Part shown: positions 1-64,000 of the stretch, one piece after another
How the letters are laid out: every line of letters begins with the position of its first letter
How positions within the stretch are numbered: position 1 is the first letter of the stretch
Source of the DNA: Nocardiopsis alborubida
GTDB taxonomy: Bacteria; Actinomycetota; Actinomycetes; Streptosporangiales; Streptosporangiaceae
Assembly: GCF_012396365.1 (NCBI RefSeq)
Contig: NZ_JAAXPG010000037.1
Location: 1-64,000, forward strand
Direction: 5' to 3'
Length of the DNA stretch: 64,000 nt
Position numbers and translations under genes: made by a program
The notes under the pieces: model-generated
What the model was told of the DNA's origin: nothing
Databases searched by the model: none
The model's input: only the letters and a program-made list of their open reading frames with translations

Positions 1-111
1 CGTCTGCACGGCGAGATCGGTCTGGTCCCGCCAGCGGAGTTCGAGGACGGCTTCTACCGGCAGCAGGCCGGGGCAACAGAAGGCGAAGCGTTGGTTCCGA
101 GCCTCCAATAA
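1..111 (+). mobile_element. IS3-family transposase, C-terminal end (runs off the window)
   Basis: The first 36 codons read straight into a TAA stop and encode a peptide with the segment GEIGLVPPAEFEDGFYR. This is the usual C-terminal end of the integrase-core (OrfB) protein of IS3-family elements, just after the DDE domain. The catalytic residues lie outside the window, so I cannot tell whether the element is intact. I could not define a terminal inverted repeat in 112-396, which holds no gene I recognise. The element sits next to a small lanthipeptide locus and may mark one edge of a mobile or truncated region (inference). Confidence 0.7.
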
Positions 112-396
112 ACCCGGCACGAGACACTCAGGGCGTTGCGGACCTGCGGGCTCTCCCACAGAGCCGACAACCACTTCTGCCCGGACACAGGATCTTCCGT
201 GCTTGCTGGAGGGTGGGGGACAGACAGGTTCCCGGGGGCGGTGCCGGCGCGCAGGAGTGCCGCTCCTGGCCACCGATACCCCACGGTAGGGGGCTTGGGC
301 ACGGTGCCTTCTTCCGTACACACACGACAGGGGAAAGGAGCGGGTGCGTCAGGAGCCGGGTGAGCAGCCACCCAACGCACCCGTGAAGAGGAGGGG

Positions 397-588
397 TCAG
401 AAGGGGTCGCCGACGTAGGAGTTGCAGGCGGAAGCGGTTCCGGCACAGGTGTTCCCGCAGCCGTCACCGGTGTTGCACTGCAGCTTGCCGACGGGGTGGG
501 CGGCCACGACGACGCGCACGTCCAGAGCGAAGTCGTCCTCGACCGGCCGCTCGGCCAGGGCGGTGCCGCCGTTGGTGGAACCCATCAT
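397..588 (-). CDS. FxLD-family lanthipeptide precursor peptide
   Basis: A 63-residue peptide with an acidic leader, the family motif FALD (residues 20-23) followed by VRVVVAAHP, and a core rich in Cys (38, 44, 48, 55) and Ser/Thr (40, 47, 51, 53, 57), as expected for lanthionine rings. The FxLD motif defines an actinobacterial lanthipeptide family whose precursors sit beside a dedicated O-methyltransferase; that gene lies 34 bp upstream on the same strand. A strong ribosome binding site (AAGGAG) precedes two tandem ATG codons; I took the first. No LanB-type dehydratase or cyclase is in the window, so ring formation would need genes to the left of position 1 or elsewhere. The family call is firm from motif and neighbour; the exact leader cleavage site is unknown. 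Confidence 0.85.
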   Translation of the reverse strand: MMGSTNGGTALAERPVEDDFALDVRVVVAAHPVGKLQCNTGDGCGNTCAGTASACNSYVGDPF

Positions 589-622
589 GTGGATCACTCT
601 CCTTGTTCTCGTAGGGGTTGAC

Positions 623-1861
623 CTAGCCCTGTGCGGTGTTCGCCGAGGGCCAGGAGAACGTGATGCGGGTGTGCCGCTTGGTGATGACGTGCTCGCCGGG
701 GAGCTCCTCGTCGGGAGTGGACGCGGGGTAGGCATCGATACGCGGCCCCGGGCCGCCGCGCTGCTCGTGCCCCCATGCCTGTACGTGTTCGGCCACCGTC
801 TTGGCGAATGCCTCGCCCTCGGACCCGAAGGCGTGGACCCCGTACTCGACGTCGCCGGTGGAGGTGCGACGGGTGACGAGGTAGGCGAAGTTGCCGCTCT
901 GGACGGCGGCCATGGAGAAGCGCGGGTTGTTGGGGGAGACCAGACCGGTGTCCAGGTCCGGATCCACGGCCATGGTGCAAAACCCCGCCAGCGTCGTGGC
1001 CAGGTACAGCTGCAGGGTGCCGATCAGTTCCTGTGGAGCGACCGTCACCCCGGTCCAGGTCTCCACCCGCGGGGTGTGCACCGCGTTGTCCAGCAGGTGA
1101 GCGTCGGTCGGAGCCTCGTCGTCGAACCGCAGTCCGATCTCCTCGGTTCCGTTGACCAGTAGCAGTGTCTCGGCGTGCCCACCGATCCCCTGTATGGGCA
1201 CGAACCCGCACACCCGGGGGTCGGATCCCGCCAGATGGTTGTCCGCCTTGGTGAAGGCGATGGACCGGGTCAGGTTGCGCATGCGCAGCGGCACCACCAA
1301 CCGGCCGCCTTCGGCCAGGTTGGCCACCCATCCGGGCGGGATGTCCCAGGCGCCCACGGTGACGATGATCCGGTCGTAAGGGCCGTGCTCGGGAACCCCG
1401 TCCTCGGCGTCGGCGCACACCACCCGCACCTGGGAGTAACCGGTCTCAGCCAGGAAGCGCTGGGCCCGCTCGGTGACCTCCGCATCGATATCGACCGTGG
1501 TCACCTGACCGGTCGGGCCGACGATCTCGGCGATCAGGGCGGCGTTGTAGCCACCCGAACCGATCTCCAGCACCCGGTGGCCCGGTTCCAGTTCGGCCTG
1601 CTCCAGCATCATCGCCTGGATCTGTGGCGCCGACACCGAACTCAACGAGACCCCGTGCTCGTCCCTCTTGGTGATCACCGCGTCGTAGGGGGCGTAGACC
1701 TCCTCCAGCGCAGCCTCGGGGGCGAACCGTTCGCGCGGTACGGTCCGCATCGCCTTCTGTACCACCGCACTGGTGAGGAAACCGTCCTGGACGAGTTGGT
1801 CCACCACTGCGGCTCGTAGCTCGTCGGCGGTAGGTGTCTGGGCAGTGGCGTGGTCGCTCAT
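623..1861 (-). CDS. Methyltransferase of FxLD lanthipeptide systems (PCMT-like)
   Basis: A 412-residue protein. The N-terminal half resembles protein-L-isoaspartate O-methyltransferase: RTVPRERFAPE, then the SAM-binding motif VLEIGSGGYNAAL and the post-motif acidic DIDAEV. The C-terminal half (about 220-412) is the extension typical of the FxLD-system methyltransferases, with SPNNPRFSM and a terminal ITFSWPS. In that family the enzyme is thought to modify the lanthipeptide, possibly at an aspartate; the exact site cannot be read here. It lies directly upstream of the precursor gene on the same strand, so the two probably form one transcript. I chose the ATG at 1861 because GGAG sits five bases before it; a GTG two codons earlier is the alternative. 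Confidence 0.85.
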   Translation of the reverse strand: MSDHATAQTPTADELRAAVVDQLVQDGFLTSAVVQKAMRTVPRERFAPEAALEEVYAPYDAVITKRDEHGVSLSSVSAPQIQAMMLEQAELEPGHRVLEIGSGGYNAALIAEIVGPTGQVTTVDIDAEVTERAQRFLAETGYSQVRVVCADAEDGVPEHGPYDRIIVTVGAWDIPPGWVANLAEGGRLVVPLRMRNLTRSIAFTKADNHLAGSDPRVCGFVPIQGIGGHAETLLLVNGTEEIGLRFDDEAPTDAHLLDNAVHTPRVETWTGVTVAPQELIGTLQLYLATTLAGFCTMAVDPDLDTGLVSPNNPRFSMAAVQSGNFAYLVTRRTSTGDVEYGVHAFGSEGEAFAKTVAEHVQAWGHEQRGGPGPRIDAYPASTPDEELPGEHVITKRHTRITFSWPSANTAQG

Positions 1862-2179
1862 CGGCACTCCGGGCGGCGTCGTAGGAACAGGCTCACCCTG
1901 GCCCTTGCGCTCTGTTTGACGTTCTCGATCATGTCCCCTCGTTCCTCGGTTGTGTGTTCGCGGCGAAAGACAGGCACGCGGAGCCCGGCCCCTCTCGGGA
2001 GGTGAAGGATGCCTGTTTCGACCACGTTTGCGGCATCAGTTTTTCTTTCGTCATGGCCGCGAACCGATCCAGATCATATACACGCCCCGATAGGGAAACC
2101 ACGAGTTTCCCGTCATGGAATAAAATCATTCAGCAGGTATGGTGGCCGAGCGGCCGAGGTATGGTTCCCAGGCAATAAG
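1862..2179. other. Intergenic region, likely promoter of the lanthipeptide pair
   Basis: About 318 bp between the regulator at 2180-3013 and the methyltransferase, both leftward. It is noticeably richer in A+T around 2035-2135 than its surroundings, as expected for a promoter. A 66-codon leftward reading frame (1929-2129) has no ribosome binding site and no recognisable domain, so I do not call it a gene. Confidence 0.4.
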
Positions 2180-3013
2180 TCACTCGCGAAAGTCCTCTGC
2201 AGCCTGACGCAGGAAACCTCGCGCCTGAGTGCCGAAGAGGGCGTTCTCTTCGAACAGGCGGAAAGTCTCGACGTAGAGGGCCACATCCTGAGCGGAGCGG
2301 ATGAGCAGCGCTCCGGTGAATGTCTCGACAGTGGCCAGGGTCTGGTCGTAGACGGTGAACGTGGACAGTGGACCTTCAGGCACCGTGGCTCGGTCCAGCG
2401 GAAGCACACCGATCCTGACGTTGGACAGTTCCGAAAGCGCCGCGATCCGTTCGAGCTGCACTGACATCTCTCCCGGACGGCAGAGGGGCCATCTGAGAGC
2501 CTGCTCGGTCAGAAGGAAGGTGAAATCCTTGCTCGTGTCATACAGGATGGACTGGCGTTCGAAGCGCCTCATCAGAGCACGTGTGTGGTCCCCGGGCAGG
2601 CTCGCCAGACTCGCTCTGGCGTACTCCGGTGTCTGAAGCAACCCCGTGATCATGGCCGGGAGGAAATAACGGAAGGTAGATGAGGTCGCTTCGAGCGTGG
2701 CGAGTTCCGCCTGTTTGTGGTGCAGGCCTCGACGCAGCGATGCACGCCAGTTCTGGTACTCCGTGTTGGCGACTCGCGCAAGAGAGGATATCGCCTCTTT
2801 TTCCTTCGGTGTCGCCTGGACTGCACGGAGAATCCGTTCGACATCGACCGAAGAGGGGACGAGCTTTCCGGTCTCGATCTTCGAGATCTTACTCTGGCTC
2901 ATTCCGACTCTGGCAGCGAGACGCTCACCGGTGAATCCGGCTCTTTTGCGCACGCGACGAAGCGCCTCGGACAGTTCTCCGCGGCGCCCGTCGATGCTCT
3001 CTGGTTCCAGCAC
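2180..3013 (-). CDS. XRE-family regulator with DUF5753
   Basis: A 277-residue protein with an N-terminal helix-turn-helix (about 14-70; RVGMSQSKISKIETGK is the recognition region) and a C-terminal DUF5753 domain (MITGLLQTPEYAR). Proteins of this type are very abundant in Streptomyces and Nocardiopsis and usually act with a small DUF397 or DUF6879-type partner. Its GTG start overlaps the TAG stop of the DUF6879 gene by one base (TAGTG), so the two are probably translationally coupled. Its own operator is not identified; an AT-rich near-palindrome at 3776-3800 upstream of the set is the best candidate. The start is fixed by the overlap. Confidence 0.85.
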   Translation of the reverse strand: MLEPESIDGRRGELSEALRRVRKRAGFTGERLAARVGMSQSKISKIETGKLVPSSVDVERILRAVQATPKEKEAISSLARVANTEYQNWRASLRRGLHHKQAELATLEATSSTFRYFLPAMITGLLQTPEYARASLASLPGDHTRALMRRFERQSILYDTSKDFTFLLTEQALRWPLCRPGEMSVQLERIAALSELSNVRIGVLPLDRATVPEGPLSTFTVYDQTLATVETFTGALLIRSAQDVALYVETFRLFEENALFGTQARGFLRQAAEDFRE

Positions 3014-3546
3014 TAGGTGTTCAGTCGTGCCCTGTAATGCTCGTAGGGAGTCCCCAGCCGAAGCGCGGTGTCCTTGCGGGAGATGTACTCCGAGACGTCC
3101 ACGTCTTCGAGGAGGATTCGGTCGATCTGCGTTCCGTCGTCCTCGTACCGCATGAGGACGACATGCGTGTCATCGAAGAGCCAGAAGTCCTCATGCGTAG
3201 CGAACGGCAGATCCGAAGGCGTCTCCGTCTCGATGATCCGCACATCCTCGCCCGCCACGATGTTGAAGTCGTACCCCCACTCCATCTCGTAGCGCAGGTA
3301 GTCCGACAGCGGCTGTGTCACCACGTGAACGCGCTCCACGCGGCGTCCGGATGTCGTGAACCTTCGGACTCTGTGCAGCCATGGGGAGTCCGTCAGCTCC
3401 TCGTCCGGGCGTGGCTCGCCAGCCAGGAAGCGTTTGAACTCCTCGTCCTCGGAGGTGACCCCATAGACCGGCAGGGTCTCCAACCGGAACGCGTAGTCAC
3501 TGAAGGCGTCGAAGAACTCGCGCCAGGCGTCACCTTCCAAGCGCAC
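3013..3546 (-). CDS. DUF6879-family protein
   Basis: A 177-residue soluble acidic protein matching the DUF6879 pattern: WREFFDAFSDYAFRLETLP near the N-terminus, then DYLRYEMEWGYDFNIVAGEDVRI's characteristic core, and FWLFDDTHVVLMRYEDDG toward the C-terminus. The biochemical role of the family is unknown; members are encoded next to XRE-DUF5753 regulators and are suspected partners of them. The GTG start lies inside the end of the upstream frameshifted small gene (17 bp overlap) and the stop overlaps the downstream XRE start, giving a compact three-gene set. Identification rests on motif memory and context. Confidence 0.75.
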   Translation of the reverse strand: MRLEGDAWREFFDAFSDYAFRLETLPVYGVTSEDEEFKRFLAGEPRPDEELTDSPWLHRVRRFTTSGRRVERVHVVTQPLSDYLRYEMEWGYDFNIVAGEDVRIIETETPSDLPFATHEDFWLFDDTHVVLMRYEDDGTQIDRILLEDVDVSEYISRKDTALRLGTPYEHYRARLNT

Positions 3547-3716
3547 GGGTGGCCTCCTCCCACACAGTTCGGGGGATCTCCACGAGGGCCTCTCCCTCGG
3601 GGCTGGTCACACTCGTCACCAGATCGCCCTGGACGACGATCGAGTTCCTGTCGGTGGTGAACCACCTTGGGGCAGTCGTCGCCCTTGCAGTCACCGGCGA
3701 TCTGGACCATGTCCAC
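3530..3716 (-). pseudogene. Small partner protein of the DUF6879/XRE set, frameshifted
   Basis: From a GTG at 3716 with a good GGAGG site the frame reads MDMVQIAGDCKGDDCPKV and then turns into low-quality sequence. In the neighbouring frame FTTDRNSIVVQGDLVTSV runs on to a TGA at 3530-3532 that overlaps the DUF6879 start. The two halves join if one G is removed in the AAGGTGGTTC stretch near 3661. The intact form would be about 61 residues, typical of the small proteins that precede DUF6879 genes. It may be a true pseudogene, a programmed shift or a sequencing error at a G run. Confidence 0.65.
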
Positions 3717-3775
3717 GGTCGTACCTCCGCGGTAGGGGGTTGTGCACCGCAATCTACGCGTACAGCGCACCGGCG

Positions 3776-3800
3776 TCCAGGAATAATTCGAATATTCCTG
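3776..3800. promoter_or_regulatory. AT-rich near-palindrome upstream of the DUF6879/XRE set
   Basis: The segment GAATAATTCGAATATTC within an AT-rich island lies about 60-80 bp upstream of the small partner gene. An imperfect dyad in such a position suggests an operator and promoter for the leftward three-gene set. No protein-DNA evidence is available from sequence alone. Confidence 0.35.
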
Positions 3801-3921
3801 ATCTGGAATTTTTTTAGTGCCCTCATGTCGTTCAGGGACGATTTCTGTATCCAGCTCTTATGCCACTGATCTGCTCAAACACGACATCAGAGCTTCGACA
3901 TCTGTACTATTTCGCGCACTC

Positions 3922-4055
3922 GTCGTGTGAGGATGGATGCGGACCAGGCAGGAGCCGGGTGGCTGGTCCGCCTGCAACGTAGATTGCGGTACGGTAACGC
4001 GCTGCGTTTTCGCGGGTCGTTTGCTCCCGAGCTCCGCGCACGCGGAGGTGAACCG
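3922..4055 (+). CRISPR. CRISPR relic: leader-like sequence plus one degenerate repeat
   Basis: Positions 3922-4028 resemble the leader of array 1 (about 18757-18859) over their whole length. Matching blocks include TAGATTGCG (3980 on) and GCGTTTTCGCGGGTCGTTT, against GCGTTTTCGCAGGTCGTTA in array 1. It is followed at 4029-4055 by a single repeat-like palindrome, CTCCGCGCACGCGGAGG, which stands in for the CCCCGCGCACGCGGGGA core of the active arrays. No spacer or second repeat follows; the Nudix gene begins 20 bp later. A perfect hairpin (GCGGACCAG at 3939-3947 with CTGGTCCGC at 3963-3971) lies inside the leader-like part. Confidence 0.65.
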
Positions 4056-4075
4056 AGCCCGTACCCCCGTCGAAA

Positions 4076-4504
4076 GTGAGTCCTCCCGTGTCCGGCACCC
4101 CCTATGTTCCGCGTGCGTTCCCCGTCTCAGTCAAGGGCGTTGTCGTCCGTGACGGGCGTGTGCTGCTGCTGCGTAATGAGCGCGATGAGTGGGAGCTTCC
4201 CGGAGGCAAGATCGAGCTGGAGGAGACCCCGGAGGAGTGCCTGGCCCGGGAGATCGAGGAGGAGACGGGCTGGCCGGTCACCGTGGCACAGATCCTCGAT
4301 TCGTGGATGTACCACATCACCCAGGTCGACAAGCACGTCTTCATCGTCACCTACGGCTGCCGTGTGGACTCGGACGCCCCGGTCGTGGTCTCCAGCGAGC
4401 ACAAGGAAGCCGGTCTGTTCACCGAGGACGAGGTCCCCCACCTGACGATGCCGGAGGGGTACAAGCGGTCGGTCCTCGCCTGGTTCGCGCAGCTGCGAAC
4501 GTGA
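4076..4504 (+). CDS. Nudix hydrolase
   Basis: A 142-residue protein with a complete Nudix box starting at GGKIELEETPEECLAREI and continuing EEETGW, giving the metal-binding REIEEE glutamates. Nudix enzymes hydrolyse nucleoside diphosphates linked to another moiety. The substrate cannot be assigned; length and layout fit the small MutT-like housekeeping type, and the N-terminal strand VSVKGVVVRDGRVLLLRNE is typical. It begins with GTG at 4076, 20 bp past the CRISPR relic, so its promoter may lie within the relic leader (inference). The downstream genes face the opposite way. Confidence 0.85.
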   Translation: MSPPVSGTPYVPRAFPVSVKGVVVRDGRVLLLRNERDEWELPGGKIELEETPEECLAREIEEETGWPVTVAQILDSWMYHITQVDKHVFIVTYGCRVDSDAPVVVSSEHKEAGLFTEDEVPHLTMPEGYKRSVLAWFAQLRT

Positions 4505-4582
4505 TCGCCACGCCCTCCGTCCGCTGGCTCTGGCTGCTGTCCGAGGCGCGCCAAGCCTTGGAGACGCGGCAGCTGCCGCCGT

Positions 4583-4972
4583 CTATGCGGAGACGAGGGT
4601 GCCGCGCGGGTGCTCGCCCTTCAGCTCACCGGCCAGGGCGCCTGCGTGGAAGGCGTCCCATTCGGCCTTGGTGTAGCTCAGGGTGGGGGAGCCGGGGATT
4701 CCGGTGTCGGTGAGGGTGAAGCCGCCGTCGGGGAGGAACGCTGCGCGCAGGCGTCTGAAGATGGTTCTGCCGCTCACGACCTGGTCGAGGAAGTACTCCC
4801 AGTCGGCGTGGGGGATGGTGAGCGTAGGACCGCCAGGGTTCTTGGTGTCACCGATCTCGATCACGCCCACATACGGGACCCGGACCTGGACACACCCTTG
4901 AGGGTTGGTGCTGAGACTCGACTTCACCCATGCCGTAGGCAGAACCTGATCTTCCTGGGAGGGGCGACTCAC
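4583..4972 (-). CDS. Protein with two DUF397 domains
   Basis: A 129-residue protein made of two DUF397-like units. The first has the usual WVKSSLSTNPQGCVQV opening and an IGDTKNPGGPTL core. The second, diverged, unit ends with LSYTKAEWDAFHAGALAGEL. DUF397 proteins are small actinobacterial partners of XRE-DUF5753 regulators; some have been linked to development or anti-sigma-like control. The GTG start at 4972 overlaps the TGA of the upstream DUF397 gene by four bases (GTGA), which fixes the start and suggests coupling. A double-domain form is less common than the single one. Confidence 0.8.
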   Translation of the reverse strand: MSRPSQEDQVLPTAWVKSSLSTNPQGCVQVRVPYVGVIEIGDTKNPGGPTLTIPHADWEYFLDQVVSGRTIFRRLRAAFLPDGGFTLTDTGIPGSPTLSYTKAEWDAFHAGALAGELKGEHPRGTLVSA

Positions 4973-5187
4973 TTCAGCGCCTTGAGGGTGTTGAGGAGCC
5001 CGAACCACTCGGGGGTGGTGAAGGCGAGGTGGCCGAGCTCGCGGTTCTGGGTGTCGCGCACAGCCGTTGCACCGGGAAGGTCCGCGACCTCGACGCACTG
5101 GGGGCCGTCAGGGTTGCTGTGGCTGGACTTGCGCCACCGTGCGGTGTTCATGTCCATGCGGGACCTCGTCTCCGGTTCGCGCTTCAT
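4969..5187 (-). CDS. DUF397-domain protein
   Basis: A 72-residue protein with the family signature WRKSSHSNPDGPQCVEVAD, RDTQNRELGHLAF and a terminal EWFGLLNTLKAL. It starts at the ATG that overlaps the stop of the XRE regulator (ATGA at 5184-5187); an internal start at MDMNTARW would give the more usual 62-residue length. It ends inside the start of the double-DUF397 gene, so three genes run as one coupled set in the order regulator, DUF397, double DUF397. Confidence 0.85.
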   Translation of the reverse strand: MKREPETRSRMDMNTARWRKSSHSNPDGPQCVEVADLPGATAVRDTQNRELGHLAFTTPEWFGLLNTLKALK

Positions 5188-6026
5188 GCGCTCAAGTGTT
5201 CCAGAAAGGCGGTGGAGTCCGGAACGGAGAGCGCGCTGCCCTGGGTACGACTGAACACCAGCCTATGGCGGTTGATCTCGGCCTCGGATTCCAGGTAGAA
5301 ACCGTCACCGCGTGATTCGAGGAAGACCACGCTGTCCGCGTTGTTGCCATCGCTGAAGCTCAGGATGGTGAAGGGAAGGCCGCCCGCGGCATGTGCCCCG
5401 GAAGAGAAAGGGAGCACCTGGATCTCCACATTGGGGCGCTGGCCGACGTCCAGCAGGTGGCGGGTCTGTTCACGCATCACCTCGGGCCCGCCGATCTGAC
5501 GCCGCAGGGCAGCTTCGTCGATGACGACGAAGATCAATGGAGGCTCCTGGCGTTCCAGGATGTTGCGCTGTCGTTCGAGCCTGCTCTTCAACCTCTGCTC
5601 GGCCTGGTCGCTGGTGTTTCCGACGGCGGAGGCCAACAGAGCGGAGATGTAGGCGGGGGTCTGTAGTAGGCCGGGTACCAGGCCGATGTTGAACTCCTGG
5701 ATCATCGTGGCCTCTGCTTCCAGACCGACGAAGGCGCCGGGGAGGACGTCCTCGTACTGGAGCCACCAGGGTTTGTGGGTCCGCGAATCCCGTGCGATCT
5801 GGATGAGCTCCTCCGCGACATCGCTCGGCGCGCTGTAGAGCTGGCACAACGCCATGATGTCTCCCGCCTTCAGGCGCTGGAAGCTGCCGGCTTCCAGGCG
5901 TTGGATCTTGGCGCGGCTCCAGCCCAGGTTCTTCCAGACCTCGTCCTGTGTCAGCTTCGCCGCGTTGCGCAGGCGTCGGAGTTGGATGGCCAGGTAACGC
6001 CGTCGGACAGGCACGCCGGTTGCCAT
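5184..6026 (-). CDS. XRE-family regulator with DUF5753
   Basis: A 280-residue protein with an N-terminal helix-turn-helix (LTQDEVWKNLGWSRAKIQRL) and a DUF5753 C-terminal domain (GLVPGLLQTPAYISALL; EAALRRQIGGPEVMREQ). It probably senses or binds its DUF397 partners and acts on a small local regulon. I placed the start at the ATG at 6026 because GAGGAG stands six bases before it; an in-frame GTG at 6056 without a site is the longer option. It is the second regulator of this family within 4 kb. The 220 bp upstream (6057-6279) separates it from the divergent HATPase gene and should hold both promoters. Confidence 0.85.
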   Translation of the reverse strand: MATGVPVRRRYLAIQLRRLRNAAKLTQDEVWKNLGWSRAKIQRLEAGSFQRLKAGDIMALCQLYSAPSDVAEELIQIARDSRTHKPWWLQYEDVLPGAFVGLEAEATMIQEFNIGLVPGLLQTPAYISALLASAVGNTSDQAEQRLKSRLERQRNILERQEPPLIFVVIDEAALRRQIGGPEVMREQTRHLLDVGQRPNVEIQVLPFSSGAHAAGGLPFTILSFSDGNNADSVVFLESRGDGFYLESEAEINRHRLVFSRTQGSALSVPDSTAFLEHLSA

Positions 6027-6279
6027 GGGTTTCTCCTCTGCTGTGACTGCTGACACCTGGCTGACAGTCTTCCAGGTCTGAAGTGAACTATTGCGACTTT
6101 GATGCAGATACTAGACGCTGCCCTTGTCAAATGAGGCGGCCTCATTTAGCTTGTGTTGCATTGAGCCTACACATCGCTGGACAGCGGCGTAGGAGCCTCC
6201 ACCTGTGGGGACGCCGTGTGCTCTCGTCAGCGTCTCTCTTCGCTCACCCCATGCACTTCTGACACTTGGAGGAAGCACG

Positions 6280-6810
6280 ATGGATGGTTTTGGCGTACCG
6301 CGGCCGAGGCGGGCGGTGGAGGGAGAACCGAACGGGGGTGGACTGCCGCGTCGAGGGAGGGGCGGCACCGGGGTTCGCACGGCGTTCTTCGGGTCGGAGG
6401 TGACCCAGGCGCCGCAGATCCGTAGCTGGTGTCAGCGGGGCGCGCGGGTTCAGGCGCACCTGGCCTTTCCCTTGGTGCTGGTGGTCAGTGAACTGGTCAC
6501 CAACGCCTGGACGCACACTGCCTCCGGCGCTCCTGGTGGCCGGGTGAAGGTTCAGATGCAGCACTTGTCCGGCCGACTCGTCCGTATCGCGGTCACCGAC
6601 GACGGACCGCGCCCGGGGCAGACCGTCTGCCTTCCGCGCTTGTCACCGGAGGTCGACGCTCTGGCGGTGTGCGGGCGGGGTCTTCGCCTCGTGGACCGTC
6701 TGTCCGTGGAATGGGGCTGGAACGGCGAGCCCGGTACGCCCCTGACGGTGTGGGCGCACATCGACCCCTACGCGCCCGTCCCTGAGCTCGACGACGCCGT
6801 CGCGGCCTGA
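6280..6810 (+). CDS. RsbW-like HATPase (putative anti-sigma factor kinase)
   Basis: A 176-residue protein with a GHKL-type ATP-binding fold. SELVTNAWTHT carries the N-box Asn, VTDDGPRPG is the G1 box, and CGRGLRLVDRLSVEWGW is the G2 region. Actinobacteria encode dozens of such stand-alone proteins, some of which bind sigma factors or anti-anti-sigma proteins. No sigma factor or antagonist gene lies beside it, so the partner is unknown. The ATG at 6280 has a GGAGGA site seven bases upstream; longer in-frame starts lack one. The first 35 residues are Gly/Arg-rich and probably disordered. Confidence 0.8.
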   Translation: MDGFGVPRPRRAVEGEPNGGGLPRRGRGGTGVRTAFFGSEVTQAPQIRSWCQRGARVQAHLAFPLVLVVSELVTNAWTHTASGAPGGRVKVQMQHLSGRLVRIAVTDDGPRPGQTVCLPRLSPEVDALAVCGRGLRLVDRLSVEWGWNGEPGTPLTVWAHIDPYAPVPELDDAVAA

Positions 6811-6820
6811 GCAGCCCGGA

Positions 6821-7045
6821 ATGGCGTGGGAACGAAGCCAGGACGCCACCCAATACGAGGCCGCCCGCCTGCTGGAACAACTCCACCAACGCTGGTGGTG
6901 GGTGCTGTGGGGACCGGCTTCGCGCCGCTTCTTCGCCTTCCACCTCGGCCCGCATCGTGTTCCGCCGCTGAGCGCGACCACACCGCAACTGCTGGACGCG
7001 GCCATCCGCGCCACCGAGCGCGAACTTCGATCCCTTCGACCGTGA
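6821..7045 (+). CDS. Small hypothetical protein
   Basis: A 74-residue protein, ten bases after the HATPase gene and so likely in the same transcript. It has a Trp-rich centre (QRWWWVLWGPASRRFFAF) and a helical C-terminus (TPQLLDAAIRATERELRSL). I do not recognise a domain. Its start has only a weak binding site, consistent with coupling to the upstream stop. Confidence 0.55.
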   Translation: MAWERSQDATQYEAARLLEQLHQRWWWVLWGPASRRFFAFHLGPHRVPPLSATTPQLLDAAIRATERELRSLRP

Positions 7046-7175
7046 GCGGGAAGCGCAGCCCTACCCGGGGCCAATGACACCCGCCCACACAACAGAAAAC
7101 AAGGTGCCCCGACCGGTGCGTAGGACCACCGGACCGGGGCGCGATCAACCACCTGAACACACCAGGAGGAAGACC

Positions 7176-7673
7176 GTGGAACACCCTATCGGCAGGCACC
7201 GCAGGCCCCGCCAGAGTCTGGCCGGGCGTGTGTGGGCGCTCACCGCCGCCGTACTGGCCATCGCCTTGGCCTACATGTTCGTCCCCCAACACCACCGACG
7301 CCCCGGGCCGGAGCAGACCGCGATCACGCCGTCGCCCCGCCGCCGAGAACTGCCGCCCGCCCTCGTACCCGCTGAGCGACGCCCTGTCCAGGAGCTGACG
7401 GGCTTCCCCAGCGACCAGGTGCGGAGCACGAGGACGGTCCCGACCTCCTCGCGTGGGCAGAGCGACCGCCACACACAGGCACCCCGACCTCGTCCCGGAA
7501 ACGAGGCTTCTCCCTCGCTCGATTCAGACGCGGGCACGCTGGTTCGCCCCTACATGCCGCCGTTCCCGCGAATCCCGGTCGGTGACCTGCTGGCCGAGCC
7601 CGTCGGGGAACGGACCGACGACCTCAGCGACCTGGCCGCTGTCATCCGCGTCTACCTCGACAGGGTCGGGTGA
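7176..7673 (+). CDS. Hypothetical single-pass membrane protein
   Basis: A 165-residue protein starting at a GTG with a perfect AGGAGGA site. A basic N-terminus (RHRRPRQS) precedes one transmembrane segment (VWALTAAVLAIALAYMF, about 18-35). The rest is a Pro/Arg-rich, probably disordered, external or cytoplasmic tail. Its stop overlaps the start of the second HATPase gene, so the two are coupled. One idea is that it anchors or signals to the ATPase at the membrane; this is inference only. Confidence 0.6.
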   Translation: MEHPIGRHRRPRQSLAGRVWALTAAVLAIALAYMFVPQHHRRPGPEQTAITPSPRRRELPPALVPAERRPVQELTGFPSDQVRSTRTVPTSSRGQSDRHTQAPRPRPGNEASPSLDSDAGTLVRPYMPPFPRIPVGDLLAEPVGERTDDLSDLAAVIRVYLDRVG

Positions 7674-8209
7674 GCACCATGACGAGGACGCTCACTCCTG
7701 TCCCGGTTCCGGCTTCGGAACCGCTTCCGTCCCCGCCCCGGCGGGCGTCGACCTGGTGGGAACACCGTGTCTACCCCTCGGACCTGGCACAGGCCCGTCA
7801 GGTCCGCGCCGACCTGCGCGCGGACCTGGCAGGGTTCGAGCCCGACCTGGTGGACACCGTGCTGCTGTGCGCGGCTGAGCTGGCCGCCAACGCCGTCAAG
7901 TACGCACCCGAGGGCCAAGAGTTCCTGCGGGCCCTCGCCCTCCTGGACGAGCGAACGCTGTGGCTGGCCGTGGTGGACGAAGGAGGCGGCATCAGCCTTC
8001 CTCGTATCCCGGACGGCCGGTCGGACGACGAGTGGTCGTGGGCCGAGGGGCAGCGCGGCCTGATGCTCGTCGACTCCCTTGCTCAGGCATGGGGTCACTA
8101 CCCGGTAGGTCCTGGCAACGCTCGTCTGGGTCTCGGGGTCTGGGCGACCTTCCCGGTGCCACCCGACGAACGCCCCTCCGGGCTTCCGGGGTTCGTCATG
8201 AACCGCTGA
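7670..8209 (+). CDS. RsbW-like HATPase (second copy)
   Basis: A 179-residue GHKL ATP-binding protein. AAELAANAVKYAP supplies the N-box Asn, VVDEGGG the G1 box and GQRGLMLVDSLAQAWGH the G2 box. It starts at a GTG overlapping the previous stop by four bases. With the gene at 6280 it brackets two small proteins, which suggests a local signalling unit. The target sigma or anti-anti-sigma factor cannot be read from this window. A strong hairpin terminator follows at 8233-8263. Confidence 0.8.
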   Translation: MSTMTRTLTPVPVPASEPLPSPPRRASTWWEHRVYPSDLAQARQVRADLRADLAGFEPDLVDTVLLCAAELAANAVKYAPEGQEFLRALALLDERTLWLAVVDEGGGISLPRIPDGRSDDEWSWAEGQRGLMLVDSLAQAWGHYPVGPGNARLGLGVWATFPVPPDERPSGLPGFVMNR

Positions 8210-8232
8210 CTGGGCTCTGATCCTGGATCGCC

Positions 8233-8263
8233 GTGGGCGGCGCCTGTCACGGGCGCCGCCCAC
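8233..8263 (+). terminator. Strong hairpin terminator
   Basis: Perfect 12-bp arms GTGGGCGGCGCC and GGCGCCGCCCAC around a 7-nt loop, 24 bp after the HATPase stop. There is no clear U-run, as is common in high-GC actinobacteria. Confidence 0.75.
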
Positions 8264-8427
8264 CGTCATGTCTGGAAGCCGTTCTGCTGGTGTCGCTGGC
8301 CGCAGGAAGAGTGTTTCCGCAGGTAGGCGAGTTGGACATCGAAGAGGCGTGAGCTTACCGACAGTTTTTCTCTGATGGGTCGTCCGAAACCACTTGTGCG
8401 CAGGCCAGACGAGCGGCTACCTTCATC

Positions 8428-8448
8428 TCTGTCACGGAGAGTGACAGA
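8428..8448. promoter_or_regulatory. Palindromic operator candidate ahead of the Tad locus
   Basis: TCTGTCAC and GTGACAGA form a perfect inverted repeat with a 5-nt centre, 24 bp upstream of the first gene of the pilus operon. Position and symmetry fit a dimeric regulator binding site. The CTGTCA half resembles the CTGTCAGC/GCTGACAG inverted repeat at 14458-14516 inside the same operon. Confidence 0.45.
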
Positions 8449-8471
8449 AAAATCACTCCGGGGAGCCCTCT

Positions 8472-8993
8472 GTGGTGCGTGGATTCCTGCTGTTCCTGTC
8501 GAGCGCGATGCTTCTCACCGGGTGTACGGCCAAAGCGGACGAGGCAGTCGAACCAGTCGTTCAATCCGCAACCATGCCACCTGAAACGGAAGCCCCGGAG
8601 AAGTCCCCGGAAGAAGAGGCCGTCGACACCTATCTGCGGTTCTGGGACGCGATCGTTCTCGCTTCTGCGGAAATGGACCCGAACCATCCGGACCTGGAGA
8701 AGTACGCCGTCGACCAGGCGCTCGAACTGGCACAGCAAGGTGTTCAGGGAGTCGCTGACGCTGGTGAAGGCATGGAGGGCGAGCCGGTTCCGGCTCCTGA
8801 GGTGGTCTCCGCGGAGCCTGATGGTGAACCGAGGTCGATCGTGATCAGGGACTGTCAGGGAGCCGGTGACTGGAAGGTCGTCGGAGAGGCCGAGCCAAGG
8901 TCCGACAACGTACGCGTGGACGCCAGGGTGAACCGCGACGTTTTCTCCTGGCGGGTGGTCCAGCTACAGGTGTGGGGAGACGACTCGTGCTGA
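8472..8993 (+). CDS. Lipoprotein at the head of the Tad locus
   Basis: A 173-residue protein with a lipoprotein signal peptide: short basic start, hydrophobic FLLFLSSAMLL, lipobox LLTGC with Cys 18. The mature part has a Pro/Glu-rich linker, then a segment (VDTYLRFWDAIVLASAEMDP) like the NTF2-type domain of small actinobacterial lipoproteins, and a late Cys pair (about 133 and 173) that could form a disulphide. It starts with GTG at 8472 and overlaps the next gene by 22 bp, so it belongs to the pilus operon; a role in assembly or surface anchoring is inferred. Confidence 0.7.
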   Translation: MVRGFLLFLSSAMLLTGCTAKADEAVEPVVQSATMPPETEAPEKSPEEEAVDTYLRFWDAIVLASAEMDPNHPDLEKYAVDQALELAQQGVQGVADAGEGMEGEPVPAPEVVSAEPDGEPRSIVIRDCQGAGDWKVVGEAEPRSDNVRVDARVNRDVFSWRVVQLQVWGDDSC

Positions 8994-9778
8994 TTCCGAC
9001 GACGATCCTCGCCGCTGCCGTCCTTCCTGCCGTGACCGTCGTGTCCCCGATGCTTCCTCCGCCGAGCGAGATCGACTTCAAAGGCAACGCCTCCTGCGAA
9101 GCATCTGGCTGCTCCGCCTTCGCTGAATCCGGGCAGCACAGCGGCGGCTCGTCGGGCGGCGCGCCCCGACCCGACGACGGGGGGACAGCCACGCTCTCCG
9201 CCGAGGACCCGTGCGTGGAGATGGACCGGGCGGAACCGGGCTGGACCTGCGTCGCCTCGACCAGGTCCGGCCCGGGCGGCGGCGGGGAAACCGTCAGCCC
9301 GCGCGAGGCCGCCGAACAGGCACGGGCCTCCATGAGCCTGCCCGCGCCCACCCTGGCCTCCTCACCCGCCGAGGACTCGGTCGTGCACTTCCCGGTATGG
9401 CTGTGGGTGGACGGCGCCGACTGGGAACCGGTCAGCGCGACCGCCTCCGTCTCCGCGGGCTCGGTCACCGTGACGGCCGTGCCGCAGCAGCTCCGCTGGG
9501 ACATGGGCGACGGAACGGTCCTCTACTGCGACGGACCCGGTACCGCCTTCGACCCCGCGCGCCACGACGCCGAGACGCCCTCACCCGACTGCGGCCACGC
9601 CTACACCCGCACGTCCCGCAACCAGCCCGACAACCGCTTCCCGGTCGCCGCCACGGTGTCCTGGACGGTGGAGTGGACCACCAGCGCGGGCGGCGGAGGC
9701 ACCCTCGACCCGTTGACGACCAGCGCATCCGACAGCGTCCGCGTGCGCGAGGTCCACGCGCTGGTCACCGACGGCTGA
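8972..9778 (+). CDS. Secreted protein with a PKD-like segment
   Basis: A 268-residue exported protein with a signal peptide after an Arg pair (GRRLVLIPTTILAAAVLPAV). It then has a Gly/Ser-rich linker, a region VHFPVWLWVDGADWEPVSAT, and a PKD-like strand LRWDMGDGT followed by CGHAYTRTS. Similar proteins occur in actinobacterial Tad loci, in the same position before the SAF/CpaB gene. Cys residues are few and paired. The GTG at 8972 gives the best n-region for the signal peptide; a second GTG at 8987 is possible. The function is unknown; an adhesin or pilus-associated role is inferred. Confidence 0.65.
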   Translation: MGRRLVLIPTTILAAAVLPAVTVVSPMLPPPSEIDFKGNASCEASGCSAFAESGQHSGGSSGGAPRPDDGGTATLSAEDPCVEMDRAEPGWTCVASTRSGPGGGGETVSPREAAEQARASMSLPAPTLASSPAEDSVVHFPVWLWVDGADWEPVSATASVSAGSVTVTAVPQQLRWDMGDGTVLYCDGPGTAFDPARHDAETPSPDCGHAYTRTSRNQPDNRFPVAATVSWTVEWTTSAGGGGTLDPLTTSASDSVRVREVHALVTDG

Positions 9779-9821
9779 GCACAGCAGGGACCTCGACGTA
9801 CCAGGGACGGGAGCACAGGGC

Positions 9822-10439
9822 GTGACGACGTTGACCAAACCCCACTCAGGCGACCGGAAGACCGGGAAGCCCCGGCTGTCCGCCGTCCGCCGCCGCGGCT
9901 GGAAGCGGCCCTTCGCCGGGATCGCCGCCATGGTCCTGGGCGGCGTCATCGCCGCCTGGGCCGCCACCCGGGAGGAGGAGCCCGCGACGGTCCTGGTCGC
10001 GGTCAATGATGTGGAGGCCGGTGAGGGCCTCGACATCGCCGACCTACGGGTCGTGTCCGCGTTCGGTGTGGAGGAGTTGGACCTGGTCACGGTCCCCGAG
10101 GCCCTGCGCGGTCGGGCGGCGGCACCGATCTCGGCCGGAACCGTGCTCACCGGCCCGATGATCGCCGACACCTCCGCCTGGCCCGCGCCGGGACAGGCGG
10201 TGGTCGCAGTGGAGACCACTCCGGGGATGCTCCCGGATTCCGCGGGCAAGGACGCGCTGCTGCTGGTGGTCGCCGAGGAGGGCGACCCCTTCCCCGCTCG
10301 CCTGCACTCGCTGGGGGACGAGGAGGCCTCGGCGGACGCGCGGGTCGTGGAGCTGTTGGTGGTGGACGAGGACGCGGCCGGGGCGGCCCGTGCCGTGGAC
10401 GCGCCGGGCACGCGCCTGGTGCTCATGGCCGAGCCGTAG
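9822..10439 (+). CDS. SAF-domain protein, CpaB/RcpC-like
   Basis: A 205-residue protein with a basic N-terminus, one transmembrane segment (FAGIAAMVLGGVIAAWAA) and a SAF domain (VLVAVNDVEAGEGLDIADLRVV ... RGRAAAPISAGTVL). This is the layout of CpaB/RcpC, the periplasmic or outer-face scaffold protein of Tad/Flp pilus systems. It lies in the expected place before the ATPases. The call is supported by domain order and context; actinobacteria lack an outer membrane secretin, so the role may differ from that in Caulobacter. Confidence 0.8.
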   Translation: MTTLTKPHSGDRKTGKPRLSAVRRRGWKRPFAGIAAMVLGGVIAAWAATREEEPATVLVAVNDVEAGEGLDIADLRVVSAFGVEELDLVTVPEALRGRAAAPISAGTVLTGPMIADTSAWPAPGQAVVAVETTPGMLPDSAGKDALLLVVAEEGDPFPARLHSLGDEEASADARVVELLVVDEDAAGAARAVDAPGTRLVLMAEP

Positions 10440-10477
10440 GCCGTAGGACGACAGAGCAAGAACGAAAGGGGGAGAGC

Positions 10478-11311
10478 ATGATCATCGCGGTGTGTTCGTT
10501 CTCGGGAGCTCCTGGGGTCACGACCCTGGCGACCGCCCTGGCGGCGGTGTGGCCCACGGGTCCGCTCACTGTTCCGGTACTGGTGGAGGCCGACGCCAGC
10601 GGCGGAGACCTGGCCGTGTGGCACCGGCTTGTCGGCCGACCCGGGCTGGTCTCGCTCGCGGCGTCGGTCCGGGCCGCCTCCGACCCGAACCCGGACGGGG
10701 AGCAGGGGACGCGGCGCGCCCTGCTGGCGCACGCCGCCGAACTCCCCGGAGGGCTGCGGGCCCTGGCCGCGCCGACCACGGCGCACGAGGCCTCCGCCGT
10801 GGTGACCGCGCTCGCGCACCGGGCCCGCGTCCTGCGGGGCGGGCTGACCGTCCTGGACCTGGGCCGGGTGGCCCCGGGGACCGCGGGCGCGCACCTGCTC
10901 ACCCTGTCCGACGCCGTGGTGCTGACCGTCGCGGGCGACGACGCCGCGCAGATCCACCGCGTCTCGCGCTGCCGCGACGTCCTGGAATCCTTGTCGGGCA
11001 AGGGCGCCGCGGTCGGTCTGGCGGTGCACGGCTCCCGCTTCTCCAGCGGCGAGATCACCGCCCAGACCGGCTGCCGGGTGTGGGCCCGGCTGCCGCACGA
11101 CCCGACCGGCGCGGCGTTCCTGCGCGGAGAGGACTCCCGCCCGCGGGGCTTGCGAGAGCGGATGGCCGCCTGGTCGCACACCCGCCACAACCCCGACGGC
11201 GTCGAGTGGATGCCGCTGCTGGCCGCCGCCCGCGGCCTGGCCGAACAGGTCGACGACGTGGTGGACGCCGCCGCGACCCTGCGCCGCTTCGAGGAGGCGT
11301 TCGCCGCGTGA
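10478..11311 (+). CDS. CpaE/ParA-like ATPase of the Tad locus
   Basis: A 277-residue MinD/ParA-type protein. The N-terminal strand and loop IIAVCSFSGAPGVTTLA is a degenerate deviant Walker A: the signature Lys is missing and the loop reads GAPGVTT. EADASGGDLAVWH is the switch region and LTVLDLGRVAPGTAG the Walker B-like strand. In Tad systems CpaE/TadZ localises the machine at the pole or septum and often has an inactive nucleotide site. It starts 38 bp after the SAF gene and overlaps tadA by four bases. Confidence 0.75.
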   Translation: MIIAVCSFSGAPGVTTLATALAAVWPTGPLTVPVLVEADASGGDLAVWHRLVGRPGLVSLAASVRAASDPNPDGEQGTRRALLAHAAELPGGLRALAAPTTAHEASAVVTALAHRARVLRGGLTVLDLGRVAPGTAGAHLLTLSDAVVLTVAGDDAAQIHRVSRCRDVLESLSGKGAAVGLAVHGSRFSSGEITAQTGCRVWARLPHDPTGAAFLRGEDSRPRGLRERMAAWSHTRHNPDGVEWMPLLAAARGLAEQVDDVVDAAATLRRFEEAFAA

Positions 11312-12633
11312 GCACCTCCGACGCCTCCCGCTTGGCCGCCCCGAGCAGTCACCGCGTCGCACCGCACCTGGCCGAGACCGCCGACCGGCTGGCCGACCGC
11401 GTCACCGACACCCTGGTCCGACAGGAATCGGACGCCCCGACGCGCGGCGGCGACCGCAGCCGGCGCGAACGCGCGGACGCGGTGCTCGCGGCCCTGCTGG
11501 AGGAGTACGCCTGCCGCGCCCTCACCGGATCCGCCCGCGCGTTGACCGGCCCCGAGGAGGAATGGGTCCGCGCACGCGCCCTGGCCCAGGTCTGCGGACT
11601 CGGTCCCCTCGAACTCCTGCTCGCCGAACCCGGCGTGCGCGACATCCACATCAACGGCACCCGCGTCTGGGTCGACCTCGGCGACGGCCGCCGAGAGGAA
11701 CGCGCGCCCGTCACCTCCACCGACGAGGAACTCGTCGCCCTGGTCCGGCGCCTGGCGGGACAGTCCCCCGGCGGAGAACGGCGCTTCGACGCCTCCGCGC
11801 CCCTGCTGAGCATGGAGCTGACCGGCGGCGCCCGCCTCTCCGCCGTCATGGGTGTCTCCCGGCGCCCGGCTGTCACCATCCGCCGCCACCCCGAACGCGA
11901 ACTCACCCTGGCCGACCTCACCGCCTCGGGCATGCTCACCCGCCCCGTGCGCTCCCTGCTCACCGCGGCCGTGCGCGCCCGGCTCAACCTCGTCATCGGC
12001 GGCGCCACTGGATCGGGCAAGACCACGCTGCTGCGCGCCCTGGCCCGCCACATCCCGCCCGCCGAACGCGTCATCACCGTCGAGGCCGCCTTCGAACTCA
12101 GGCTGGACGCCGACGAGGACCTCAACTGCCTCGCCCTCCAAGGCAGGCCGCCCAACACCGAGGGAGCCGGGGAGATCACCCTGGCCGACCTGGTCCGCCA
12201 CGCGCTGCGCATGTCCCCGGACCGGGTCATCGTCGGCGAGACCCGCGGACAGGAGACCGTCGCGCTCCTGCACGCCATGACCATGGGCACCGACGGTTCC
12301 ATGGCCACCGTGCACGCCTCCTCCTCGGAGCAGATCCTCACCAAACTCGCCACCTACGCCAACCAGGCCAGCGAACGCCTGACCCTGGAGGAGAGCGGCG
12401 TCCTCATCTCCTCCGCCGTCCACCTGGCCGTGCACATCGACACCGACGAGCACGGCGGCGGACGTGTCAGCAGCATCCGCGAGATCGTCGGCGTCGACGG
12501 GCCCCGGGTGGTCACCAACGAGGTCTACGCCCGCGAACACGGCGGGTTCACCACCCCGCTGAGCCCGCAGTACACCCGCGAGCTCGTCCGCGTCGGCTTC
12601 GACCCGGCCAGCCTGTTCGAGGACGCGGGGTGA
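11308..12633 (+). CDS. tadA: TadA/CpaF secretion ATPase
   Basis: A 441-residue type II/IV secretion ATPase that powers pilus assembly. Visible motifs are GGATGSGKTTLLRAL (Walker A), the Asp/Glu region ERVITVEAAFEL, MSPDRVIVGETRGQET (Walker B) and the His box ATVHASSSEQIL. The N-terminal domain has the usual PLELLLAEPGVRDIHINGT. The start is the GTG at 11308 in a GTGA overlap with the previous gene; a longer in-frame reading frame starting near 10492 is an artefact. One oddity is that the acidic box usually reads E-D-x-x-E-L, but here the second position is Ala. Confidence 0.9.
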   Translation: MSTSDASRLAAPSSHRVAPHLAETADRLADRVTDTLVRQESDAPTRGGDRSRRERADAVLAALLEEYACRALTGSARALTGPEEEWVRARALAQVCGLGPLELLLAEPGVRDIHINGTRVWVDLGDGRREERAPVTSTDEELVALVRRLAGQSPGGERRFDASAPLLSMELTGGARLSAVMGVSRRPAVTIRRHPERELTLADLTASGMLTRPVRSLLTAAVRARLNLVIGGATGSGKTTLLRALARHIPPAERVITVEAAFELRLDADEDLNCLALQGRPPNTEGAGEITLADLVRHALRMSPDRVIVGETRGQETVALLHAMTMGTDGSMATVHASSSEQILTKLATYANQASERLTLEESGVLISSAVHLAVHIDTDEHGGGRVSSIREIVGVDGPRVVTNEVYAREHGGFTTPLSPQYTRELVRVGFDPASLFEDAG

Positions 12634-13475
12634 CCACCGTCCTGGCCGCCAGCCTGGGCGGCGCCGCGGTCGGCTTGGGCCTGGTACTGCTCTGGCCCGT
12701 GCTCGCGGCGGCCCCCAGGCTCCTGCGCCCGCGGGTCAGCGTGCGCCGCGACGCCGTGTTCAGGGCGGCCGCCACCCTCGGCGCGGGCATGCTCGCCTGG
12801 GGCATCACCGGCTGGCCCGTCGCCGCCGCCCTGGCCGCCGCTGCCGCCTGGTGGCTGCCCGCCGTTCTGGGACCCGACCGGACCACCGCCGCCGAGATCG
12901 CCCGCATCGAGGCCGTCGCGGGCTGGACCGAACAACTGCGCGACCTCATCAGCGCCTCCTCCGGGCTCCGACAGGCCATCTGGACCTCCTGCGCCATCGC
13001 CCCCGAGGCCGTGCGCGGTGACGTGCAGGGACTGGCCGCGGACCTGACCGCGGGCAACGACCTGGAGGACGCGCTCACCGCCTTCGCCCACCGCGTCGAC
13101 AACGAGACCGCCGACCTGGTGGCCGCCGCGCTGTCCATGGCAGCCCACCGGCACGCCGCCGACCTGGGCACCCTCCTGGGAAGCCTGGCCGAGGCAGCGC
13201 GCGACCGCGCGTCCATGCTCGTGCGCACCTCCACCTCCCGGGCACGCACCCGCACCTCCGTCCGCATCATCACCACCGCCTCCCTCGCCATGGTCATCGG
13301 CATGGCCGCCCTCAACGGCCCCTACTTCGCTCCGCTCGGCTCGACCACCGGCCAACTCGTGCTCGCACTGGTCGGAACCGTGTGGGCGGGAGCGCTGTGG
13401 TGGCTGACGCGCCTGTCAGAGCCGCCGCGCACCGAACGCGTGCTGTCAGCCCACGAGCAGGAGGAGCGCATATGA
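12630..13475 (+). CDS. tadB: TadB-like inner-membrane pilus protein (GspF fold)
   Basis: A 281-residue membrane protein. Two N-terminal hydrophobic segments (LAASLGGAAVGLGLVLLWPV; LGAGMLAWGITGWPVAAALAA) are followed by a soluble four-helix region of the T2SSF type (GWTEQLRDLISASSGLRQAI; ADLVAAALSMAAHRHAADLG) and two C-terminal transmembrane segments. It starts at a GTG overlapping the tadA stop by four bases. TadB and TadC form the membrane platform that the ATPase drives. The gene symbol rests on position and topology. Confidence 0.85.
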   Translation: MTTVLAASLGGAAVGLGLVLLWPVLAAAPRLLRPRVSVRRDAVFRAAATLGAGMLAWGITGWPVAAALAAAAAWWLPAVLGPDRTTAAEIARIEAVAGWTEQLRDLISASSGLRQAIWTSCAIAPEAVRGDVQGLAADLTAGNDLEDALTAFAHRVDNETADLVAAALSMAAHRHAADLGTLLGSLAEAARDRASMLVRTSTSRARTRTSVRIITTASLAMVIGMAALNGPYFAPLGSTTGQLVLALVGTVWAGALWWLTRLSEPPRTERVLSAHEQEERI

Positions 13476-14413
13476 GCGTGTTCGCGGCGGCCCTGGGCGG
13501 GGCCGCGGTGGGAGCCGGACTGTGGTGGACGGCGCGGGTGCTGAGCCGCCCCGGCCTGGCCGACCTCCTTCCACCGCCGGACCTGGAACCGGAAGGGGGC
13601 CAGAGGCGGGAAGGGGAACGCGCATGGGGGCGGGCGGGGGAGAGAAAGAAGGCAGGGATTGCCGGGGCCGTGGGCACCGCCGCGAGCCTGGCGCGGGCCG
13701 GCGGGGGAGTACTGGCCCGGTTCGGCTGGCCAGGTCCCCGAACCCGGCGCGACCTGGCCGTGTGCGGCATCGACACCGACCGCCACCGCGCCGAGGTGAC
13801 CGTGTCCGCGTTCGCCGGAGCCACCCTGTTCCTGTTCCTGCTGGCCACCGCCGTGCCGCCCGCGTCACCGATGCCGCTTCCCGCCGCGCTGGGACTCGGG
13901 GCGTCCTGCCTGGTGCTGTGCCTGGTCGCTCCCGCGCTCGTGCGCCGCCACAGGGCGGCCCGAAGCCGCGCCCGGCTGGGCGCGGCCACCTCGGTCATCG
14001 CCGACCTCGTCGGAGTCGCCCTGGCCGGAGGGTCGGGGGTCACCGGAGCACTCACCGCCGCCACCCGGCGCGGGAACGGAGCGGCCTTCGACCTGATCCG
14101 GCGCTGCCTGCACGAGGCGAACCTGCGCACCCGACCGCCCTGGGACGCCCTGTCCGACCTCGCGGAGCGGACCGGCGTGCGCGAACTGGACGAACTCGCC
14201 TCCTCCATCCGCATCGCCGGGACCGACGGCGCCCGGGTGCGCGCCTCGGTCCGCGCCAAGGCCGCCGCCCTGCGCACCCACCGCCTCGCCGCCCTGGAAG
14301 CGCAGGCCCACGAGGCCACCGAGCGGATGACCCTGCCGGTCATGCTGCTGGTGCTCGGCTTTCTGCTGCTCATGGGCTACCCCGCCGCCACGCACGTGAC
14401 CAGCGGGTTCTGA
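13472..14413 (+). CDS. tadC: TadC-like inner-membrane pilus protein (GspF fold)
   Basis: A 313-residue membrane protein that pairs with TadB. After an N-terminal segment (FAAALGGAAVGAGLWWTARV) comes a charged, variable stretch (about 35-70), a membrane pair near 110-155, the T2SSF core (SVIADLVGVALAGGSGVTGA; LDELASSIRIAGTDGARV) and a final membrane segment (LPVMLLVLGFLLLMGYPA). Its ATG overlaps the tadB stop (ATGA), and it is followed by 133 bp before the pilin-like gene, where an inverted repeat is seen. Confidence 0.85.
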   Translation: MSVFAAALGGAAVGAGLWWTARVLSRPGLADLLPPPDLEPEGGQRREGERAWGRAGERKKAGIAGAVGTAASLARAGGGVLARFGWPGPRTRRDLAVCGIDTDRHRAEVTVSAFAGATLFLFLLATAVPPASPMPLPAALGLGASCLVLCLVAPALVRRHRAARSRARLGAATSVIADLVGVALAGGSGVTGALTAATRRGNGAAFDLIRRCLHEANLRTRPPWDALSDLAERTGVRELDELASSIRIAGTDGARVRASVRAKAAALRTHRLAALEAQAHEATERMTLPVMLLVLGFLLLMGYPAATHVTSGF

Positions 14414-14457
14414 CCAAAGATCCCGGCATTCGAGACGCGTCAGCCGTTCGCTGTCCA

Positions 14458-14516
14458 CTGTCAGCGGGCGCCGGTCACCGACCACCGCACGCCAGCCGCT
14501 CACCACCGGCTGACAG
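14458..14516. promoter_or_regulatory. Inverted repeat upstream of the pilin-like gene
   Basis: CTGTCAGC (14458-14465) and GCTGACAG (14509-14516) are perfect reverse complements 43 bp apart, in the only sizeable gap of the pilus operon and 31 bp before the pilin-like gene. This could be a regulator site giving the pilin its own promoter, or an RNA processing structure. Confidence 0.4.
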
Positions 14517-14546
14517 ACACCGGCCACCGAGAAAAGGGGCAACCAC

Positions 14547-14750
14547 ATGCGCCAGGCCCTGCGCCGCACCTTCACCGCACTCGTCCTCGGCAGGCGCCGT
14601 CACGGCAGCGCCGCGGACCGGGGATCGACCACCACGGAGTACGTGCTCATGCTCGTCGTCGCCATCGGTATCGCCACGGCGGTCGGCGGCATCCTCACCC
14701 CGAGGATCATCGAGAGCGCCCAGTCCGTCGACCTGGGCGTCACACCGTGA
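14547..14750 (+). CDS. Flp/Fap-type prepilin-like peptide
   Basis: A 67-residue protein with the layout of a Flp pilin: a basic leader (MRQALRRTFTALVLGRRRHG), a prepilin-type processing site around DRGSTTTEY (Glu at mature +5, Tyr next to it), and one hydrophobic helix (VLMLVVAIGIATAVGGIL). It lies between tadC and the TadE-like genes, the standard place for the major pilin in actinobacterial Tad loci. The prepilin peptidase needed to cut it is not in the window. A strong AAAAGGGG-type site precedes the ATG. Confidence 0.8.
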   Translation: MRQALRRTFTALVLGRRRHGSAADRGSTTTEYVLMLVVAIGIATAVGGILTPRIIESAQSVDLGVTP

Positions 14751-15205
14751 GGTATGGACCGAGGAGGGACGGCAAGGACGGCAGGGGCGGTCGGGAAGAC
14801 CGGGATGTTCGGGAGCGCAGGGGCGCTCGGGACGGCCGGGATGACAGAGGCGGTGCGGACACCCTGTTCGTCATTCCGCTGATGTTCGTGATGCTGCTGG
14901 GCATCCTGCAATACGGGCTCTGGGCGCACGCCCACCACCGCGCCCAAGCCGTGGCCACCGAGGCGCTTGCGGCAGCACGAGCCTTCGGCGGCAGCGCCGG
15001 AGAAGGACGATCGCGGGGACACGCCCTGGCCGAGGACCTGGGCGGCACCGTCCTGCGGGACGTCCGCGTCCGGGTGGAGCGGGGTGACGCCACCACCAGC
15101 ACCAGGGTGGACGGCACCGCGATCAGCCTGGTCCCCGGATGGAACCCGTCCGTCAGCACGACCCTGTCCGGACCCACGGAGCACGTCGACGGAGCGGCCC
15201 GGTGA
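14747..15205 (+). CDS. TadE-like minor pilin with a long charged leader
   Basis: A 152-residue protein whose first 36 residues are almost all Arg, Asp and Gly (DGRGGREDRDVRERRGARDG is part). They precede a pilin-like site (DDRGGADTL) and a hydrophobic helix FVIPLMFVMLLGILQYGLW, after which the TadE pattern AHHRAQAVATEALAAAR follows. TadE proteins are minor pseudopilins of the Tad apparatus. The DNA of the leader is a run of short GA/GG-rich repeats, suggesting slippage expansion. It begins with GTG overlapping the pilin stop and ends overlapping the next gene. Confidence 0.75.
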   Translation: MRYGPRRDGKDGRGGREDRDVRERRGARDGRDDRGGADTLFVIPLMFVMLLGILQYGLWAHAHHRAQAVATEALAAARAFGGSAGEGRSRGHALAEDLGGTVLRDVRVRVERGDATTSTRVDGTAISLVPGWNPSVSTTLSGPTEHVDGAAR

Positions 15206-15714
15206 CAGCGCCTCGTGAGCGGGTTCGGGACCGGAATCCGAGGCGGGAGCAGAACCGGGCCCGGGACCCGAAACGGGAGCGGGCCCGGGAACGAGGACTG
15301 AAGCGGGAGCGGGACCGGGGGAGTGCGTCGGTCGAACTGGTCCTCATCGTTCCCGTCGTGCTGGCCTTCCTGCTCCTGCTGGCCCTGACCGGCCGCAACT
15401 ACACCACAGCGCTGGCAGCCGACGCCCTCGCCCACGCCGCCGCGCGCTCCGCTTCCCTGCACACCGACCGGAACGAAGCCCGAAACGCCGCTGAGCAGGC
15501 CGTCGCCGAGAGCGTGGGCGGCTGGGGACGCGCCTGCCAGGAACCCGCCGTGCGGCTGCGGCCGACCACGGAAGGGAATCTGCGCGCGATGCGGGCGGAG
15601 GTCGTGTGCACCGTGCACCGCGACGACCTGCGCGTTCTGGAGGTCGGCGAGCGGCGCACCGTCACCGGATCGGCCGTCTCCGTCCTGGACGTCCACCGAG
15701 AGCAGGAACCCTGA
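15202..15714 (+). CDS. TadE/TadF-like minor pilin with a charged leader
   Basis: A 170-residue protein with a 38-residue, strongly basic leader (Arg/Glu/Asp repeats) ending in the processing site DRGSASVELVL, then the hydrophobic helix IVPVVLAFLLLLALTGRNY and a soluble domain with two Cys (about 112 and 133) that may pair. The RGSAxVE pattern is the classic TadE/TadG signature. The GTG start overlaps the previous stop by four bases and the TGA stop overlaps the next ATG by one. Confidence 0.8.
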   Translation: MTAPRERVRDRNPRREQNRARDPKRERARERGLKRERDRGSASVELVLIVPVVLAFLLLLALTGRNYTTALAADALAHAAARSASLHTDRNEARNAAEQAVAESVGGWGRACQEPAVRLRPTTEGNLRAMRAEVVCTVHRDDLRVLEVGERRTVTGSAVSVLDVHREQEP

Positions 15715-16127
15715 TGGGCGGAGGCAGCCCGAGCGCGTTCGTCATCGCCATCGCCGCGACCCTCCTGGCCTGCCTCGGCCTGGTCCACGACGGCGCCCAG
15801 ATGCTATGGGCCAAGACCCGGACCACCACCCTCGCCCACGAGGCCGCCCGGGCCGGTGCCCAGCACCTGGACGCTGACCTGCTGCGCACGGACACCCTCG
15901 CCCTCGACCGGAACGAGGCGCGCAGCGCGGCCCAGGACCACGCCCGGCTCGCGGGTGCAGGAGCGGGTGCGGGCACGAACGCGGCCGTGGGAGTGGACGT
16001 GGTTGTCAGCGCTGACGAGGTCACGGTCACCGTCACGACCGCCTACCGCCCGACTCTGCTCGTGGTGCTCGGAGAGGTCGAGATTGCCTCCCGCGCCACC
16101 GCTACCGCGCACACCCCGACCCCGTGA
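15714..16127 (+). CDS. TadE/TadG-like pseudopilin
   Basis: A 137-residue protein starting MGGGSPSAFVIAIAATLLAC. It thus lacks the long charged leader of its two upstream neighbours but keeps the hydrophobic helix followed by LVHDGAQMLWAKTRTTTLAH and EAARAGAQHLD, the pattern of TadE/G-like helicase-adjacent Tad proteins in actinobacteria. It is coupled to the previous gene (TGATG) and closes the pseudopilin set 34 bp before the BTAD protein. Confidence 0.75.
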   Translation: MGGGSPSAFVIAIAATLLACLGLVHDGAQMLWAKTRTTTLAHEAARAGAQHLDADLLRTDTLALDRNEARSAAQDHARLAGAGAGAGTNAAVGVDVVVSADEVTVTVTTAYRPTLLVVLGEVEIASRATATAHTPTP

Positions 16128-16161
16128 GACGCCGAGGGACAACGCTGGAAGAGGGGACGAC

Positions 16162-18717
16162 ATGCACCCGGTTCGAAAGGTCCTGGCCTGCGCGGCCACA
16201 CTCGCCCTGCTGGTCGCGCCGCCCGTCCTGCTCCAGCGCTGGCAGTGGCCCGCGCAGCTGGACGGGATGTCCTGGGACCACCTGTGGCTGACACTGATCA
16301 GCGCGACGCCGCCCACCGTGGTCCTTCAGGCGCTGACACTCGTGCTGCTCTGGGCGCTGTGGGGCACCTTCACCGGGCTGGTGCTCCTGGACGCGGCGGC
16401 TCTCCTGCGCGGGCGGGTGCCCAGGATCGGACTGCTGCGCCTGGCGGTGACCGGGGTCGCGGGAACCTCCGTCGCCGTGTCCGCGCCCGCTGTCGCCTCG
16501 GTGGCACCGGCTGACAGTGCGCTGACAACCGGCGAACAGGACGCGCGCGGCGAGGAAGGCGAGGAACCGGCCCACGTGCTGGAGCGCACCCGGATGCTGG
16601 CGGGCTTCGGGACCGACTCCGCCGAGCTCACACCCACCATGACGGAGGAACTGCTGCCCACCGTCGAACTCCTCCAGCTCTTCGGAGATCCGGGGGAGGC
16701 GGTCACCGTCACCGGGCACACTGACACGAACGGCCCCGACGCGTACAACCGCGCGCTGTCCGAACGCCGGGCCGAGTCCGTCGCCGCCTTCCTGACCGAA
16801 CAGCTGGGGGAGGGGTGGACCATCACGACCGAAGGCGCGGGTTCCGGGCAGCCGCGCAACCACCCCGACCTGGGCCAGGCCGCGGACCGGCGAGCGGAGA
16901 TCGCGTACACGCTGACCACCCAGCCCCGCGCGGCTGCTGACAGCTCGGCGGAGCAGAGCGAACGGGAGCCGAGTCCGCCCCCGGAGCAGGAACAGGAGAG
17001 GGACCGCGAGAGCAGGGAGCGCGAGAGTAGGGACTCCGAGAGTAAGGGCCGCGAGAGCGAAACGATGGACGACCTGGCTGACAGCGCGCTCACATCCGGT
17101 GAAGGGGAGGACACAGGGTTCTCCGGTACGAGCATGCTCGTCGGAGCCGCCGCGGGTGCGATCGCCGGAGCGGTCGGCGGACGGCTCACCGCACCTCGAC
17201 GCCGTGAAGTCCGTCGGGGCGGGGCCGATCCGCTGGCGGGTGGGGAGTTGGCCGTACCCGAGCCCGAGGAGGTTTCCGGCGTTGAGGTCCTCCAGAGCGC
17301 CGGAACGGAACTGGTCTCGGCAGGGGGATATCTGAGGGTTGCCGACAGCCTGGCTGTCAGCGCACGCGACGGGCTCAGCGTGACCGGAACCCATGGGGCG
17401 GGAGTGTGCGCCTCCGTCATCGGTCGGGCCTTGGAGGAGGAGCACACCACGGTCATCACCACCCAGGACGTCCTGGCGCGGGCGGGAGCGCCGGAAGACA
17501 CGGATGTCCCCGGTCTGGTGGTGTGCCCCGACACCGCGTCGGCGATCACCGAGACCGAGCTGGCCTACATCAGCGCCGTGCGCCTGGAGGACGAGGAGGA
17601 AGCCGTTGCCACTCCCTCGTGGACGCTGCTCGTGGTGGAGTCTCCCGAGGAGGGGCGAGTCAGCGACCGGCTGGACATGGTGACCAGGGGTTCGACCGAC
17701 AGCGGCACCGTTGTCCTGGTTCTGGGGGAGGGATGGCCCTCGCCCACGGTCCGCTGCGACGCCCTCGACACGGTGGAGGTCACCGACGCGGACGGGGGCG
17801 GGACCACCGTGTACGACGGCCTTCGCCTGTCGCACATGGACGCGGCTGCTTTCTCGGTGTGTCTCGGCACTGACACAGAGGGGCTGTCAGCAGCTGAAGA
17901 GGCTGAGGAAGAAGAGGAGGACGTTTCATGCTTGCCGACGGTGGAGGAACCCGAACTTTCCGAGGAGGGGGAGGGCTCGGTGAAGCCGCGGCTGCGGCTG
18001 TGCCTGTTCGGGCCTCAGCCCAGGGTCGTGCTGGACGACGCCGATGTCGGGGCACGCATGCGCGGTTCCACGCGCCGTATGCTCGCCCTCCTGGCGCTCC
18101 ACCCGGACGGGATGGGCACAGAGGCGCTCACCGACGCCCTGTTCTCCCACTCCGCTGAGAGCAAGGCCCGAGGCCTTCGTAACACCGCGTCCAGCGACGC
18201 GCGCCGCGTGATCCGCGAGGCGTTGGGGGACGGCGAGGCCGAGATCCTGGAGGTCACCTCGGGCCGGTACCGGATTCTCCGCGAAGCCGTTGACGTGGAC
18301 GTGTGGTGCTTCGACGCTGCGCTCAGGGCCGCGAGCGCGACCCGGGACGCGGAACAGCGTCTGGCGTATCTGCGGATCGCGGCGGCGGAGTACACGCACG
18401 AGCTGCTGTCCGAGGTGGAGTTGCCGTGGATCGAGGAGAAGCGCCAGGCCTACCGTCGAGCCGCTGCCGACTGCTTTGTCAGCCTCGCCAAGGCCAATGA
18501 GGGGCCGGAGCAGGGGCTGGTCTGGTTGGAGCGGGCGAGGGAGTCCGACGGCCTGAACGAGGCCGTCTACCAGGAGATCATGCGGACCCAGGCGGCTTTG
18601 GGGCGGTTGGACGCGGTCGAGCGTGCCTACCAAGAGCTCAGCGAGCGGCTCAAGGCCATGCGCGCTCGTCCCAGCGTCACCACGAGCAAGCTCTTCCAGG
18701 AGCTGCTCGGTCGTTGA
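16162..18717 (+). CDS. Membrane OmpA-like/BTAD fusion protein of the Tad locus
   Basis: An 851-residue protein. Two N-terminal membrane segments (about 7-24 and 54-80) and a third near 92-112 are followed by an OmpA-like peptidoglycan-binding domain (about 148-250) with GHTDTNG, ALSERRAESV and ADRRAEIAY. Next come a Glu/Arg/Ser-rich charged linker (260-300), a hydrophobic Gly/Ala stretch (about 326-340), a region of unknown fold (380-600), an acidic run, and a C-terminal winged-helix plus BTAD module (about 675-851; RRMLALLALHPDGMG, EYTHELLSEVELPW). Tad-linked actinobacterial BTAD proteins usually carry LysM; here OmpA takes that place. ATG at 16162 has a GAGGGGAC site. A role coupling cell-wall state to transcription or assembly is inference. 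Confidence 0.75.
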   Translation: MHPVRKVLACAATLALLVAPPVLLQRWQWPAQLDGMSWDHLWLTLISATPPTVVLQALTLVLLWALWGTFTGLVLLDAAALLRGRVPRIGLLRLAVTGVAGTSVAVSAPAVASVAPADSALTTGEQDARGEEGEEPAHVLERTRMLAGFGTDSAELTPTMTEELLPTVELLQLFGDPGEAVTVTGHTDTNGPDAYNRALSERRAESVAAFLTEQLGEGWTITTEGAGSGQPRNHPDLGQAADRRAEIAYTLTTQPRAAADSSAEQSEREPSPPPEQEQERDRESRERESRDSESKGRESETMDDLADSALTSGEGEDTGFSGTSMLVGAAAGAIAGAVGGRLTAPRRREVRRGGADPLAGGELAVPEPEEVSGVEVLQSAGTELVSAGGYLRVADSLAVSARDGLSVTGTHGAGVCASVIGRALEEEHTTVITTQDVLARAGAPEDTDVPGLVVCPDTASAITETELAYISAVRLEDEEEAVATPSWTLLVVESPEEGRVSDRLDMVTRGSTDSGTVVLVLGEGWPSPTVRCDALDTVEVTDADGGGTTVYDGLRLSHMDAAAFSVCLGTDTEGLSAAEEAEEEEEDVSCLPTVEEPELSEEGEGSVKPRLRLCLFGPQPRVVLDDADVGARMRGSTRRMLALLALHPDGMGTEALTDALFSHSAESKARGLRNTASSDARRVIREALGDGEAEILEVTSGRYRILREAVDVDVWCFDAALRAASATRDAEQRLAYLRIAAAEYTHELLSEVELPWIEEKRQAYRRAAADCFVSLAKANEGPEQGLVWLERARESDGLNEAVYQEIMRTQAALGRLDAVERAYQELSERLKAMRARPSVTTSKLFQELLGR

Positions 18718-18859
18718 GGTTTCGTTGGCTGGGATGCTGGTGGAGCTGGGCGCCGACTGTGTGAGTATGGACGCGGAACGGGCGTTGGAGAGATCTTAAG
18801 CAAGCTCTCCGCATAGATTGCGAGGAGATAACGGCCCGCGTTTTCGCAGGTCGTTAAGC
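18718..18859 (+). promoter_or_regulatory. Leader of CRISPR array 1
   Basis: This 142-bp stretch follows the BTAD stop and precedes the first repeat. The last part (GCGTTTTCGCAGGTCGTTA) recurs in the array 2 leader and, more diverged, in the relic at 3922-4055; a short version (TTCGCAGGTCGTTGACT) precedes array 3. A small hairpin GGAGAG/CTCTCC is at about 18789-18812. Leaders carry the promoter and the integration signal, so the array is read rightward with the newest spacers on the left. Confidence 0.7.
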
Positions 18860-20350
18860 GTGAGCCCCGCGCACGCGGGGATGGACCGGGCACGCGGGTC
18901 CCGGCGGCTGCCAAGCCCGCGTGAGCCCCGCGCACGCGGGGATGGACCGAACCGGCCGCCGCCCCACCCAGAGAGGGCTCTGTGAGCCCCGCGCACGCGG
19001 GGATGGACCGAGCGCCAACGACGGCCTGGGTGGACAGTACGGGTGAGCCCCGCGCACGCGGGGATGGACCGCGCACGGATGCAGGATCAGAGGATTGTTG
19101 ACCGTGAGCCCCGCGCACGCGGGGATGGACCGGCGCAGAACATGATGTCGGAGTTTCGGTTAACGTGAGCCCCGCGCACGCGGGGATGGACCGGGCAAGC
19201 GCGCTTGGAGCCTGGACGACTTCCGTGAGCCCCGCGCACGCGGGGATGGACCGCCGAGGGCATCAACATCGACCACGCCGCCATGGTGAGCCCCGCGCAC
19301 GCGGGGATGGACCGACGGCCCCCGGGGACACCCCGGCGGCCGGTGAGTGAGCCCCGCGCACGCGGGGATGGACCGTTAGGTGACTAGCTTCTGAGGTTCT
19401 TAGGTGTGTGAGCCCCGCGCACGCGGGGATGGACCGCAGGCCGAATATGAGCGGATCTCGGGGGAGATGTGAGCCCCGCGCACGCGGGGATGGACCGTTC
19501 GGCGGCCCCCGGGACTCCCCAGCCCTGACGTGAGCCCCGCGCACGCGGGGATGGACCGCCCTGGAGGACCTGAACGACATCGAGGCGGCCGTGAGCCCCG
19601 CGCACGCGGGGATGGACCGCCACAGCACGACCAGGGCCAGGCCGAGGGGGAGTGAGCCCCGCGCACGCGGGGATGGACCGGCCCAGGCCCGCAAGAACGG
19701 CACCGACAAGAAGTGAGCCCCGCGCACGCGGGGATGGACCGTGGTCCCGCCTCCAGGTCAGATGGGCGGCTGCCGTGAGCCCCGCGCACGCGGGGATGGA
19801 CCGCCCACACGCGGGCCCTGGAGGACGAGAACCAGGTGAGCCCCGCGCACGCGGGGATGGACCGGTGGAACAGGTGCAGGACGGTCTCGAACCGGCGTGA
19901 GCCCCGCGCACGCGGGGATGGACCGGCTCGGACGCTGCACGTCCACCAGGTGGCGGAGTGAGCCCCGCGCACGCGGGGATGGACCGCCGCCGAGGTCTAC
20001 GAGGCCGCCCTAGGGGAGGTGAGCCCCGCGCACGCGGGGATGGACCGGTGCGCGCGGCGGTGCCGATGGCGCGGTCGGGTGAGCCCCGCGCACGCGGGGA
20101 TGGACCGAGTCTGGCCGTGCGCCACCAGTACCACGAGCAGTGAGCCCCGCGCACGCGGGGATGGACCGACCCCGAGACCGCCGACCTGTTCCTCACCGGC
20201 GTGAGCCCCGCGCACGCGGGGATGGACCGGTACTCATGGACGAGCGGCTAGGGCACACGGAGTGAGCCCCGCGCACGCGGGGATGGACCGGCCTGCCACT
20301 GGGCCGTGCTGACCCCCTCCGCGTGAGCCCCGCGCACGCGGGGATGGACC
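18860..20350 (+). CRISPR. CRISPR array 1, type I-E repeats, 25 repeats and 24 spacers
   Basis: Twenty-five copies of a 29-nt repeat (starts GTGAGCCCCGCGCACG and ends GGGGATGGACCG), starting at 18860, 18921, 18982 and so on to 20323, with a period of mostly 61 bp. Spacers are 31-33 nt. The repeat holds the CCCCGCGCACGCGGGG stem typical of type I-E crRNAs in actinobacteria. The repeats are essentially identical; the last differs only at its final base, where the array ends. Spacer 2 (18950-18981) is identical to spacer 2 of array 2. No cas gene is in the window, so Cascade, Cas3 and Cas1-Cas2 must be encoded elsewhere if the array is active. Confidence 0.98.
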
Positions 20351-20485
20351 CTAGGCATGGTGCCGGTTGTTGACCGAGCGTGTGGTGATGCCGAGCAGGT
20401 CGGCGATCTGGCTGCCGAGCAGGCTGTCCTCTTCTAACAGGGTGGCGGTGGTCACGCGGCGGTGTTGTTGCCCGGTGGCGTTCAT
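20351..20485 (-). CDS. 44-residue HTH-like small protein abutting array 1
   Basis: A leftward frame from the ATG at 20485, with a GGGAGG site five bases upstream, encoding a 44-residue peptide ending LLGSQIADLLGITTRSVNNR, which looks like a helix-turn-helix recognition half. Its TAG stop is immediately next to the last CRISPR repeat. It may be a real mini-protein or the N-terminal remnant of a larger regulator cut off by the array. No family is recognised. Confidence 0.35.
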   Translation of the reverse strand: MNATGQQHRRVTTATLLEEDSLLGSQIADLLGITTRSVNNRHHA

Positions 20486-20654
20486 AGCAGCCTCCCAGAA
20501 CTACTCCTACCAGGAGCCCCGCTCGCCCTGAACCGAACAATCAAAGCTCAATCAGGGTCCGCCAACAGTTGTCGGGAAAAGAACCAAAGATCAGGGTGTA
20601 TGACATTTGTCATGCGCCCTGTGTCCAACTGTGCGAAATTCAACTATTTGCATA

Positions 20655-20683
20655 TTGACCGATTGGTGGTCAGTGTCTATATT
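20655..20683 (+). promoter_or_regulatory. Near-consensus promoter of the secreted-protein gene
   Basis: TTGACC (20655-20660) and TATATT (20678-20683) are 17 bp apart in an AT-rich island, a good housekeeping-type sigma promoter. Two dyads lie near it: ATGACATTTGTCAT at 20600-20613, a perfect palindrome, and TGACC/GGTCA overlapping the -35. The expected transcript would begin near 20690, about 60 bp before the signal-peptide reading frame. Confidence 0.6.
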
Positions 20684-20750
20684 ATTTCTGTCTTCTTCTT
20701 TGGGTTGATAGCTGAGGGATTTTTTTACATTTCCCTCGGAGAGGCATGCA

Positions 20751-21194
20751 GTAAGGAAGAGATTCATCGCAGCTCTGACGGCTTCTGCGGTCACCTTGTC
20801 CACCCCAGACGTGGCAAACGCCCAGGAGGCGGTGGGTCCGTCAGAGCTGGCGAGTTCTCCTGAGGTGGTCACCAGCGCGGTGTTCTCCGGCGCCGGACCG
20901 CTTGCCGAAAGCGTTCTGCGTGTTGTGCTTCTGGAGGAGATCAGCCAGGAAGACTGCGACACCATGGTCGAGGAGGTCGTGGATCTGATGACCGAGACCG
21001 ACCCCGAAGCGGTTGAGGGAATCACCGAAGGCCTGACGAGTGGTTCCCCCCTCAAGGTCGAGCAGGCACCGGAGGACGGCACCGACCTCATGGTCGAGAT
21101 CGCCGGGGACGACGATCAGGTCACGCCGGACTCCCCCTGTGGTTTCGTCGCGGTCGCCGTGGCCCCGCCTGTCGTCGTGTTTCAGAGGCGCTGA
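20751..21194 (+). pseudogene. Secreted acidic protein whose start codon appears lost (GTA)
   Basis: From 20751 the frame reads VRKRFIAALTASAVTLSTP, a convincing signal peptide, then an acidic domain of about 130 residues ending CGFVAVAVAPPVVVF. The codon where initiation is expected, ten bases after GGAG (20738) and downstream of a good promoter, is GTA, which is not a start codon; GTG would fit perfectly. The only ATG nearby (20746) runs into TAA two codons later. In-frame alternatives are CTG at 20712 and TTG at 20796, the latter removing the signal peptide and lacking a binding site. Either the gene is recently inactivated or it uses an unusual start. The family is not recognised. Confidence 0.5.
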
Positions 21195-21398
21195 TCCTCT
21201 ACACGGTACGCCCCGGCGACACGTTGCCCCGCTGGGTATCCGACAGGCTCTCCAGAACGCAGGGCGATGGAAAGGGGAAACCTCCTCAGCGGCGGAGCGC
21301 CGCGAATACACGGTCACTCCAGAAGGGAAAGAAAACACGTGGATTTCAGGAACCTTCCCGGAACGTCTGGGCAACTCGTTCCAGCCGCCGTCGAGCGG

Positions 21399-21800
21399 AT
21401 GGAGGGAGGTGCGCTGGTATGGACCTCCATTGTGGTCCTCGCTACTGCGGCCCTGCTCCTCGTCGCCGCCTACGCCGGAGCCAGGGGCAAGTTGCGACCC
21501 AACCCCTATCTCGGTATCCGGACCACCTTCACCGCGGGCAGCGATGAGGCCTGGTACGAGGTGCACCGCAGAGCCGCTCCCTGGTTGGCGACCTCTGGAA
21601 TCGCCATGGCCGTCGGTGGAGTTGCTCTCTTCCTGATCGAGGACGGAGGATTCCAGATGGGGGTGTTGCTCGTGGCCGCCGCCGTGGGTCTGACCACGGT
21701 TGCCGCGGGTGCGCTCACGAGCTCCTGGGCAGTGCGCGATCGTATGGCCCGGCGCGATCACGCCTCAGGTGGGAACTCCTCCGGGCGGGGAGGAGAGTGA
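21399..21800 (+). CDS. SdpI-family membrane protein
   Basis: A 133-residue protein with three transmembrane segments (VWTSIVVLATAALLLVAAYA; GIAMAVGGVALFLI; VLLVAAAVGLTTVAAGAL) and the SdpI signature LRPNPYLGIRTTFT followed by DEAWYEVHRRAAPW. SdpI of Bacillus is an immunity protein against the SdpC toxin; actinobacterial relatives have no proven role. The upstream in-frame extension (from 21267) is Arg-rich and uncharacteristic, so I start at the ATG at 21399. No toxin gene is recognised beside it, though the broken secreted protein just upstream is worth noting. Confidence 0.75.
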   Translation: MEGGALVWTSIVVLATAALLLVAAYAGARGKLRPNPYLGIRTTFTAGSDEAWYEVHRRAAPWLATSGIAMAVGGVALFLIEDGGFQMGVLLVAAAVGLTTVAAGALTSSWAVRDRMARRDHASGGNSSGRGGE

Positions 21801-21909
21801 TGCCGACCGGAACGGACCGTTTCCCCCGGCTCCCTGTGCCTGTGCCGACGAAACTCTCTCCGGGCCTCACCGGAACAGGTGGATGACCGCGATGAACAGA
21901 TTCCAAGAC

Positions 21910-22110
21910 ATGAGCCGTGTCCCCGCAGCGGGCCTGTTCCTGTAAGACCGGGACTGCGGCTTCTGCCAGCGCTCGGTGGACTTCGCCAGATACCGCGTGC
22001 GCAGTGAGGTGGCCTTCACCCCGTGGCAGGACTTCGATCTGGCCGGCGCCGGACTCACCCCTGCTGAGGCCAACGCCCAGGTGGATGGATGGGCACGCCA
22101 GAAATGGTCT
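21910..22110 (+). pseudogene. DCC-family thiol-disulphide oxidoreductase, broken
   Basis: From ATG at 21910 the frame reads MSRVPAAGLFL, then TAA (21943-21945), then DRDCGFCQRSVDFARYRVRS and FTPWQDFDLAGAGLTPAEAN. The DCC family starts with a strand ending YDGDCGFC; the stop stands exactly where the Tyr codon should be, so TAC or TAT has become TAA. The second half of the domain is also missing after about 22100. The CxxC active site (CGFC) is intact but would not be reached. Confidence 0.75.
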
Positions 22111-22289
22111 GGGCGCTGGGCGCGGGCATCGCCGCCGCGGGTGCCGTACTGGGCGTCTGGCACTGGCGCGCGGCCCCGGTCGAGGCGGGGAAGTGGCGCT
22201 GGCTGCACGTCCCTGTGTTCACACTGTCGGTCCTGGTGTCCTCAGTGGTGCGGGCCGGGGCGCTCTGGGGAACACTGGCGGTCTGGTAG
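22089..22289 (+). CDS. Small membrane protein, hypothetical
   Basis: A 66-residue frame with two hydrophobic segments (MVWALGAGIAAAGAVLGVW and WLHVPVFTLSVLVSSVVRAG). Its ribosome binding site is weak. It starts inside the decayed DCC gene, so it could be a real small membrane protein or a remnant fused by deletion. I recognise no family. Confidence 0.4.
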   Translation: MGTPEMVWALGAGIAAAGAVLGVWHWRAAPVEAGKWRWLHVPVFTLSVLVSSVVRAGALWGTLAVW

Positions 22290-22370
22290 CCATGGCGCGC
22301 AGGACGACACGGCCACCTCGGTACCCGTCCCGGGTCGTGCGGCGGCTGGGCACGGGAACCCGCCTCCCCG

Positions 22371-23042
22371 TCATGCGCGGTGACGGCCGTACCAGAGGGC
22401 GAGCTGAGTGCGGTCGCGCAGGTTCAACTTGCGGAGGGCGTTCGTCACGTGATTGCGGACGGTGCCCTCGGTGATGAACAGACGCCGCGCGATGCCCTGG
22501 TTGGCCTCGCCCTCGCTGATCAGCCCGACCACCTCGAATTCGCGTGCGGACAACGGTCCCGGGTCGGGTGTCGCCAGCGGTGCGGCTGGTGCGCGTGGCG
22601 AACTCACCTCCTTGATGAGACGGTCCGCGACCGCACCGGTGAGGACACTCTCCCCGCGCGCGACCCGACGCAGTACGTCGGCTACCTCCTCGGGCTCAGC
22701 ATCCTTGAGCAGGTAGCCCCTGGCCCCGGAGCGCAGCCCCTCGAACAGGTACTCGTCCTCCTCGAACGCCGTGAGGACCACGGGCCTGATCGAGGGGTAC
22801 GACTCCTGGAGCCGTTTCAGCAGGGTGATGCCGTCCATGACCGGCATGTGGATGTCGACGAGCGCGGCGTGCGGCAGGCGCTCCTCGTCACACGAGGCGA
22901 GGAGGTCCAGCGCGGCTTGCCCGTGTTCGGACACCCCTACGACCTCAATGCCTTCCTCCGGGGTCAGAAGGCGGGCGAGGCCGCGGCGCATCAGGGCTTG
23001 GTCGTCCACGATCAGGACTCGCACCGGTCCCTCATGCTTCAC
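22371..23042 (-). CDS. NarL/LuxR-type response regulator
   Basis: A 223-residue two-component regulator. The receiver domain (about 7-125) has the acidic pair in VLIVDDQALM, the phosphoacceptor Asp in ALVDIHMPVMDG, Thr in VVLTAFEED and Lys in GYLLKDA. The C-terminal LuxR helix-turn-helix (about 160-220) reads LSAREFEVVGLISEG and GTVRNHVTNALRKL. It overlaps the kinase gene by four bases (ATGA), so the pair is co-translated and surely works together. The target genes are unknown; no transporter sits beside it, although such systems often control ABC exporters. Confidence 0.92.
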   Translation of the reverse strand: MKHEGPVRVLIVDDQALMRRGLARLLTPEEGIEVVGVSEHGQAALDLLASCDEERLPHAALVDIHMPVMDGITLLKRLQESYPSIRPVVLTAFEEDEYLFEGLRSGARGYLLKDAEPEEVADVLRRVARGESVLTGAVADRLIKEVSSPRAPAAPLATPDPGPLSAREFEVVGLISEGEANQGIARRLFITEGTVRNHVTNALRKLNLRDRTQLALWYGRHRA

Positions 23043-24304
23043 TGCGTCTCCTCCATGAGGTAGGCGGGCTGGCAGGGGACACGGGCGGAGAGGCGGAATC
23101 CCCCTTCGGGTCGGTTGCCCGTGTGGAGGTTTCCGCCCAAGGAGATGAGACGTTCCTCCAGCGAGGACAAGCCGAAGCCCGAAGCCCGGTGACCTTCGGC
23201 GACTCCTATTCCGTCATCGACGACATCGACCTCCGCAGTGCCCTCCCTGATTCTGACATCCACGGTGATCCTGTCCGCCTGGGAGTACCGCAGTGCATTG
23301 GTCAGCCCTTCCTGCACGGTGCGGTACAACGCGAGTTCGACTTCGCCGTCCATATCGTCCGGCCACGTACCGACGAGACGGAACTCGGTGTGCACGCCCG
23401 TGTCCCTGAACGCTGTGGTGAGCCCCTGTAGAGCCTCAGGCCCGTTGAGCTGCTCCAGACCGAGGGGCTTGAGAGCGCGAACCCAGCGGCGGGTCTCGAC
23501 CAACGCCTCCCCGGCCAGCCGATACGCGTCATCGATTTCCTCACGGACCACCTCTGGGAGCCCGTCCGCCGAGCGTCGTGCACTGGACAGGCAGAGTTTG
23601 ATGCCGGTGAGGTAGTGACCGGTGCTGTCATGCATCTCTCTGGCCATGCGCCCGCGCTCCTCCTCAACCGCGAGTTCACGAACCCTCGAAGAGTAATGCC
23701 GCAGTTTGCGGTGGGCCTCGGTGAGCTCCCCGAGTAGCTCACGGGTCTGTCGTGCCCTGCGACCGGCGGACAGCAAGGACGCAACGACGATGAGCACACC
23801 GAGGCAGTACCCCAGGAGCAGGGCACCGTTCGTTGCCGCCAAGGAGGTCGGCATCAATGGATGGAGCGCTCCTGTGGCGAAGTTCGCCAGACCGAACGCG
23901 AGACAGACGGCGAGCGCGGCCAGCAGGTTGTGCGCGTACAGGGCGTGTGCAACAGAAACGACAATAATAAAGTAGTGGCCGAAGTCGAGTACCGGAAAGA
24001 GGAGAACGGTAGATCCCAGGAAGACGAAGGACAGGGATCTGCGCGTCAACGACTCCTCTGGTTTCCAGGGAAGGAAAGGCCAGAGTGCGATGGCGGGGAC
24101 ATAGAAAGCAAGAAGGGAAAAGAATATCCAGTTGCCATGTATCCACTGATCTGGAACGAAGTGGCCCTGGGTGTACGCGGAAACGGAGCGTGATGCCAGT
24201 GCGATGAGAATGGACGTCCAGAACAGAACCCTCAGGGATAGGGGGCAGGTATCTCCCGAGCTATGGCCCGAGAACATCAACGTCTTGAGAGACGGAGTGG
24301 GCAT
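23039..24304 (-). CDS. Sensor histidine kinase, HisKA_3 type
   Basis: A 421-residue membrane kinase. About six hydrophobic segments lie in the first 180 residues (for example SLRVLFWTSILIALASRS and FGHYFIIVVSVAHALYAH), then a coiled region and the dimerisation box MAREMHDSTGHYLTGI with the phosphoacceptor His. The HATPase domain has GLTNALRYSQA (N-box) and VVDDGIGVAEGHRASGFGLSSLEERL (G boxes). The box usually begins RELHD; here it is REMHD. The start is the leftmost ATG of the frame, with an AT-rich promoter region upstream. It has no recognisable extracellular sensor, so it probably senses through its membrane helices. Confidence 0.9.
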   Translation of the reverse strand: MPTPSLKTLMFSGHSSGDTCPLSLRVLFWTSILIALASRSVSAYTQGHFVPDQWIHGNWIFFSLLAFYVPAIALWPFLPWKPEESLTRRSLSFVFLGSTVLLFPVLDFGHYFIIVVSVAHALYAHNLLAALAVCLAFGLANFATGALHPLMPTSLAATNGALLLGYCLGVLIVVASLLSAGRRARQTRELLGELTEAHRKLRHYSSRVRELAVEEERGRMAREMHDSTGHYLTGIKLCLSSARRSADGLPEVVREEIDDAYRLAGEALVETRRWVRALKPLGLEQLNGPEALQGLTTAFRDTGVHTEFRLVGTWPDDMDGEVELALYRTVQEGLTNALRYSQADRITVDVRIREGTAEVDVVDDGIGVAEGHRASGFGLSSLEERLISLGGNLHTGNRPEGGFRLSARVPCQPAYLMEETQ

Positions 24305-25180
24305 AAAATGCAGATTACCATAGAGTCCTAAAATCCTTGATGGGGTCCTGTGCTCCCGCTGGGGGTCCTCTTCTTGCGTAGCGCTGGCCGTGTCCCTGCG
24401 TCAACCATTCCAGCGAGGTCTTGAGCCTCTTCTGGATAACGATTGGTTCCCTTGGGTGCGCTCTGGTCAATCGGCGCGGCCTTGTTCGAGTTGGAGCAGC
24501 GGTAGGGCAGTTCGGGTGGCAGTGTCAATGTGCCAAGGGAGCGGGCTCGCCCGATGTAGCGCTCTGGGGTGGTCTTGAGCAGGGGATTGGCGTGTCCAGT
24601 AACACAGTGCACACTGTGGGGAAACGGTTGTGCACCTTTTGATCGTCGGTTAGATCGCCTTGGGAAGGCTTCCTGGCGGGGTAACACAGAGCAGGGGTGG
24701 AATCCTCCATCATTCCCGGTACAAGGCACCCGACAACCTGCCCGCGTTGCGCGCTCGTGCCTGGGTGTTCTTGGGCTGGTTGGGCCAGGGCACATTGCCC
24801 GACGCGATCCGGTATGTGCCGTATGAGGCGTTCAGTCATCCTCTGGATGTGATCGGGCTGCCATGACCAGCACGAACGTCACTGCACGCCGAGAATGAAA
24901 CAGCCTTGGGCAGGAGGTTCGCGTTGACGTTCACATGGCTCTGCTCGGGCTGGGCTGCGCGCTCATCTGTTGGGGGCACCTGAAGTCATTGCGATAGGGG
25001 CTCTCAGAGGCAGAGGTCGATGTGGGTTGGGTCCTCGGCGGGAATGGGGAGATTGGGGGTCCGGTGGCCATCCTGGTGTGCTCCAGCGGTCATGAGAGCA
25101 TGGTGTGAGGTGGAGTTGGCGTTGGGGCGGGGCTTTTCGCGGGGTTTTGGAGGGATGGCCGAGGCCAGCCATTCCTTGAC
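24305..25180. other. Long non-coding stretch with a gene fragment
   Basis: About 880 bp between the kinase promoter and the leader of array 2. G+C is lower than average. The only coherent piece is a rightward frame ending at 24866 (RARAWVFLGWLGQGTLPDAI, then YVPYEAFSHPLDVIGLP), which reads like the C-terminal end of a real but unidentified protein. A weak array-3-like motif (GTGCTCCCGC) occurs at 24350. A 21-codon frame MALLGLGCALICWGHLKSLR at about 24933 has no family. I see no cas gene remnant. Confidence 0.4.
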
Positions 25181-25233
25181 TGGTTAGTAGGTCTCGCGGA
25201 GATAACGTCCCGCGTTGTCGCAGGTCATTAAGC
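25181..25233 (+). promoter_or_regulatory. Leader-proximal sequence of CRISPR array 2
   Basis: TTAGTAGGTCTCGCGGAGAT followed by AACGTCCCGCGTTGTCGCAGG and TCATTAAGC. It matches the array 1 leader (GGAGATAACGGCCCGCG and TTTTCGCAGGTCGTTAAGC) with a few substitutions, so the two arrays share a recent common leader and the same acquisition machinery could serve both. Confidence 0.7.
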
Positions 25234-26237
25234 GTGAGCCCCACGCACGTGGGGATGGACCGCCGGAGCTGGTCCTGGACACCCGCCGCAAGCGGTGAGC
25301 CCCACGCACGTGGGGATGGACCGAACCGGCCGCCGCCCCACCCAGAGAGGGCTCTGTGAGCCCCACGCACGTGGGGATGGACCGGCCTATCGGGAACAGG
25401 CATGGCGCACCCACCCGTGAGCCCCACGCACGTGGGGATGGACCGCCACAGGTCACCTCACAGGTCATGGTTTTCGCGTGAGCCCCACGCACGTGGGGAT
25501 GGACCGGAGTAGGAGGCCGCCGTGTCCTACCCCGCCCGTGAGCCCCACGCACGTGGGGATGGACCGCGGGATCACGACCTTCGCCTTGTCGTTGGTCTGT
25601 GAGCCCCACGCACGTGGGGATGGACCGGGGGACGAGGAGATCGGGTTCACCGCCCCCATGTGAGCCCCACGCACGTGGGGATGGACCGCAGACCCCTGCC
25701 GAGTCCCAGGCCCCTGCTCCGTGAGCCCCACGCACGTGGGGATGGACCGAGCTTGGTCATGAACTCCCGGGCGGCGGCCTTGTGAGCCCCACGCACGTGG
25801 GGATGGACCGGCCGGAGAGTGTTCCTCGAACAGAGAGAACAGGTGAGCCCCACGCACGTGGGGATGGACCGTCGTCGTACTCCTCTCAGGGCGGCGAGTG
25901 TGTGTGAGCCCCACGCACGTGGGGATGGACCGAAGTTCGCTCTCACCGCTCCGGTAGAGCGGGTGTGAGCCCCACGCACGTGGGGATGGACCGGTGCGCA
26001 CGGCCACGCCCGCGTACAGCGCGTCGTGAGCCCCACGCACGTGGGGATGGACCGGCCGTGTGGGACATCTGGCAGCGCAACCAGTTGTGAGCCCCACGCA
26101 CGTGGGGATGGACCGGCGGTGTCCTGCGCTCGCGGCATGTCCACCACGTGAGCCCCACGCACGTGGGGATGGACCGGCGCACGGGGAGGTGGCCACAGAG
26201 ATGTTGAGGTGAGCCCCGCGCACGCGGGAATGGGCCG
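25234..26237 (+). CRISPR. CRISPR array 2, type I-E repeats, 17 repeats and 16 spacers
   Basis: Seventeen 29-nt repeats starting at 25234 and then about every 61 bp to 26209, with 31-32-nt spacers. The repeat differs from array 1 only in the stem (CCCCACGCACGTGGGG in place of CCCCGCGCACGCGGGG), a compensated pair of changes that keeps the hairpin. The last repeat (26209-26237) is degenerate and carries the array 1 type stem (CCCCGCGCACGCGGGA). Spacer 2 (25324-25355) is identical to spacer 2 of array 1. Orientation is the same as array 1. No cas gene is next to it. Confidence 0.98.
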
Positions 26238-26247
26238 CCATCCCGTA

Positions 26248-26482
26248 CTAGACCGAGGAGTACGTGCGCGCAACAGGTTCGGCGGGGAGGAAGATCCCTA
26301 CTCCGCGATGGGAAGCACCGACGCCACTGGCGTGTAGGCATGTCCATCGCGCGTCGTACCCGTCTTGGGCCAGGACGCTGAGTACTCGGTGTAGCCCTCG
26401 CCCTCGCTCTCGCTCTCGCCAGCGCAGGGCTTCCACGTTCTCCACGAAGACGTACCTGCATTCCAGCTGGCGAATAGTGCTT
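26248..26482 (-). pseudogene. DNA cytosine-5 methyltransferase fragment
   Basis: A leftward fragment with VFVENVEALRWRERERGRGL, then HRVLSVLAQDGYDARWTCL and ASGVGASHRGVGIFLPAEP. This matches the middle of Dcm-type enzymes: the ENV motif IV, the gLgRVLgdLaxxGYDARW segment and the VGAPHRRERiF motif VIII region. The catalytic PC motif and the target recognition domain are missing on either side, and motif VIII has degraded (SHRGVG for PHRRER). It ends about ten bases past the last repeat of array 2. Confidence 0.7.
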
Positions 26483-26542
26483 CTGCCCGGGAGCGCTGTG
26501 CCGGAACGGCGGGCTGCATGATGCTGCCCGCCGTTCGCATCG

Positions 26543-27415
26543 TCAGCGGCCGATGCTGTCCAGCTCGATGACGTCCTTTTCTGAGAGCGAGAGGGCTGCA
26601 CCGGCGATGTTCTCGCGCAGGTGCGCCACCTTGGAGGTGCCCGGGATGAGGAGGACGTTCTCCGAACGCTGCAACAGCCACGCGAGAGCGATGGCCATCG
26701 GCTTGGTGTCCAGCCGCGCGGCGACGTTCGACAGGGCGTCTGCCTGCAGAGGTGTGAACCCTCCGAGGGGGAAGAACGGGACGTAGGCGATACCGTCGGC
26801 GGCGAGGTCGTCGATCAGCGGGTCGTCCCCCCGGTTGGCGAGGTTGTACATGTTCTGCACACACACGATCGGCGCGACCTTGCGGGCTTCGGCGACCTGC
26901 TCGGTGGTGACGTTGCTGACCCCGAGCTGACGGATCAGTCCTTGCTGCTGGAGTTCGACAAGGGTCTCCATGGCTTCGGTGATCGAGCCGGGCTGCGGCC
27001 CCGTCGCGTCCCCCATACGCATGTTCACCAGGTCGAGGGTCTCTACGCCGAGGGATTCGAGGTTCTCTCGTACCTGCTTGCGCAGGTCATCGGGAGTGCG
27101 TGCGGTGGGCCACCCGCCCTCCGCGTCGCGGTTCGCTCCGACCTTGGTCGAGATCAGCACCGAGTCCGGGTAGGGGTGCAGCGCCTCACGGATCAGCTCG
27201 TTGGTGACGTGCGGGCCGTAAGCGCCGCTGGTGTCGATATGGGTGATCCCCTGCTCGACGGCGTCGCGCAGCACCGCGATCGCACCGTCGTGATCGGCGG
27301 GAGGACCCATCACCCAGGGGCCGGCGAGCTGCATCGCCCCGTACCCGAACCGGGTGACGGTGCGGTCGCCGAGGTTCCAGGTGCCGCCGGGGAGCGTGGT
27401 CGGGGTCGTGGTCAT
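26543..27415 (-). CDS. Aldo/keto reductase
   Basis: A 290-residue AKR with a TIM-barrel layout: GYGAMQLAGPWVMG near the N-terminus, DTSGAYGPHVTNELIREAL (Asp and Tyr of the catalytic tetrad), STKVGANRD (Lys), LVNMRMG (in place of the His strand), IRQLGVSNVT, and the NADPH-binding end LLIPGTSKVAHLRENI. The usual catalytic His strand reads LVxxHR; here it is NMRM, so the His appears to be missing. The substrate is unknown. It lies divergent from an HxlR regulator (126 bp gap), which probably controls it in response to quinones, aldehydes or similar stress compounds (inference from the family). Confidence 0.88.
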   Translation of the reverse strand: MTTTPTTLPGGTWNLGDRTVTRFGYGAMQLAGPWVMGPPADHDGAIAVLRDAVEQGITHIDTSGAYGPHVTNELIREALHPYPDSVLISTKVGANRDAEGGWPTARTPDDLRKQVRENLESLGVETLDLVNMRMGDATGPQPGSITEAMETLVELQQQGLIRQLGVSNVTTEQVAEARKVAPIVCVQNMYNLANRGDDPLIDDLAADGIAYVPFFPLGGFTPLQADALSNVAARLDTKPMAIALAWLLQRSENVLLIPGTSKVAHLRENIAGAALSLSEKDVIELDSIGR

Positions 27416-27540
27416 CTCGTTGTGCCTTTCCGGTGTCTGCAGTCGGGGGTGGTGCCTCACACCCGCATGCATCAGTATTGGAGAGCAACTCTCTTCTAGG
27501 AAGTACGCACCTCAAAGTGCGTTACCTCCCCGCGTGAAGG

Positions 27541-27975
27541 ATGATCGTCGTGGCGACAACGACCGCAGCCCAAAGACGGGACCAGGACAAGAACGCCTAC
27601 AATGCGTTCCTCGCCGTGTGTCCGAGCCGTCAGCTCCTGGATCGGCTCTCCGACAAGTGGGTCGTGCTGATCCTGTGTGCCCTCGGCGGCGACAGCCCCG
27701 GCGGCGACGGAGAGCCCGGGTCCCTTCGGTACTCGGAGCTGTCCCGCCTCATCGCGGGGGTCAGCCAGAAGATGCTCACCCAAACCCTCCGCTCGTTGGA
27801 GCGGGACGGGTTGATCACCCGCACTGTCACCCCCACCGTCCCGGTCACGGTCGACTACGCGTTGACCGACCTCGGCCTCTCGCTCCACCAGACCACGCGC
27901 CAGCTCAGAACCTGGGCACAGGGGAACATGGACGCCGTCCAGGCCAACCGCGACCAGTACGACGCGCACAGCTGA
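27541..27975 (+). CDS. HxlR-family transcriptional regulator
   Basis: A 144-residue winged-helix protein with the HxlR pattern: CPSRQLLDRLSDKWVVLIL, then LRYSELSRLIAGVSQKMLTQ (recognition helix), LRSLERDGLITRTV and VDYALTDLGLSL (wing). The conserved N-terminal Cys is present. HxlR proteins often repress a divergent oxidoreductase and lose DNA binding when the Cys is modified by electrophiles. The adjacent divergent aldo/keto reductase fits that arrangement. Confidence 0.88.
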   Translation: MIVVATTTAAQRRDQDKNAYNAFLAVCPSRQLLDRLSDKWVVLILCALGGDSPGGDGEPGSLRYSELSRLIAGVSQKMLTQTLRSLERDGLITRTVTPTVPVTVDYALTDLGLSLHQTTRQLRTWAQGNMDAVQANRDQYDAHS

Positions 27976-28040
27976 AACCCGCCCAGAGCTCGTCCCAGGC
28001 CCCGCGACGCGGCGCTAAGCCCGGCGTGGTCACGTGCTGT

Positions 28041-28420
28041 GAACGGTGTGCTGCCCGATGAGCTCTGGGAGATCGTCCAGCCCTGCTGCCGCCGGCGCCG
28101 AAGATCGGCCGCCCTCGCGCCGACGACGAGCCCGCCTCATCTGGTGATCCGGCGGTAGCGGATCAGCGTGCGGGCGATGCCGGCGAAGGCCCGGAAGCGG
28201 TCGGCTTCGCGCTCGTAGCGGCGGTGCGGGCGGCGACATCCGGCCGGCCCGGCCATGGGGCGCTCGACCCGCCACCGGTGCCGTCCCAACCGCTGTGAGG
28301 ACTCCACTCCCTAGCGGGCCGGGCGGTGGACGATCCCCCGCTGGTGGAGACGTCGACGCAGGTGGGCGTAGTCGTATCCCTTGTCGCCGTGCGGCTTGCC
28401 CGGTGTGCGCCTGCGGGGTG
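28041..28420. mobile_element. IS5-family transposase remnants in opposite orientations
   Basis: On the + strand, 28041-28145 reads VNGVLPDELWEIVQPCCRRR, like an IS5 transposase N-terminus. On the - strand, 28137-28420 reads GDKGYDYAHLRRRLHQRGI, then GVESSQRLGRHRWRVERPM and RYEREADRFRAFAGIARTL, a typical IS5 C-terminus, but with an in-frame TAG just before GVESSQ. The middle with the catalytic core is missing and the halves face each other, so this is a decayed, rearranged element. Confidence 0.75.
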
Positions 28421-28429
28421 GCCGGTGGA

Positions 28430-28458
28430 GTGAGCCCCGCGTACGTGGGGACGGCCCC
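28430..28458 (+). repeat. Solitary CRISPR-like repeat
   Basis: A 29-nt stretch beginning GTGAGCCCCGCGTACGTGGG and ending GACGGCCCC aligns with the repeats of arrays 1 and 2 with about four differences. It has no neighbouring repeat at a 61-bp distance. It lies between the IS5 remnant and the fragment of an ABC gene. Confidence 0.7.
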
Positions 28459-28514
28459 CAGGACGACCACCTCGCCTCCGCCCCGGGGGAGTGATCCGGA
28501 CAGGACCCCTCAGA

Positions 28515-28662
28515 TTCCGGGTGGCTCGCCCCTGCCCGCTCCGTTCCCGCCGACGACCCCCACCAGTTCTCCGGGCGCGGCCCGCAGGCTCACCCCGCGC
28601 AGGACACGCGCCTCGTCCCGAAGGCCTTGTGCGCGTCCGCCACGTGCAGCGTCAGGCGCTCT
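28515..28662 (-). pseudogene. ABC transporter ATPase, N-terminal fragment, frameshifted
   Basis: Just after the prenyltransferase stop, on the same strand, one frame reads LTLHVADAHKAFGTR and the next frame DEARVLRGVSLRAAPGELVG followed by VVGGNGAG. This is the start of an ABC ATPase ending inside its Walker A motif. One base change joins the two frames. The rest of the gene has been lost, probably together with the IS5 insertion that follows. Confidence 0.65.
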
Positions 28663-30346
28663 TCTCGTTCAGGGTGCCGCCGAAGCTCCTGCGCCGTTCC
28701 GCGTAGGCGTTCACGGCACGCACCAGGTGGGAGCGGTCGAAGTCGGGCCAGAGAGCGTCCTCGAAGACGATCTCGGCGTAGGCGGTGTGCCAGGGCAGGA
28801 AGTTGCTGGTGCGCTGCTCGCCGGCGGTCCTGATCAGGAGGTCCACGTCGGGCAGAGTGGGATCGTAGAGGTACCCGGCGAGGTCGGACTCCGTCATGCG
28901 CGTCGGGTCCAGCCGCCCCGAGAGCGCCTCGGCCGCCGTGCGCTTGAGCGCGTCCACCATCTCCTGGCGGCCTCCGTAGTCCAGGCAGCACGTGAACGTC
29001 ACCCCGCTGTTGCCCGACGTGAGCTCCTCGGCCCACTCCAGCCGTTCGCGGAGCGCCGCCTCGATCCTGGTGCGGCGGCCGTACCAGCGTATCCGGACGC
29101 CCCGTGCGTGCAGGCGCCCGGTGATCCCCGTGACGCGCCGGGCGAACATCCTGAACAAGGAGGACACTTCCTCGGGAGAGCGCGACCAGTTCTCAGTGGA
29201 GAAGGCGAAGGTGGTCACGTACTTGATGCCCAGGTCCCCGGCGGCGTCCACCAGACGGTACATCGCCTCCTCTCCGGCCATGTGCCCTTCCACCGCGGCC
29301 AGTCCGAGTGCTAAGGCCCACCGCCGGTTACCGTCCATGATCACGGCCACGTGCTCGGGGACCGCGGCGGGAGGGTCCTCGGAGTCCGGGGACGGGACGG
29401 GCGACCGCTGTTGCCGCGGCACGGAGTCGACGGGCAGGACTTCGGCGGGTGTCTCCCGGGTTTGCGACAACCGGGCGGGAACGGCTGTTCGCGGCGGAGC
29501 GTCCGGCCGGTTCGCCGGAAGGTACTCGCACTCGTCCAGGCCCGTTCGCAGCCCGGCCAGCAAGGAGGCGAGGAAGGGGCGGCTGGAAGGGTGCACGGCA
29601 TCGACCACCTCCTGCCCCCGGTCCAGCAGTCCGCGTGCCCGTCGCACCTGCAGGGCGATCAGTTCCCGACAGGCGTCCGTGCCGAGCGCGCCGTTCAGGC
29701 CGTCCGCGTCCAGGCCGAACCGCTCCAGGTCCTGGCGGGGCAGGTAGCAGCGGCCCTGTTCGAGGTCCTCGGGCAGGTCGGTGAGGATATCGATGTACTG
29801 GAGGACCTCGCCCAGCAGCGACATGAGTTCCGGGGTGTCCTCCCGGACCGGCTCCAAGACGGTGCCGAGCAGCTCCGCGACGGTGCCGCTCATACCGCGC
29901 AGATAGCCGCGCAGGTCGGCGAAGCCGGGAAAGCCGGGCGTTCGGCGGCTGTCCTGTTCGAGCGTGGTGAGGAGCTCCTCCAGCACCGGCGCGGGCATGT
30001 CCCACGCCCGCACCGTGTGGGCCATGGCGCGCTGGACCGGCGGCAGGCGGACGGGCGCGCCGGGTCCGTCGGCCAGCGCGGCCAGGGTCTCGGCGCGGAA
30101 CCGGGCCAGGGCCGGCCCGCGCTCGGATACCTCCCCCTCGTCGGCCAGCCGATCGGCCCATATCCCGAAGGCGACCAGTGCGTGCGCGTAGGGGCGCTTG
30201 TGGGCGGGCAGCAGATCGACGACCCGCGGAGAGAAGTGGTCCGCACCCGTGTGGATCCTGCGGCAGACCTCGAAGGCGCGCGCCAGGCCGGCGTCGGCGC
30301 CCCGCTCCGCGACCAGCAGGGGACCCGTCCCCATGTACCCGCTCAT
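28652..30346 (-). CDS. Fusion of squalene/phytoene-synthase-like domain and cis-prenyltransferase
   Basis: A 564-residue, two-domain protein. Residues 20-275 look like a head-to-head trans-isoprenyl synthase: LLPAHKRPYAHALVAFGIWA, first Asp motif DRLADE (65-70), YLRGMSGTVAELLG, second Asp motif DILTDLPED (186-194), GRCYLPRQDLERFGL. Residues 330-564 are a complete cis-prenyltransferase (UppS family): HVAVIMDGNRRWA with the catalytic Asp, FSTENWSR, CLDYGGRQEMVDA and DLLIRTAGEQRTSNFLPWH. A Pro-rich linker (280-328) joins them. The ATG at 30346 has a GGAGGA site seven bases upstream. Both active sites look intact, so it could make and join unusual prenyl diphosphates (inference). It is probably an accessory enzyme, not the essential UppS. 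Confidence 0.85.
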   Translation of the reverse strand: MSGYMGTGPLLVAERGADAGLARAFEVCRRIHTGADHFSPRVVDLLPAHKRPYAHALVAFGIWADRLADEGEVSERGPALARFRAETLAALADGPGAPVRLPPVQRAMAHTVRAWDMPAPVLEELLTTLEQDSRRTPGFPGFADLRGYLRGMSGTVAELLGTVLEPVREDTPELMSLLGEVLQYIDILTDLPEDLEQGRCYLPRQDLERFGLDADGLNGALGTDACRELIALQVRRARGLLDRGQEVVDAVHPSSRPFLASLLAGLRTGLDECEYLPANRPDAPPRTAVPARLSQTRETPAEVLPVDSVPRQQRSPVPSPDSEDPPAAVPEHVAVIMDGNRRWALALGLAAVEGHMAGEEAMYRLVDAAGDLGIKYVTTFAFSTENWSRSPEEVSSLFRMFARRVTGITGRLHARGVRIRWYGRRTRIEAALRERLEWAEELTSGNSGVTFTCCLDYGGRQEMVDALKRTAAEALSGRLDPTRMTESDLAGYLYDPTLPDVDLLIRTAGEQRTSNFLPWHTAYAEIVFEDALWPDFDRSHLVRAVNAYAERRRSFGGTLNEKSA

Positions 30347-30553
30347 CGCTGTTCCTCCGCGGTGACCGCAGGAGTGCGCACTCGCACCCGTGAAACGTTT
30401 CCAGCGAGGGGGTCCGCCTGTGTCCACACCCTGGTAAGCGCTGAGGGGATCTGAATAGTCACGCTGGGTATCATAATGGTTTTCGTACCTGTTGGGAACT
30501 GTGGGCGGCGGCCCTCGGGGCCGCTCGGTACCGGCGGTGTTCCGTGCCGGGTG

Positions 30554-30582
30554 GTGAGCCCCACGCACGTGCGACGGCGTGT
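30554..30582 (+). repeat. Solitary CRISPR-like repeat, array 2 type
   Basis: The first 18 bases (GTGAGCCCCACGCACGTG) are identical to the array 2 repeat; the remainder is diverged. It stands alone, upstream of the prenyltransferase fusion. With the copy at 28430 it brackets that gene. Confidence 0.65.
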
Positions 30583-30628
30583 GTGGACAGCCCGGCCGCG
30601 GCCAGGGCCGTCGAAGTGCGCCGCCGGT

Positions 30629-31546
30629 CTACTCGTGGACCCGGGTCAGAGGCTCGCTCAGGATCCGGTCGAGTGCCGCCCGTCCCGCCGGGCCCCACGC
30701 TGGCTTGCCGCCGGGCAGGCCGCGGTTCCCGTTCTGGCCCATCAGCATCAGGAAGAGGCTCTTGAGCGCGGCCAGTCCACGGGCGCGTCGGATCGTCGCC
30801 TCGTCAGCCTCCGCGTAGGCGGCGAAGAAGCGTGCGGCTGCGCCCATCGGCAGCAGTACCCAGGCGGCCGCCAGGTCCGAGGCCGGGTCGCCGACGAACA
30901 GGTCGCCGAAGTCGACGACACCCGCCAGCGTCCCGTCCGCGACGACGACGTTCGCGGGATGCAGGTCGCCGTGCACCCACACCGGCGGACCCTCCCACGC
31001 GGGGGCCGCGACGGCGTCGTCCCACACGGCCCGGACGTTGGCGGCGTCGGCGCCGATCGCGTCAGCGTCGAGGGAGTCGAAGAACTGGTCGAAGCCGTCC
31101 GCGCAGTCCTTGGGATGTGCGCCCCGGCCCGTGTCGACCGGTGCGTCGGCGGGCGCTGGCACGTGCAGCGCCCGGAGGAAGGCCGCCAGGGTGTGGGCCG
31201 CGTGCTCTCCGCGGGTGATCGCCCCGCGGTCCAGCGGCAGGCCCGGCACCCACGTCATGACCGTCCACATCTTGGGGAATCGCTCGGAGGGGGCACCATC
31301 GCGTACCGGGACGGGGACGGGCAGCGGCAGGTGCGGGGCGAGCAGCGGCAGCCACCGGCGCTCCTTGAGCTGGGGGACGGGGTCGGTGTCCATGCGCTGG
31401 ATCCGCACGGCAAGCTCGTCCCCGAGGCGCCACATCTGGTTGCCCCAGCCGCCCTCCACCTCGCGCAGGGGCAGTTCGGCCAGGTCCGGGTGCTGGTCCC
31501 GCAGCAGGGCGCGGATGAGACCCGCGGTGATCTCGATCTCGGTCAT
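30629..31546 (-). CDS. Aminoglycoside/macrolide phosphotransferase-family protein
   Basis: A 305-residue kinase-like protein of the APH family. It shows a nucleotide-binding start (VEGGWGNQMWRLGDELAVRI), the hinge VMTWVPGLPL, the catalytic loop VWVHGDLHPANVVV (His, Asp, Asn) and the metal-binding DFGDLFVGDPASDLA. Such enzymes phosphorylate antibiotics or small alcohols. The substrate cannot be read; the sequence best resembles chromosomal macrolide 2'-phosphotransferase-like proteins of actinobacteria, many of which confer no resistance. I chose the ATG at 31546; an in-frame TTG three codons earlier is possible. Confidence 0.85.
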   Translation of the reverse strand: MTEIEITAGLIRALLRDQHPDLAELPLREVEGGWGNQMWRLGDELAVRIQRMDTDPVPQLKERRWLPLLAPHLPLPVPVPVRDGAPSERFPKMWTVMTWVPGLPLDRGAITRGEHAAHTLAAFLRALHVPAPADAPVDTGRGAHPKDCADGFDQFFDSLDADAIGADAANVRAVWDDAVAAPAWEGPPVWVHGDLHPANVVVADGTLAGVVDFGDLFVGDPASDLAAAWVLLPMGAAARFFAAYAEADEATIRRARGLAALKSLFLMLMGQNGNRGLPGGKPAWGPAGRAALDRILSEPLTRVHE

Positions 31547-31750
31547 GCGGAGCAACCCTACGGGGTCCGATCACGACAACGCCGTCCGATCACGACAACG
31601 CTGTCCGACTGTCACGGTGGTCGCGGCGTTCGGGCCCCCAGCGTGGACCCGAAGGCGGGTGACCTCGGCTGATCAGGGGCGATAGCCGACGACGAAGCCT
31701 CGCCAGGCGGTCATGCGCCGACACTTCGGCGCGGGCACGGCGTCTCCGGG

Positions 31751-32170
31751 TCAGGCGCGCCTGTGGGCGGGGTGCTCGGGAATGTCGCGGAGGAATTCCT
31801 GGATTATCCGTCGCAGCGTGTCGGTTCGTTCGAGGTGGACGTCGTGTCCTGTGCCGGGGATGCTCACGGCTGTCGTATCCGGTCGCAGGCGGAACATGTC
31901 GTCGATCTCCCGCGGGGGGTGATGCCGGACCGGCCGAGGACGACCAGGGTCGGGCATGCGATCTTCGTCCACTCGTCCCAGAAGGAGCGCCGGGCGTTCT
32001 CGGCCAGTGAGTCGACCATGACGTCGCGGTCGAAACGCGGCCATCAGCCGCCGTCACGCTCCTCCAGCCCGGCTGCCCAGCCTTCGCCGACTGCCCCGCC
32101 GCCGAGGAAGTCGACGGCGGCCTGCCGTGACGGAAAGGGGTTGGTCGGGGCTGGGGATTTCGGCGGGTCA
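31751..32170 (-). pseudogene. Alpha/beta hydrolase, C-terminal half, broken
   Basis: Reading leftward: RQAAVDFLGGGAVGEGWAAG, LEERDGG, a TGA where Trp is expected, then WPRFDRDVMVDSLAENARRS, FWDEWTKIACPTLVVLGRSG, a frameshift in a C-run, and EIDDMFRLRPDTTAVSIPGT followed by GHDVHLERTD with the catalytic His. This is the second half of an alpha/beta hydrolase with one stop and one shift. The nucleophile half is absent. Confidence 0.7.
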
Positions 32171-32252
32171 GCGGTAGGCGGTAAAGAAGGCGCGGATGTC
32201 GGCGGCGGCTAGAAACGAGGCTGTCCATGACCGGGTGCGAACAGCGAGGCTC

Positions 32253-32299
32253 GCCGGTGATGCGCAGGTATGCGCTGGTCATGCCTGCGCATCACCGGC
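32253..32299. terminator. 16-bp perfect inverted repeat after the SDR gene
   Basis: GCCGGTGATGCGCAGG (32253-32268) and CCTGCGCATCACCGGC (32284-32299) are perfect reverse complements with a 15-nt loop. It lies 45 bp past the end of the leftward SDR gene and before the broken hydrolase. A transcription terminator is the simplest reading, although the arms are unusually long and the loop contains CATGAC-like repeats. Confidence 0.55.
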
Positions 32300-32343
32300 T
32301 CGCACAGCGTCGGGCGGACGGCTAGATGAAGGACGTTGGCGCG

Positions 32344-33129
32344 TCACACAGACTTGATCGCGCCCCCGTCGATGATGTGGTCCGCCCCAGTGGTGCTGCC
32401 TGCGAGCGGTGAAGCGAGGTACGCAACAAGGTCAGCGACCTCCGCAGGCTTCACGAGCCTGCCGGTGACCATCCCCATGGCCGCGGGGAGGTTGTTCATC
32501 AGTTGCTCCCGACTCAGGCCCAGGGACTCGGCGAGCTCAGCTCCATAGCCGTCCGAGGATTCCCACATGTGAGTCCGGACAGGGCCAGGCGAGACTGTGT
32601 TGATGCGCACTCCTTGCGGGCCGAACTCTTCCGCTACTGCCTTCCCGAAGGCGGTAAGCGCAGCCTTGGCGGTGGTGTAGGTGATCGGGCCGGCATGCGG
32701 GGTTCGGGCACCGTTGGATGAGATATTGACGATCGCGCCGCGGCTTTCCAGAAGATGCGGCAGTGCGGCCCGCGTGGTGCGGACTGCCGCCAGGAAGTTC
32801 AAGTCGAACGCGCTGCTCCACTGCTGATCGGTGAAGGCGAGGAAGCCGCCGGTCTGGCCACCGCCGTCACCGCCCCCGACGTTGTTGACCAGCACATCGA
32901 GCCGCCCGAGCTCTGCCTCCGCCCGTTCGATGAGCTGAGCAGGGCCGTCGGGAGTGGACAGGTCGACGGACACACTGAGCGCCCCCGTGGCCTGGAGCTC
33001 GGGTGTGATCGTCCGTGCTGCTGCCAGCACCCGCATTCCTTCGCCGATCAAGGCCGAAACCGTGGCCAACCCGATTCCTCGGCTTGCGCCGGTCACGACA
33101 GCGACCTTGCCGTCCATCTGCAGATCCAT
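32344..33129 (-). CDS. Short-chain dehydrogenase/reductase
   Basis: A 261-residue classical SDR: cofactor motif VVTGASRGIGLA, LDVLVNNVGGG, catalytic Ser in NISSNGA, YTTAK (Tyr and Lys), and SPGPVRTHM. The C-terminus IIDGGAIKSV fits family. After NNVGG an extra Gly-rich bit (GDGGGQTGG) is a small insertion. The Arg after the first strand suggests NADP preference. Substrate unknown. It is divergent from a TetR regulator with a palindrome between, so it is probably repressed by it. Confidence 0.9.
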   Translation of the reverse strand: MDLQMDGKVAVVTGASRGIGLATVSALIGEGMRVLAAARTITPELQATGALSVSVDLSTPDGPAQLIERAEAELGRLDVLVNNVGGGDGGGQTGGFLAFTDQQWSSAFDLNFLAAVRTTRAALPHLLESRGAIVNISSNGARTPHAGPITYTTAKAALTAFGKAVAEEFGPQGVRINTVSPGPVRTHMWESSDGYGAELAESLGLSREQLMNNLPAAMGMVTGRLVKPAEVADLVAYLASPLAGSTTGADHIIDGGAIKSV

Positions 33130-33148
33130 GAGGCCTCCAAGTTCAATT

Positions 33149-33164
33149 GCATCATCAGTGATGC
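33149..33164. promoter_or_regulatory. Operator candidate between SDR and TetR genes
   Basis: GCATCATCAGTGATGC, a dyad with 6-bp arms, 20 bp upstream of the SDR start and 92 bp upstream of the TetR start. Position and symmetry fit the binding site of the divergent TetR protein. Confidence 0.55.
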
Positions 33165-33255
33165 GACTAAGCTAAGAGCTGCGACAGTGATGTTGCAAGT
33201 TGCGTGGGAGTGGCGACTGTCACGTAGCCTGGAGGGAGCATGAGGAGGAGGTCAC

Positions 33256-33852
33256 ATGGAGCAGGAGAGGCGAGTACGGCCTATGCGCGCAGACGCCGAG
33301 CGGACAGCGAAGGCGATCCTCGAGGCCGCGGAACGCGTGCTGAGCGCCAATCCCGCAGCCACCATGGAACAGATCGCGGAGGCTGCGGGCGTCGCTCGGA
33401 CGACCGTGCATCGCCGGTTCACCAGCCGCGAGGCCCTCGTCGATGCCATGACAGCCTGGGCCACTCAGCAGTTCCACGACGCCGTCACCAGCGCCCGGCC
33501 CGAGACCGCTCCGCCGCTGGTCGCGCTGTATCAGGTGACCGCAAATGTGCTCCGGGTCAAGATCGGCTGGGGGTTCGCCATGAACGCCATCAAGCCTGAG
33601 GACTCCGAGGCTGCACGCGTACATGCGGACGTGCTCGACCAGTGCGACCGCCTCTTCCGGCGGCTGCAGCACACAGGCGCCATACGGCCCGACACCGACC
33701 TGACATGGGCTCGGCGCACGTACTACGCGCTGATCCACGAAGCCGCACAGACCCAGCCCACCGACGCCCGAGAGGTGGATGAACTGGCAACGCTCGTAGT
33801 GGACACACTGCTGACCGGCGTTGGCCAGCAGTCGCTGAAGCCCAACGTCTAA
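33256..33852 (+). CDS. TetR/AcrR-family regulator
   Basis: A 198-residue regulator. The N-terminal DNA-binding domain (about 12-60) reads RTAKAILEAAERVLSANPAA, then IAEAAGVARTTVHRRFTSRE with the recognition helix, and is followed by a helical ligand domain without recognisable signature. A GAGGAGGTCAC site precedes the ATG. It lies head to head with the SDR gene and most likely represses it and itself until a small molecule, perhaps the SDR substrate, binds (inference from the common arrangement). Confidence 0.88.
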   Translation: MEQERRVRPMRADAERTAKAILEAAERVLSANPAATMEQIAEAAGVARTTVHRRFTSREALVDAMTAWATQQFHDAVTSARPETAPPLVALYQVTANVLRVKIGWGFAMNAIKPEDSEAARVHADVLDQCDRLFRRLQHTGAIRPDTDLTWARRTYYALIHEAAQTQPTDAREVDELATLVVDTLLTGVGQQSLKPNV

Positions 33853-33954
33853 AAGAGCACCCGGAGTGGTCGCCCACGGTTACGGGAAACGCTCATCGGA
33901 TCGTTGGCGACCGTCAACAACGTGCTGGCCCGCAACAGCGAACAACCCCACCGA

Positions 33955-33983
33955 CCGAGTTCCGCGCACACGGAGGTCAACCG
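33955..33983 (+). repeat. Solitary CRISPR-like repeat, CTCC variant
   Basis: GAGTTCCGCGCACACGGAGG followed by TCAACC resembles the relic repeat at 4029-4055 (GAGCTCCGCGCACGCGGAGG, TGAACC) more than the arrays. The stem is partly broken. There is no leader-like sequence and no second repeat. Confidence 0.5.
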
Positions 33984-34255
33984 GCGATACGGAATTCGCC
34001 TGCTTTCTTGGTCGAGCCTGTTCGTCAGGGTGTTCGGCTAAGCGTGCGAACAGGGTGAAGGGCGCTGACAGGGCAGGTCAGAGCGGGTCCAGCATGTTCG
34101 TTCCGATGCCCCGACTCATAGCGTCTTGCTACTCGTTTGCCTGGGTGGGGGAGGGCCAGGGCGAGAGGTTCCTGCTGCTGGGGTGTCCAATCCGGTGGGT
34201 GGGGGTGGCTTCTTTGGAGGGTGAAGGGGACTTCATCCGAGGAAGGGGCGTGCCC

Positions 34256-34696
34256 ATGTGGGCGTGGGACGAGGACAACGGCTGGTGCCGGGGCGGGGAG
34301 CGCTGGTGCTCGGCGAAGGTGGATCAGGGCCGGGGCCGGTGCCGCCGGGTGAAGGAGCCCGTGGTGCCGGTGGCGGGCCAGCGGGAGCGTCAGACGCTGC
34401 TGGCCGACCTGCGGGCGCTGGTGGCCTACCTGGAAGCCCACCCGCAGCTGCCGGTGGGGGAGATGACCCGGGTGGAGATCACCTACTTCCCCGAGGGATG
34501 CGACGGTCACCAACAGGACCAGGTCGTGCGCCTGGCCGAGGCGCTCGGGACGCGGCCGCGGCGGGAGGGAGAGCACTTCTCGTGCGGCAGGTGGTTCGGG
34601 CAGGCCGGATACCGCGTGGTGTCCATCCCTGAACGCGCGAGGAAGGGCGGGCTGGCCGAGGCGGTCCCGTTGGGCGGGTCCAGGCGGAGGGCGTGA
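34256..34696 (+). CDS. Hypothetical protein
   Basis: A 146-residue protein rich in Trp, Cys and Arg near its start (MWAWDEDNGWCRGGERWC), with a helical centre (LLADLRALVAYLEAHPQLPV) and a folded-looking end (RVEITYFPEGCDGHQQDQ; GRWFGQAGYRVVSIPERARK). I do not recognise the family; similar Trp/Cys-rich proteins occur on actinobacterial integrative elements. The ATG at 34256 has GGAAGG nine bases upstream; a GTG two codons earlier is in frame. A good terminator follows at 34712. Confidence 0.55.
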   Translation: MWAWDEDNGWCRGGERWCSAKVDQGRGRCRRVKEPVVPVAGQRERQTLLADLRALVAYLEAHPQLPVGEMTRVEITYFPEGCDGHQQDQVVRLAEALGTRPRREGEHFSCGRWFGQAGYRVVSIPERARKGGLAEAVPLGGSRRRA

Positions 34697-34711
34697 GCTG
34701 TTTCGACGGAG

Positions 34712-34735
34712 CGGCCCTGGTGTGTGCCAGGGCCG
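34712..34735 (+). terminator. Hairpin terminator
   Basis: CGGCCCTGG and CCAGGGCCG, perfect 9-bp arms around TGTGTG, followed by TTCTT. It lies 15 bp after the hypothetical gene's stop. Confidence 0.8.
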
Positions 34736-34800
34736 TTCTTCGTGTCCGAAGGGCTGCCCACAGGATCCGCGGAGTCGGTACTGGAGAAGGAGGACAGCCC

Positions 34801-35226
34801 GTGGCGTTGGACTCCCTGGAAGTTGTCGCTTCACGGGTTCCATCCGAAAGTTCGCGAGCCTTTCCGCAGGTGAATGGAGCCCTCTGGGTTATCGTCGTGT
34901 CAGCGGTAGACGAGGGGCTCAAATCCTCCAGGCCATGGAGCGCTGCGCCTGAGCCCAGGCGTGCGGAGGGCGTCAGGCCGGGGCCAGGGAAACCGCCGTG
35001 GGCAGGCGTGCGGGGCGCTGACAGTGGTGGCCGGTGCCGCTGTCAGCGTTTCCGTCAGCGCTCTTCGAAACCTGTGGGGTGTGGGGTGCCCAAGGTGCCC
35101 GCCGTGCGTTCGTTGTGTGAGGACGGACTCTCGGCGGCCCGGAGCCGAAGCCCGAAGCCCGGTGCCGGTCCGCCGTTCCGGGCCCTTCCGTCACCTTGTG
35201 CTCACGATCCGTCGTACTGGTCTTGA
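34801..35226 (+). CDS. Hypothetical protein with a strong start site
   Basis: A 141-codon frame from a GTG with an excellent AAGGAGGA site. The first 45 residues (MALDSLEVVASRVPSESSRA; VIVVSAVDEGLKSS) look protein-like; the rest is Pro/Arg/Gly-rich with the composition of an untranslated frame. It may be a short gene that has been frameshifted, or a genuine low-complexity protein. No family is recognised. Confidence 0.35.
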   Translation: MALDSLEVVASRVPSESSRAFPQVNGALWVIVVSAVDEGLKSSRPWSAAPEPRRAEGVRPGPGKPPWAGVRGADSGGRCRCQRFRQRSSKPVGCGVPKVPAVRSLCEDGLSAARSRSPKPGAGPPFRALPSPCAHDPSYWS

Positions 35227-35242
35227 CAGGTCTAGACCACCC
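35223..35242 (+). promoter_or_regulatory. DasR-like site overlapping the chitinase promoter
   Basis: TTGACAGGTCTAGACCACCC combines a consensus -35 (TTGACA at 35223) with AGGTCTAGACCACC, close to the DasR-responsive element of Streptomyces chitinase genes (core TGGTCTAGACCA). DasR is a GntR regulator inactivated by glucosamine-6-phosphate. The site lies about 70-90 bp upstream of the chitinase start. Confidence 0.7.
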
Positions 35243-35311
35243 TTGTTTAGGTGACGGCACCCCCGGCGGCGCGCGGTCGGACGTCGCGCCGCACCCTAGG
35301 AGTGTGATCAC

Positions 35312-36199
35312 GTGATCCGACGTCTCCTGAGTCAGTTGGCCGCGCTCGGCGCGCTCGCGGCTGTGCTCATCGTCCTCCCCGCGACCGTCGCGCAGGCCGC
35401 CACCTGCGCGGCGGCCTGGAGCGCCTCCGCCGTCTACACCGGCGGCGGGCAGGTCTCCTACAACGGCCGCAACTACACCGCCAAGTGGTGGACGCAGAAC
35501 GAGCGTCCCGGCACCTCGGACGTGTGGACCGACCAGGGAGCCTGCGGCGACGACGGAGGCGGTGGGGAGCCCAACCCCACCGGGTTCGTCGTCTCTGAGG
35601 CCCAGTTCGACCAGATGTTCCCGAACCGGAACCCCTTCTACACCTACAGCGGCCTCACCGCCGCCCTCAGCTCCTACCCGGCCTTCGCCAACACCGGCAG
35701 CACCGAGGTGAGGAGGCGGGAGGCGGCCGCCTTCCTCGCCAACGTCAGCCACGAGACCGGCGGGCTGGTGCACATCAGGGAGACCAACGAGGCCAACTAC
35801 CCGCACTACTGCGACTGGAACCAGCCCTTCGGCTGCCCGGCCGGTCAGGCCGCCTACTACGGACGCGGTCCGATCCAGCTCAGCTGGAACTACAACTACA
35901 AGGCCGCTGGCGACGCCCTCGGCATCGACCTGCTGAACAACCCCTACCTGGTCGAGCAGAACGCCTCGGTCGCCTGGCGGACCGGCCTCTGGTACTGGAA
36001 CACCCAGACCGGCCCCGGCACGATCACGTCGCACAACGCCATCGTCAACGGCCACGGTTTCGGCGAGACCATCCGTTCGATCAACGGCGCCCACGAGTGC
36101 GACGGCGGCAACCCTGCCCAGGTCCAGAGCCGCATCAACAAGTTCACGCAGTTCACCCAGATCCTCGGTACCACCACCGGGTCGAACCTGAGCTGCTGA
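35312..36199 (+). CDS. Secreted GH19 chitinase with an N-terminal CBM5/12-type domain
   Basis: A 295-residue exported enzyme: signal peptide (RRLLSQLAALGALAAVLIVL to AQA), a carbohydrate-binding domain (about 30-75; AWSASAVYTGGGQVSYNGRN, YTAKWWTQNERPGTSDVW), a Gly-rich linker, and a GH19 catalytic domain (about 95-295). ANVSHETGGLVHI supplies the first catalytic Glu, and YYGRGPIQLSWNYNY is the substrate-cleft signature. GH19 enzymes cleave chitin with inversion; class IV-like short forms in actinobacteria are antifungal. Regulation by DasR is likely (site at 35223-35242). GTG start with AGGAG upstream. Confidence 0.93.
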   Translation: MIRRLLSQLAALGALAAVLIVLPATVAQAATCAAAWSASAVYTGGGQVSYNGRNYTAKWWTQNERPGTSDVWTDQGACGDDGGGGEPNPTGFVVSEAQFDQMFPNRNPFYTYSGLTAALSSYPAFANTGSTEVRRREAAAFLANVSHETGGLVHIRETNEANYPHYCDWNQPFGCPAGQAAYYGRGPIQLSWNYNYKAAGDALGIDLLNNPYLVEQNASVAWRTGLWYWNTQTGPGTITSHNAIVNGHGFGETIRSINGAHECDGGNPAQVQSRINKFTQFTQILGTTTGSNLSC

Positions 36200-36427
36200 T
36201 CCCCGGGCGTGGTGGAGCGCCCGCGGAGTGCATCCGAGCGGGGGTGCGCCCGGCGACCGCGGCCGGGTGCGCCTCCGCTCCGGTCTCTCGGGTGCGGTGG
36301 GCCGCACCGCGGGTGATCGGTGAAGAGGCCGCGTCCGGCCGTCGCATGCCAGAGCCTCCGCCGCGCCCGCGACGAAGCGCCTCGCCCGTACCGGAGTTCG
36401 GCCTCGGACCGGACGGCCACAGCCCGG

Positions 36428-37186
36428 TCAGATCCTGGCGCCGATCGCGCCGGCCCCCCTCGACAGCTCCGGGAGCAGGGACAGGAGCTCGTCGACACTG
36501 GTCTTCTCGGAGGTCGTGACGAGATTGAGGGCGGCCACGATGGCCCCCTCCGAGTCGTGGACCCGGTGCGTCAGGCTGAGGGCGCCGAGTTCCCGTTCGG
36601 AGTCGGCGAAGTGGTAACCGAGCTCCCGGATGCGCTGGATCTCCCTTTTCAGATCGTCGGCTCCCTGGTCTCGGCCTGAGGCCAGCCGGATCCCCTCGTA
36701 CCCGGAGAGGTGGCGGTCGAGCTCCTCGTCGTCCCACGCGCTGAGCAGGACCTTCCCGCCGCCGACGTCGAGGGGGGCGCGGCGTCCGATGGGGAACTGG
36801 TAGCGCATCGGTTCGGCGCCGTCCACACGCGCGACCAGGATGCGCTCCCGGCCCGACTGGACGAAGACCGACGAGGTCAGGCCGGTGGTGGCCGACAGTT
36901 CGGTGAGGATGGGTGTCGCCACGGTGCTCAGGTGGTCGTTGACCACGAAGGCGTGTGCCAGGGACAGGACCACCGGGCCCAAGGAGTAGCCCAGCCGGTG
37001 CTGTTGCACGTAGCCCCGCCGCACCAGGTGGTTGATGATGCGCTGGGCCGTGGCCACGTGCAGGCCGCTCTCACGGGCCACGTCGCTGAGCCGCATGGGT
37101 CCACGCGCCCGTTCCAGGCACTCCAGGACGTCCAGGGTCCGGTCGAGCGTGCGCCCCTGGTTTCCGTTTCCCGCTGTGTTCGCCAC
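36428..37186 (-). CDS. IclR-family regulator
   Basis: A 252-residue regulator. N-terminal winged helix: RTLDRTLDVLECLERARGPM, LSDVARESGLHVATAQRIIN. C-terminal effector domain: LTSSVFVQSGRERILVARVD, RRAPLDVGGGKVLLSAW. It is divergent from the catabolic operon at 37344 and very likely controls it; IclR proteins usually bind an intermediate of the pathway. The 157-bp gap contains an AT-rich promoter segment (AATAAAGTTTATCATCTAG) just before the operon. Confidence 0.9.
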   Translation of the reverse strand: MANTAGNGNQGRTLDRTLDVLECLERARGPMRLSDVARESGLHVATAQRIINHLVRRGYVQQHRLGYSLGPVVLSLAHAFVVNDHLSTVATPILTELSATTGLTSSVFVQSGRERILVARVDGAEPMRYQFPIGRRAPLDVGGGKVLLSAWDDEELDRHLSGYEGIRLASGRDQGADDLKREIQRIRELGYHFADSERELGALSLTHRVHDSEGAIVAALNLVTTSEKTSVDELLSLLPELSRGAGAIGARI

Positions 37187-37343
37187 TCTTCGCCTTCATC
37201 TGCCGCTGCGGTGTTCCGGTGGCCCACCGGCCGTCCCAACGTATCGGACCGGTCTCCAGGAGGTTGACATCACATGGCGGTGCAGGTCACACTGTCTTCC
37301 ACCTAGCAATAAAGTTTATCATCTAGTGATAGCGAGTGTGAAA

Positions 37344-38693
37344 ATGCAGGTAGGAGTGCTCGGGCTCGGAGAAGCCGGTGCCGTCTACGCCACAGCCTTC
37401 GCGGACGCCGGCTGGACCACCGTGGGCTTCGACCCGCAGACCGGGACCCCCACCCCGCGGGGCGCGACCCGCGCCTCCTCGGAGCGGGAGGCCGTGGCCG
37501 GAGCCGACCTGGTGCTGAGTCTGGTCACGGGGGCCCACGCCGTCGCCGCGGCCGAGGCCGCGCTGCCCGGCCTGCGGCCGGACACGGTCTACGTGGACAT
37601 GAACGCCGCCGCGCCCGAGACGAAGGCCGGGGTCGCTCGCGTCATCGGCGCGTCCGCGCAGGTCGTGGACGGTGCGATCATCGGTTCGGTGCTCCGGTTC
37701 GGGGCGGGTGCCAACGTGCTGCTCTCGGGCCCGCCCTCCGCTGACGCCGCCCGGCTGCTCGGCGCCGTCGGCTCCGACGCCGAGGCCATCGGCGGACAGG
37801 TGGGCGAGGCCTCACGGCGGAAACTGCTGCGCAGCGTCTTCATGAAGGGCTTGGGCGCACTCATCACCGAGGCGGTGGACGCCGGCAGGGCGGCGGGAGA
37901 GGAGGACTGGATGCGCACCCAGGTCGCGGACGCGCTCGCCGACGGGCTCCAGGGACTGGAGCGCCTCGACAACGGCACCCGTGTCCACGCCCTCCGGCGG
38001 GCGGGTGAACTCCAGGCCAGCATCGACCTTCTCGACGGGATCGGCGTGGCCGCACCCGTCAGCCGCGGAGCGGCCGACCGCCACCTGGCCCTGGCACGGG
38101 CCGCCAGCGAGGACAGCCGCCGGATCATCGACGCCTTCGCCGGGGTCCCCACCGCGGCCATCGGCGACGGACGCGACCGGCTCGGCTTCGTCTCCTCACG
38201 CATCCGCTCCGTCTGGCCCGGGGCCCGCCTCACCGGCCGCGCGCTCACCGTGACCACCCGTCCCGGCGACAACCGCGCCCTGCACCAGGCGCTGGCCGTC
38301 GCCGAGGAGGGCGACGTCCTGGTCGTGGACGGCGGCGGCGACACCTCTCGCGCGCTGCTCGGCGAGCTCATCGTCGAACGCGCCATCAACAGGGGTGTTC
38401 GCGGCATGGTGGTCGACGGGGCGGTCCGCGACACCGAGGAGATCCGAGCACTCGGCTTCCCGGTCTGGGCCGCGGGAGTGTCCCCGGCGGGCCCCTACAA
38501 GGACGGACCCGGTCACATCGGGCGCACCATCGCGGTGGGCGGAGCGGTCTGCCAGAGCGGTGACGTCGTCGTCGCCGACGACGACGGCGTGTTCATCGTC
38601 CCCCGGCTGGAGGCCGAGCAGACCCTGCGGGCGGCCGAAGAGGTCGTCGCCGACGAGGAGCGCCGCCGTACCGCCATCAGGGGGGAACGCTGA
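37344..38693 (+). CDS. Fusion of a 6PGDH-like dehydrogenase (DUF1932) and an RraA-like aldolase
   Basis: A 449-residue two-part protein. Residues 1-235 are a beta-hydroxyacid-dehydrogenase-like unit: nucleotide motif VGVLGLGEAGAVYATAFADA, DMNAAAPETK, DGAIIGSVLR and a helical part typical of DUF1932 (SVFMKGLGALITEAVDAG). Residues about 255-449 are an RraA/HMG-aldolase domain: ALAVAEEGDVLVVDGGGDTS, GELIVERAINRGVRGMVVDG and AVRDTEEIRALGFPVWA with the metal-binding Asp (RDTEE). RraA-like enzymes cleave 4-hydroxy-2-oxo acids or decarboxylate oxaloacetate. The fusion would couple oxidation and C-C cleavage. ATG at 37344; GTG at 37338 is possible. Confidence 0.85.
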   Translation: MQVGVLGLGEAGAVYATAFADAGWTTVGFDPQTGTPTPRGATRASSEREAVAGADLVLSLVTGAHAVAAAEAALPGLRPDTVYVDMNAAAPETKAGVARVIGASAQVVDGAIIGSVLRFGAGANVLLSGPPSADAARLLGAVGSDAEAIGGQVGEASRRKLLRSVFMKGLGALITEAVDAGRAAGEEDWMRTQVADALADGLQGLERLDNGTRVHALRRAGELQASIDLLDGIGVAAPVSRGAADRHLALARAASEDSRRIIDAFAGVPTAAIGDGRDRLGFVSSRIRSVWPGARLTGRALTVTTRPGDNRALHQALAVAEEGDVLVVDGGGDTSRALLGELIVERAINRGVRGMVVDGAVRDTEEIRALGFPVWAAGVSPAGPYKDGPGHIGRTIAVGGAVCQSGDVVVADDDGVFIVPRLEAEQTLRAAEEVVADEERRRTAIRGER

Positions 38694-38799
38694 TGGCCCC
38701 CACCGCACCGGACGGCCTCCCCCGCACGGCTCCCAGCTCCGTTCGTCGACACGCCGGACGGCCCCCCGCCCGTACCGCCCCCCGCCCGAAGGTCAACCC

Positions 38800-40146
38800 A
38801 TGCCCATCGCACTCCTAGCCCTCGCAGCCTTCATCACGGTGATCATCGTCTGGAACGTCGTGCTCAAGCGCAACATGGGTGAGGCCATGCTGCTCGGGCT
38901 GATCACCACCGCGCTCTTCGCGGGATCGCAGGCGCCCGCCTACCTGCTCGGAGGCTTGACCGACGCGCTCACCCACGACGTCCTCTACGCGGCCCTGGCC
39001 TTCGTGTTCATGGCCTACCTGATCGACACCACCGGGCTGATCCAGAAGATCCTGGCCATCCTGAACTCCGTCTTCGGCAGGATCCGCGGCGGACCCGCCT
39101 ACGTCGACACGGTCGGATCGGCGGTCTTCGGAGCCCTGTCGGGGTCCAACTCCGCCAACACGGCCTCAAGCGGCTCCTTCACCGGACCCTGGATGGTGCG
39201 CACGGGGTGGACCCCCTCCCGGGCCGCCACCGTGCTGGCCGGGAACGGGGGACTGGGGGCCGCGGTGCCCCCGAGCGCCTCCATGATCATCATGGTCGGC
39301 TTCACCGGGGGCATGGTCACCACCGGCCAGGTCTACCTCGGCCTGATCGTGGCGGCGGCCTACCAGATCCTGCTGCGCGTCGCGCTGGTCCTCTACTTCG
39401 TGCACCGGGACGGCGTGCCCAAGGTCGACGAACGGGAACTGGTGCCCCTGCGCACGTCACTGCGGCAGGGAGCGGGAGCGCTGTCGATCTTCCTGGGCGC
39501 GCTCATCCCCATCGTCGTCACGGTCGGGCCGCTCGCGACCTACCTCGCCGAGTCCACTCCCGTGGGCGGAGCCATGGGGGACATCTCGCTGCTGACGTGG
39601 ATCCCGATCCTGATCATCGGCTTCGCCCTCCTCGCCGGCCGCGACCGACTGCCCCGGACCGCCCGTGACTGGTCGCGGCTGCTGGACGGCGCGCTCCCCA
39701 GGTTCGCGACCATCGGTGCGCTGTTGTTCTTCGCGATCGCGGCCAGCGAGATCCTCGGCCGCCTGGGCCTGGCCGAGGACGTCAACGCGCTCCTCGACGC
39801 CCTGCCGGTGAACCGCGTCCTGATGGTGATGGTGGTCGGACTGGTGATCACGCTGGTCGCCGGTCCGCTCTCCTCCACCGCGACGCTGACGGCGGTCGGC
39901 CAGATCTCCTTCCTGGCGCTGGTCGGTGTCGGGACCGACCCCCTGCTCGCGGTCGTCGCGATCCTGGTGTTCGCCTCCACCGAGGGCGCGTCGCCGCCCG
40001 CCTCCGGATCGATCTTCGTGGCGGCCGGACTGACGGGGGCGCGCCCGGAGAGCACCTTCATCCCGCTGATCGTCTACTACATGATCCCGATCTTCCTCAT
40101 CGGCTGCCTCATCGGCTGGGGCGCCCTACCGGTTCTGGGGAGCTGA
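38800..40146 (+). CDS. TRAP-type large permease (DctM-like)
   Basis: A 448-residue membrane protein with about 12 hydrophobic segments. FGALSGSNSANTASSGSFTG and the mirrored TEGASPPASGSIFVAAGLTG are the two re-entrant motifs of DctM/IT-superfamily permeases. TRAP transporters take up organic acids with sodium. The start is the ATG at 38800; the frame is open further left but that part overlaps the upstream gene. It is followed by a two-helix protein in place of a normal DctQ, and there is no DctP binding protein in the operon. Confidence 0.82.
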   Translation: MPIALLALAAFITVIIVWNVVLKRNMGEAMLLGLITTALFAGSQAPAYLLGGLTDALTHDVLYAALAFVFMAYLIDTTGLIQKILAILNSVFGRIRGGPAYVDTVGSAVFGALSGSNSANTASSGSFTGPWMVRTGWTPSRAATVLAGNGGLGAAVPPSASMIIMVGFTGGMVTTGQVYLGLIVAAAYQILLRVALVLYFVHRDGVPKVDERELVPLRTSLRQGAGALSIFLGALIPIVVTVGPLATYLAESTPVGGAMGDISLLTWIPILIIGFALLAGRDRLPRTARDWSRLLDGALPRFATIGALLFFAIAASEILGRLGLAEDVNALLDALPVNRVLMVMVVGLVITLVAGPLSSTATLTAVGQISFLALVGVGTDPLLAVVAILVFASTEGASPPASGSIFVAAGLTGARPESTFIPLIVYYMIPIFLIGCLIGWGALPVLGS

Positions 40147-40148
40147 CC

Positions 40149-40412
40149 ATGACCCACGTGAGAGAACGCGCCTTCGCGCTGGTCCTGTTCCTGTTCAAAC
40201 TCGGGCTGATCGCCTGCTTCTTCCTGGGGACGCTGCTCGTCATCGGACAGATGGCGGGGGTGCTCCTGCAACGCCCCGCCTGGGTCAGCGGAGCTTCGGA
40301 GACCTTCTTCATGCCCACGGTGGCGGCCGCGGCCACCTTCGGTGTCCTGGGGTTCATCGGCAGCTACCTCTCCCCGGCCAAGGCCGACGACAGGAGCGAG
40401 GAAGAGGTCTGA
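40149..40412 (+). CDS. Small membrane protein paired with the TRAP permease
   Basis: An 87-residue protein with two hydrophobic helices (LVLFLFKLGLIACFFLGTLL and VAAAATFGVLGFIGSYLSP) and an acidic tail. It starts two bases after the permease stop. DctQ subunits normally have four helices and about 160 residues; this may be a reduced substitute. The assignment is by position only. Confidence 0.65.
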   Translation: MTHVRERAFALVLFLFKLGLIACFFLGTLLVIGQMAGVLLQRPAWVSGASETFFMPTVAAAATFGVLGFIGSYLSPAKADDRSEEEV

Positions 40413-40677
40413 GGCCCGCCCACGGGCCTGGCCCCGGCGGGGCGGGAACACCCCGGGCCCACCGGAGCGCGCACTGCGCCGTTCCGGCCGAGGCTCCGCC
40501 CGCCTTCGCCACCCCGTCCCGCACCCGTCCCGCGAACGACTCCGACCGGAGGAGCATGATGCACACACCGACCCCGGACCCGTCGGTGCGCGGCGCCTCG
40601 CGCCACCGGACCGACAGGGGCCCCGCGACCGCCTCCACGGCCCTGCCGACCTGCGCCCACGACAGGAGGCACGGCGG

Positions 40678-41769
40678 GTGAACCGCTATGACGCGCGCAC
40701 CGTCGGCGCCCAGATCTCCGCCGTCCTCACCGCCTGGGGCATGCCCGACGACCTGGTCGAGACGACCTCCGCGGTCATGGTGCACACGGACCTGTCCGGG
40801 GTCGACTCCCACGGCATCTCCATGCTGATGGCCTACGAGAAGCTGCGCGCCGCCGGACACGTCAAGCTCGACGCCCGTCCTCGCGTCGAGCGTGAGAACG
40901 CCGCGATGGCCCTGGTCGACGCCGGCGGAGGCCTCGGCCACCCCGCCGCCGTCATGGCGATGAACCTCGCGGCCGACAAGGCCCGGACCGCCGGTGTGGG
41001 CGTGGTGTCGGTGCACAACTCCCACCACTTCGGCGCCGCCGGCCACTACGCCGCCCTGGCCGCCGAAGCCGGTCTGATCGGCCTGGTCACCACCTCGGCC
41101 AAGATCGTCAACGTCGTCCCCACCGGGGGAGCGGTTCCCCGCCTGACCACCAACCCGATCGCCTTCGCCGCCCCCGCGCGGCACAATCCGCCGTTCCTGC
41201 TGGACATGTCCACCAGCACCGTCGCCTCGAACAAGGTCAAGGTCTACGACCTGCGTGACCAGCTCATGCCCCCCGGCTGGGTCGTCGACGAGAGGGGAGG
41301 GGAGGTGACCGACCCCGCCGAAGCGATGAGCTACATCCACCAACGCGTGGAGGGCGGGCTCACCCCGCTCGGCGGTCAGACCGCCACCGGCGGGCACAAG
41401 GGTTACGGACTCGCCGTCATGGTCCAGATCCTCAGCGCGGCCCTGTCCGGCGCCGACCTCGCGGCCACCCGTCCATCCGGGGAGCCAGAGGACGTCGGGC
41501 ACTTCTTCCTCGCCCTCGACCCGGGCTTCCTGCGCCCCGACGGCGGCTACCTCGACGCCGCCGACGAACTCCTCGACACCCTGCGCGCCACCCCGCCGAC
41601 CGACCCCGACAAGCCCGTCATGGTCGCCGGCGACCCGGAACGGCGCAGCCGCGAGCATCGCGGCCACCGCGGCATCCCACTCCCCGAGACCCTCCTGCGC
41701 AAGATCGCTTCGATCTGTGACCGTGCGGGGGCCCCGTTCCTACTCGACACGCCCCTCCCGGGGAACTGA
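40678..41769 (+). CDS. Ldh-family NAD(P)-dependent dehydrogenase (malate/L-lactate type)
   Basis: A 363-residue oxidoreductase of the PF02615 family: VDSHGISMLMAYEKL, VVSVHNSHHFGAAGHYA with the catalytic His, TTSAKIVNVVPTGG, NPIAFAAPA and GGHKGYGLAVMVQILSAAL. Members oxidise 2-hydroxyacids such as L-lactate, ureidoglycolate or 2,3-diketo-L-gulonate. The GTG at 40678 follows an AGGAGG site and a 265-bp gap (40413-40677) with no gene. It ends in a TGATG overlap with the oxidase gene, so the two enzymes are coupled and probably act on the same hydroxyacid. Confidence 0.9.
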   Translation: MNRYDARTVGAQISAVLTAWGMPDDLVETTSAVMVHTDLSGVDSHGISMLMAYEKLRAAGHVKLDARPRVERENAAMALVDAGGGLGHPAAVMAMNLAADKARTAGVGVVSVHNSHHFGAAGHYAALAAEAGLIGLVTTSAKIVNVVPTGGAVPRLTTNPIAFAAPARHNPPFLLDMSTSTVASNKVKVYDLRDQLMPPGWVVDERGGEVTDPAEAMSYIHQRVEGGLTPLGGQTATGGHKGYGLAVMVQILSAALSGADLAATRPSGEPEDVGHFFLALDPGFLRPDGGYLDAADELLDTLRATPPTDPDKPVMVAGDPERRSREHRGHRGIPLPETLLRKIASICDRAGAPFLLDTPLPGN

Positions 41770-42959
41770 TGTACGACTACGCCGTGGTCGGCGGCGGGAT
41801 CGTCGGCGTCGCCACCGCCCTCAAGATCCTCGAACAACGACCCGGCGCGAGCCTGCTGCTGCTGGAGAAGGGCGCCAGCCTGGGAACCCACCAGACCGGC
41901 CACAACAGCGGCGTCATCCACGCAGGCATCTACTACGAGCCCGGCAGCCTCAAAGCAGAGCTCTGCCGCCGGGGCGCACAGGCCACCAAGGACTTCGCCG
42001 CCGAGCACGGCATCCCCTTCGACGTGTGCGGAAAACTGCTCGTGGCCACCGACCGGAGCGAACTCCGACGGCTGGAGGCCCTCACCGAGCGCGCCGCGGT
42101 CAACAAGATCGACGTCGAGACGCTGGACCGGGCCGAACTGCGGCGGCGCGAACCCAACGTCAACGGCCTCGCGGCGCTGCTGGTCCGCACCACCGGCATC
42201 ATCGACTACAGCCGGGTGACCACCGCGATGGCCGGACAGATCGAGGCCGCGGGCGGAGAGATCCGCACCTCGGTCGAGGTCGACCGTATCCAGGAGACCC
42301 TCGACGCCGTGGTGGTCGGCGCGGGTGAGCGGAGCTGGAGGGCCCGCCGACTCGTGGTCTGCGGCGGTTTGCAGGCCGACCGGCTCGCCCGTCTGGCCGG
42401 GGTCACCGTTGACACCGCCATCGTGCCCTTCCGCGGCGAGTACTACCGGCTTCCCGACCACCGCAGGGACCTGGTGAGGCACCTCATCTACCCCGTGCCC
42501 GACCCCGACCTGCCCTTCCTCGGCGTCCATCTCAGCCCCACCATCGAGGGCCACGTCACGGTCGGCCCCAACGCCGTCCTCGGGCTGGCCCGCGAGGGCT
42601 ACCCCAAGTTCAGCGTGAGCGGCCGGGACATCGTCGACCTCGTCCGCTTCCCGGGGATCTGGCACCTCGCCAAGACGAACGTCGCCACCGGTGCACGCGA
42701 GATGCGCAACTCCCTCTGGAAGCGCGGCTACCTGCAGGAATGCCGCAAGTACTGTCCCTCGCTCCAGGTCGGTGACCTCCTTCCGCAGGAGGCGGGTATC
42801 CGCGCCCAGGCAGTCCGCAAAGACGGCTCCCTGGTCCACGACTTCCTGATCGAGCAGACCAGCCGTACCGTGCACGTGCTCAACGCGCCCTCTCCCGCCG
42901 CGACCTCCGCACTCCCCATCGGAGAGATGATCGCCAAGAGGACGGTCTCCGGCGACTGA
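41769..42959 (+). CDS. lhgO: L-2-hydroxyglutarate oxidase-like FAD enzyme
   Basis: A 396-residue FAD-dependent oxidoreductase of the DAO superfamily. DYAVVGGGIVGVATALKIL is the dinucleotide-binding motif, HQTGHNSGVIHAGIYYEPGS the family hallmark, and FRGEYYRLPDHRRDLVRHLI plus YPVPDPDLPFLGVHLSPTI the LhgO-specific core. LhgO oxidises L-2-hydroxyglutarate to 2-oxoglutarate and passes electrons to the quinone pool. Within this operon it may act on a related 2-hydroxyacid. It closes the operon. Confidence 0.88.
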   Translation: MYDYAVVGGGIVGVATALKILEQRPGASLLLLEKGASLGTHQTGHNSGVIHAGIYYEPGSLKAELCRRGAQATKDFAAEHGIPFDVCGKLLVATDRSELRRLEALTERAAVNKIDVETLDRAELRRREPNVNGLAALLVRTTGIIDYSRVTTAMAGQIEAAGGEIRTSVEVDRIQETLDAVVVGAGERSWRARRLVVCGGLQADRLARLAGVTVDTAIVPFRGEYYRLPDHRRDLVRHLIYPVPDPDLPFLGVHLSPTIEGHVTVGPNAVLGLAREGYPKFSVSGRDIVDLVRFPGIWHLAKTNVATGAREMRNSLWKRGYLQECRKYCPSLQVGDLLPQEAGIRAQAVRKDGSLVHDFLIEQTSRTVHVLNAPSPAATSALPIGEMIAKRTVSGD

Positions 42960-43038
42960 CCGGGGTTCGCCTGTCCTCCTCGGGCGGGCAGGAGTCCGGG
43001 GCCTGTCCGGCGGATCGCGTGAGCACTAGGCTCCAGCG

Positions 43039-43806
43039 ATGGACCGAGTGACCGATGCGCCCCAGACTCCCGCCCAGCCCACAGATCCGGCCCGGGCGAA
43101 CGACTACGACAGCTTCGCCGAGGCGTACGCGGCGGACAACGAGAACAACATCCAGAACGCCTACTACGAACGGCCCGCGATGGTGGCGCTCGCCGGGGAC
43201 GTGACCGGCCGCCGCATCCTGGACGCCGGATGCGGCGCGGGCCCCCTGTCCGCCGCTCTGCGCGACCGCGGCGCCGACGTCACCGGCATCGACGCCAGCG
43301 CCGGGATGCTGGCGCTGGCCAGGCGGCGGCTCGGGGACGACGCGGACCTGCGCGTGGTCGACCTGAGCGACCCCCTCCCGTTCGACGACGGTGCGTTCGA
43401 CGACGTGGTCGCGTCGCTGGTGCTGCACTACCTGGAGGACTGGGAGCCGACGCTGGCCGAGATGCGGCGCGTGCTCAGGCCCGGCGGTCGGCTGATCGCG
43501 TCGGTGCAGCACCCGTTCGTGGACTACGCGATACAGGACCCCCGACCCGACTACTTCGCGACCACCAGCTATTCCGACGAGTTCACGTTCCGCGGGCAGC
43601 CCGTCCAGCTGAGGTTCTGGCGCAGGCCGTTGCACGCGATGACCGACGCCTTCAGCGCCGCCGGATTCCGCCTTCGCACCATCAGTGAGCCGCAGCCCGA
43701 CCCGGCCGCCCGTGAACTGTTCCCCGACGAGTTCCATGCCCTTTCGACCAGGATCGGCTTCCTCTTCTTCGTCCTTGAGGCGCCGCCGTCGCCCGCCGGT
43801 GTGTGA
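43039..43806 (+). CDS. Class I SAM-dependent methyltransferase
   Basis: A 255-residue protein with motif I ILDAGCGAGPLSAALRDRGA, the acidic VTGIDASAGM, post-motif PFDDGAFDDVVASLVLHYL and MRRVLRPGGRLIAS. This is a UbiE/Methyltransf_11-like enzyme with an N-terminal helical segment YDSFAEAYAADNENNIQNAY. The substrate is unknown. It lies 79 bp after lhgO with its own start site and may be outside that operon. Confidence 0.88.
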   Translation: MDRVTDAPQTPAQPTDPARANDYDSFAEAYAADNENNIQNAYYERPAMVALAGDVTGRRILDAGCGAGPLSAALRDRGADVTGIDASAGMLALARRRLGDDADLRVVDLSDPLPFDDGAFDDVVASLVLHYLEDWEPTLAEMRRVLRPGGRLIASVQHPFVDYAIQDPRPDYFATTSYSDEFTFRGQPVQLRFWRRPLHAMTDAFSAAGFRLRTISEPQPDPAARELFPDEFHALSTRIGFLFFVLEAPPSPAGV

Positions 43807-44152
43807 CGACCGCGATCACCGCACGGACGGAGTGAGGGACAACCCGCCTCCGGCGCGCCGACGGGGTGGGGAGGTCTTCGGCTCCACGCGTTCCGAGTAG
43901 GACGGGCACAGGTGAGCACAGGTCGAACGAGCCGCGACAGGGCTCCGACAGCGGGCATGAAGGAGGCTCCGGGCCGCTCCGACGTTCCACACACGTCCGC
44001 GATGACGTCGGCGGGAAACGGGGGATTGGCGTGCCTACGGCACCGCCCGGCGAGAGAGGCCACGGAACCGGATCGGCGGTAAGGGCCACTCGCCGGGCGT
44101 CCGGGAGAACCGGGCTCTATTCTCTGGTTGCACATCCCCGGATCGGAGCACC
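43807..44152. other. Intergenic region
   Basis: About 345 bp of Arg/Gly-coding-like GC-rich sequence with no protein-like frame. Nothing structured is seen beyond a possible promoter near TATTCTCTGG (44117) ahead of the lipoprotein gene. Confidence 0.3.
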
Positions 44153-44479
44153 ATGCACCCCATCCGTCTCACCTCAGCCTTCCTCCTTGTCGCTCTGGCC
44201 GTCACCGGGTGCGGCAGCTCCGAGCCCACGGACGAAAGCGAGACGCAGGCGGCCGGGGCCATGTGCGAGGACCACGTCGAGCGCCAGCCGGAGGTCTCCG
44301 CCACCACGGAGTCCGTCACCTTTGTCAGGGCCACCGCCAACGACGACGGAGAGTGGTGGACGTACGAGGCCGTGGGCAGCTACGACACGGAGGGCGGCTC
44401 CCACACCGACTACACGTGCACCGTCGTCAACGACTCCGGGGACTGGGTCGTGGTGGACCTGCGGAGTGCCGAGCAGTAG
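44153..44479 (+). CDS. Small lipoprotein
   Basis: A 108-residue protein with a lipoprotein signal (LTSAFLLVALAVTGCGSS, Cys 21) and a mature beta-rich domain (EDHVERQPEVSATTESVTFV, GEWWTYEAVGSYD, GDWVVVDLRSAEQ) holding two Cys that may pair. It resembles the short membrane-anchored proteins common in Nocardiopsis and Streptomyces; function unknown. Confidence 0.75.
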   Translation: MHPIRLTSAFLLVALAVTGCGSSEPTDESETQAAGAMCEDHVERQPEVSATTESVTFVRATANDDGEWWTYEAVGSYDTEGGSHTDYTCTVVNDSGDWVVVDLRSAEQ

Positions 44480-44687
44480 CCGGACACGACCAGGAACCGC
44501 CATTCCCACAGTGGTGGGGGAGCGGCCCTTCCTCGTGCGCGTACGGGCCCGGCCGCGCGAAAGGTCGCGCGATGGCGAACCTTGAGGCACTGCTTGATGC
44601 CGCCGCCCGCGTACTTGTCGGTCCAGGGTGTGCTGCTGGCGCTCGTCGTAAGGTGGATTCTGCGGTGCGGAGAAGCGAGGTGGCGCG

Positions 44688-44963
44688 GTGGAGATAGCAC
44701 TCGGTGTGCTGTTCATGTTTCTTCTGGCCTTCGGCGGGTGGATCGTCTGGGGCATCGGACAGGGATTCCAGAACGCCCATGAGCGTGCCCTTGCCCGCGA
44801 GCGGGAGGAGACCAAACGGCTCCAGTTGCGTCTGGAGTCGCAGGAACGGGCTCAGGAACGCGCCGACCGTGTCTACTTCGACACCGTGGACCGCCACACC
44901 GGCCCTCTTTCCCTCCCCGTTCCGGAGGCTGACCCCGGGAACGGGAAGAATGGTGGCTCCTGA
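44688..44963 (+). CDS. Small membrane protein with a coiled-coil tail
   Basis: A 91-residue protein: one N-terminal membrane helix (EIALGVLFMFLLAFGGWIVW) followed by a charged, likely coiled-coil helix (ARERAEETKRL-like, with EETKRLQLRLESQERAQERA) and a short tail. The GTG start has a GCGAGG site. No family is recognised. It lies about 250 bp before array 3. Confidence 0.55.
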   Translation: MEIALGVLFMFLLAFGGWIVWGIGQGFQNAHERALAREREETKRLQLRLESQERAQERADRVYFDTVDRHTGPLSLPVPEADPGNGKNGGS

Positions 44964-45218
44964 TCACACCCGTTCCGAACCCATGCGGTACCGCCCTGAG
45001 CTGTTCGAGGGATGTCTGGTTGGGACTGGCCCGTCCCTGGAACCGTAATTCCACAAATCAAAGTTCGGTGATGGATTATCGGCAGGGGAGTGCTGTGCTC
45101 CTACCGGTATTCTGCGGGCATGGTCTTCCTGGGGCTGAGCGCGCCGTCCGTTTTGTCTGTTTCTGAAGAAGTTGGAAAAACGGCTGCTTGCCACTGGTAA
45201 GTTCGCAGGTCGTTGACT
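44964..45218 (+). promoter_or_regulatory. Leader region of CRISPR array 3
   Basis: 255 bp with an AT-richer part and, next to the first repeat, GGAAAAACGGCTGCTTGCC and TTCGCAGGTCGTTGACT. The TTCGCAGGTCGTT element is shared with arrays 1 and 2. No gene is seen. A hairpin-like pair GTGCTGTGCTCC occurs near 45090. Confidence 0.6.
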
Positions 45219-46712
45219 GTGCTCCCCGCGCACGCGGGGATGGTCCCAGCTACCAACTGTTTCTCTCGACCGCTGGATCGTGCTCCCCGCGCACGCGGGG
45301 ATGGTCCCCGGCGCGTGCTCTGGAAGCTCAGCAAGGAGAAGTGCTCCCCGCGCACGCGGGGATGGTCCCGAGGGACCGAGGGAGGAGCGATCAAACCTAG
45401 GGTGCTCCCCGCGCACGCGGGGATGGTCCCAGGGGCGTCGTCGCCGTGTTCGCGGCGCTGTTGTGCTCCCCGCGCACGCGGGGATGGTCCCTCTGCCGCG
45501 CCGCCACCCGCGAGCAGGCGTGGGTGCTCCCCGCGCACGCGGGGATGGTCCCTGCGCGCTGGTGGTCGTTGAGCTCGCCAAAGAGTGCTCCCCGCGCACG
45601 CGGGGATGGTCCCCGGGGCGGGTCGGAGATGAGCAGGTCGGCGGAGTGCTCCCCGCGCACGCGGGGATGGTCCCTGCCGACACTCGGTGTCGGGGTTCCT
45701 GCCGGGGTGCTCCCCGCGCACGCGGGGATGGTCCCAACACCGGCGCGAGCACCAGCGACCCCACCCGGTGCTCCCCGCGCACGCGGGGATGGTCCCTTCA
45801 TGATCGTGGACCCGCCCGACAGCGCAGGGTGCTCCCCGCGCACGCGGGGATGGTCCCGCGACCTACAACGCGCCGAAGAGCACCGTCAGGTGCTCCCCGC
45901 GCACGCGGGGATGGTCCCAGCAGTCCCCTTCCCTGAATGCGGGTAGGTGAGTGCTCCCCGCGCACGCGGGGATGGTCCCCACCACCGGACAGGTCCAGGC
46001 CCGCGATCAGCGTGCTCCCCGCGCACGCGGGGATGGTCCCCCGGTCTACCGGCCGAAGGGCAGAGGTAAGAGGTGCTCCCCGCGCACGCGGGGATGGTCC
46101 CGCCTGCGCGCCGCCCGCACCGCCGCCGGACTCGTGCTCCCCGCGCACGCGGGGATGGTCCCGCGATGACGAGCCGGTCGTACTCGGGGCCGGGGTGCTC
46201 CCCGCGCACGCGGGGATGGTCCCGACTCGCGCACCTGCACACGGACCACCACCTCGTGCTCCCCGCGCACGCGGGGATGGTCCCACGGCGAGGAGGAGGG
46301 CGCCGGCGAGGATGCCGTGCTCCCCGCGCACGCGGGGATGGTCCCCCTGTCCGCGTGCGCTCCGCGGTGGTCGCCGTGTGCTCCCCGCGCACGCGGGGAT
46401 GGTCCACGCGGCGGTGACGTGCTGGGCTCCCCTTGTGCCGTGCTCCCCGCGCACGCGGGGATGGTCCCCGGCGGCGGTGTTGTCCGAGTGGCTCCAGACG
46501 GTGCTCCCCGCGCACGCGGGGATGGTCCCAGGCTGGACATCGACCAGCTCCGCTACGCCAAGTGCTCCCCGCGCACGCGGGGATGGTCCCGTCGGTCGCG
46601 TCGGCCGGGTAGCTCCACGACAGTGCTCCCCGCGCACGCGGGGATGGTCCCGCCTACCGTTCCAAGCGGCGCATCGCCGAGCTGTGCTCCCCGCGCACGC
46701 GGGGATGGCCCC
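45219..46712 (+). CRISPR. CRISPR array 3, type I-E repeats, 25 repeats and 24 spacers
   Basis: Twenty-five copies of a 29-nt repeat (starts GTGCTCCCCGCGCACGCGGG, ends GATGGTCCC), from 45219 in steps of mostly 61 bp to 46684. Spacers are 32 nt, one is 33. The stem CCCCGCGCACGCGGGG is the same as array 1, but the flanks differ (GTGCT for GTGAG, TGGTCCC for TGGACCG), so it is a separate repeat class. The repeat at 46378 ends in A and the last repeat has GGCCCC for GGTCCC. No cas gene is adjacent; the array ends 22 bp before the convergent end of a regulator gene. Confidence 0.98.
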
Positions 46713-46734
46713 AGACCGGGCACCATGCGCGACA

Positions 46735-47574
46735 TCAGCTGAGCGTCTGCGTCCCGATGACCGACAGCACCTGGAGCTTCTCGTAGCTCTCGGTGCCGGG
46801 GACGGCGGTGTAGACCATCAGCGAGTGCGCCTGCCCCGGGTCGACCAGCCGCTGGCAGGTCAGCTCCAGCGCGCCGACCTCGGGGTGGACGAAGTGCTTG
46901 ACCTCGTGGGGACGTATCCCGATCTCGTGGTCGCTCCACACCCGCCGGAACTCCTCGCTGCGGGCCAGCAGCAGTTCGGCCAGGTGGGCGGCGGGGGACT
47001 CCGGGCCGCGGAGGGTGACGAGCTCACGCAGCCCCGCGGCGTACATCCGGGTCAGGAACGGGTGCTCCTCCGGCGCGTAGATCCGCCGGGATCCGGGATC
47101 GGTGAACCACCGGTACCCCGCGCTACGGGCAGGCCCCGTGTGCCGCGTCGTGTCCCCGGTCAGCGCGACCCCCATCGGGGACTGCCGCAGGGTCTCGCCG
47201 AGCTCGGTGACGATCTCGGCGGGTGTGTCGTCCAGACGGTCGAGCACACGCAGGAGCCCGGGGCTGACGTGCTCGTTGGACGTGCCCCTGGGCGGCGGAT
47301 TGTGTCCGGCCAGGCGGAACAGGTGGTCGCGCTCGTCGAGTGACAGGTGCAGCCCCTGGGCGATCGAGGCGAGCATCCGGTGCGACGGCTGGGGGCCGCG
47401 TTCCCGCTCCAGGCGGGAGTAGTAGTCGGACGACATGTGGCACAACGACGCGACCTCCTCGCGCCGCAGGCCGTTGGTCCTGCGGCGCTGCCCGCGCGGC
47501 AGGCCGACGTCCTCTGGCTGCAGCGCCTGACGCCGGTTGCGCAGGAACTCCGCCAGTCCGATGCGATCGATCAC
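46735..47574 (-). CDS. XRE regulator with MmyB-like ligand domain
   Basis: A 279-residue regulator. The N-terminal helix-turn-helix carries the family hallmark RRTNGLRREEVASLCHMSSD and YYSRLERERGPQPS; the C-terminal MmyB domain has AGYRWFTDPGSRRIYAPEE and RVWSDHEIGIRPHEVKHFVH. MmyB-like domains are PAS-related and bind fatty-acid-like ligands. It is divergent from an SDR gene, a very common actinobacterial pairing in which the regulator represses the oxidoreductase. Confidence 0.92.
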   Translation of the reverse strand: MIDRIGLAEFLRNRRQALQPEDVGLPRGQRRRTNGLRREEVASLCHMSSDYYSRLERERGPQPSHRMLASIAQGLHLSLDERDHLFRLAGHNPPPRGTSNEHVSPGLLRVLDRLDDTPAEIVTELGETLRQSPMGVALTGDTTRHTGPARSAGYRWFTDPGSRRIYAPEEHPFLTRMYAAGLRELVTLRGPESPAAHLAELLLARSEEFRRVWSDHEIGIRPHEVKHFVHPEVGALELTCQRLVDPGQAHSLMVYTAVPGTESYEKLQVLSVIGTQTLS

Positions 47575-47954
47575 GACGTCCCTCTTCTCAGGTTCTGCCC
47601 GGTGTGTACGGCCTGTCTACCGCCCGCGGACGGCGGTAGCCACGACCCGCCGATCCCCCCATACGGAGCGCAGAGGCGGCCCGGTGAGCCTGTGATCGGC
47701 AGGTCCTGGATAGGTCCGCGTCGTCCGCCCAGGATCGGTGTCAGGGCCCGAGCGGGACCCGGGGAGGCGAGCGGACGTGTGGTCGCCGACCGCCCCGGAC
47801 CGGTCACGGGAGACCGCCGCGATCGAGGCCTTCGGCGGTCTCGACGGCGCCGTCGCCCGCGTCGGGACCATCCGCGCGGACCGGGGGTTCCGGAACGCCC
47901 CGGCGACGGGAACCCGACGCCGGACCTCCAGCCACGACACGAGGGAGTACAACC
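47575..47954. other. Divergent intergenic region, MmyB regulator / SDR
   Basis: About 380 bp, GC-rich, without a gene. It should hold both promoters and the regulator's operator; I could not single out a clear palindrome. Confidence 0.35.
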
Positions 47955-48902
47955 ATGCCACGTCGACCCATCGACATCACCGTGCCCGACCTGACCGGAA
48001 AGCGCGCGCTCGTCACCGGCGCCAGCGACGGGATGGGCCTGGCGATGGCCAGGCGGCTGGCCGCCGCGGGCGCCGAGGTGATCATGCCCGTCCGCAACCC
48101 GCGCAAGGGCGAGGACGCGATCGCCAGGATCCGGCAGACGGTGCCCCGCGCGAACGTCTCACTGCGCGGCCTCGACCTGTCCTCGCTCGCCTCGGTCGCC
48201 GCCCTCGGCGACACCCTGCGTGAGGAGGGCCTGCCGATCCACATCCTCATCAACAACGCCGGTGTGATGAGGCCCCCGAACCAGCAGACCACGACCGACG
48301 GTCACGAGCTCCAGTTCGGCACCAACCACCTCGGCCACTTCGCCCTGGTCGGCCACATCCTCCCGCTGCTGCGCGCGGGCCGGGCGCGGGTGACCTCGCA
48401 GATCAGCGTCTCCGCGCGCCGCGGCTCCATCAACTGGGAGGACCTGAACTGGGAGCGCTCCTACAACGAGATGCGCGCGTACAGCCAGTCCAAGATCGCG
48501 TTCGGGCTGTTCGGCCTCGAACTGGACCGCCGCAGCACGGCTCACGGGTGGGGCATCACCAGCAACCTCTCCCACCCCGGGGTGGCCCCGACCAGCCTCC
48601 TGGCCGCCCGCCCCGAGATCGGCCGCAGCGAGGACACCCCGTACATCCGCCGGATCCGGGCCCTGTCGGCCCGCGGGATCCTGCTGGGCACCCTTGAGAC
48701 GTCGAAGCTGCCCGCGCTCATGGCCGCGACCGACCCGGCCGCCAAGCGCGGCGCGCTCTACAGCCCCAGCGGCTTCGGAAGGCTGGGTGGCCCGCCGTCC
48801 GAGCAGCGGCTGTACCCGCCGCTGCGCAGTGCGCAGGAGGCCGCGCGCGTCTGGCAGGTCTCCGAGGAACTGACCAGGGTCTCCTTCCCCGTCGCCGTCT
48901 GA
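47955..48902 (+). CDS. Short-chain dehydrogenase of the retinol-dehydrogenase-like type
   Basis: A 315-residue SDR with [63 protein letters not shown] and [11 protein letters not shown] (Tyr/Lys pair) and HPGVAPTSL. The NWEDL...Y pattern is typical of the atypical, longer SDRs near MmyB regulators. Arg in PVRNPRKG suggests NADP. Substrate unknown. GAGGGAG precedes the ATG. It is followed after 70 bp by the MFS gene in the same direction. Confidence 0.9.
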
Positions 48903-48972
48903 CCGTCGCCGTCCGGCACAGCCGTCTGACCGCAGCCGTCCGCACGACCGCCCCACAACCCACGGAGACCGC

Positions 48973-50334
48973 ATGAGTACAGTCGCCCCCCGCACGCCCA
49001 GACCCAGGAGCCCCTGGTGGGTGCTGGTCGGCAGCGGCACCGCCAACGCCGTCGGCCCCCAGATGTACCTGGCCACCATCGGCCTGTTCGTGCTGCCGAT
49101 CGTCGAGGAGACCGGCTTCAGCCGCACGACCGTCACCGGGGCGTTCTCGGTCGCGGCGGTCGGAATGGCGATCGGCCTGGTCGTCGTCGCCCAGCTCGTG
49201 GACCGCTTCGCCGCGCGTTACATCCTCGTGCCGGGGTTCGTGCTGTTCGCGGCCTCGATGGCGCTGATCGGGCTGGTGCCGCCGGTCGAGTGGGTCTACC
49301 TCGTCCCGTGCTTCTTCGTGGGCTTCTTCGGTGCGGGGACGGCCGTGCCCGCCACCAGGGCGGTGGTGAGCTGGTTCGACAACAACCGCGCCCTCGCCGT
49401 CGGAGTGGTGACGGGCATCATCGGGCTGGGAACGGCCCTGGCCCCGATCCTGGCCGGAGCGCTCATCGACAGCGTCGGATGGCGGCTGACCTACGGCCTC
49501 ATGGCGCTGATCTCGGTCCTGGTGTCGGTCACGATGGTCACCCTGTTCGTGCGCGCCCGCGCCGAACGGCACGTCCGCGGACGACTCGTCCAGGAGACCC
49601 GGGTGGAGGGCCGTGACGTCAGCCTCGAACTCCCCGGCCTGACGGTCGGCGAGGCGCTGCGCACCCGGCAGTTCTGGGCCATCGCGCTCGGTCTGGGCCT
49701 GGTCGGGGTCGTCGTCTACGGCCTCCAGGTCCACCTCGTGCCGATGATGACCGACCGCGGGCTGACCACCGAACAGGCGGGCACCCTGCTGGTCGTCTTC
49801 GGCCTCGCCTCGCTCGTGGGCCGGGTGGCCGGCGGCCTCATCCTCGACCGCGTGCACGCGTGCGTCATCGGTCCGATCGTGATGATCGCCCCCATCGCAG
49901 GCATGTTCTTCCTGGAGCCGCCGTTCGGCGGCGCCGTCGTCGCGGTCGCCTTCATCGGCGTCGCCTTCGGCATCGAGGGCGACCTGCTCGCCCTGCTCAT
50001 CACCCGCTACCTGGGCACGCGCTACTTCGGCCGCATCCTGGGCCTGGTCCAGGCCGCGTTCCTCCTGGGCAGCGCGCTGGGGCCGCTGCTCCTCGGGCTG
50101 GGATACGACCTGCTGGGCTCCTACGACCCCGTCATGCCCGTCCTGATGGGCGTCCTCGTCGTCGGCGCGGTCCTCATCGCGACCCTGGGCCGCTACGTCT
50201 ACCCCGCCGTCAACGGCTTCGACCGCCTCGCCGCCCGCGACGAACTCGCCGCCGCCGAGGTGCTGAGCGACATCGCCGGGAGCGGCGACGCCCACGGCTC
50301 CCCGGGCAGGCCGCGGGCCGGGGCCCACGGCTGA
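48973..50334 (+). CDS. MFS transporter
   Basis: A 453-residue permease with twelve hydrophobic segments. The loop 2-3 and 8-9 regions are weakly conserved; TGIIGLGTALAPILAGALID and VVYGLQVHLVPMMTDRGLTT resemble the monocarboxylate/oxalate-formate antiporter-like branch. The first segments start WWVLVGSGTANAVGPQMYLA. The cargo is unknown; the neighbours (SDR, MpaB-type oxygenase, aldehyde dehydrogenase) suggest a hydrophobic alcohol, aldehyde or acid. Confidence 0.9.
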   Translation: MSTVAPRTPRPRSPWWVLVGSGTANAVGPQMYLATIGLFVLPIVEETGFSRTTVTGAFSVAAVGMAIGLVVVAQLVDRFAARYILVPGFVLFAASMALIGLVPPVEWVYLVPCFFVGFFGAGTAVPATRAVVSWFDNNRALAVGVVTGIIGLGTALAPILAGALIDSVGWRLTYGLMALISVLVSVTMVTLFVRARAERHVRGRLVQETRVEGRDVSLELPGLTVGEALRTRQFWAIALGLGLVGVVVYGLQVHLVPMMTDRGLTTEQAGTLLVVFGLASLVGRVAGGLILDRVHACVIGPIVMIAPIAGMFFLEPPFGGAVVAVAFIGVAFGIEGDLLALLITRYLGTRYFGRILGLVQAAFLLGSALGPLLLGLGYDLLGSYDPVMPVLMGVLVVGAVLIATLGRYVYPAVNGFDRLAARDELAAAEVLSDIAGSGDAHGSPGRPRAGAHG

Positions 50335-50470
50335 CCGGCCCGGGCCGGTACACCACCGGGCCGCCACAGGCCCAGGGACCGAGGTCCCGCCCCGTCCGCC
50401 CGGGTCAGAACCCGTGGGCACATCCCTGACCCCGGGCGGACGGCCGCCACCAGTCCTCCAAGGAGAGATC

Positions 50471-51652
50471 ATGACCGAGCAGAGCCCGTGGCCGACGCGG
50501 CGGGCGGGGCGGTCGACCGTCCTGGCCCAGTTCGGCCACACCCGAGCCGACCTGACGCAGTGGGCGCTGACCACCGGCGACGTGCTCGCCGACGCGGTCG
50601 TCGCCGAGATGCACCAGATCGGGATGCGGCAGGCCAGGCCCGTGGTGAGCAAGGGAACCCGGGAGGGCCTGGCCTCCCTCACCGACCCGCCTCCGGCACT
50701 GGAGGCGCTGCTGCGGCAGACCGAGAGCGTGCCCGGCTACGTGGACGACTCCCTGCTCGACCAGGGCCCCATGCCGTTCTACACCTCGCCGCCGCCGGTG
50801 CACATCATCGCGCTCAACGCGGGCTCCCTGATCCGGGTCTACGAGTCGCCGTCGATCTCCAAGGTGCTGACGACGACGGGTCGGCTGGTCGAATCCGCGC
50901 AGCGGCGCATCCAGGAGACCGGGGCGTGGCTCACCCAGGTCATGCTGCCCGGCGGCCTCCGCGTCGGGCAGCCGGGCTACGTGGCGACCCTGGAGGTGCG
51001 GATGCTGCACGCGCACATGCGCAGGCTCGCGTTGGACCGCGGCTACGACAGCGCGGCGGACGGCTGTCCGATCAACCAGGTCGACCTGGGGCGGACCTGG
51101 ATGGACTTCACCCTGACCGCCTACACCGCCGAAGAGCTCCTCGGGTTCGGGCTGAGCAGCCGCGAGCTGGCAGAGCTGTACCGCTACTGGTGGTACGTCG
51201 CCCACCTGCTGGGGATCGACGCGCGCCTGGTCGAGGGGATCGTGGGCAACGAGGCCGCCGCACGCCTCGACGCCGTCTTCCAGACCGTCACCGGACCGGT
51301 CACGGAGGACTCCGCCGTGCTGGCGGACGCGACATTGGCGTCGGCGACCTCCGCGCTGCACGGACTGCTCAAGGTCCCGCCCGGACTGGCCCGACCGGCG
51401 CTGAACGCGATCGCCCGCCGGATCCACGGGGACGGCATGTGCCAGGACCTGCGCATCCCCGCGGCCCCGGTCGCCGACGCGTGGCTGGGACCGGCGCTGT
51501 CCGGGCTCGCCCTGGCGCGCGACCGTCGCCGCCGGGACCCGAGGCGGTGGCAGGCCGCGATCGACCAGAACCTGGCGGCCGCCCGCGAACTGGTGGCCCG
51601 GCCCGGCCAGCCGACGGCCTACCAGCGCGGCGCCACCGGATCCGAGGACTGA
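50471..51652 (+). CDS. MpaB/DUF2236-type oxygenase
   Basis: A 393-residue protein of the DUF2236 family, which includes fungal MpaB and the latex-clearing protein Lcp, both heme-b oxygenases that cut C=C bonds. Seen here: FYTSPPPVHIIALNAGSLIR, RRIQETGAWLTQVMLPGGLR, EVRMLHAHMRRLALDRGYDS with the likely heme-ligand His, and YRYWWYVAHLLGIDARLVEG. AGGAGAG precedes the ATG at 50471. If it cleaves an isoprenoid double bond, the following aldehyde dehydrogenase would oxidise the aldehyde product (inference). Confidence 0.82.
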   Translation: MTEQSPWPTRRAGRSTVLAQFGHTRADLTQWALTTGDVLADAVVAEMHQIGMRQARPVVSKGTREGLASLTDPPPALEALLRQTESVPGYVDDSLLDQGPMPFYTSPPPVHIIALNAGSLIRVYESPSISKVLTTTGRLVESAQRRIQETGAWLTQVMLPGGLRVGQPGYVATLEVRMLHAHMRRLALDRGYDSAADGCPINQVDLGRTWMDFTLTAYTAEELLGFGLSSRELAELYRYWWYVAHLLGIDARLVEGIVGNEAAARLDAVFQTVTGPVTEDSAVLADATLASATSALHGLLKVPPGLARPALNAIARRIHGDGMCQDLRIPAAPVADAWLGPALSGLALARDRRRRDPRRWQAAIDQNLAAARELVARPGQPTAYQRGATGSED

Positions 51653-51794
51653 GGGGCCGGGACAGCGCCCGCACACCGGCACGGCCGGAACCGGATCGAG
51701 GGCCCGGCCGGAACGCGGACCCTGCCGGAACCGGAAGACGGGGCACTCCCGGGCAGCCGACCCGCCAGAGCAGCCGAGCAGCAGAGGGAAGTCG

Positions 51795-53246
51795 ATGCAG
51801 ACCAACGGCTACACGAACATGTTCTACGTCAACGGGCGCTGGATCCGCTCGCACAGTACGCGGCAGGTCGTGGTGACCAACCCGGCCACCGAGGAGAGCC
51901 TGGGCCAGGTGACGCTGGGGGACGTCACCGACGTCGAGGCGGTGGTCGACGCCGCCCGCCGGGCCGCGCCGGGCTGGGCCCGGACGCCCGTGTCCGAGCG
52001 TGCGGCGCTGCTGCGGGCCGTCGCGGCCGAACTGACCCTGCGCCATGAGGAGATCGCGCGGCTGGAGACGGCGGAGGTCGGTTCCCCGATCACCCTGTCC
52101 CGCCGAGCGCACGCGCAGAGCCCGATCGACCTCTTCACCGCGGCCGCCGACCTGATCGAGCAGGCCGAGCCGGACGGGACGATCCCCGGTGCGACGGTGC
52201 TGCGCGAACCGTACGGGGTGGTCGGCGCGATCACCCCGTGGAACTACCCGCTGCACCAGAGCGCGGCCAAGACGGCCCCGGCACTGGCGGCCGGGAACAC
52301 CGTCGTGTACAAGCCCAGCGAGACCACCCCGCTGGGGGCCTACGCCCTGGCCGAGGCGATCGACTCGGTGGGCCTGCCGCCCGGTGTGTTCAACATGGTC
52401 ATGGGCGACGGGACGACCGTCGGAGCGCGCGTCGCCGGCCACCCGGACGTCGACCTCGTGTCGTTCACCGGTTCCACCCGGGCCGGTGTCCAGGTCGCGA
52501 CCGCGGCGGCGGCCACCGTCAAGAAGGTCTCCCTGGAACTGGGCGGCAAGAGCCCCGCCGTCATCCTGCCGGGCGCGCCGCTGCGACCGGCCGTGCGGCG
52601 GGCACTGCGCTCGGGCTTCCTCAACTCCGGCCAGACGTGCATGGCCCTGACCCGGATCCTCGTCGACCGGGCGCGCCTGGCCGAGACCGAGGAGATCGTC
52701 CGCGCCACGGTCGCCGACTACGTCGTGGGCGACCCGACCGATCCGGACACCGAGTACGGCCCGCTCGTCTCGAAGGCGCAGCGGGACCGCGTGCGCGACT
52801 ACGTCCGCCGGGGACAACGGGAGGGCCTGCGCCTGATCACCGGCGGCCCCGACCGCCCGGCCGCGCTGGAGCGCGGCTACTACCTGCCGCTGACGGTCTT
52901 CTCCGACGTCCCGCCCGCCTCGGCCCTGGTGACCGACGAGATCTTCGGTCCCGTGCTGGTGATCCAGGTCTACGACTCGGTCCACGAGGCCGTCGACCTG
53001 GCCAACCGCACGCCCTACGGTCTGTGCGCCGGGGTGTGGGGCGCAGACCGCGCCGAGGCCGTCGAGGTGGCGGGGCGGCTTCAGGCCGGTCAGGTCTTCG
53101 TCAACGGTGCCGGGTTCAACCCCGCCGTCCCCTTCGGCGGCCACAAGCGGTCGGGGATCGGCCGCGAGTACGGACGCTACGGGCTGGAGGAGTTCCAGCA
53201 GACCAAGGGGCTGGTGTTCGGCGCCGACGCCGCCGGTTCCGGTTGA
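51795..53246 (+). CDS. NAD(P)-dependent aldehyde dehydrogenase
   Basis: A 483-residue ALDH with VVGAITPWNYPLHQSAAKTA (Asn), VYKPSETTPLGA (cofactor), FTGSTRAGVQVA, LELGGKSPAVIL (general base Glu) and NSGQTCMALTRILVD (catalytic Cys). The C-terminal PFGGHKRSGIGREYGRYGLE is complete. It oxidises an aldehyde to the acid; the neighbouring MpaB-type oxygenase is the likely source of that aldehyde. There is 142 bp between the two genes with no terminator seen. Confidence 0.93.
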   Translation: MQTNGYTNMFYVNGRWIRSHSTRQVVVTNPATEESLGQVTLGDVTDVEAVVDAARRAAPGWARTPVSERAALLRAVAAELTLRHEEIARLETAEVGSPITLSRRAHAQSPIDLFTAAADLIEQAEPDGTIPGATVLREPYGVVGAITPWNYPLHQSAAKTAPALAAGNTVVYKPSETTPLGAYALAEAIDSVGLPPGVFNMVMGDGTTVGARVAGHPDVDLVSFTGSTRAGVQVATAAAATVKKVSLELGGKSPAVILPGAPLRPAVRRALRSGFLNSGQTCMALTRILVDRARLAETEEIVRATVADYVVGDPTDPDTEYGPLVSKAQRDRVRDYVRRGQREGLRLITGGPDRPAALERGYYLPLTVFSDVPPASALVTDEIFGPVLVIQVYDSVHEAVDLANRTPYGLCAGVWGADRAEAVEVAGRLQAGQVFVNGAGFNPAVPFGGHKRSGIGREYGRYGLEEFQQTKGLVFGADAAGSG

Positions 53247-53474
53247 GGCCGCTGACGGAGGCGGTGCGGTCAGGCGGCCGCCGTCGGGACACGACCGGCA
53301 GGAGGGGCGGTCCGTCCCGCCCCGTCTCCTGGAGGCCGTGCGGCCCCGGAACCCAGGGATCCGACTCCGCGGAACGCGGAACACACCGCTCGCCAGGAGG
53401 ACAGCGGGCCCGGCCGCCCGCGCGGGGTGGCCGGGCCCCTGCCGTGCTCGGCGCACACACCGACACGCCACGGA

Positions 53475-54056
53475 CTACTGCTGGCGGGGGTACTGGTCCC
53501 AGGAGCCGTTCTGCGGCGGCTGCTGCTCGAAGCCCTGCTGCGGATACTGCTGGGGCGGGTAGTAGCCCTGGTTCATCTGGTGGTGCGGGTGGTAGGCCGC
53601 GTGCTGCTGCGCGTACCCCTGGTTGGCGGCCTGGTCGCGGACCGTGAAGAACCACTGGGACAGGGGCCGGTGCAGCAGGACCACTCCGGTGACGGCCAGT
53701 GGGAGCAGGAACAGCGCCCAGAGAACACTGGTCCCGCTGAACAGCATCAACGACTGCAGGACGATCTGAATGATGAGGACGACCTTGGCCATGGTCCGCG
53801 CCCAGGAACGGCCACGGACGACCGGGATCGCCACCACGGCCAGGAGAGCGCCGATGAAGGTGTGGGGCAGCGAGTAGCCGAACGCGTACCCGGGCTCGAC
53901 GCCGAACATGGGCGCGGTGGTCATGTTGAGGACGAGCACGGCCAACGAGATGGCAGCGGAGATCCAGAGCACCACGGCCAAGCCACGCACCGGTCCGGGA
54001 GCGCGGAGCTGTTCCGGGTAGGCGGTCGGGCCGGGCTGTGGGGGGTGGGGTTGCAT
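53475..54056 (-). CDS. Membrane protein with a Gln/Pro/Tyr-rich tail
   Basis: A 193-residue protein with four hydrophobic helices (LAVVLWISAAISLAVLVL; HTFIGALLAVVAIPVV; VVLIIQIVLQSLMLFSG; WALFLLPLAVTGVVLL) between a Pro-rich N-terminus and a low-complexity C-terminal tail (YYPPQQYPQQGFEQQPPQNG). This arrangement is common in small actinobacterial membrane proteins near the cell wall; function unknown. It converges with the aldehyde dehydrogenase; 53247-53474 between them has no gene. ATG at 54056 has AAAGG upstream. Confidence 0.7.
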   Translation of the reverse strand: MQPHPPQPGPTAYPEQLRAPGPVRGLAVVLWISAAISLAVLVLNMTTAPMFGVEPGYAFGYSLPHTFIGALLAVVAIPVVRGRSWARTMAKVVLIIQIVLQSLMLFSGTSVLWALFLLPLAVTGVVLLHRPLSQWFFTVRDQAANQGYAQQHAAYHPHHQMNQGYYPPQQYPQQGFEQQPPQNGSWDQYPRQQ

Positions 54057-54779
54057 GGAGGCCTTTTCGGTGGGGAGGAAGGGCGGGCCGAGAAACGGCC
54101 GGGGGAGGAGTTTCGCCACGGTCGGCTCGTACCGTGCCCGGCAGGACCGAAATCGGCGGGGACGGAACAGCCGAAGCGGAACCAGGACGCAGTTTAGTGG
54201 CCGTTCGGACACGCATCGTGTCGGATTGTCTGGCCACATGTGGCCGTGTGCGTTTCCCGGGGACGGCAGGGGTTGTCGCCCGCCTCGCCGAATGCCTGTG
54301 CGTTTGCCCGGGCGAACTCCGAGGTCCGAACTCCGAACAGTGCGCGAAGGCAAGGGATTGTTGTTTTCCCGATGTGCCCGACACGTGCGGTGCAGGAATG
54401 TGCTGCCCCGGAGCCGAGTGTTTTCGAGGAGCTGTTGAGAACGCGTCACACGAACTCCGGAGGAGTGGTGGATGCGGTCAACGGGGCCCGCGTCGAGCCA
54501 GGGCGGATCGACATCATGCTCGGCGCGGCCTGCCCGGTAGGAACCCCGCCGACGGGAGGCGGATCGCCGTTCGGTCGAACCCCTCGTGCGACGACCGTAC
54601 TCCGTGGTGTGCAGGAGGCTCTGGTGGCGCGGGGACCGCCTCCCACCACGAACCAGAGCCTCCGTCATATCCGGGCCGCGGGTGCGGGGGCGGCCGCCGC
54701 CCCCGCACCACCGACGATCCCTCGGGCGGGGGCCCGCCGCCAGCACCGGACCGCTCCGCGCGTCACCGCGGGCGGGGGG
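54057..54779. other. Intergenic region with a long hairpin
   Basis: About 720 bp between two leftward genes. The right part should carry the transcription end of the BCCT gene (hairpin 54614-54663). The left part, with AT-rich stretches near 54350-54430, should carry the promoter of the membrane protein gene. No protein-like frame is seen on either strand. Confidence 0.4.
54614..54663 (-). terminator. Hairpin downstream of the BCCT gene
   Basis: GGAGGCTCTGGT (54614-54625) and ACCAGAGCCTCC (54652-54663), perfect 12-bp arms with a 26-nt loop, about 120 bp past the BCCT stop. Confidence 0.55.
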
Positions 54780-56414
54780 TCACCTCGCAGCCGCCGCAGG
54801 CGGGGACGGAGGCGTGTCCAGTCCCGGTTCCTCCCCCTGGTCGGGGCGGAGGTCGGGCCCGGACCCGGCCCCGGCGGGGTCGGGGCTCCGAGCGTCGAGG
54901 CGGTAGCTGTCGTGCTCGCGGAGCCAGCGCACGAGGGAGGCGGCGACCAGGGTCAGGATGATGATCAGCGGGAAGGCGGTCACGACCGACAGCGTCTGCA
55001 ACGCGTCGGTGCCTCCGGCGGACATCACCGAGACCGACACCGCGGCGAGGACGAGGGCCCAGAGCACGCGGTTGGCCCGCGAGGGCTCGACGTCGTTCGG
55101 CAGGTCACGGGATGTGGCCGCGCCCATGATGTAGGACGCGGAGTCCAGCGTCGTGGCCAGGAAGACCAGCAGCAGGAGCAGGAACAGCGGGGTGATGATC
55201 CAGTTGAGCGGGAACGCCTCCAGCGTGGCGAAGATGGCCGGGACCGCGCCCTCGGACTCCAGGGTGTCGACGATGGGCGCCTCGCCCCGCAGCTCGAACG
55301 CCATGCTGGAGTTGCCGAGCAGCGCGAACGAGAGCCAGCAGCCCAGGCTTCCGAAGCCGCACATGCCGACGATGATCTGCCGGACGGTGCGGCCCTTGGA
55401 GATCTTGGCGCAGAACATGCCGACGAAGGGTCCGTAGGAGATCCACCAGCCCCAGTAGAAGACCGTCCAGATCTCCTCGAAGCCGGACCCGCCGACGGGA
55501 TCGGTGTAGGTGCTCATCCGGACGATGTTCTGGGCGAGCATGCCGACGCTGTTGGTGAAGGTGTCGATGACGAAGACCGCAGGGCCCAGCACCAGGACCA
55601 GGGCGCCCAGGGCGGCGGCCAGGTAGAGGTTGAGGTTGGCGAGGCGCTTGAGGCCGCGGTGCAGGCCCAGGGCGACGCTGCCCCCGAACAGCAGGGTCCA
55701 CAGGCCGATGACGATGGTGTTGAGGGTGGCGCCCGGCTCGAACCCCAGCATGCGGGAGGCGCCCTCCGCGACGGTGGGCACGGCCAGGGCCAGCGAGGTC
55801 CCCGCCGCCCCGATCATCCCGAGGATGAAGAAGACGTCGATCAGGCGCCCCGGCCAGCGGTCGACGCGGTCGCCGAGCACCCCGCGGCAGGCCTCGCTGA
55901 GGCGCAGGCGGCGGATCCTGCGCACGTGGTAGGCGTAGGCGAGGGCGAGGGTCGGGACGCAGAAGACCGCCCAGGCGGTGGGGCCCCAGTGGAAGAGGGG
56001 ATAGGTGGCCGACCACTCGGCGGCCTCGGCGCTGTGCGGTTCGAGTTGGAACGGGGGATCCACGTGGTAGTGCGCCCACTCGATGATCCCCCAGTACATG
56101 AGGCCGCCGCCGATCGCGGCGGTGAAGATCATCGCGAGCCAGGTGGGGGTGGAGAACTCGGGGCGGTCGTCGGGACTGCCCATCCTGATGCGGCCGTACC
56201 TGCTGAAGACCAGCCAGACCAGCAGTACCGCGAGCCCGACGACGAACCACATGTACACCCAGCCCAGATCGGACTGGAGCCAGGACAGGACGTTGCCGAG
56301 CAGGCGTTCACCCGTCTGCGGCGCGATCACGAACGGCGCGCTGAAGCCGATCACCATGATCAGCGCGGGCCAGAAGACTTTGTTGTCGATGTTCCAGCGG
56401 ATGGCTCGGGTCAC
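54780..56414 (-). CDS. BCCT-family betaine/carnitine/choline transporter
   Basis: A 544-residue transporter with twelve helices. The BCCT signature is seen as MYWGIIEWAHYHVDPPFQLE, LFHWGPTAWAVFCVPTLALA, and the Trp-rich substrate region VFYWGWWISYGPFVGMFCAK. The tail (about 505-544) is Pro/Asp-rich. BCCT carriers import quaternary amines such as betaine, choline or L-carnitine. Facing the carnitine-type catabolic genes across a 235-bp divergent gap, carnitine is the likely cargo (inference). The GTG at 56414 lies within its GGAGGTG site, an awkwardly short spacing, so the true start may differ slightly. Confidence 0.92.
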   Translation of the reverse strand: MTRAIRWNIDNKVFWPALIMVIGFSAPFVIAPQTGERLLGNVLSWLQSDLGWVYMWFVVGLAVLLVWLVFSRYGRIRMGSPDDRPEFSTPTWLAMIFTAAIGGGLMYWGIIEWAHYHVDPPFQLEPHSAEAAEWSATYPLFHWGPTAWAVFCVPTLALAYAYHVRRIRRLRLSEACRGVLGDRVDRWPGRLIDVFFILGMIGAAGTSLALAVPTVAEGASRMLGFEPGATLNTIVIGLWTLLFGGSVALGLHRGLKRLANLNLYLAAALGALVLVLGPAVFVIDTFTNSVGMLAQNIVRMSTYTDPVGGSGFEEIWTVFYWGWWISYGPFVGMFCAKISKGRTVRQIIVGMCGFGSLGCWLSFALLGNSSMAFELRGEAPIVDTLESEGAVPAIFATLEAFPLNWIITPLFLLLLLVFLATTLDSASYIMGAATSRDLPNDVEPSRANRVLWALVLAAVSVSVMSAGGTDALQTLSVVTAFPLIIILTLVAASLVRWLREHDSYRLDARSPDPAGAGSGPDLRPDQGEEPGLDTPPSPPAAAAR

Positions 56415-56649
56415 CTCCGGGGTCGAGGGCGTGGACTATCCAGTTACTACTGTGTTGCGCTTGACTAATCAACCAGTCAGAATCGCTTCACCGCTGTTCG
56501 CCCTCGCTGTCATCCGCCGTCGTTCTGGAGAAAAACGTGTGGTGGCAAGGGTTTGGTGAGCTTTGGTGCGCTCGGTACGACGTCTCTGTAACGAAGTGAC
56601 AACCACGCCTGCGTTGCGAAAATCGCCATAGTGCTGTTACGTTCTCACG

Positions 56650-57570
56650 GTGAGCGACAACACGGCCGACGACGTGCGCGGCAGGGCCCGTGAGGCGATC
56701 CGCCGATCCGGCCTCTCCCAGCGGCAGTTCGCGACCGGACTCGGCATCGACCCCAGCAAACTCTCCAAGTCCCTGAACGGCACCCGGCGGTTCACCGCCC
56801 TGGAGCTGGCCGCCATCGCCGACGAGACCGGGGTGACGGTCAACTGGCTGCTCAACGGCAAGGACGACGCCGAGACGGTCTCGGCGGTGCCGCGCGACTC
56901 GTCGGCGGTGAGGCCGTCGTCCGCGAGCCTGGCGGACCACCCCACGGCCGCCCGGGAGCACAACCGCAGACTCCAGATCATCGAGGCCGCGTGGACCCTC
57001 ATCGCCGAACGCGGCTACCACGCGGTCCGCGTCGCCCAGATCGCCCAGGCCTGCGGGACGTCCAGCGCCACCGTCCACTACTACTTCCCGACCCTGCACG
57101 ACCTCCTCGTGGAGGCGCTGCGCCACTCGGTGAAGCAGGCGTTCGACCGCCAGGTCGCGGGGCTGCACACCATCGAGGACCCCTACGAGCGCCTTCTCCA
57201 GCTCATCGAACTCCAGCTCCCGGCCTCGGACCGCCTGCGGCTGGAGTGGTCGGTCTGGCTCCAGGTCTGGACGGCCGCGGCGCTGGACCCCGGGATGCGG
57301 GAGCTGCACGCCGACTCCTACCTGCGCTGGCACGAGACCATCGCCCGCACCCTGCGGGAGGGCAAGGAGAGCGGAGTCTTCGCCGACTTCGACGTCGAGG
57401 AGATGACCAGGCGCCTCACCGCCCTCATCGACGGCATGGGCATCCAGGTCATGACCGGGATGCCCGGACGGTCCGTCGCCCACATGCGCAACACCCTGCG
57501 CTCGGTCATCGACAGCGACGTCCTGGGGAACCGCGACGTCCCGGGAAACAGCGACGCCCCGGGGAACTGA
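56650..57570 (+). CDS. Fusion regulator: XRE helix-turn-helix plus TetR domain
   Basis: A 306-residue protein with two DNA-binding units. Residues 8-72 are an XRE-type helix-turn-helix: RRSGLSQRQFATGLGIDPSK, LSKSLNGTRRFTALELAAIA. Residues 100-290 are a TetR protein: LQIIEAAWTLIAERGYHAVR, IAQACGTSSATVHYYFPTLH, with a BetI-like ligand domain (WLQVWTAAALDPGMRELHAD). The tail has two copies of a short GNxDxPGN motif. It sits between the divergent transporter and the enzyme genes and probably controls both. Stand-alone XRE and TetR proteins are common; the fusion is a less usual, mainly actinobacterial form. Confidence 0.85.
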   Translation: MSDNTADDVRGRAREAIRRSGLSQRQFATGLGIDPSKLSKSLNGTRRFTALELAAIADETGVTVNWLLNGKDDAETVSAVPRDSSAVRPSSASLADHPTAAREHNRRLQIIEAAWTLIAERGYHAVRVAQIAQACGTSSATVHYYFPTLHDLLVEALRHSVKQAFDRQVAGLHTIEDPYERLLQLIELQLPASDRLRLEWSVWLQVWTAAALDPGMRELHADSYLRWHETIARTLREGKESGVFADFDVEEMTRRLTALIDGMGIQVMTGMPGRSVAHMRNTLRSVIDSDVLGNRDVPGNSDAPGN

Positions 57571-57738
57571 GACAGCCAGCACCCGCCCCGCCCTCCGACC
57601 CCGCCCTCCGCCCCCGCCCTTCCGGAGCCCTCGCCTCGGTTCCGCACGCCCCGAACGCGCACACCGACACCCGGCACCCGACGGCCGCACGGCCAGAGCC
57701 CGACACACACCGCACACACACGGATACGGAGCGCCGCC

Positions 57739-58638
57739 TTGAGCGACACCATGAACCCCAAACCCATCCTGACCTGCGCCCTCACCGGCGCTGGGGACAC
57801 CGTCGGCCGCAGCGAGCACGTCCCGGTGACGCCCCGACAGATCGCCGCCGCCGCGGTCGAGGCCGCCGATGCCGGCGCCAGCGTGGTGCACATCCACGTC
57901 CGCGACCCCGAGACGGGCGCACCCTCCCGCGACAACGCCCTCTACCGGGAGGTCGTCGACCGCATCCGCCAGACCGGCGTCGACATCGTCATCAACCTCA
58001 CGGCGGGCATGGGCGGCGACCTGGTCATCGGCCAGGAGGACCCGCTCAGGTTCGAGGAGGGCACCGACCTCGTCAACGGCCTGGACCGCCTGCCGCACGT
58101 GGAGGAACTGCTGCCCGACATCTGCACCCTGGACTGCGGCAGCCTGAACTTCGGCGACGGAAGCCAGGTGTACATCTCCACCCCGGACATGCTGCGCGCG
58201 GGCGCCAGGCGCATCCAGGAGCTCGGGGTCCGCCCGGAGCTGGAGATCTTCGACACCGGCCAGCTGTGGTTCGCCAAGACGATGCACGCAGAGGGCCTCA
58301 TCGACGACCCGTCGATGTTCCAGCTGTGCACGGGCATCCCCTACGGGGCGCCGTCGGACCCCGGCGTCCTCCAGTCGATGGTGAACCTGCTCCCGGCGGG
58401 CGCGCAGTGGGCGAGCTTCTCCATCGGCCGCAAGCAGATGCCGTGGGTGGCGCAGTCGGTGCTGCTCGGCGGGCACGCCCGGGTGGGGCTGGAGGACAAC
58501 CTCTACCTCAGCCGCGGGGTGAAGGCCACCAACGGCCAGCTCACCGAGAAGGCCGTCGCCATCATCGAGCAGCTCGGCGCCCGGGTGGCCACACCGGACG
58601 AGGCCCGCGCCATGCTCCGGCTCCGCAGCGCGGCCTAG
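57739..58638 (+). CDS. cdhB: BKACE-family enzyme, 3-dehydrocarnitine cleavage type
   Basis: A 299-residue beta-keto acid cleavage enzyme (DUF849): [56 protein letters not shown] with the zinc-binding His pair, [14 protein letters not shown] and [21 protein letters not shown] enzymes transfer a two-carbon unit from acetyl-CoA to a beta-keto acid; in carnitine breakdown CdhB turns 3-dehydrocarnitine into betainyl-CoA and acetoacetate. The neighbouring dehydrogenase and thioesterase support that. The start is TTG at 57739 with GGAG eight bases before; ATG at 57751 is the alternative. Confidence 0.85.
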
Positions 58639-58685
58639 GCACCGCCCCACACCCCACACGAACCACCGACCACATGAGGAGCACG

Positions 58686-59675
58686 ATGACGGAGAACGCG
58701 AGAACCACCCCCGAGGCCGTGCGCACGGTCGCCTGCGTCGGAGCGGGCGTCATCGGAGGCGGCTGGGTGGCCCACTTCCTGGGCCGCGGCTACCGGGTGG
58801 TCGCCTGGGACCCCGCCCCGGACGCCGAGAGCAGGCTGCGCGGGCTGGTCTCCTCGGCCTGGCCCGCGCTGGAGGAGCTGGGCCTGGCCGAGGGGGCCGC
58901 CATGGCGAACCTGCGGGTCGTGGACACGCTGGCCGAGGCCGTGGCCGACGCGGACTTCGTCCAGGAGAGCGCCCCGGAGCGCCTCGACCTGAAGATCGAC
59001 CTGCTGGCCGAGATCGACGCCGCCACCCCGGAGGGCGTGGTCGTCGCCTCGTCCACCTCCGGCTACAGCATGAGCGAGATGCAGGTGGGGGCCCGCACGC
59101 CGGAACGGCTCGTCGTCGGCCACCCGTTCAACCCGCCCTACCTGGTGCCCCTGGTCGAGGTCGTCGGCGGCGAGCGCAGCGAGCGGTGGGCCGTCGACTG
59201 GGCCTCGGACTTCTACCGCGCCGCGGGCAAGTCGGTGATCACCATGGAGCAGGAGCTGCCGGGGTTCATCGGCAACCGGATCCAGGAGGCCGCCTGGCGC
59301 GAGGCCCTGCACATGGTCGCCGAGGGGGAGGCGACCGTCGAGCAGATCGACCTGGCGATGACCAGCGGCCCCGGGCTGCGCTGGGCCTTCTTCGGACCCT
59401 GCCTGACCTTCCACCTGGCCGGGGGAGAGGGCGGCATGGCCCACATGCTCGACCACTTCGGCCCCTCCCTGAAGTCCCCGTGGACGCGCCTGGAGGCGCC
59501 CGAACTCACCGCCGAGCTGCGCGACCGCATGGTCGCGGGCACGGACGAGGTCGTGGCCGGGCGCTCCACCGCCGAACTGATCGCCCAGCGCGACCGCCGC
59601 CTGATCGCGGTGGCCCGCGCGCTGGAGGAGGTCGAACGCGCGGAGGCCGCCGAGCGTGCGGGGGAGAACGCGTGA
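58686..59675 (+). CDS. cdhA: L-carnitine 3-dehydrogenase
   Basis: A 329-residue 3-hydroxyacyl-CoA-dehydrogenase-like enzyme: NAD motif VACVGAGVIGGGWVAHFLGR, SASTSGYSMS-like STSGYSMSEMQ, HPFNPPYLVPLVEVVGG with the catalytic His, and GFIGNRIQEAAWREALHMVA. These features fit L-carnitine dehydrogenases (EC 1.1.1.108), which oxidise carnitine to 3-dehydrocarnitine for the BKACE enzyme upstream. ATG at 58686 has GAGGAGC upstream; an earlier in-frame start gives four extra residues. It overlaps the thioesterase gene by four bases. In several bacteria dehydrogenase and thioesterase are fused; here they are split. Confidence 0.88.
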   Translation: MTENARTTPEAVRTVACVGAGVIGGGWVAHFLGRGYRVVAWDPAPDAESRLRGLVSSAWPALEELGLAEGAAMANLRVVDTLAEAVADADFVQESAPERLDLKIDLLAEIDAATPEGVVVASSTSGYSMSEMQVGARTPERLVVGHPFNPPYLVPLVEVVGGERSERWAVDWASDFYRAAGKSVITMEQELPGFIGNRIQEAAWREALHMVAEGEATVEQIDLAMTSGPGLRWAFFGPCLTFHLAGGEGGMAHMLDHFGPSLKSPWTRLEAPELTAELRDRMVAGTDEVVAGRSTAELIAQRDRRLIAVARALEEVERAEAAERAGENA

Positions 59676-60121
59676 GCACGACACTCACCCAGCGGCTGCG
59701 GCCCGAGTGGATCGACTACAACGGCCACCTCAGCGAGGCCTACTACGTCCTGGTCTTCGGGTTCGCGACGGACGCGCTGATGGACCGGGTCGGCCTGGAC
59801 GCCGCCTACCGCGAGCGGTCCGGCTGCTCGCTGTACACGGTGGAGGCGCACGTGCGCTACCTGCGCGAGGTCGGCGCGGACGCTGAGGTCGAGGTCCGCA
59901 CCCGGGTGGTCGGTCCGGGCCCGGACCGACCCGGCGCCAAGAAGGCGCGGATCTGCCACGAGATGCGGGTCGGCGAGGACCTGGTGGCGACCGAGGAGCT
60001 GATGGCGCTCCACGTCGACCAGGCGCAGGGCCGGGCGGTGCCCTTCCCCGAGGAGGCCGCCGCGAACCTGGCGGCCCTCGCCGAACCCGCGCCCGACTAC
60101 GCGGGCCGCGCCGTCGGCTAG
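59672..60121 (+). CDS. cdhC: Betainyl-CoA thioesterase (hotdog fold)
   Basis: A 149-residue 4HBT-type thioesterase: RPEWIDYNGHLSEAYYVLVF has the catalytic-type Asp and the NGH that fits FGxHxN-like positioning; TVEAHVRYLREVGADAEVEV forms the central strand, and LVATEELMALHVDQAQGRAV the end. In carnitine catabolism CdhC releases glycine betaine from betainyl-CoA. The GTG start overlaps the dehydrogenase stop (GTGA), confirming one operon. Confidence 0.87.
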   Translation: MSTTLTQRLRPEWIDYNGHLSEAYYVLVFGFATDALMDRVGLDAAYRERSGCSLYTVEAHVRYLREVGADAEVEVRTRVVGPGPDRPGAKKARICHEMRVGEDLVATEELMALHVDQAQGRAVPFPEEAAANLAALAEPAPDYAGRAVG

Positions 60122-60282
60122 TCCGCCGCCGACCCGCGGGCGTCCCCGGCGAGGTCCGGCGGATGCGGCGCCGGGGCCGCGGAGGCCCGGGGAGCCTCCG
60201 CCGCGTTCGCGGGCGTCCCCGCCGTTCTGCCGGCCGCAGAACACCGCCCGCACCGGGCCCGGGGCCACTACAGTCCTCTGCC

Positions 60283-61014
60283 ATGACGACGATTGCGACG
60301 CGCACGGTGGAGTACCGGGCTGACGGCCTGACCATGACCGGGCATCTGGCGATCCCGGCCGGCGTCGGCCGTCGGCCCGCGGTGCTGCTCGGACCGGAGG
60401 GTCCCGGACTCAGCGACGTCGAGCGCGGCCGGGCCGACGCGCTCGCCGAGCTGGGCTACGTGGCGCTCGCCTTCGACCTCCACGGCGGACGCTACCTGGC
60501 CGACCCGCAGGAGATGCTGGCCCGTTGCCTGCCCCTCCTCGCCGACCCCGACCGGATGCGGGACATCGGTCACGCGGCCCTCGGTGTGCTGCGCGCCGAA
60601 CCGCGGACCGACCCCGATCGGATCGCCGCCGTCGGTTACGGCACCGGGGGCGCCGTCGGGCTCGAACTCGGACGCGGCGGCATCGCGCTGCGCGCGATCG
60701 GCACGGTCAACGCACTGACCACGGGCCGACCGGGCGAGTCCGAACGCATCCGCTGCCCGGTGTGGGCCGGGGTCGGGTCGGAGGACCCGATCATGCCGCC
60801 CGAGCAGCGCGAGGCGTTCACAGCCGAGATGCAGGCCGCCGGCGTCGACTGGCGGCTCACCGTCTACGGCGGGGCCCTGCACGCCTTCCACCACCCGCCC
60901 ACGCCCGCCGACCAGACCGTGCTCCCCGGCGTCGGGCACCACCCGCGGCACGCGCGGCGCGCCTGGCGGGACGTCCTCGACCTGCTCGCCGAGTGCCTAC
61001 CCGTGGCGGCGTGA
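60283..61014 (+). CDS. Dienelactone-hydrolase-like protein lacking the usual nucleophile
   Basis: A 243-residue alpha/beta hydrolase of the DLH type: RPAVLLGPEGPGLSDVERGR, ADALAELGYVALAFDLHGGR, AGVGSEDPIMPPEQRE (acid), and GALHAFHHPPTP (His). At the nucleophile elbow the family has GYCFGG or GxSxG; here it reads VGYGTGGAV, so the Cys/Ser is replaced by Gly. Either the enzyme is inactive toward classic substrates or it works by another residue. It follows the carnitine operon by 161 bp and may be separately expressed. Confidence 0.8.
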   Translation: MTTIATRTVEYRADGLTMTGHLAIPAGVGRRPAVLLGPEGPGLSDVERGRADALAELGYVALAFDLHGGRYLADPQEMLARCLPLLADPDRMRDIGHAALGVLRAEPRTDPDRIAAVGYGTGGAVGLELGRGGIALRAIGTVNALTTGRPGESERIRCPVWAGVGSEDPIMPPEQREAFTAEMQAAGVDWRLTVYGGALHAFHHPPTPADQTVLPGVGHHPRHARRAWRDVLDLLAECLPVAA

Positions 61015-61397
61015 CCGGGCCGGTCCGCCCCAGGACGGCGCTGACCGGCCCCTTCGTGAGGGGCGCGTCCCCGCGGGCGCTGCCGCGAGGAGGGACCGGC
61101 GCGAGCGATGCCGCTGAGCCCCGGCCCGGAGGGGAGCCCGCGGCGGACCGGGGTGCGGAACCGGTACGACCGCTCCCGTGTCCCAGGTGAGGCGCTCGGG
61201 CTTCCCCGCGAGCGCCCCGAAGGCCGCCGCGCCCACACCGAGCCGACCCGGACCACGCCCACATGCTGTCGTGGTCCGAGCACAACCCCAAGGGGTTGGC
61301 GCTCGTCATCTTCGGCGCCGTGATCCTGGCCGTGGTGGTCTTGATCCTGCTCATGAACACGCTGGACGCTCCGGGCGGCCTCCAGTGTCCGCAGGGA
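61015..61397. other. Intergenic region with a possible small membrane ORF
   Basis: 383 bp between convergent genes. From ATG at 61263 a frame reads MLSWSEHNPKGLALVIFGAV and ILAVVVLILLMNTLDAPGG, one clear membrane helix, but it then runs without a stop into the antisense of the next gene. It may be a small protein whose stop is lost, or chance. Otherwise nothing is seen. Confidence 0.35.
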
Positions 61398-62015
61398 TCA
61401 GCCCGCGAGCATGCGGGGGACGAGGTAGACGAGTTCGAAGGCCTCGTAGGCCGCGCCGACGACGAACAGCGCCAGCGCGGGCAGGCTCAGCCAGCCGATC
61501 TGTTGGAGGCCGTGGAGGTAGCCGCGACGGCGGTCGGGGGCGCCGACCGCCGCGGGGCGCAGCCAGGCCCTTCCGAGGAGGTAGGCGCCGAGCATGACCA
61601 GGGCGTAGGCCTGGAACTCGATGACGAGCGTCAGCGAGTGCGGGATCATCATCGTGGCCGTGGTCGCGTCGACCGGGGCGAGGATCACGCCGGTCTCGTA
61701 CGCCTTGTAGGCGAAGAGGGGGATACCGGCGAAGGGCACGATCATCGAGGGCAGCAGGATCCTCAGGACGACGACGGTCAGCACGTTGACCCCGAAGATG
61801 GTCAGGCCGAACAGCCAGGGGTTCGCGAACAGCTCACCCACCAGGTCCGCCGTCCCGTCCTGCTGCTGGGAGCCGACCTGGGCGGCGTTCAGCTCGGGGA
61901 AGGCCAGGGCCGCGCCCACGCCGACGAGGAACACGCCGTAGGCGATCGCGTTCATCACGAGGTAGGCGCGAAGGTTCGCGCGGATGATCCGGAAGGGCCT
62001 GCGAAGGCTTCGCAC
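61398..62015 (-). CDS. SpoIIM-family (stage II sporulation protein M-like) membrane protein
   Basis: A 205-residue protein with about five hydrophobic helices. The SpoIIM-type features are the helix-loop FANPWLFGLTIFGVNVLTVV near the start of the core and the conserved IPHSLTLVIEFQAYALVMLG with the IPHxxxE motif, then AYLLGRAWLRP. Bacillus SpoIIM helps septal peptidoglycan removal; actinobacterial relatives are of unknown role. The upstream gene on the same strand encodes another membrane protein; the two are 109 bp apart and likely share the operator at 62931-62954. Confidence 0.8.
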   Translation of the reverse strand: MRSLRRPFRIIRANLRAYLVMNAIAYGVFLVGVGAALAFPELNAAQVGSQQQDGTADLVGELFANPWLFGLTIFGVNVLTVVVLRILLPSMIVPFAGIPLFAYKAYETGVILAPVDATTATMMIPHSLTLVIEFQAYALVMLGAYLLGRAWLRPAAVGAPDRRRGYLHGLQQIGWLSLPALALFVVGAAYEAFELVYLVPRMLAG

Positions 62016-62124
62016 GTGTCTGTCTCCGTGTTCGACGGGGTTGGTTCGTGGGGTCCGAAGAGCCGCTGGGGCTCGCGGTACTCGGTGCCGCGCCGCGGGA
62101 ACGCGTGTCCCGCGGCGTCGGCGG

Positions 62125-62790
62125 TCAGCCGCTGCCGTCCAGCAGCGCGTTCCAGCGCAGCCGCGTCGCCCGCTCCACGCTGGAGGCCGAGGCGCACAGC
62201 CCGAGCGCGACGTTGAGCCACAGCGGCAGGTCGACGGGCGAGGCGAAGGCGCCGAAGCGTTCGGCTACCGGGGGCACCTGTGAGACCCCCTCGACGATCT
62301 GCGGGACGACGAGGACGACCGGCACGATCAGCAGGACCAGCGACACCGCACCGACCAGGCGGCCCAACGCCGGGTGCTCGCGGTCGAGACGGGCGCGACG
62401 CCCCTCCGCCGAGCGTTCGTCCGGAACGAGCTGGCGCGCGTCGCCCCCGGCGGTCACGTAGTGGCAGCGCCTGAGCCCGAAGGCCGTCGACTCCACCTCG
62501 ATCACCCCTCCCCGCACCGGGAGGACCGCGGGGAGGGCGGACTCCAGGTGGTGCCTGCCGTCCAGGTAGAGGTGGGCCCTGCCCTTGCCGTCCTCGGTCA
62601 TGACCCGCTGCCAGTAGGGGACGTCGACGGTGTGGACCACGCGGCGCCCGTCTCCGTCGGTCAGGGGCAGGTGGAACAGTGCGCGGGAGAGCGGCTGCCA
62701 CCAGCGGAAGCGCTTCAGGGGACGGCCGCTTCCGCCCCTGATCCGTGTCGCCGCCCTGTGCTGCCTGCGCTGCCTGCGATCCCTGATCAC
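62125..62790 (-). CDS. Membrane protein paired with the SpoIIM-like gene
   Basis: A 221-residue protein: a basic N-terminus, a soluble part (about 30-130) with VVHTVDVPYWQRVMTEDGKG, RAHLYLDGRHHLESALPAVL and GGVIEVESTAFGLRRCHYV, then two hydrophobic segments (LVGAVSLVLLIVPVVLVVPQ and LWLNVALGLCASASS). I recognise no family. The first protein-coding start on the - strand facing the MerR gene; its promoter probably includes the palindrome at 62931-62954. Confidence 0.65.
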   Translation of the reverse strand: MIRDRRQRRQHRAATRIRGGSGRPLKRFRWWQPLSRALFHLPLTDGDGRRVVHTVDVPYWQRVMTEDGKGRAHLYLDGRHHLESALPAVLPVRGGVIEVESTAFGLRRCHYVTAGGDARQLVPDERSAEGRRARLDREHPALGRLVGAVSLVLLIVPVVLVVPQIVEGVSQVPPVAERFGAFASPVDLPLWLNVALGLCASASSVERATRLRWNALLDGSG

Positions 62791-62930
62791 TTCGGGCTCC
62801 CTGTCCGTTCGCGAAGATCGGTGGCCGACCCGGCGCGAGAACGCAACCGCCGCATGCCCGTCGCCGCTGGGGGCGTACCTGGCCTGCGCGGTCGCGAACC
62901 GGTCACGATCGGCACCCGCCCCATTGCAGA

Positions 62931-62954
62931 GCCTGCCCTCGGGGCAGGGTCAAG
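62931..62954 (-). promoter_or_regulatory. MerR-type operator for the leftward membrane genes
   Basis: On the - strand it reads CTTGACCCTGCCCCGAGGGC (then AGGC): a TTGACC -35 followed directly by a CCTGCCC/GGGCAGG dyad. This is the same arrangement as the site ahead of the MerR gene, facing the other way. MerR regulators bind between -35 and -10 elements. Confidence 0.65.
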
Positions 62955-63000
62955 CCTGGACCGCGCCGCGTCGGACACGGCGGGCGAACGGGGGACGCCG

Positions 63001-63025
63001 CTTGACCCTGCCCCCGGGGCAGGGT
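63001..63025 (+). promoter_or_regulatory. MerR-type operator and -35 ahead of the MerR gene
   Basis: TTGACC (63002-63007) overlaps ACCCTGCCCC and GGGGCAGGGT, a perfect 21-bp dyad with one central base (63005-63025), 65 bp before the regulator's start. This is the classic layout of a MerR-controlled promoter and suggests autoregulation. Confidence 0.7.
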
Positions 63026-63089
63026 GTGGACTGTGGACACGCGTGGGGTGTGGCGCTGCCCGCGGTCGCGGCGGAGGAGGAGGCATCGC

Positions 63090-63830
63090 GTGGCCTGGAG
63101 TACTCAGCAGCTCGCCGAGCTCGCCAACACGACGGTGAAGGCCGTCCGGTACTACCACAAGATCGGCCTGCTGGATATGCCGGAGCGAACGGCGAACGGA
63201 TACAAGCAGTACCAGGTCCCACACCTGGTCCGCCTGCTCCAGATCAGGCGGTTGAGCGATCTGGGGGTTCCGCTGTCGGAGGTGGAGTCGATGGGACGGG
63301 CGGACGAGGACCCGGACGAGGCGATCCGCGTGCTGGACGGGGAGCTGGAGGCGACGGTCGAGCGGCTCAACCGCGTGCGGGCGGAGCTGGCCGCCATCCT
63401 GCGCCACCGCGCACCGGCCTACGTTCCCCCCGCGTTCGCCCCGGTCTCCCGTGAGCTCTCCGAGAGGCAGCGATCGTTGCTGATGGTCTACTCGACCGTT
63501 CTCAGCGAGGAGTCCGTCGAGGAGTTCCGCGCACTGATCAGCGAACCCGACGAGACGGACGAGGAGTTCGAGGCCCTTCCCGCGGACGCGGACGACGCCG
63601 CGATCGACCGCCTCGCCGCGCGCATGCTGCCGGTCGTCCGCAGGGGACGCGAGGAGAACCCCTGGTCGGCCGACCCCGCGGTCGACGCGCCGGGCGGTGC
63701 GGAGCACGCCGAACGGACCATGGCCGAGGCCATGGTGCAGTTGTACAACCCAGCGCAGCTCCGTGTGCTGAAGCGTGTGAACGCTCTCCTTCAGGAGGAG
63801 GCCTCAGAGGCGGGCGAGGACGCGCCCTGA
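63090..63830 (+). CDS. MerR-family regulator
   Basis: A 246-residue regulator. The N-terminal domain reads WSTQQLAELANTTVKAVRYY, HKIGLLDMPERTANGYKQYQ (helix-turn-helix and wing), then LVRLLQIRRLSDLGVPLSEV and the dimerisation helix. The C-terminal part (about 110-246) is helical and acidic, as in TipA/SoxR-unlike, large MerR proteins of unknown ligand. No metal-binding Cys are present, so a metal sensor is unlikely. GTG at 63090 has a GGAGGAGG site. It faces the SpoIIM-like pair across matching operators and probably controls both. Confidence 0.88.
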   Translation: MAWSTQQLAELANTTVKAVRYYHKIGLLDMPERTANGYKQYQVPHLVRLLQIRRLSDLGVPLSEVESMGRADEDPDEAIRVLDGELEATVERLNRVRAELAAILRHRAPAYVPPAFAPVSRELSERQRSLLMVYSTVLSEESVEEFRALISEPDETDEEFEALPADADDAAIDRLAARMLPVVRRGREENPWSADPAVDAPGGAEHAERTMAEAMVQLYNPAQLRVLKRVNALLQEEASEAGEDAP

Positions 63831-63868
63831 CGCGCCCTGACGCGGCATCGGCCGGGAGTCCGAAGGGG

Positions 63869-64000
63869 TCAGCGCTCGTCCCCGTGCCCCTGGCGGACCC
63901 GGGCCGGAGCGGACCCGCTCGAAGCGGGGCGCCGCGCCCTCACCAGCTGGGCGAGCAGGGCCAGCACGGGCAGTTCCACCAGCGGCCCCACCACCAGCGC
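63869..64000 (-). CDS. ACR3-like arsenite transporter, C-terminal end (runs off the window)
   Basis: The last 43 codons of a leftward gene: LVVGPLVELPVLALLAQLVR followed by a charged tail. The hydrophobic VVGPLVExPVL segment with its Glu-Pro resembles the final helix of ACR3 / bile-acid:sodium-symporter-type transporters. Only the end is visible, so the call is tentative. Confidence 0.45.
   Translation of the reverse strand, partial: ALVVGPLVELPVLALLAQLVRARRPASSGSAPARVRQGHGDER

Follow-up and report, generated by a model that had tools for sequence, protein, structure and literature searches.

A squalene/phytoene-synthase-like domain fused to a cis-prenyltransferase in actinomycetes, a candidate bifunctional prenylation enzyme

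The DNA analysed here (the window, a stretch of 64,000 nucleotides from Nocardiopsis alborubida) had been predicted to encode, at 28652-30346, a fusion of a squalene/phytoene-synthase-like (PSL) domain with a cis-prenyltransferase. Both the coordinates and the two-domain architecture were confirmed. The gene lies on the minus strand and its translation gives 564 amino acids plus a stop codon; the plus-strand reading of the same interval does not give this protein and was discarded. The features of the gene are as follows, with the basis of each assignment in brackets.

28652..30346, minus strand: fusion gene, 564 aa plus stop, in the order PSL domain, Pro-rich linker, cis-prenyltransferase (translation, Pfam, orthologues)
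30354..30358, minus strand: GGAGG, likely ribosome-binding site for the ATG at 30346 (sequence)
29510..30226, minus strand: PF00494 PSL domain, residues 41-279 (Pfam)
30137..30154, minus strand: first Asp motif DRLADE, residues 65-70 (D65 and D69 invariant in 17/17 fusions)
29765..29791, minus strand: second Asp motif DILTDLPED, residues 186-194 (D190 and D194 invariant in 17/17; N168 and R171, CrtM numbering, replaced)
29366..29509, minus strand: Pro-rich interdomain linker, residues 280-327 (pairwise dN/dS 0.24-1.8 over codons 285-325)
28679..29341, minus strand: PF01255 cis-prenyltransferase domain, residues 336-556 (Pfam)

Searching both halves of this single ORF with hmmscan against Pfam matched PF00494 at residues 41-279 (E 1.4e-41, 143 bits against a cut-off of 26) and PF01255 at residues 336-556 (E 2.3e-71, 240 bits against a cut-off of 27). 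The motifs DRLADE, DILTDLPED, MDGNRRWA, FSTENW and DLLIRTAGEQRTSNF all occupy the predicted residues of the window protein. Neither of the findings that could have spoken against the fusion, a missing PF00494 match or unconserved Asp motifs, was obtained, as D65, D69, D190 and D194 are invariant among the 17 intact fusions aligned. A frameshift or misassembly artefact was ruled out, since 17 loci from 16 genomes each have the fusion as a single open frame, in several cases on contigs >5 Mb, and in five close relatives the 564-codon frame opens at a start equivalent to the ATG at 30346. The linker spans 35-74 residues across the 17 fusions, measured between fixed alignment columns, and is 24% Pro in the window protein; Pro-richness was noted for the window's group. 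The data thus support a genuine two-domain enzyme that recurs, is under selection and has kept the motifs of both halves. An AlphaFold2 model, built from an alignment of the window protein and 17 cis-prenyltransferase rows, was mostly confident for the C-terminal half, and all-helical with low confidence for the N-terminal half (mean pLDDT 61.2, pTM 0.45), so the PSL site and the domain arrangement are not reliably readable from it.

Elsewhere the window genome carries two more PF01255 genes (C56 and C11) and one more PF00494 gene (C23). In the cis-prenyltransferase tree C56 falls with the long-chain type (Rv2361c/7cpn) and C11 with the short-chain type (Rv1086), and the C23 protein carries canonical motifs; the fusion is therefore an accessory enzyme.

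Across the drawn samples, some of which overlap and to which all frequencies given here refer, fusion loci were found at 19 places in 18 genomes of two actinomycete families. The alignment took in the 17 intact fusions, from 16 genomes, and the two damaged ones were dropped: that of G729 is frameshifted and that of G1019 retains only an N-terminal piece. Within the window's genus, 7 of the 40 genomes searched have a full-length fusion, with 85-97% identity to the window fusion in five genomes and 50% in G018. The family sample, which includes this genus, yielded the fusion in 8/298 genomes and added one carrier from another genus (G045). In a class sample of 394 genomes, 25 gave a PSL match with an E of 1e-45 or lower, 6 of them fused (G000, G007, G038, G045, G527 and G549); in the 19 stand-alone-PSL genomes a cis-prenyltransferase was absent within 1.5 kb on either side, where the contig allowed. 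A fusion-type domain (E 1e-60 or better) occurred in 10/392 genomes of a large genus of the second family (f18, presumably Streptomycetaceae), twice in G549. In the phylum sample of 296 genomes (matches at E 1e-50 or better), the fusion was found in the window's own genome only, and the four other matches were stand-alone. A search of genome contigs for related loci gave matched segments that, in the best 80 of >590 places, all lay in residues 276-564; these are cis-prenyltransferase matches and were left out of the fusion count. A Streptomyces tendae plasmid (NZ_CP043960.1), outside the 19 counted loci, carries a shorter fusion of 537 aa as annotated, with PF00494 (E 1.2e-14) and PF01255 matches, under the name polyprenyl diphosphate synthase.

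The 17 PSL domains form a single clade (100/98), as do the 17 cis-prenyltransferase domains (98/94), and both trees recover the same main groups, namely six close relatives including the window's, L153 with L154, and the nine f18 copies. This pattern fits one old fusion event followed by joint descent or joint transfer. Between the two families the PSL halves share only about 40% identity. Among the six close relatives, pairwise dN/dS over codons 1-560 is 0.36-0.45 (PSL half 0.19-0.44, cis-prenyltransferase half 0.27-0.59, linker 0.24-1.8). For the housekeeping UppS of these genomes the range is 0.12-0.24, about half the value of the fusion, which indicates relaxed constraint. Purifying selection acts on both halves, more weakly than on UppS.

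In the cis-PRENYLTRANSFERASE half, D26, R30, F70, S71, E73, N74, R77, R194, E198, R200, S202 and E213 (E. coli numbering) are present in 17/17 fusions and H43 in 16/17; D26, H43, R77, R194, R200, S202 and E213 are residues of catalysis or IPP binding. The window protein matches TIGR00055 of NCBIfam at 233 bits against a cut-off of 109.6, and the fusion clade is sister to long-chain actinobacterial UppS (branch 95/68), far from the short-chain enzyme Rv1086. E. coli position 69 is Ala in 15/17 fusions (Met and Val in the other two) and Leu in Rv1086, the Ala of the window protein being common to the long-chain rows. The fusion domain thus resembles the long-chain actinobacterial undecaprenyl/decaprenyl diphosphate synthases (TIGR00055; Rv2361c, 7cpm/7cpn) in all listed catalytic residues and as their sister clade. 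It differs from them as a third genomic copy, as the C-terminal part of a fusion, in forming its own clade, and in having Asp for Asn at E. coli position 144 (Asp in 17/17 fusions, against N 41, D 4 and G 2 in the non-fused rows). On these sequence features a cis-prenyltransferase step is strongly predicted, and we expect the C-terminal half to be active with a medium- to long-chain product.

The N-terminal half is less easily assigned. It retains the four metal-binding Asp in 17/17 fusions, but R45, N168 and R171 (CrtM numbering), which we take to be residues of canonical head-to-head synthases, are each found in 0/17. Among the canonical-side rows with a letter at these positions they occur in 34/34, 34/35 and 33/35, respectively, the exceptions being one HpnC row at position 168 and two at 171. 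These 35 rows comprise CrtB, CrtM, two HpnC, HpnD, a protein from Streptomyces sp. BHT-5-2 and otherwise mostly uncharacterised CrtB-like proteins, with one gene entered twice (L137 and L181). LvqB4, CqsB4 and an Embleya relative have each of the three residues in 0/3, and L208, a fourth member of the LvqB4/CqsB4 group, kept R45 and lost N168 and R171. A profile built from six diverse fusion PSL domains gave 12 PDB matches, including LvqB4 (4e-34), HpnC (1e-33), CqsB4 (6.5e-33), CrtB (1e-23) and CrtM (about 2e-19). In a 59-row PSL tree the 17 fusions group with LvqB4, CqsB4 and five stand-alone PSLs (L208, L209 and L203-L205) at 98/92, and CrtB, CrtM, HpnC and HpnD fall on the other side; L203-L205, uncharacterised stand-alone PSLs of Streptomyces plasmids, are sister to the fusion domains (93/87). 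LvqB4 and CqsB4 are the only characterised acceptor-type references in this tree. Forcing the fusions and L203-L205 to the reference synthases or to 28 CrtB-like rows gave AU p values of 0.047 and 0.046, with a likelihood drop of about 7.6 units, so that both placements are rejected by a narrow margin. Given p values of about 0.05 and several long-branch reference rows, the grouping of the PSL half with the acceptor-type transferases is supported but not certain. All five NCBIfam PSY/SQS models matched fall below their cut-offs (HpnD 105 against 279; HpnC 92 against 250). The original prediction of a trans head-to-head synthase is thus doubtful, owing to the lost residues and the tree side shared with LvqB4 and CqsB4, the AU tests being borderline. 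An HP[ST]SR tail was rejected as an acceptor-transferase signature because it is also present in carotenoid-type stand-alone proteins.

The squalene synthases HpnC/HpnD and the phytoene synthase CrtB share PF00494 and the four metal-binding Asp with the fusion, which differs in having lost R45, N168 and R171 (HpnC itself lacks R171), in scoring far below the equivalog cut-offs and in its side of the tree. In the lavanduquocin-type pathway, a cyclolavandulyl diphosphate synthase of the cis-prenyltransferase fold is paired with LvqB4. A donor synthase of this fold and a PSL transferase thus belong to one pathway there, as they would in the fusion, but they are encoded by separate genes, and the cyclolavandulyl diphosphate synthase matches the fusion domain weakly (about 1e-12). 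The PSL prenyltransferases CqsB4, LvqB4, NzsG, DmtC1 and NozPT have the fold family and both Asp motifs in common with the N-terminal half; CqsB4 and LvqB4, the two covered by our sequence comparison, further share the loss of R45, an Asn-to-Asp change at the start of motif 2, the loss of R171 and the 98/92 clade. Unlike all five, the fusion is joined to its presumed donor synthase. PSL transferases are reported to attach C5 or C15 (DMAPP/FPP) groups to carbazoles and Trp diketopiperazines; the known ones are unfused and belong to carbazole or diketopiperazine pathways (PMC7466098; PMC6173783; PMC10156859).

Downstream of the fusion, relatives in the window's family carry an ABC gene pair, of which the window retains two remnants.

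28533..28652, minus strand: remnant of the downstream ABC ATPase gene (start ATG read as ACG, 2-bp insertion, about 40 codons left)
28501..28531, minus strand: remnant of the ABC permease end, joined to the ATPase remnant by a deletion (29/31 bases match L152)

In G009, G037 and G045, the last from another genus, the fusion stop overlaps the ABC ATPase start (TGATG), the ATPase end overlaps the permease gene, and the ATPase and permease frames of all three are open, the G045 ATPase giving a PF00005 match. The permease gave a weak ABC-2 match below the cut-off in G009 (E 0.0057) and none in G045, so gene order is also part of the case for calling the pair an ABC exporter. In the window and G007 the ATPase start is ACG and a deletion links about codon 40 to the permease end; the 2-bp insertion that breaks the ATPase frame was shown for the window. 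G000 and G007 have the exporter loss in common, and their fusion enzymes are still 97% identical. The ATPase start is also ACG in G011, where a recognisable match of 25 codons remains, and in G038 an in-frame deletion joins ATPase codon 182 to the permease end. The pair was not found on the 17.9-kb contig of G018.

In f18 the neighbour is a different one. At nine loci the fusion lies tail to tail, 16-283 bp apart, with a gene for a protein of about 215 aa carrying a twin-arginine-like signal. The full-length partner was present in 8/392 genomes of the f18 genus, exactly the 8 with an intact fusion, that is, in 8/10 fusion-type genomes against 0/382 others (Fisher p 3.5e-15, ignoring relatedness; the two 392-genome draws behind the fusion and partner counts were taken as the same set, as the handles shown agree). 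In the genomes with damaged fusions the partner is reduced to a 37-residue fragment (G729) or absent (G1019). Partial, weak partner matches were obtained elsewhere in the genus, in G894 (1.1e-12) and G728 (1.8e-4). G894 has a partner fragment and no fusion match in the 18 kb covered, and in G728 tblastn at E 0.01 found neither fusion nor partner in 18 kb. The partner was absent from all 8 fusion genomes of the window's family. Its searches gave a best Pfam E of 0.022, no PDB match up to E 10 and no NCBIfam match.

No acceptor-making gene conserved beside the fusion was recognised, and hence the acceptor would come from general metabolism or be nonexistent. The annotated neighbours, which are part of all neighbours, likewise included no recognisable cyclodipeptide synthase or carbazole gene, nor any terpene cyclase. 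A defence role was rejected, as PADLOC matched neither the fusion nor the secreted partner nor the permease, and the ATPase matches were only such as any ABC ATPase would give. In Streptomyces sp. BHT-5-2 the two kinds of gene are separate, with the cis-prenyltransferase gene immediately before the PSY-type one and an MMPL transporter gene after both; the PSY-type protein keeps R45, N168 and R171, the record being unannotated there and the gene starts uncertain. This split pair was rejected as the ancestor of the fusion, as the canonical residues are kept, the protein falls with CrtB/HpnC/HpnD on a long branch, and the gene order is reversed.

We propose, tentatively and at a little under even chances, that the fusion is a bifunctional accessory prenylation enzyme whose C-terminal half makes a Z-prenyl diphosphate that the N-terminal half transfers to one acceptor, the product being exported in relatives. 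The C-terminal half would add IPP units to an allylic diphosphate, giving a (Z,E)-prenyl diphosphate whose chain is probably medium to long. In the PSL half, the two DxxxD motifs would hold Mg and ionise the diphosphate supplied by the neighbouring domain, and the prenyl group would pass to a single acceptor instead of two allylic diphosphates being joined head to head. The residue losses and tree position point to such a transfer, and we infer that both halves are active, with the product passed from one to the other. The ABC pair and the secreted partner suggest an export step: in relatives of the window's family the product would leave through a co-translated ABC exporter, in f18 the co-inherited secreted protein may act outside the cell, and in the window's strain the exporter is lost, with the enzyme intact. 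Against transfer to an acceptor stand the C5 or C15 donors, in place of long cis chains, of the PSL transferases in the cited work, the lack of a recognised acceptor-making gene that travels with the fusion, and the borderline AU tests.

The main rival, which we consider unlikely, is that two Z-prenyl diphosphates made by the cis-prenyltransferase half are coupled by the PSL half, head to head or irregularly, into a cis-rich squalene- or phytoene-like lipid for export. Such coupling is in keeping with the retained metal-binding Asp of both motifs, the NCBIfam matches to HpnD and HpnC, though below cut-offs, a PDB match to HpnC as close as that to LvqB4, and the lack of a recognised acceptor gene in the operon. 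The BHT-5-2 cis-prenyltransferase gene beside a PSY-type gene with canonical residues also indicates that the two chemistries are paired in nature. The loss of R45, N168 and R171 in 17/17 fusions argues against it, as does the position of the PSL half with acceptor-type transferases, though at an AU p of about 0.05. The PSL half might otherwise have the polyprenyl diphosphate as its only substrate and, working as a phosphatase or class-I cyclase, release a polyprenol or a cyclised terpene. YisP of Bacillus, an example of such activity, is among the PDB family matches, and both an acceptor gene and a second allylic site would be unnecessary. We nevertheless regard this as improbable; YisP is the weakest of the 12 PDB matches (9.4e-13), and the PSL tree was built without it.

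Still less probable, and in our view very unlikely, is a non-catalytic PSL half that serves as a scaffold or sensor regulating a cis-prenyltransferase that feeds the lipid-carrier pool. A third copy beside the long- and short-chain type cis-prenyltransferases already in the genome would need a special role, and the relaxed dN/dS agrees with this idea, but the metal-binding Asp are invariant in 17/17 fusions despite about 40% identity between the PSL halves of the two families, and a pure scaffold needs none. The related suggestion in the original prediction that the protein regulates lipid carrier flux found no direct support, the genome having its own long-chain (C56) and short-chain type (C11) enzymes. 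Compatible with any of the other readings, and also improbable, is that the window locus is a decaying relic in which the exporter has been deleted and the enzyme will follow. The ATPase/permease remnant in the window, the losses in G011 and G038, the frameshifted or shortened fusions of G729 and G1019 and a dN/dS above the UppS control would all fit decay. The ORF is fully open, however, its dN/dS is still 0.36-0.45, and G000 and G007 share the exporter loss yet have enzymes 97% identical.

Returning to transfer to an acceptor as the preferred reading, a more specific and bolder version, which we hold to be possible but unlikely, is a make-and-attach enzyme: one polypeptide would build a long Z-prenyl diphosphate and move it to a small-molecule acceptor, yielding a secreted cis-polyprenylated compound from a two- to three-gene cassette, made up of the fusion with the ABC exporter in one family and of the fusion with the secreted protein in the other. 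If true, this would define a class of actinomycete prenyl lipid that has gone unrecognised and, to our knowledge, provide the first example of a PSL transferase using a long cis donor. Pathways often come to light where consecutive enzymes are fused, and this fusion links chain elongation of the lipid-carrier type to a transferase family known from indole and carbazole natural products. It travels with exporter genes or with a co-occurring secreted protein without a known family. The fusion had been put forward as lacking a characterised example, and indeed no description of one was found in the full-text papers searched, few of them from subscription journals. Both domain families are known; the combination, the operon and the co-inherited secreted partner are new as far as we have seen.

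The fusion cassette is small, and other pathway genes were not recognised in it. A classical terpene gene cluster was not seen among the neighbours of the window gene, which are an aldo/keto reductase, HxlR and TetR regulators, an APH-type kinase, an SDR and a chitinase. Aldo/keto-reductase-type genes recur in 6/21 sources at varying distance, forming one cluster in the compared stretches, and probably reflect a common family.

The secreted partner, the protein encoded tail to tail with the fusion, belongs to a family of proteins of ~215 aa each (L155, L156, L157, L167 and L185-L189), which carry a twin-arginine-like signal and close with the sequence YTPP or YNPP, followed by a few more residues. 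No convincing relative of this family was found in Pfam, NCBIfam or the PDB. The full-length secreted partner was seen only next to intact fusions, and a fragment of it was detected in genome G894:

L201 ~9290-9492 (G894): secreted-partner fragment

A fusion match was absent from the 18 kb fetched around this fragment, which is perhaps the relic of a lost cassette. In genome G007, three additional predicted genes (L148 11012-13294) separate the fusion from the APH-type gene; they encode a C39-type peptidase, a Mur-ligase-type protein and one small gene product. The window strain, the nearest relative of G007 found in the analysis, lacks all three, and the matching interval is window 30568-30629.

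Stand-alone phytoene-synthase-like (PSL) proteins encoded on Streptomyces plasmids (L203, L204 and L205) were recovered in the tree as sister to the fusion PSL domains (93/87), and their motif 2, the second Asp-rich metal motif, begins with Asp, as in the fusion domains. A hypothetical gene of ~1.3 kb precedes each of these PSL genes, with a DUF6545 gene ahead of it in L203 and L204. Other Streptomyces loci were as follows:

L146 19761-23796, Streptomyces sp. BHT-5-2 NZ_CP081497.1: adjoining genes for a cis-prenyltransferase, a PSY-type protein and an MMPL transporter
L147 14795-21248, Streptomyces tendae NZ_CP043960.1: divergent fusion whose PSL part is shortened

The BHT-5-2 locus is a second pairing of cis-prenyltransferase and PSY-type chemistries, independent of the fusion; its PSY-type protein retains the canonical residues and has an unusual first motif (DEMSE). 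In S. tendae, the fusion is preceded in its gene row by a CHAT-domain protein and by a long hypothetical one; the hypothetical protein gave no NCBIfam match, but its sequence resembles TPR repeats on reading.

Further features were located within the window:

10492-13475, + strand: two overlapping frames with a type II/IV secretion ATPase match (PF00437, E 1.6e-32) and a T2SSF match below cut-off
18860-20350: CRISPR array, 25 copies of the 28-nt repeat GTGAGCCCCGCGCACGCGGGGATGGACC, spacing ~61 nt
25234-26175: CRISPR array, 16 copies of the 28-nt repeat GTGAGCCCCACGCACGTGGGGATGGACC, spacing ~61 nt

Judged from these matches, the overlapping frames may represent a tad/flp-type pilus locus. Both CRISPR arrays lie on the same side of the fusion gene and their repeats are closely related to each other, the second array being terminated by an additional degenerate repeat near 26209.
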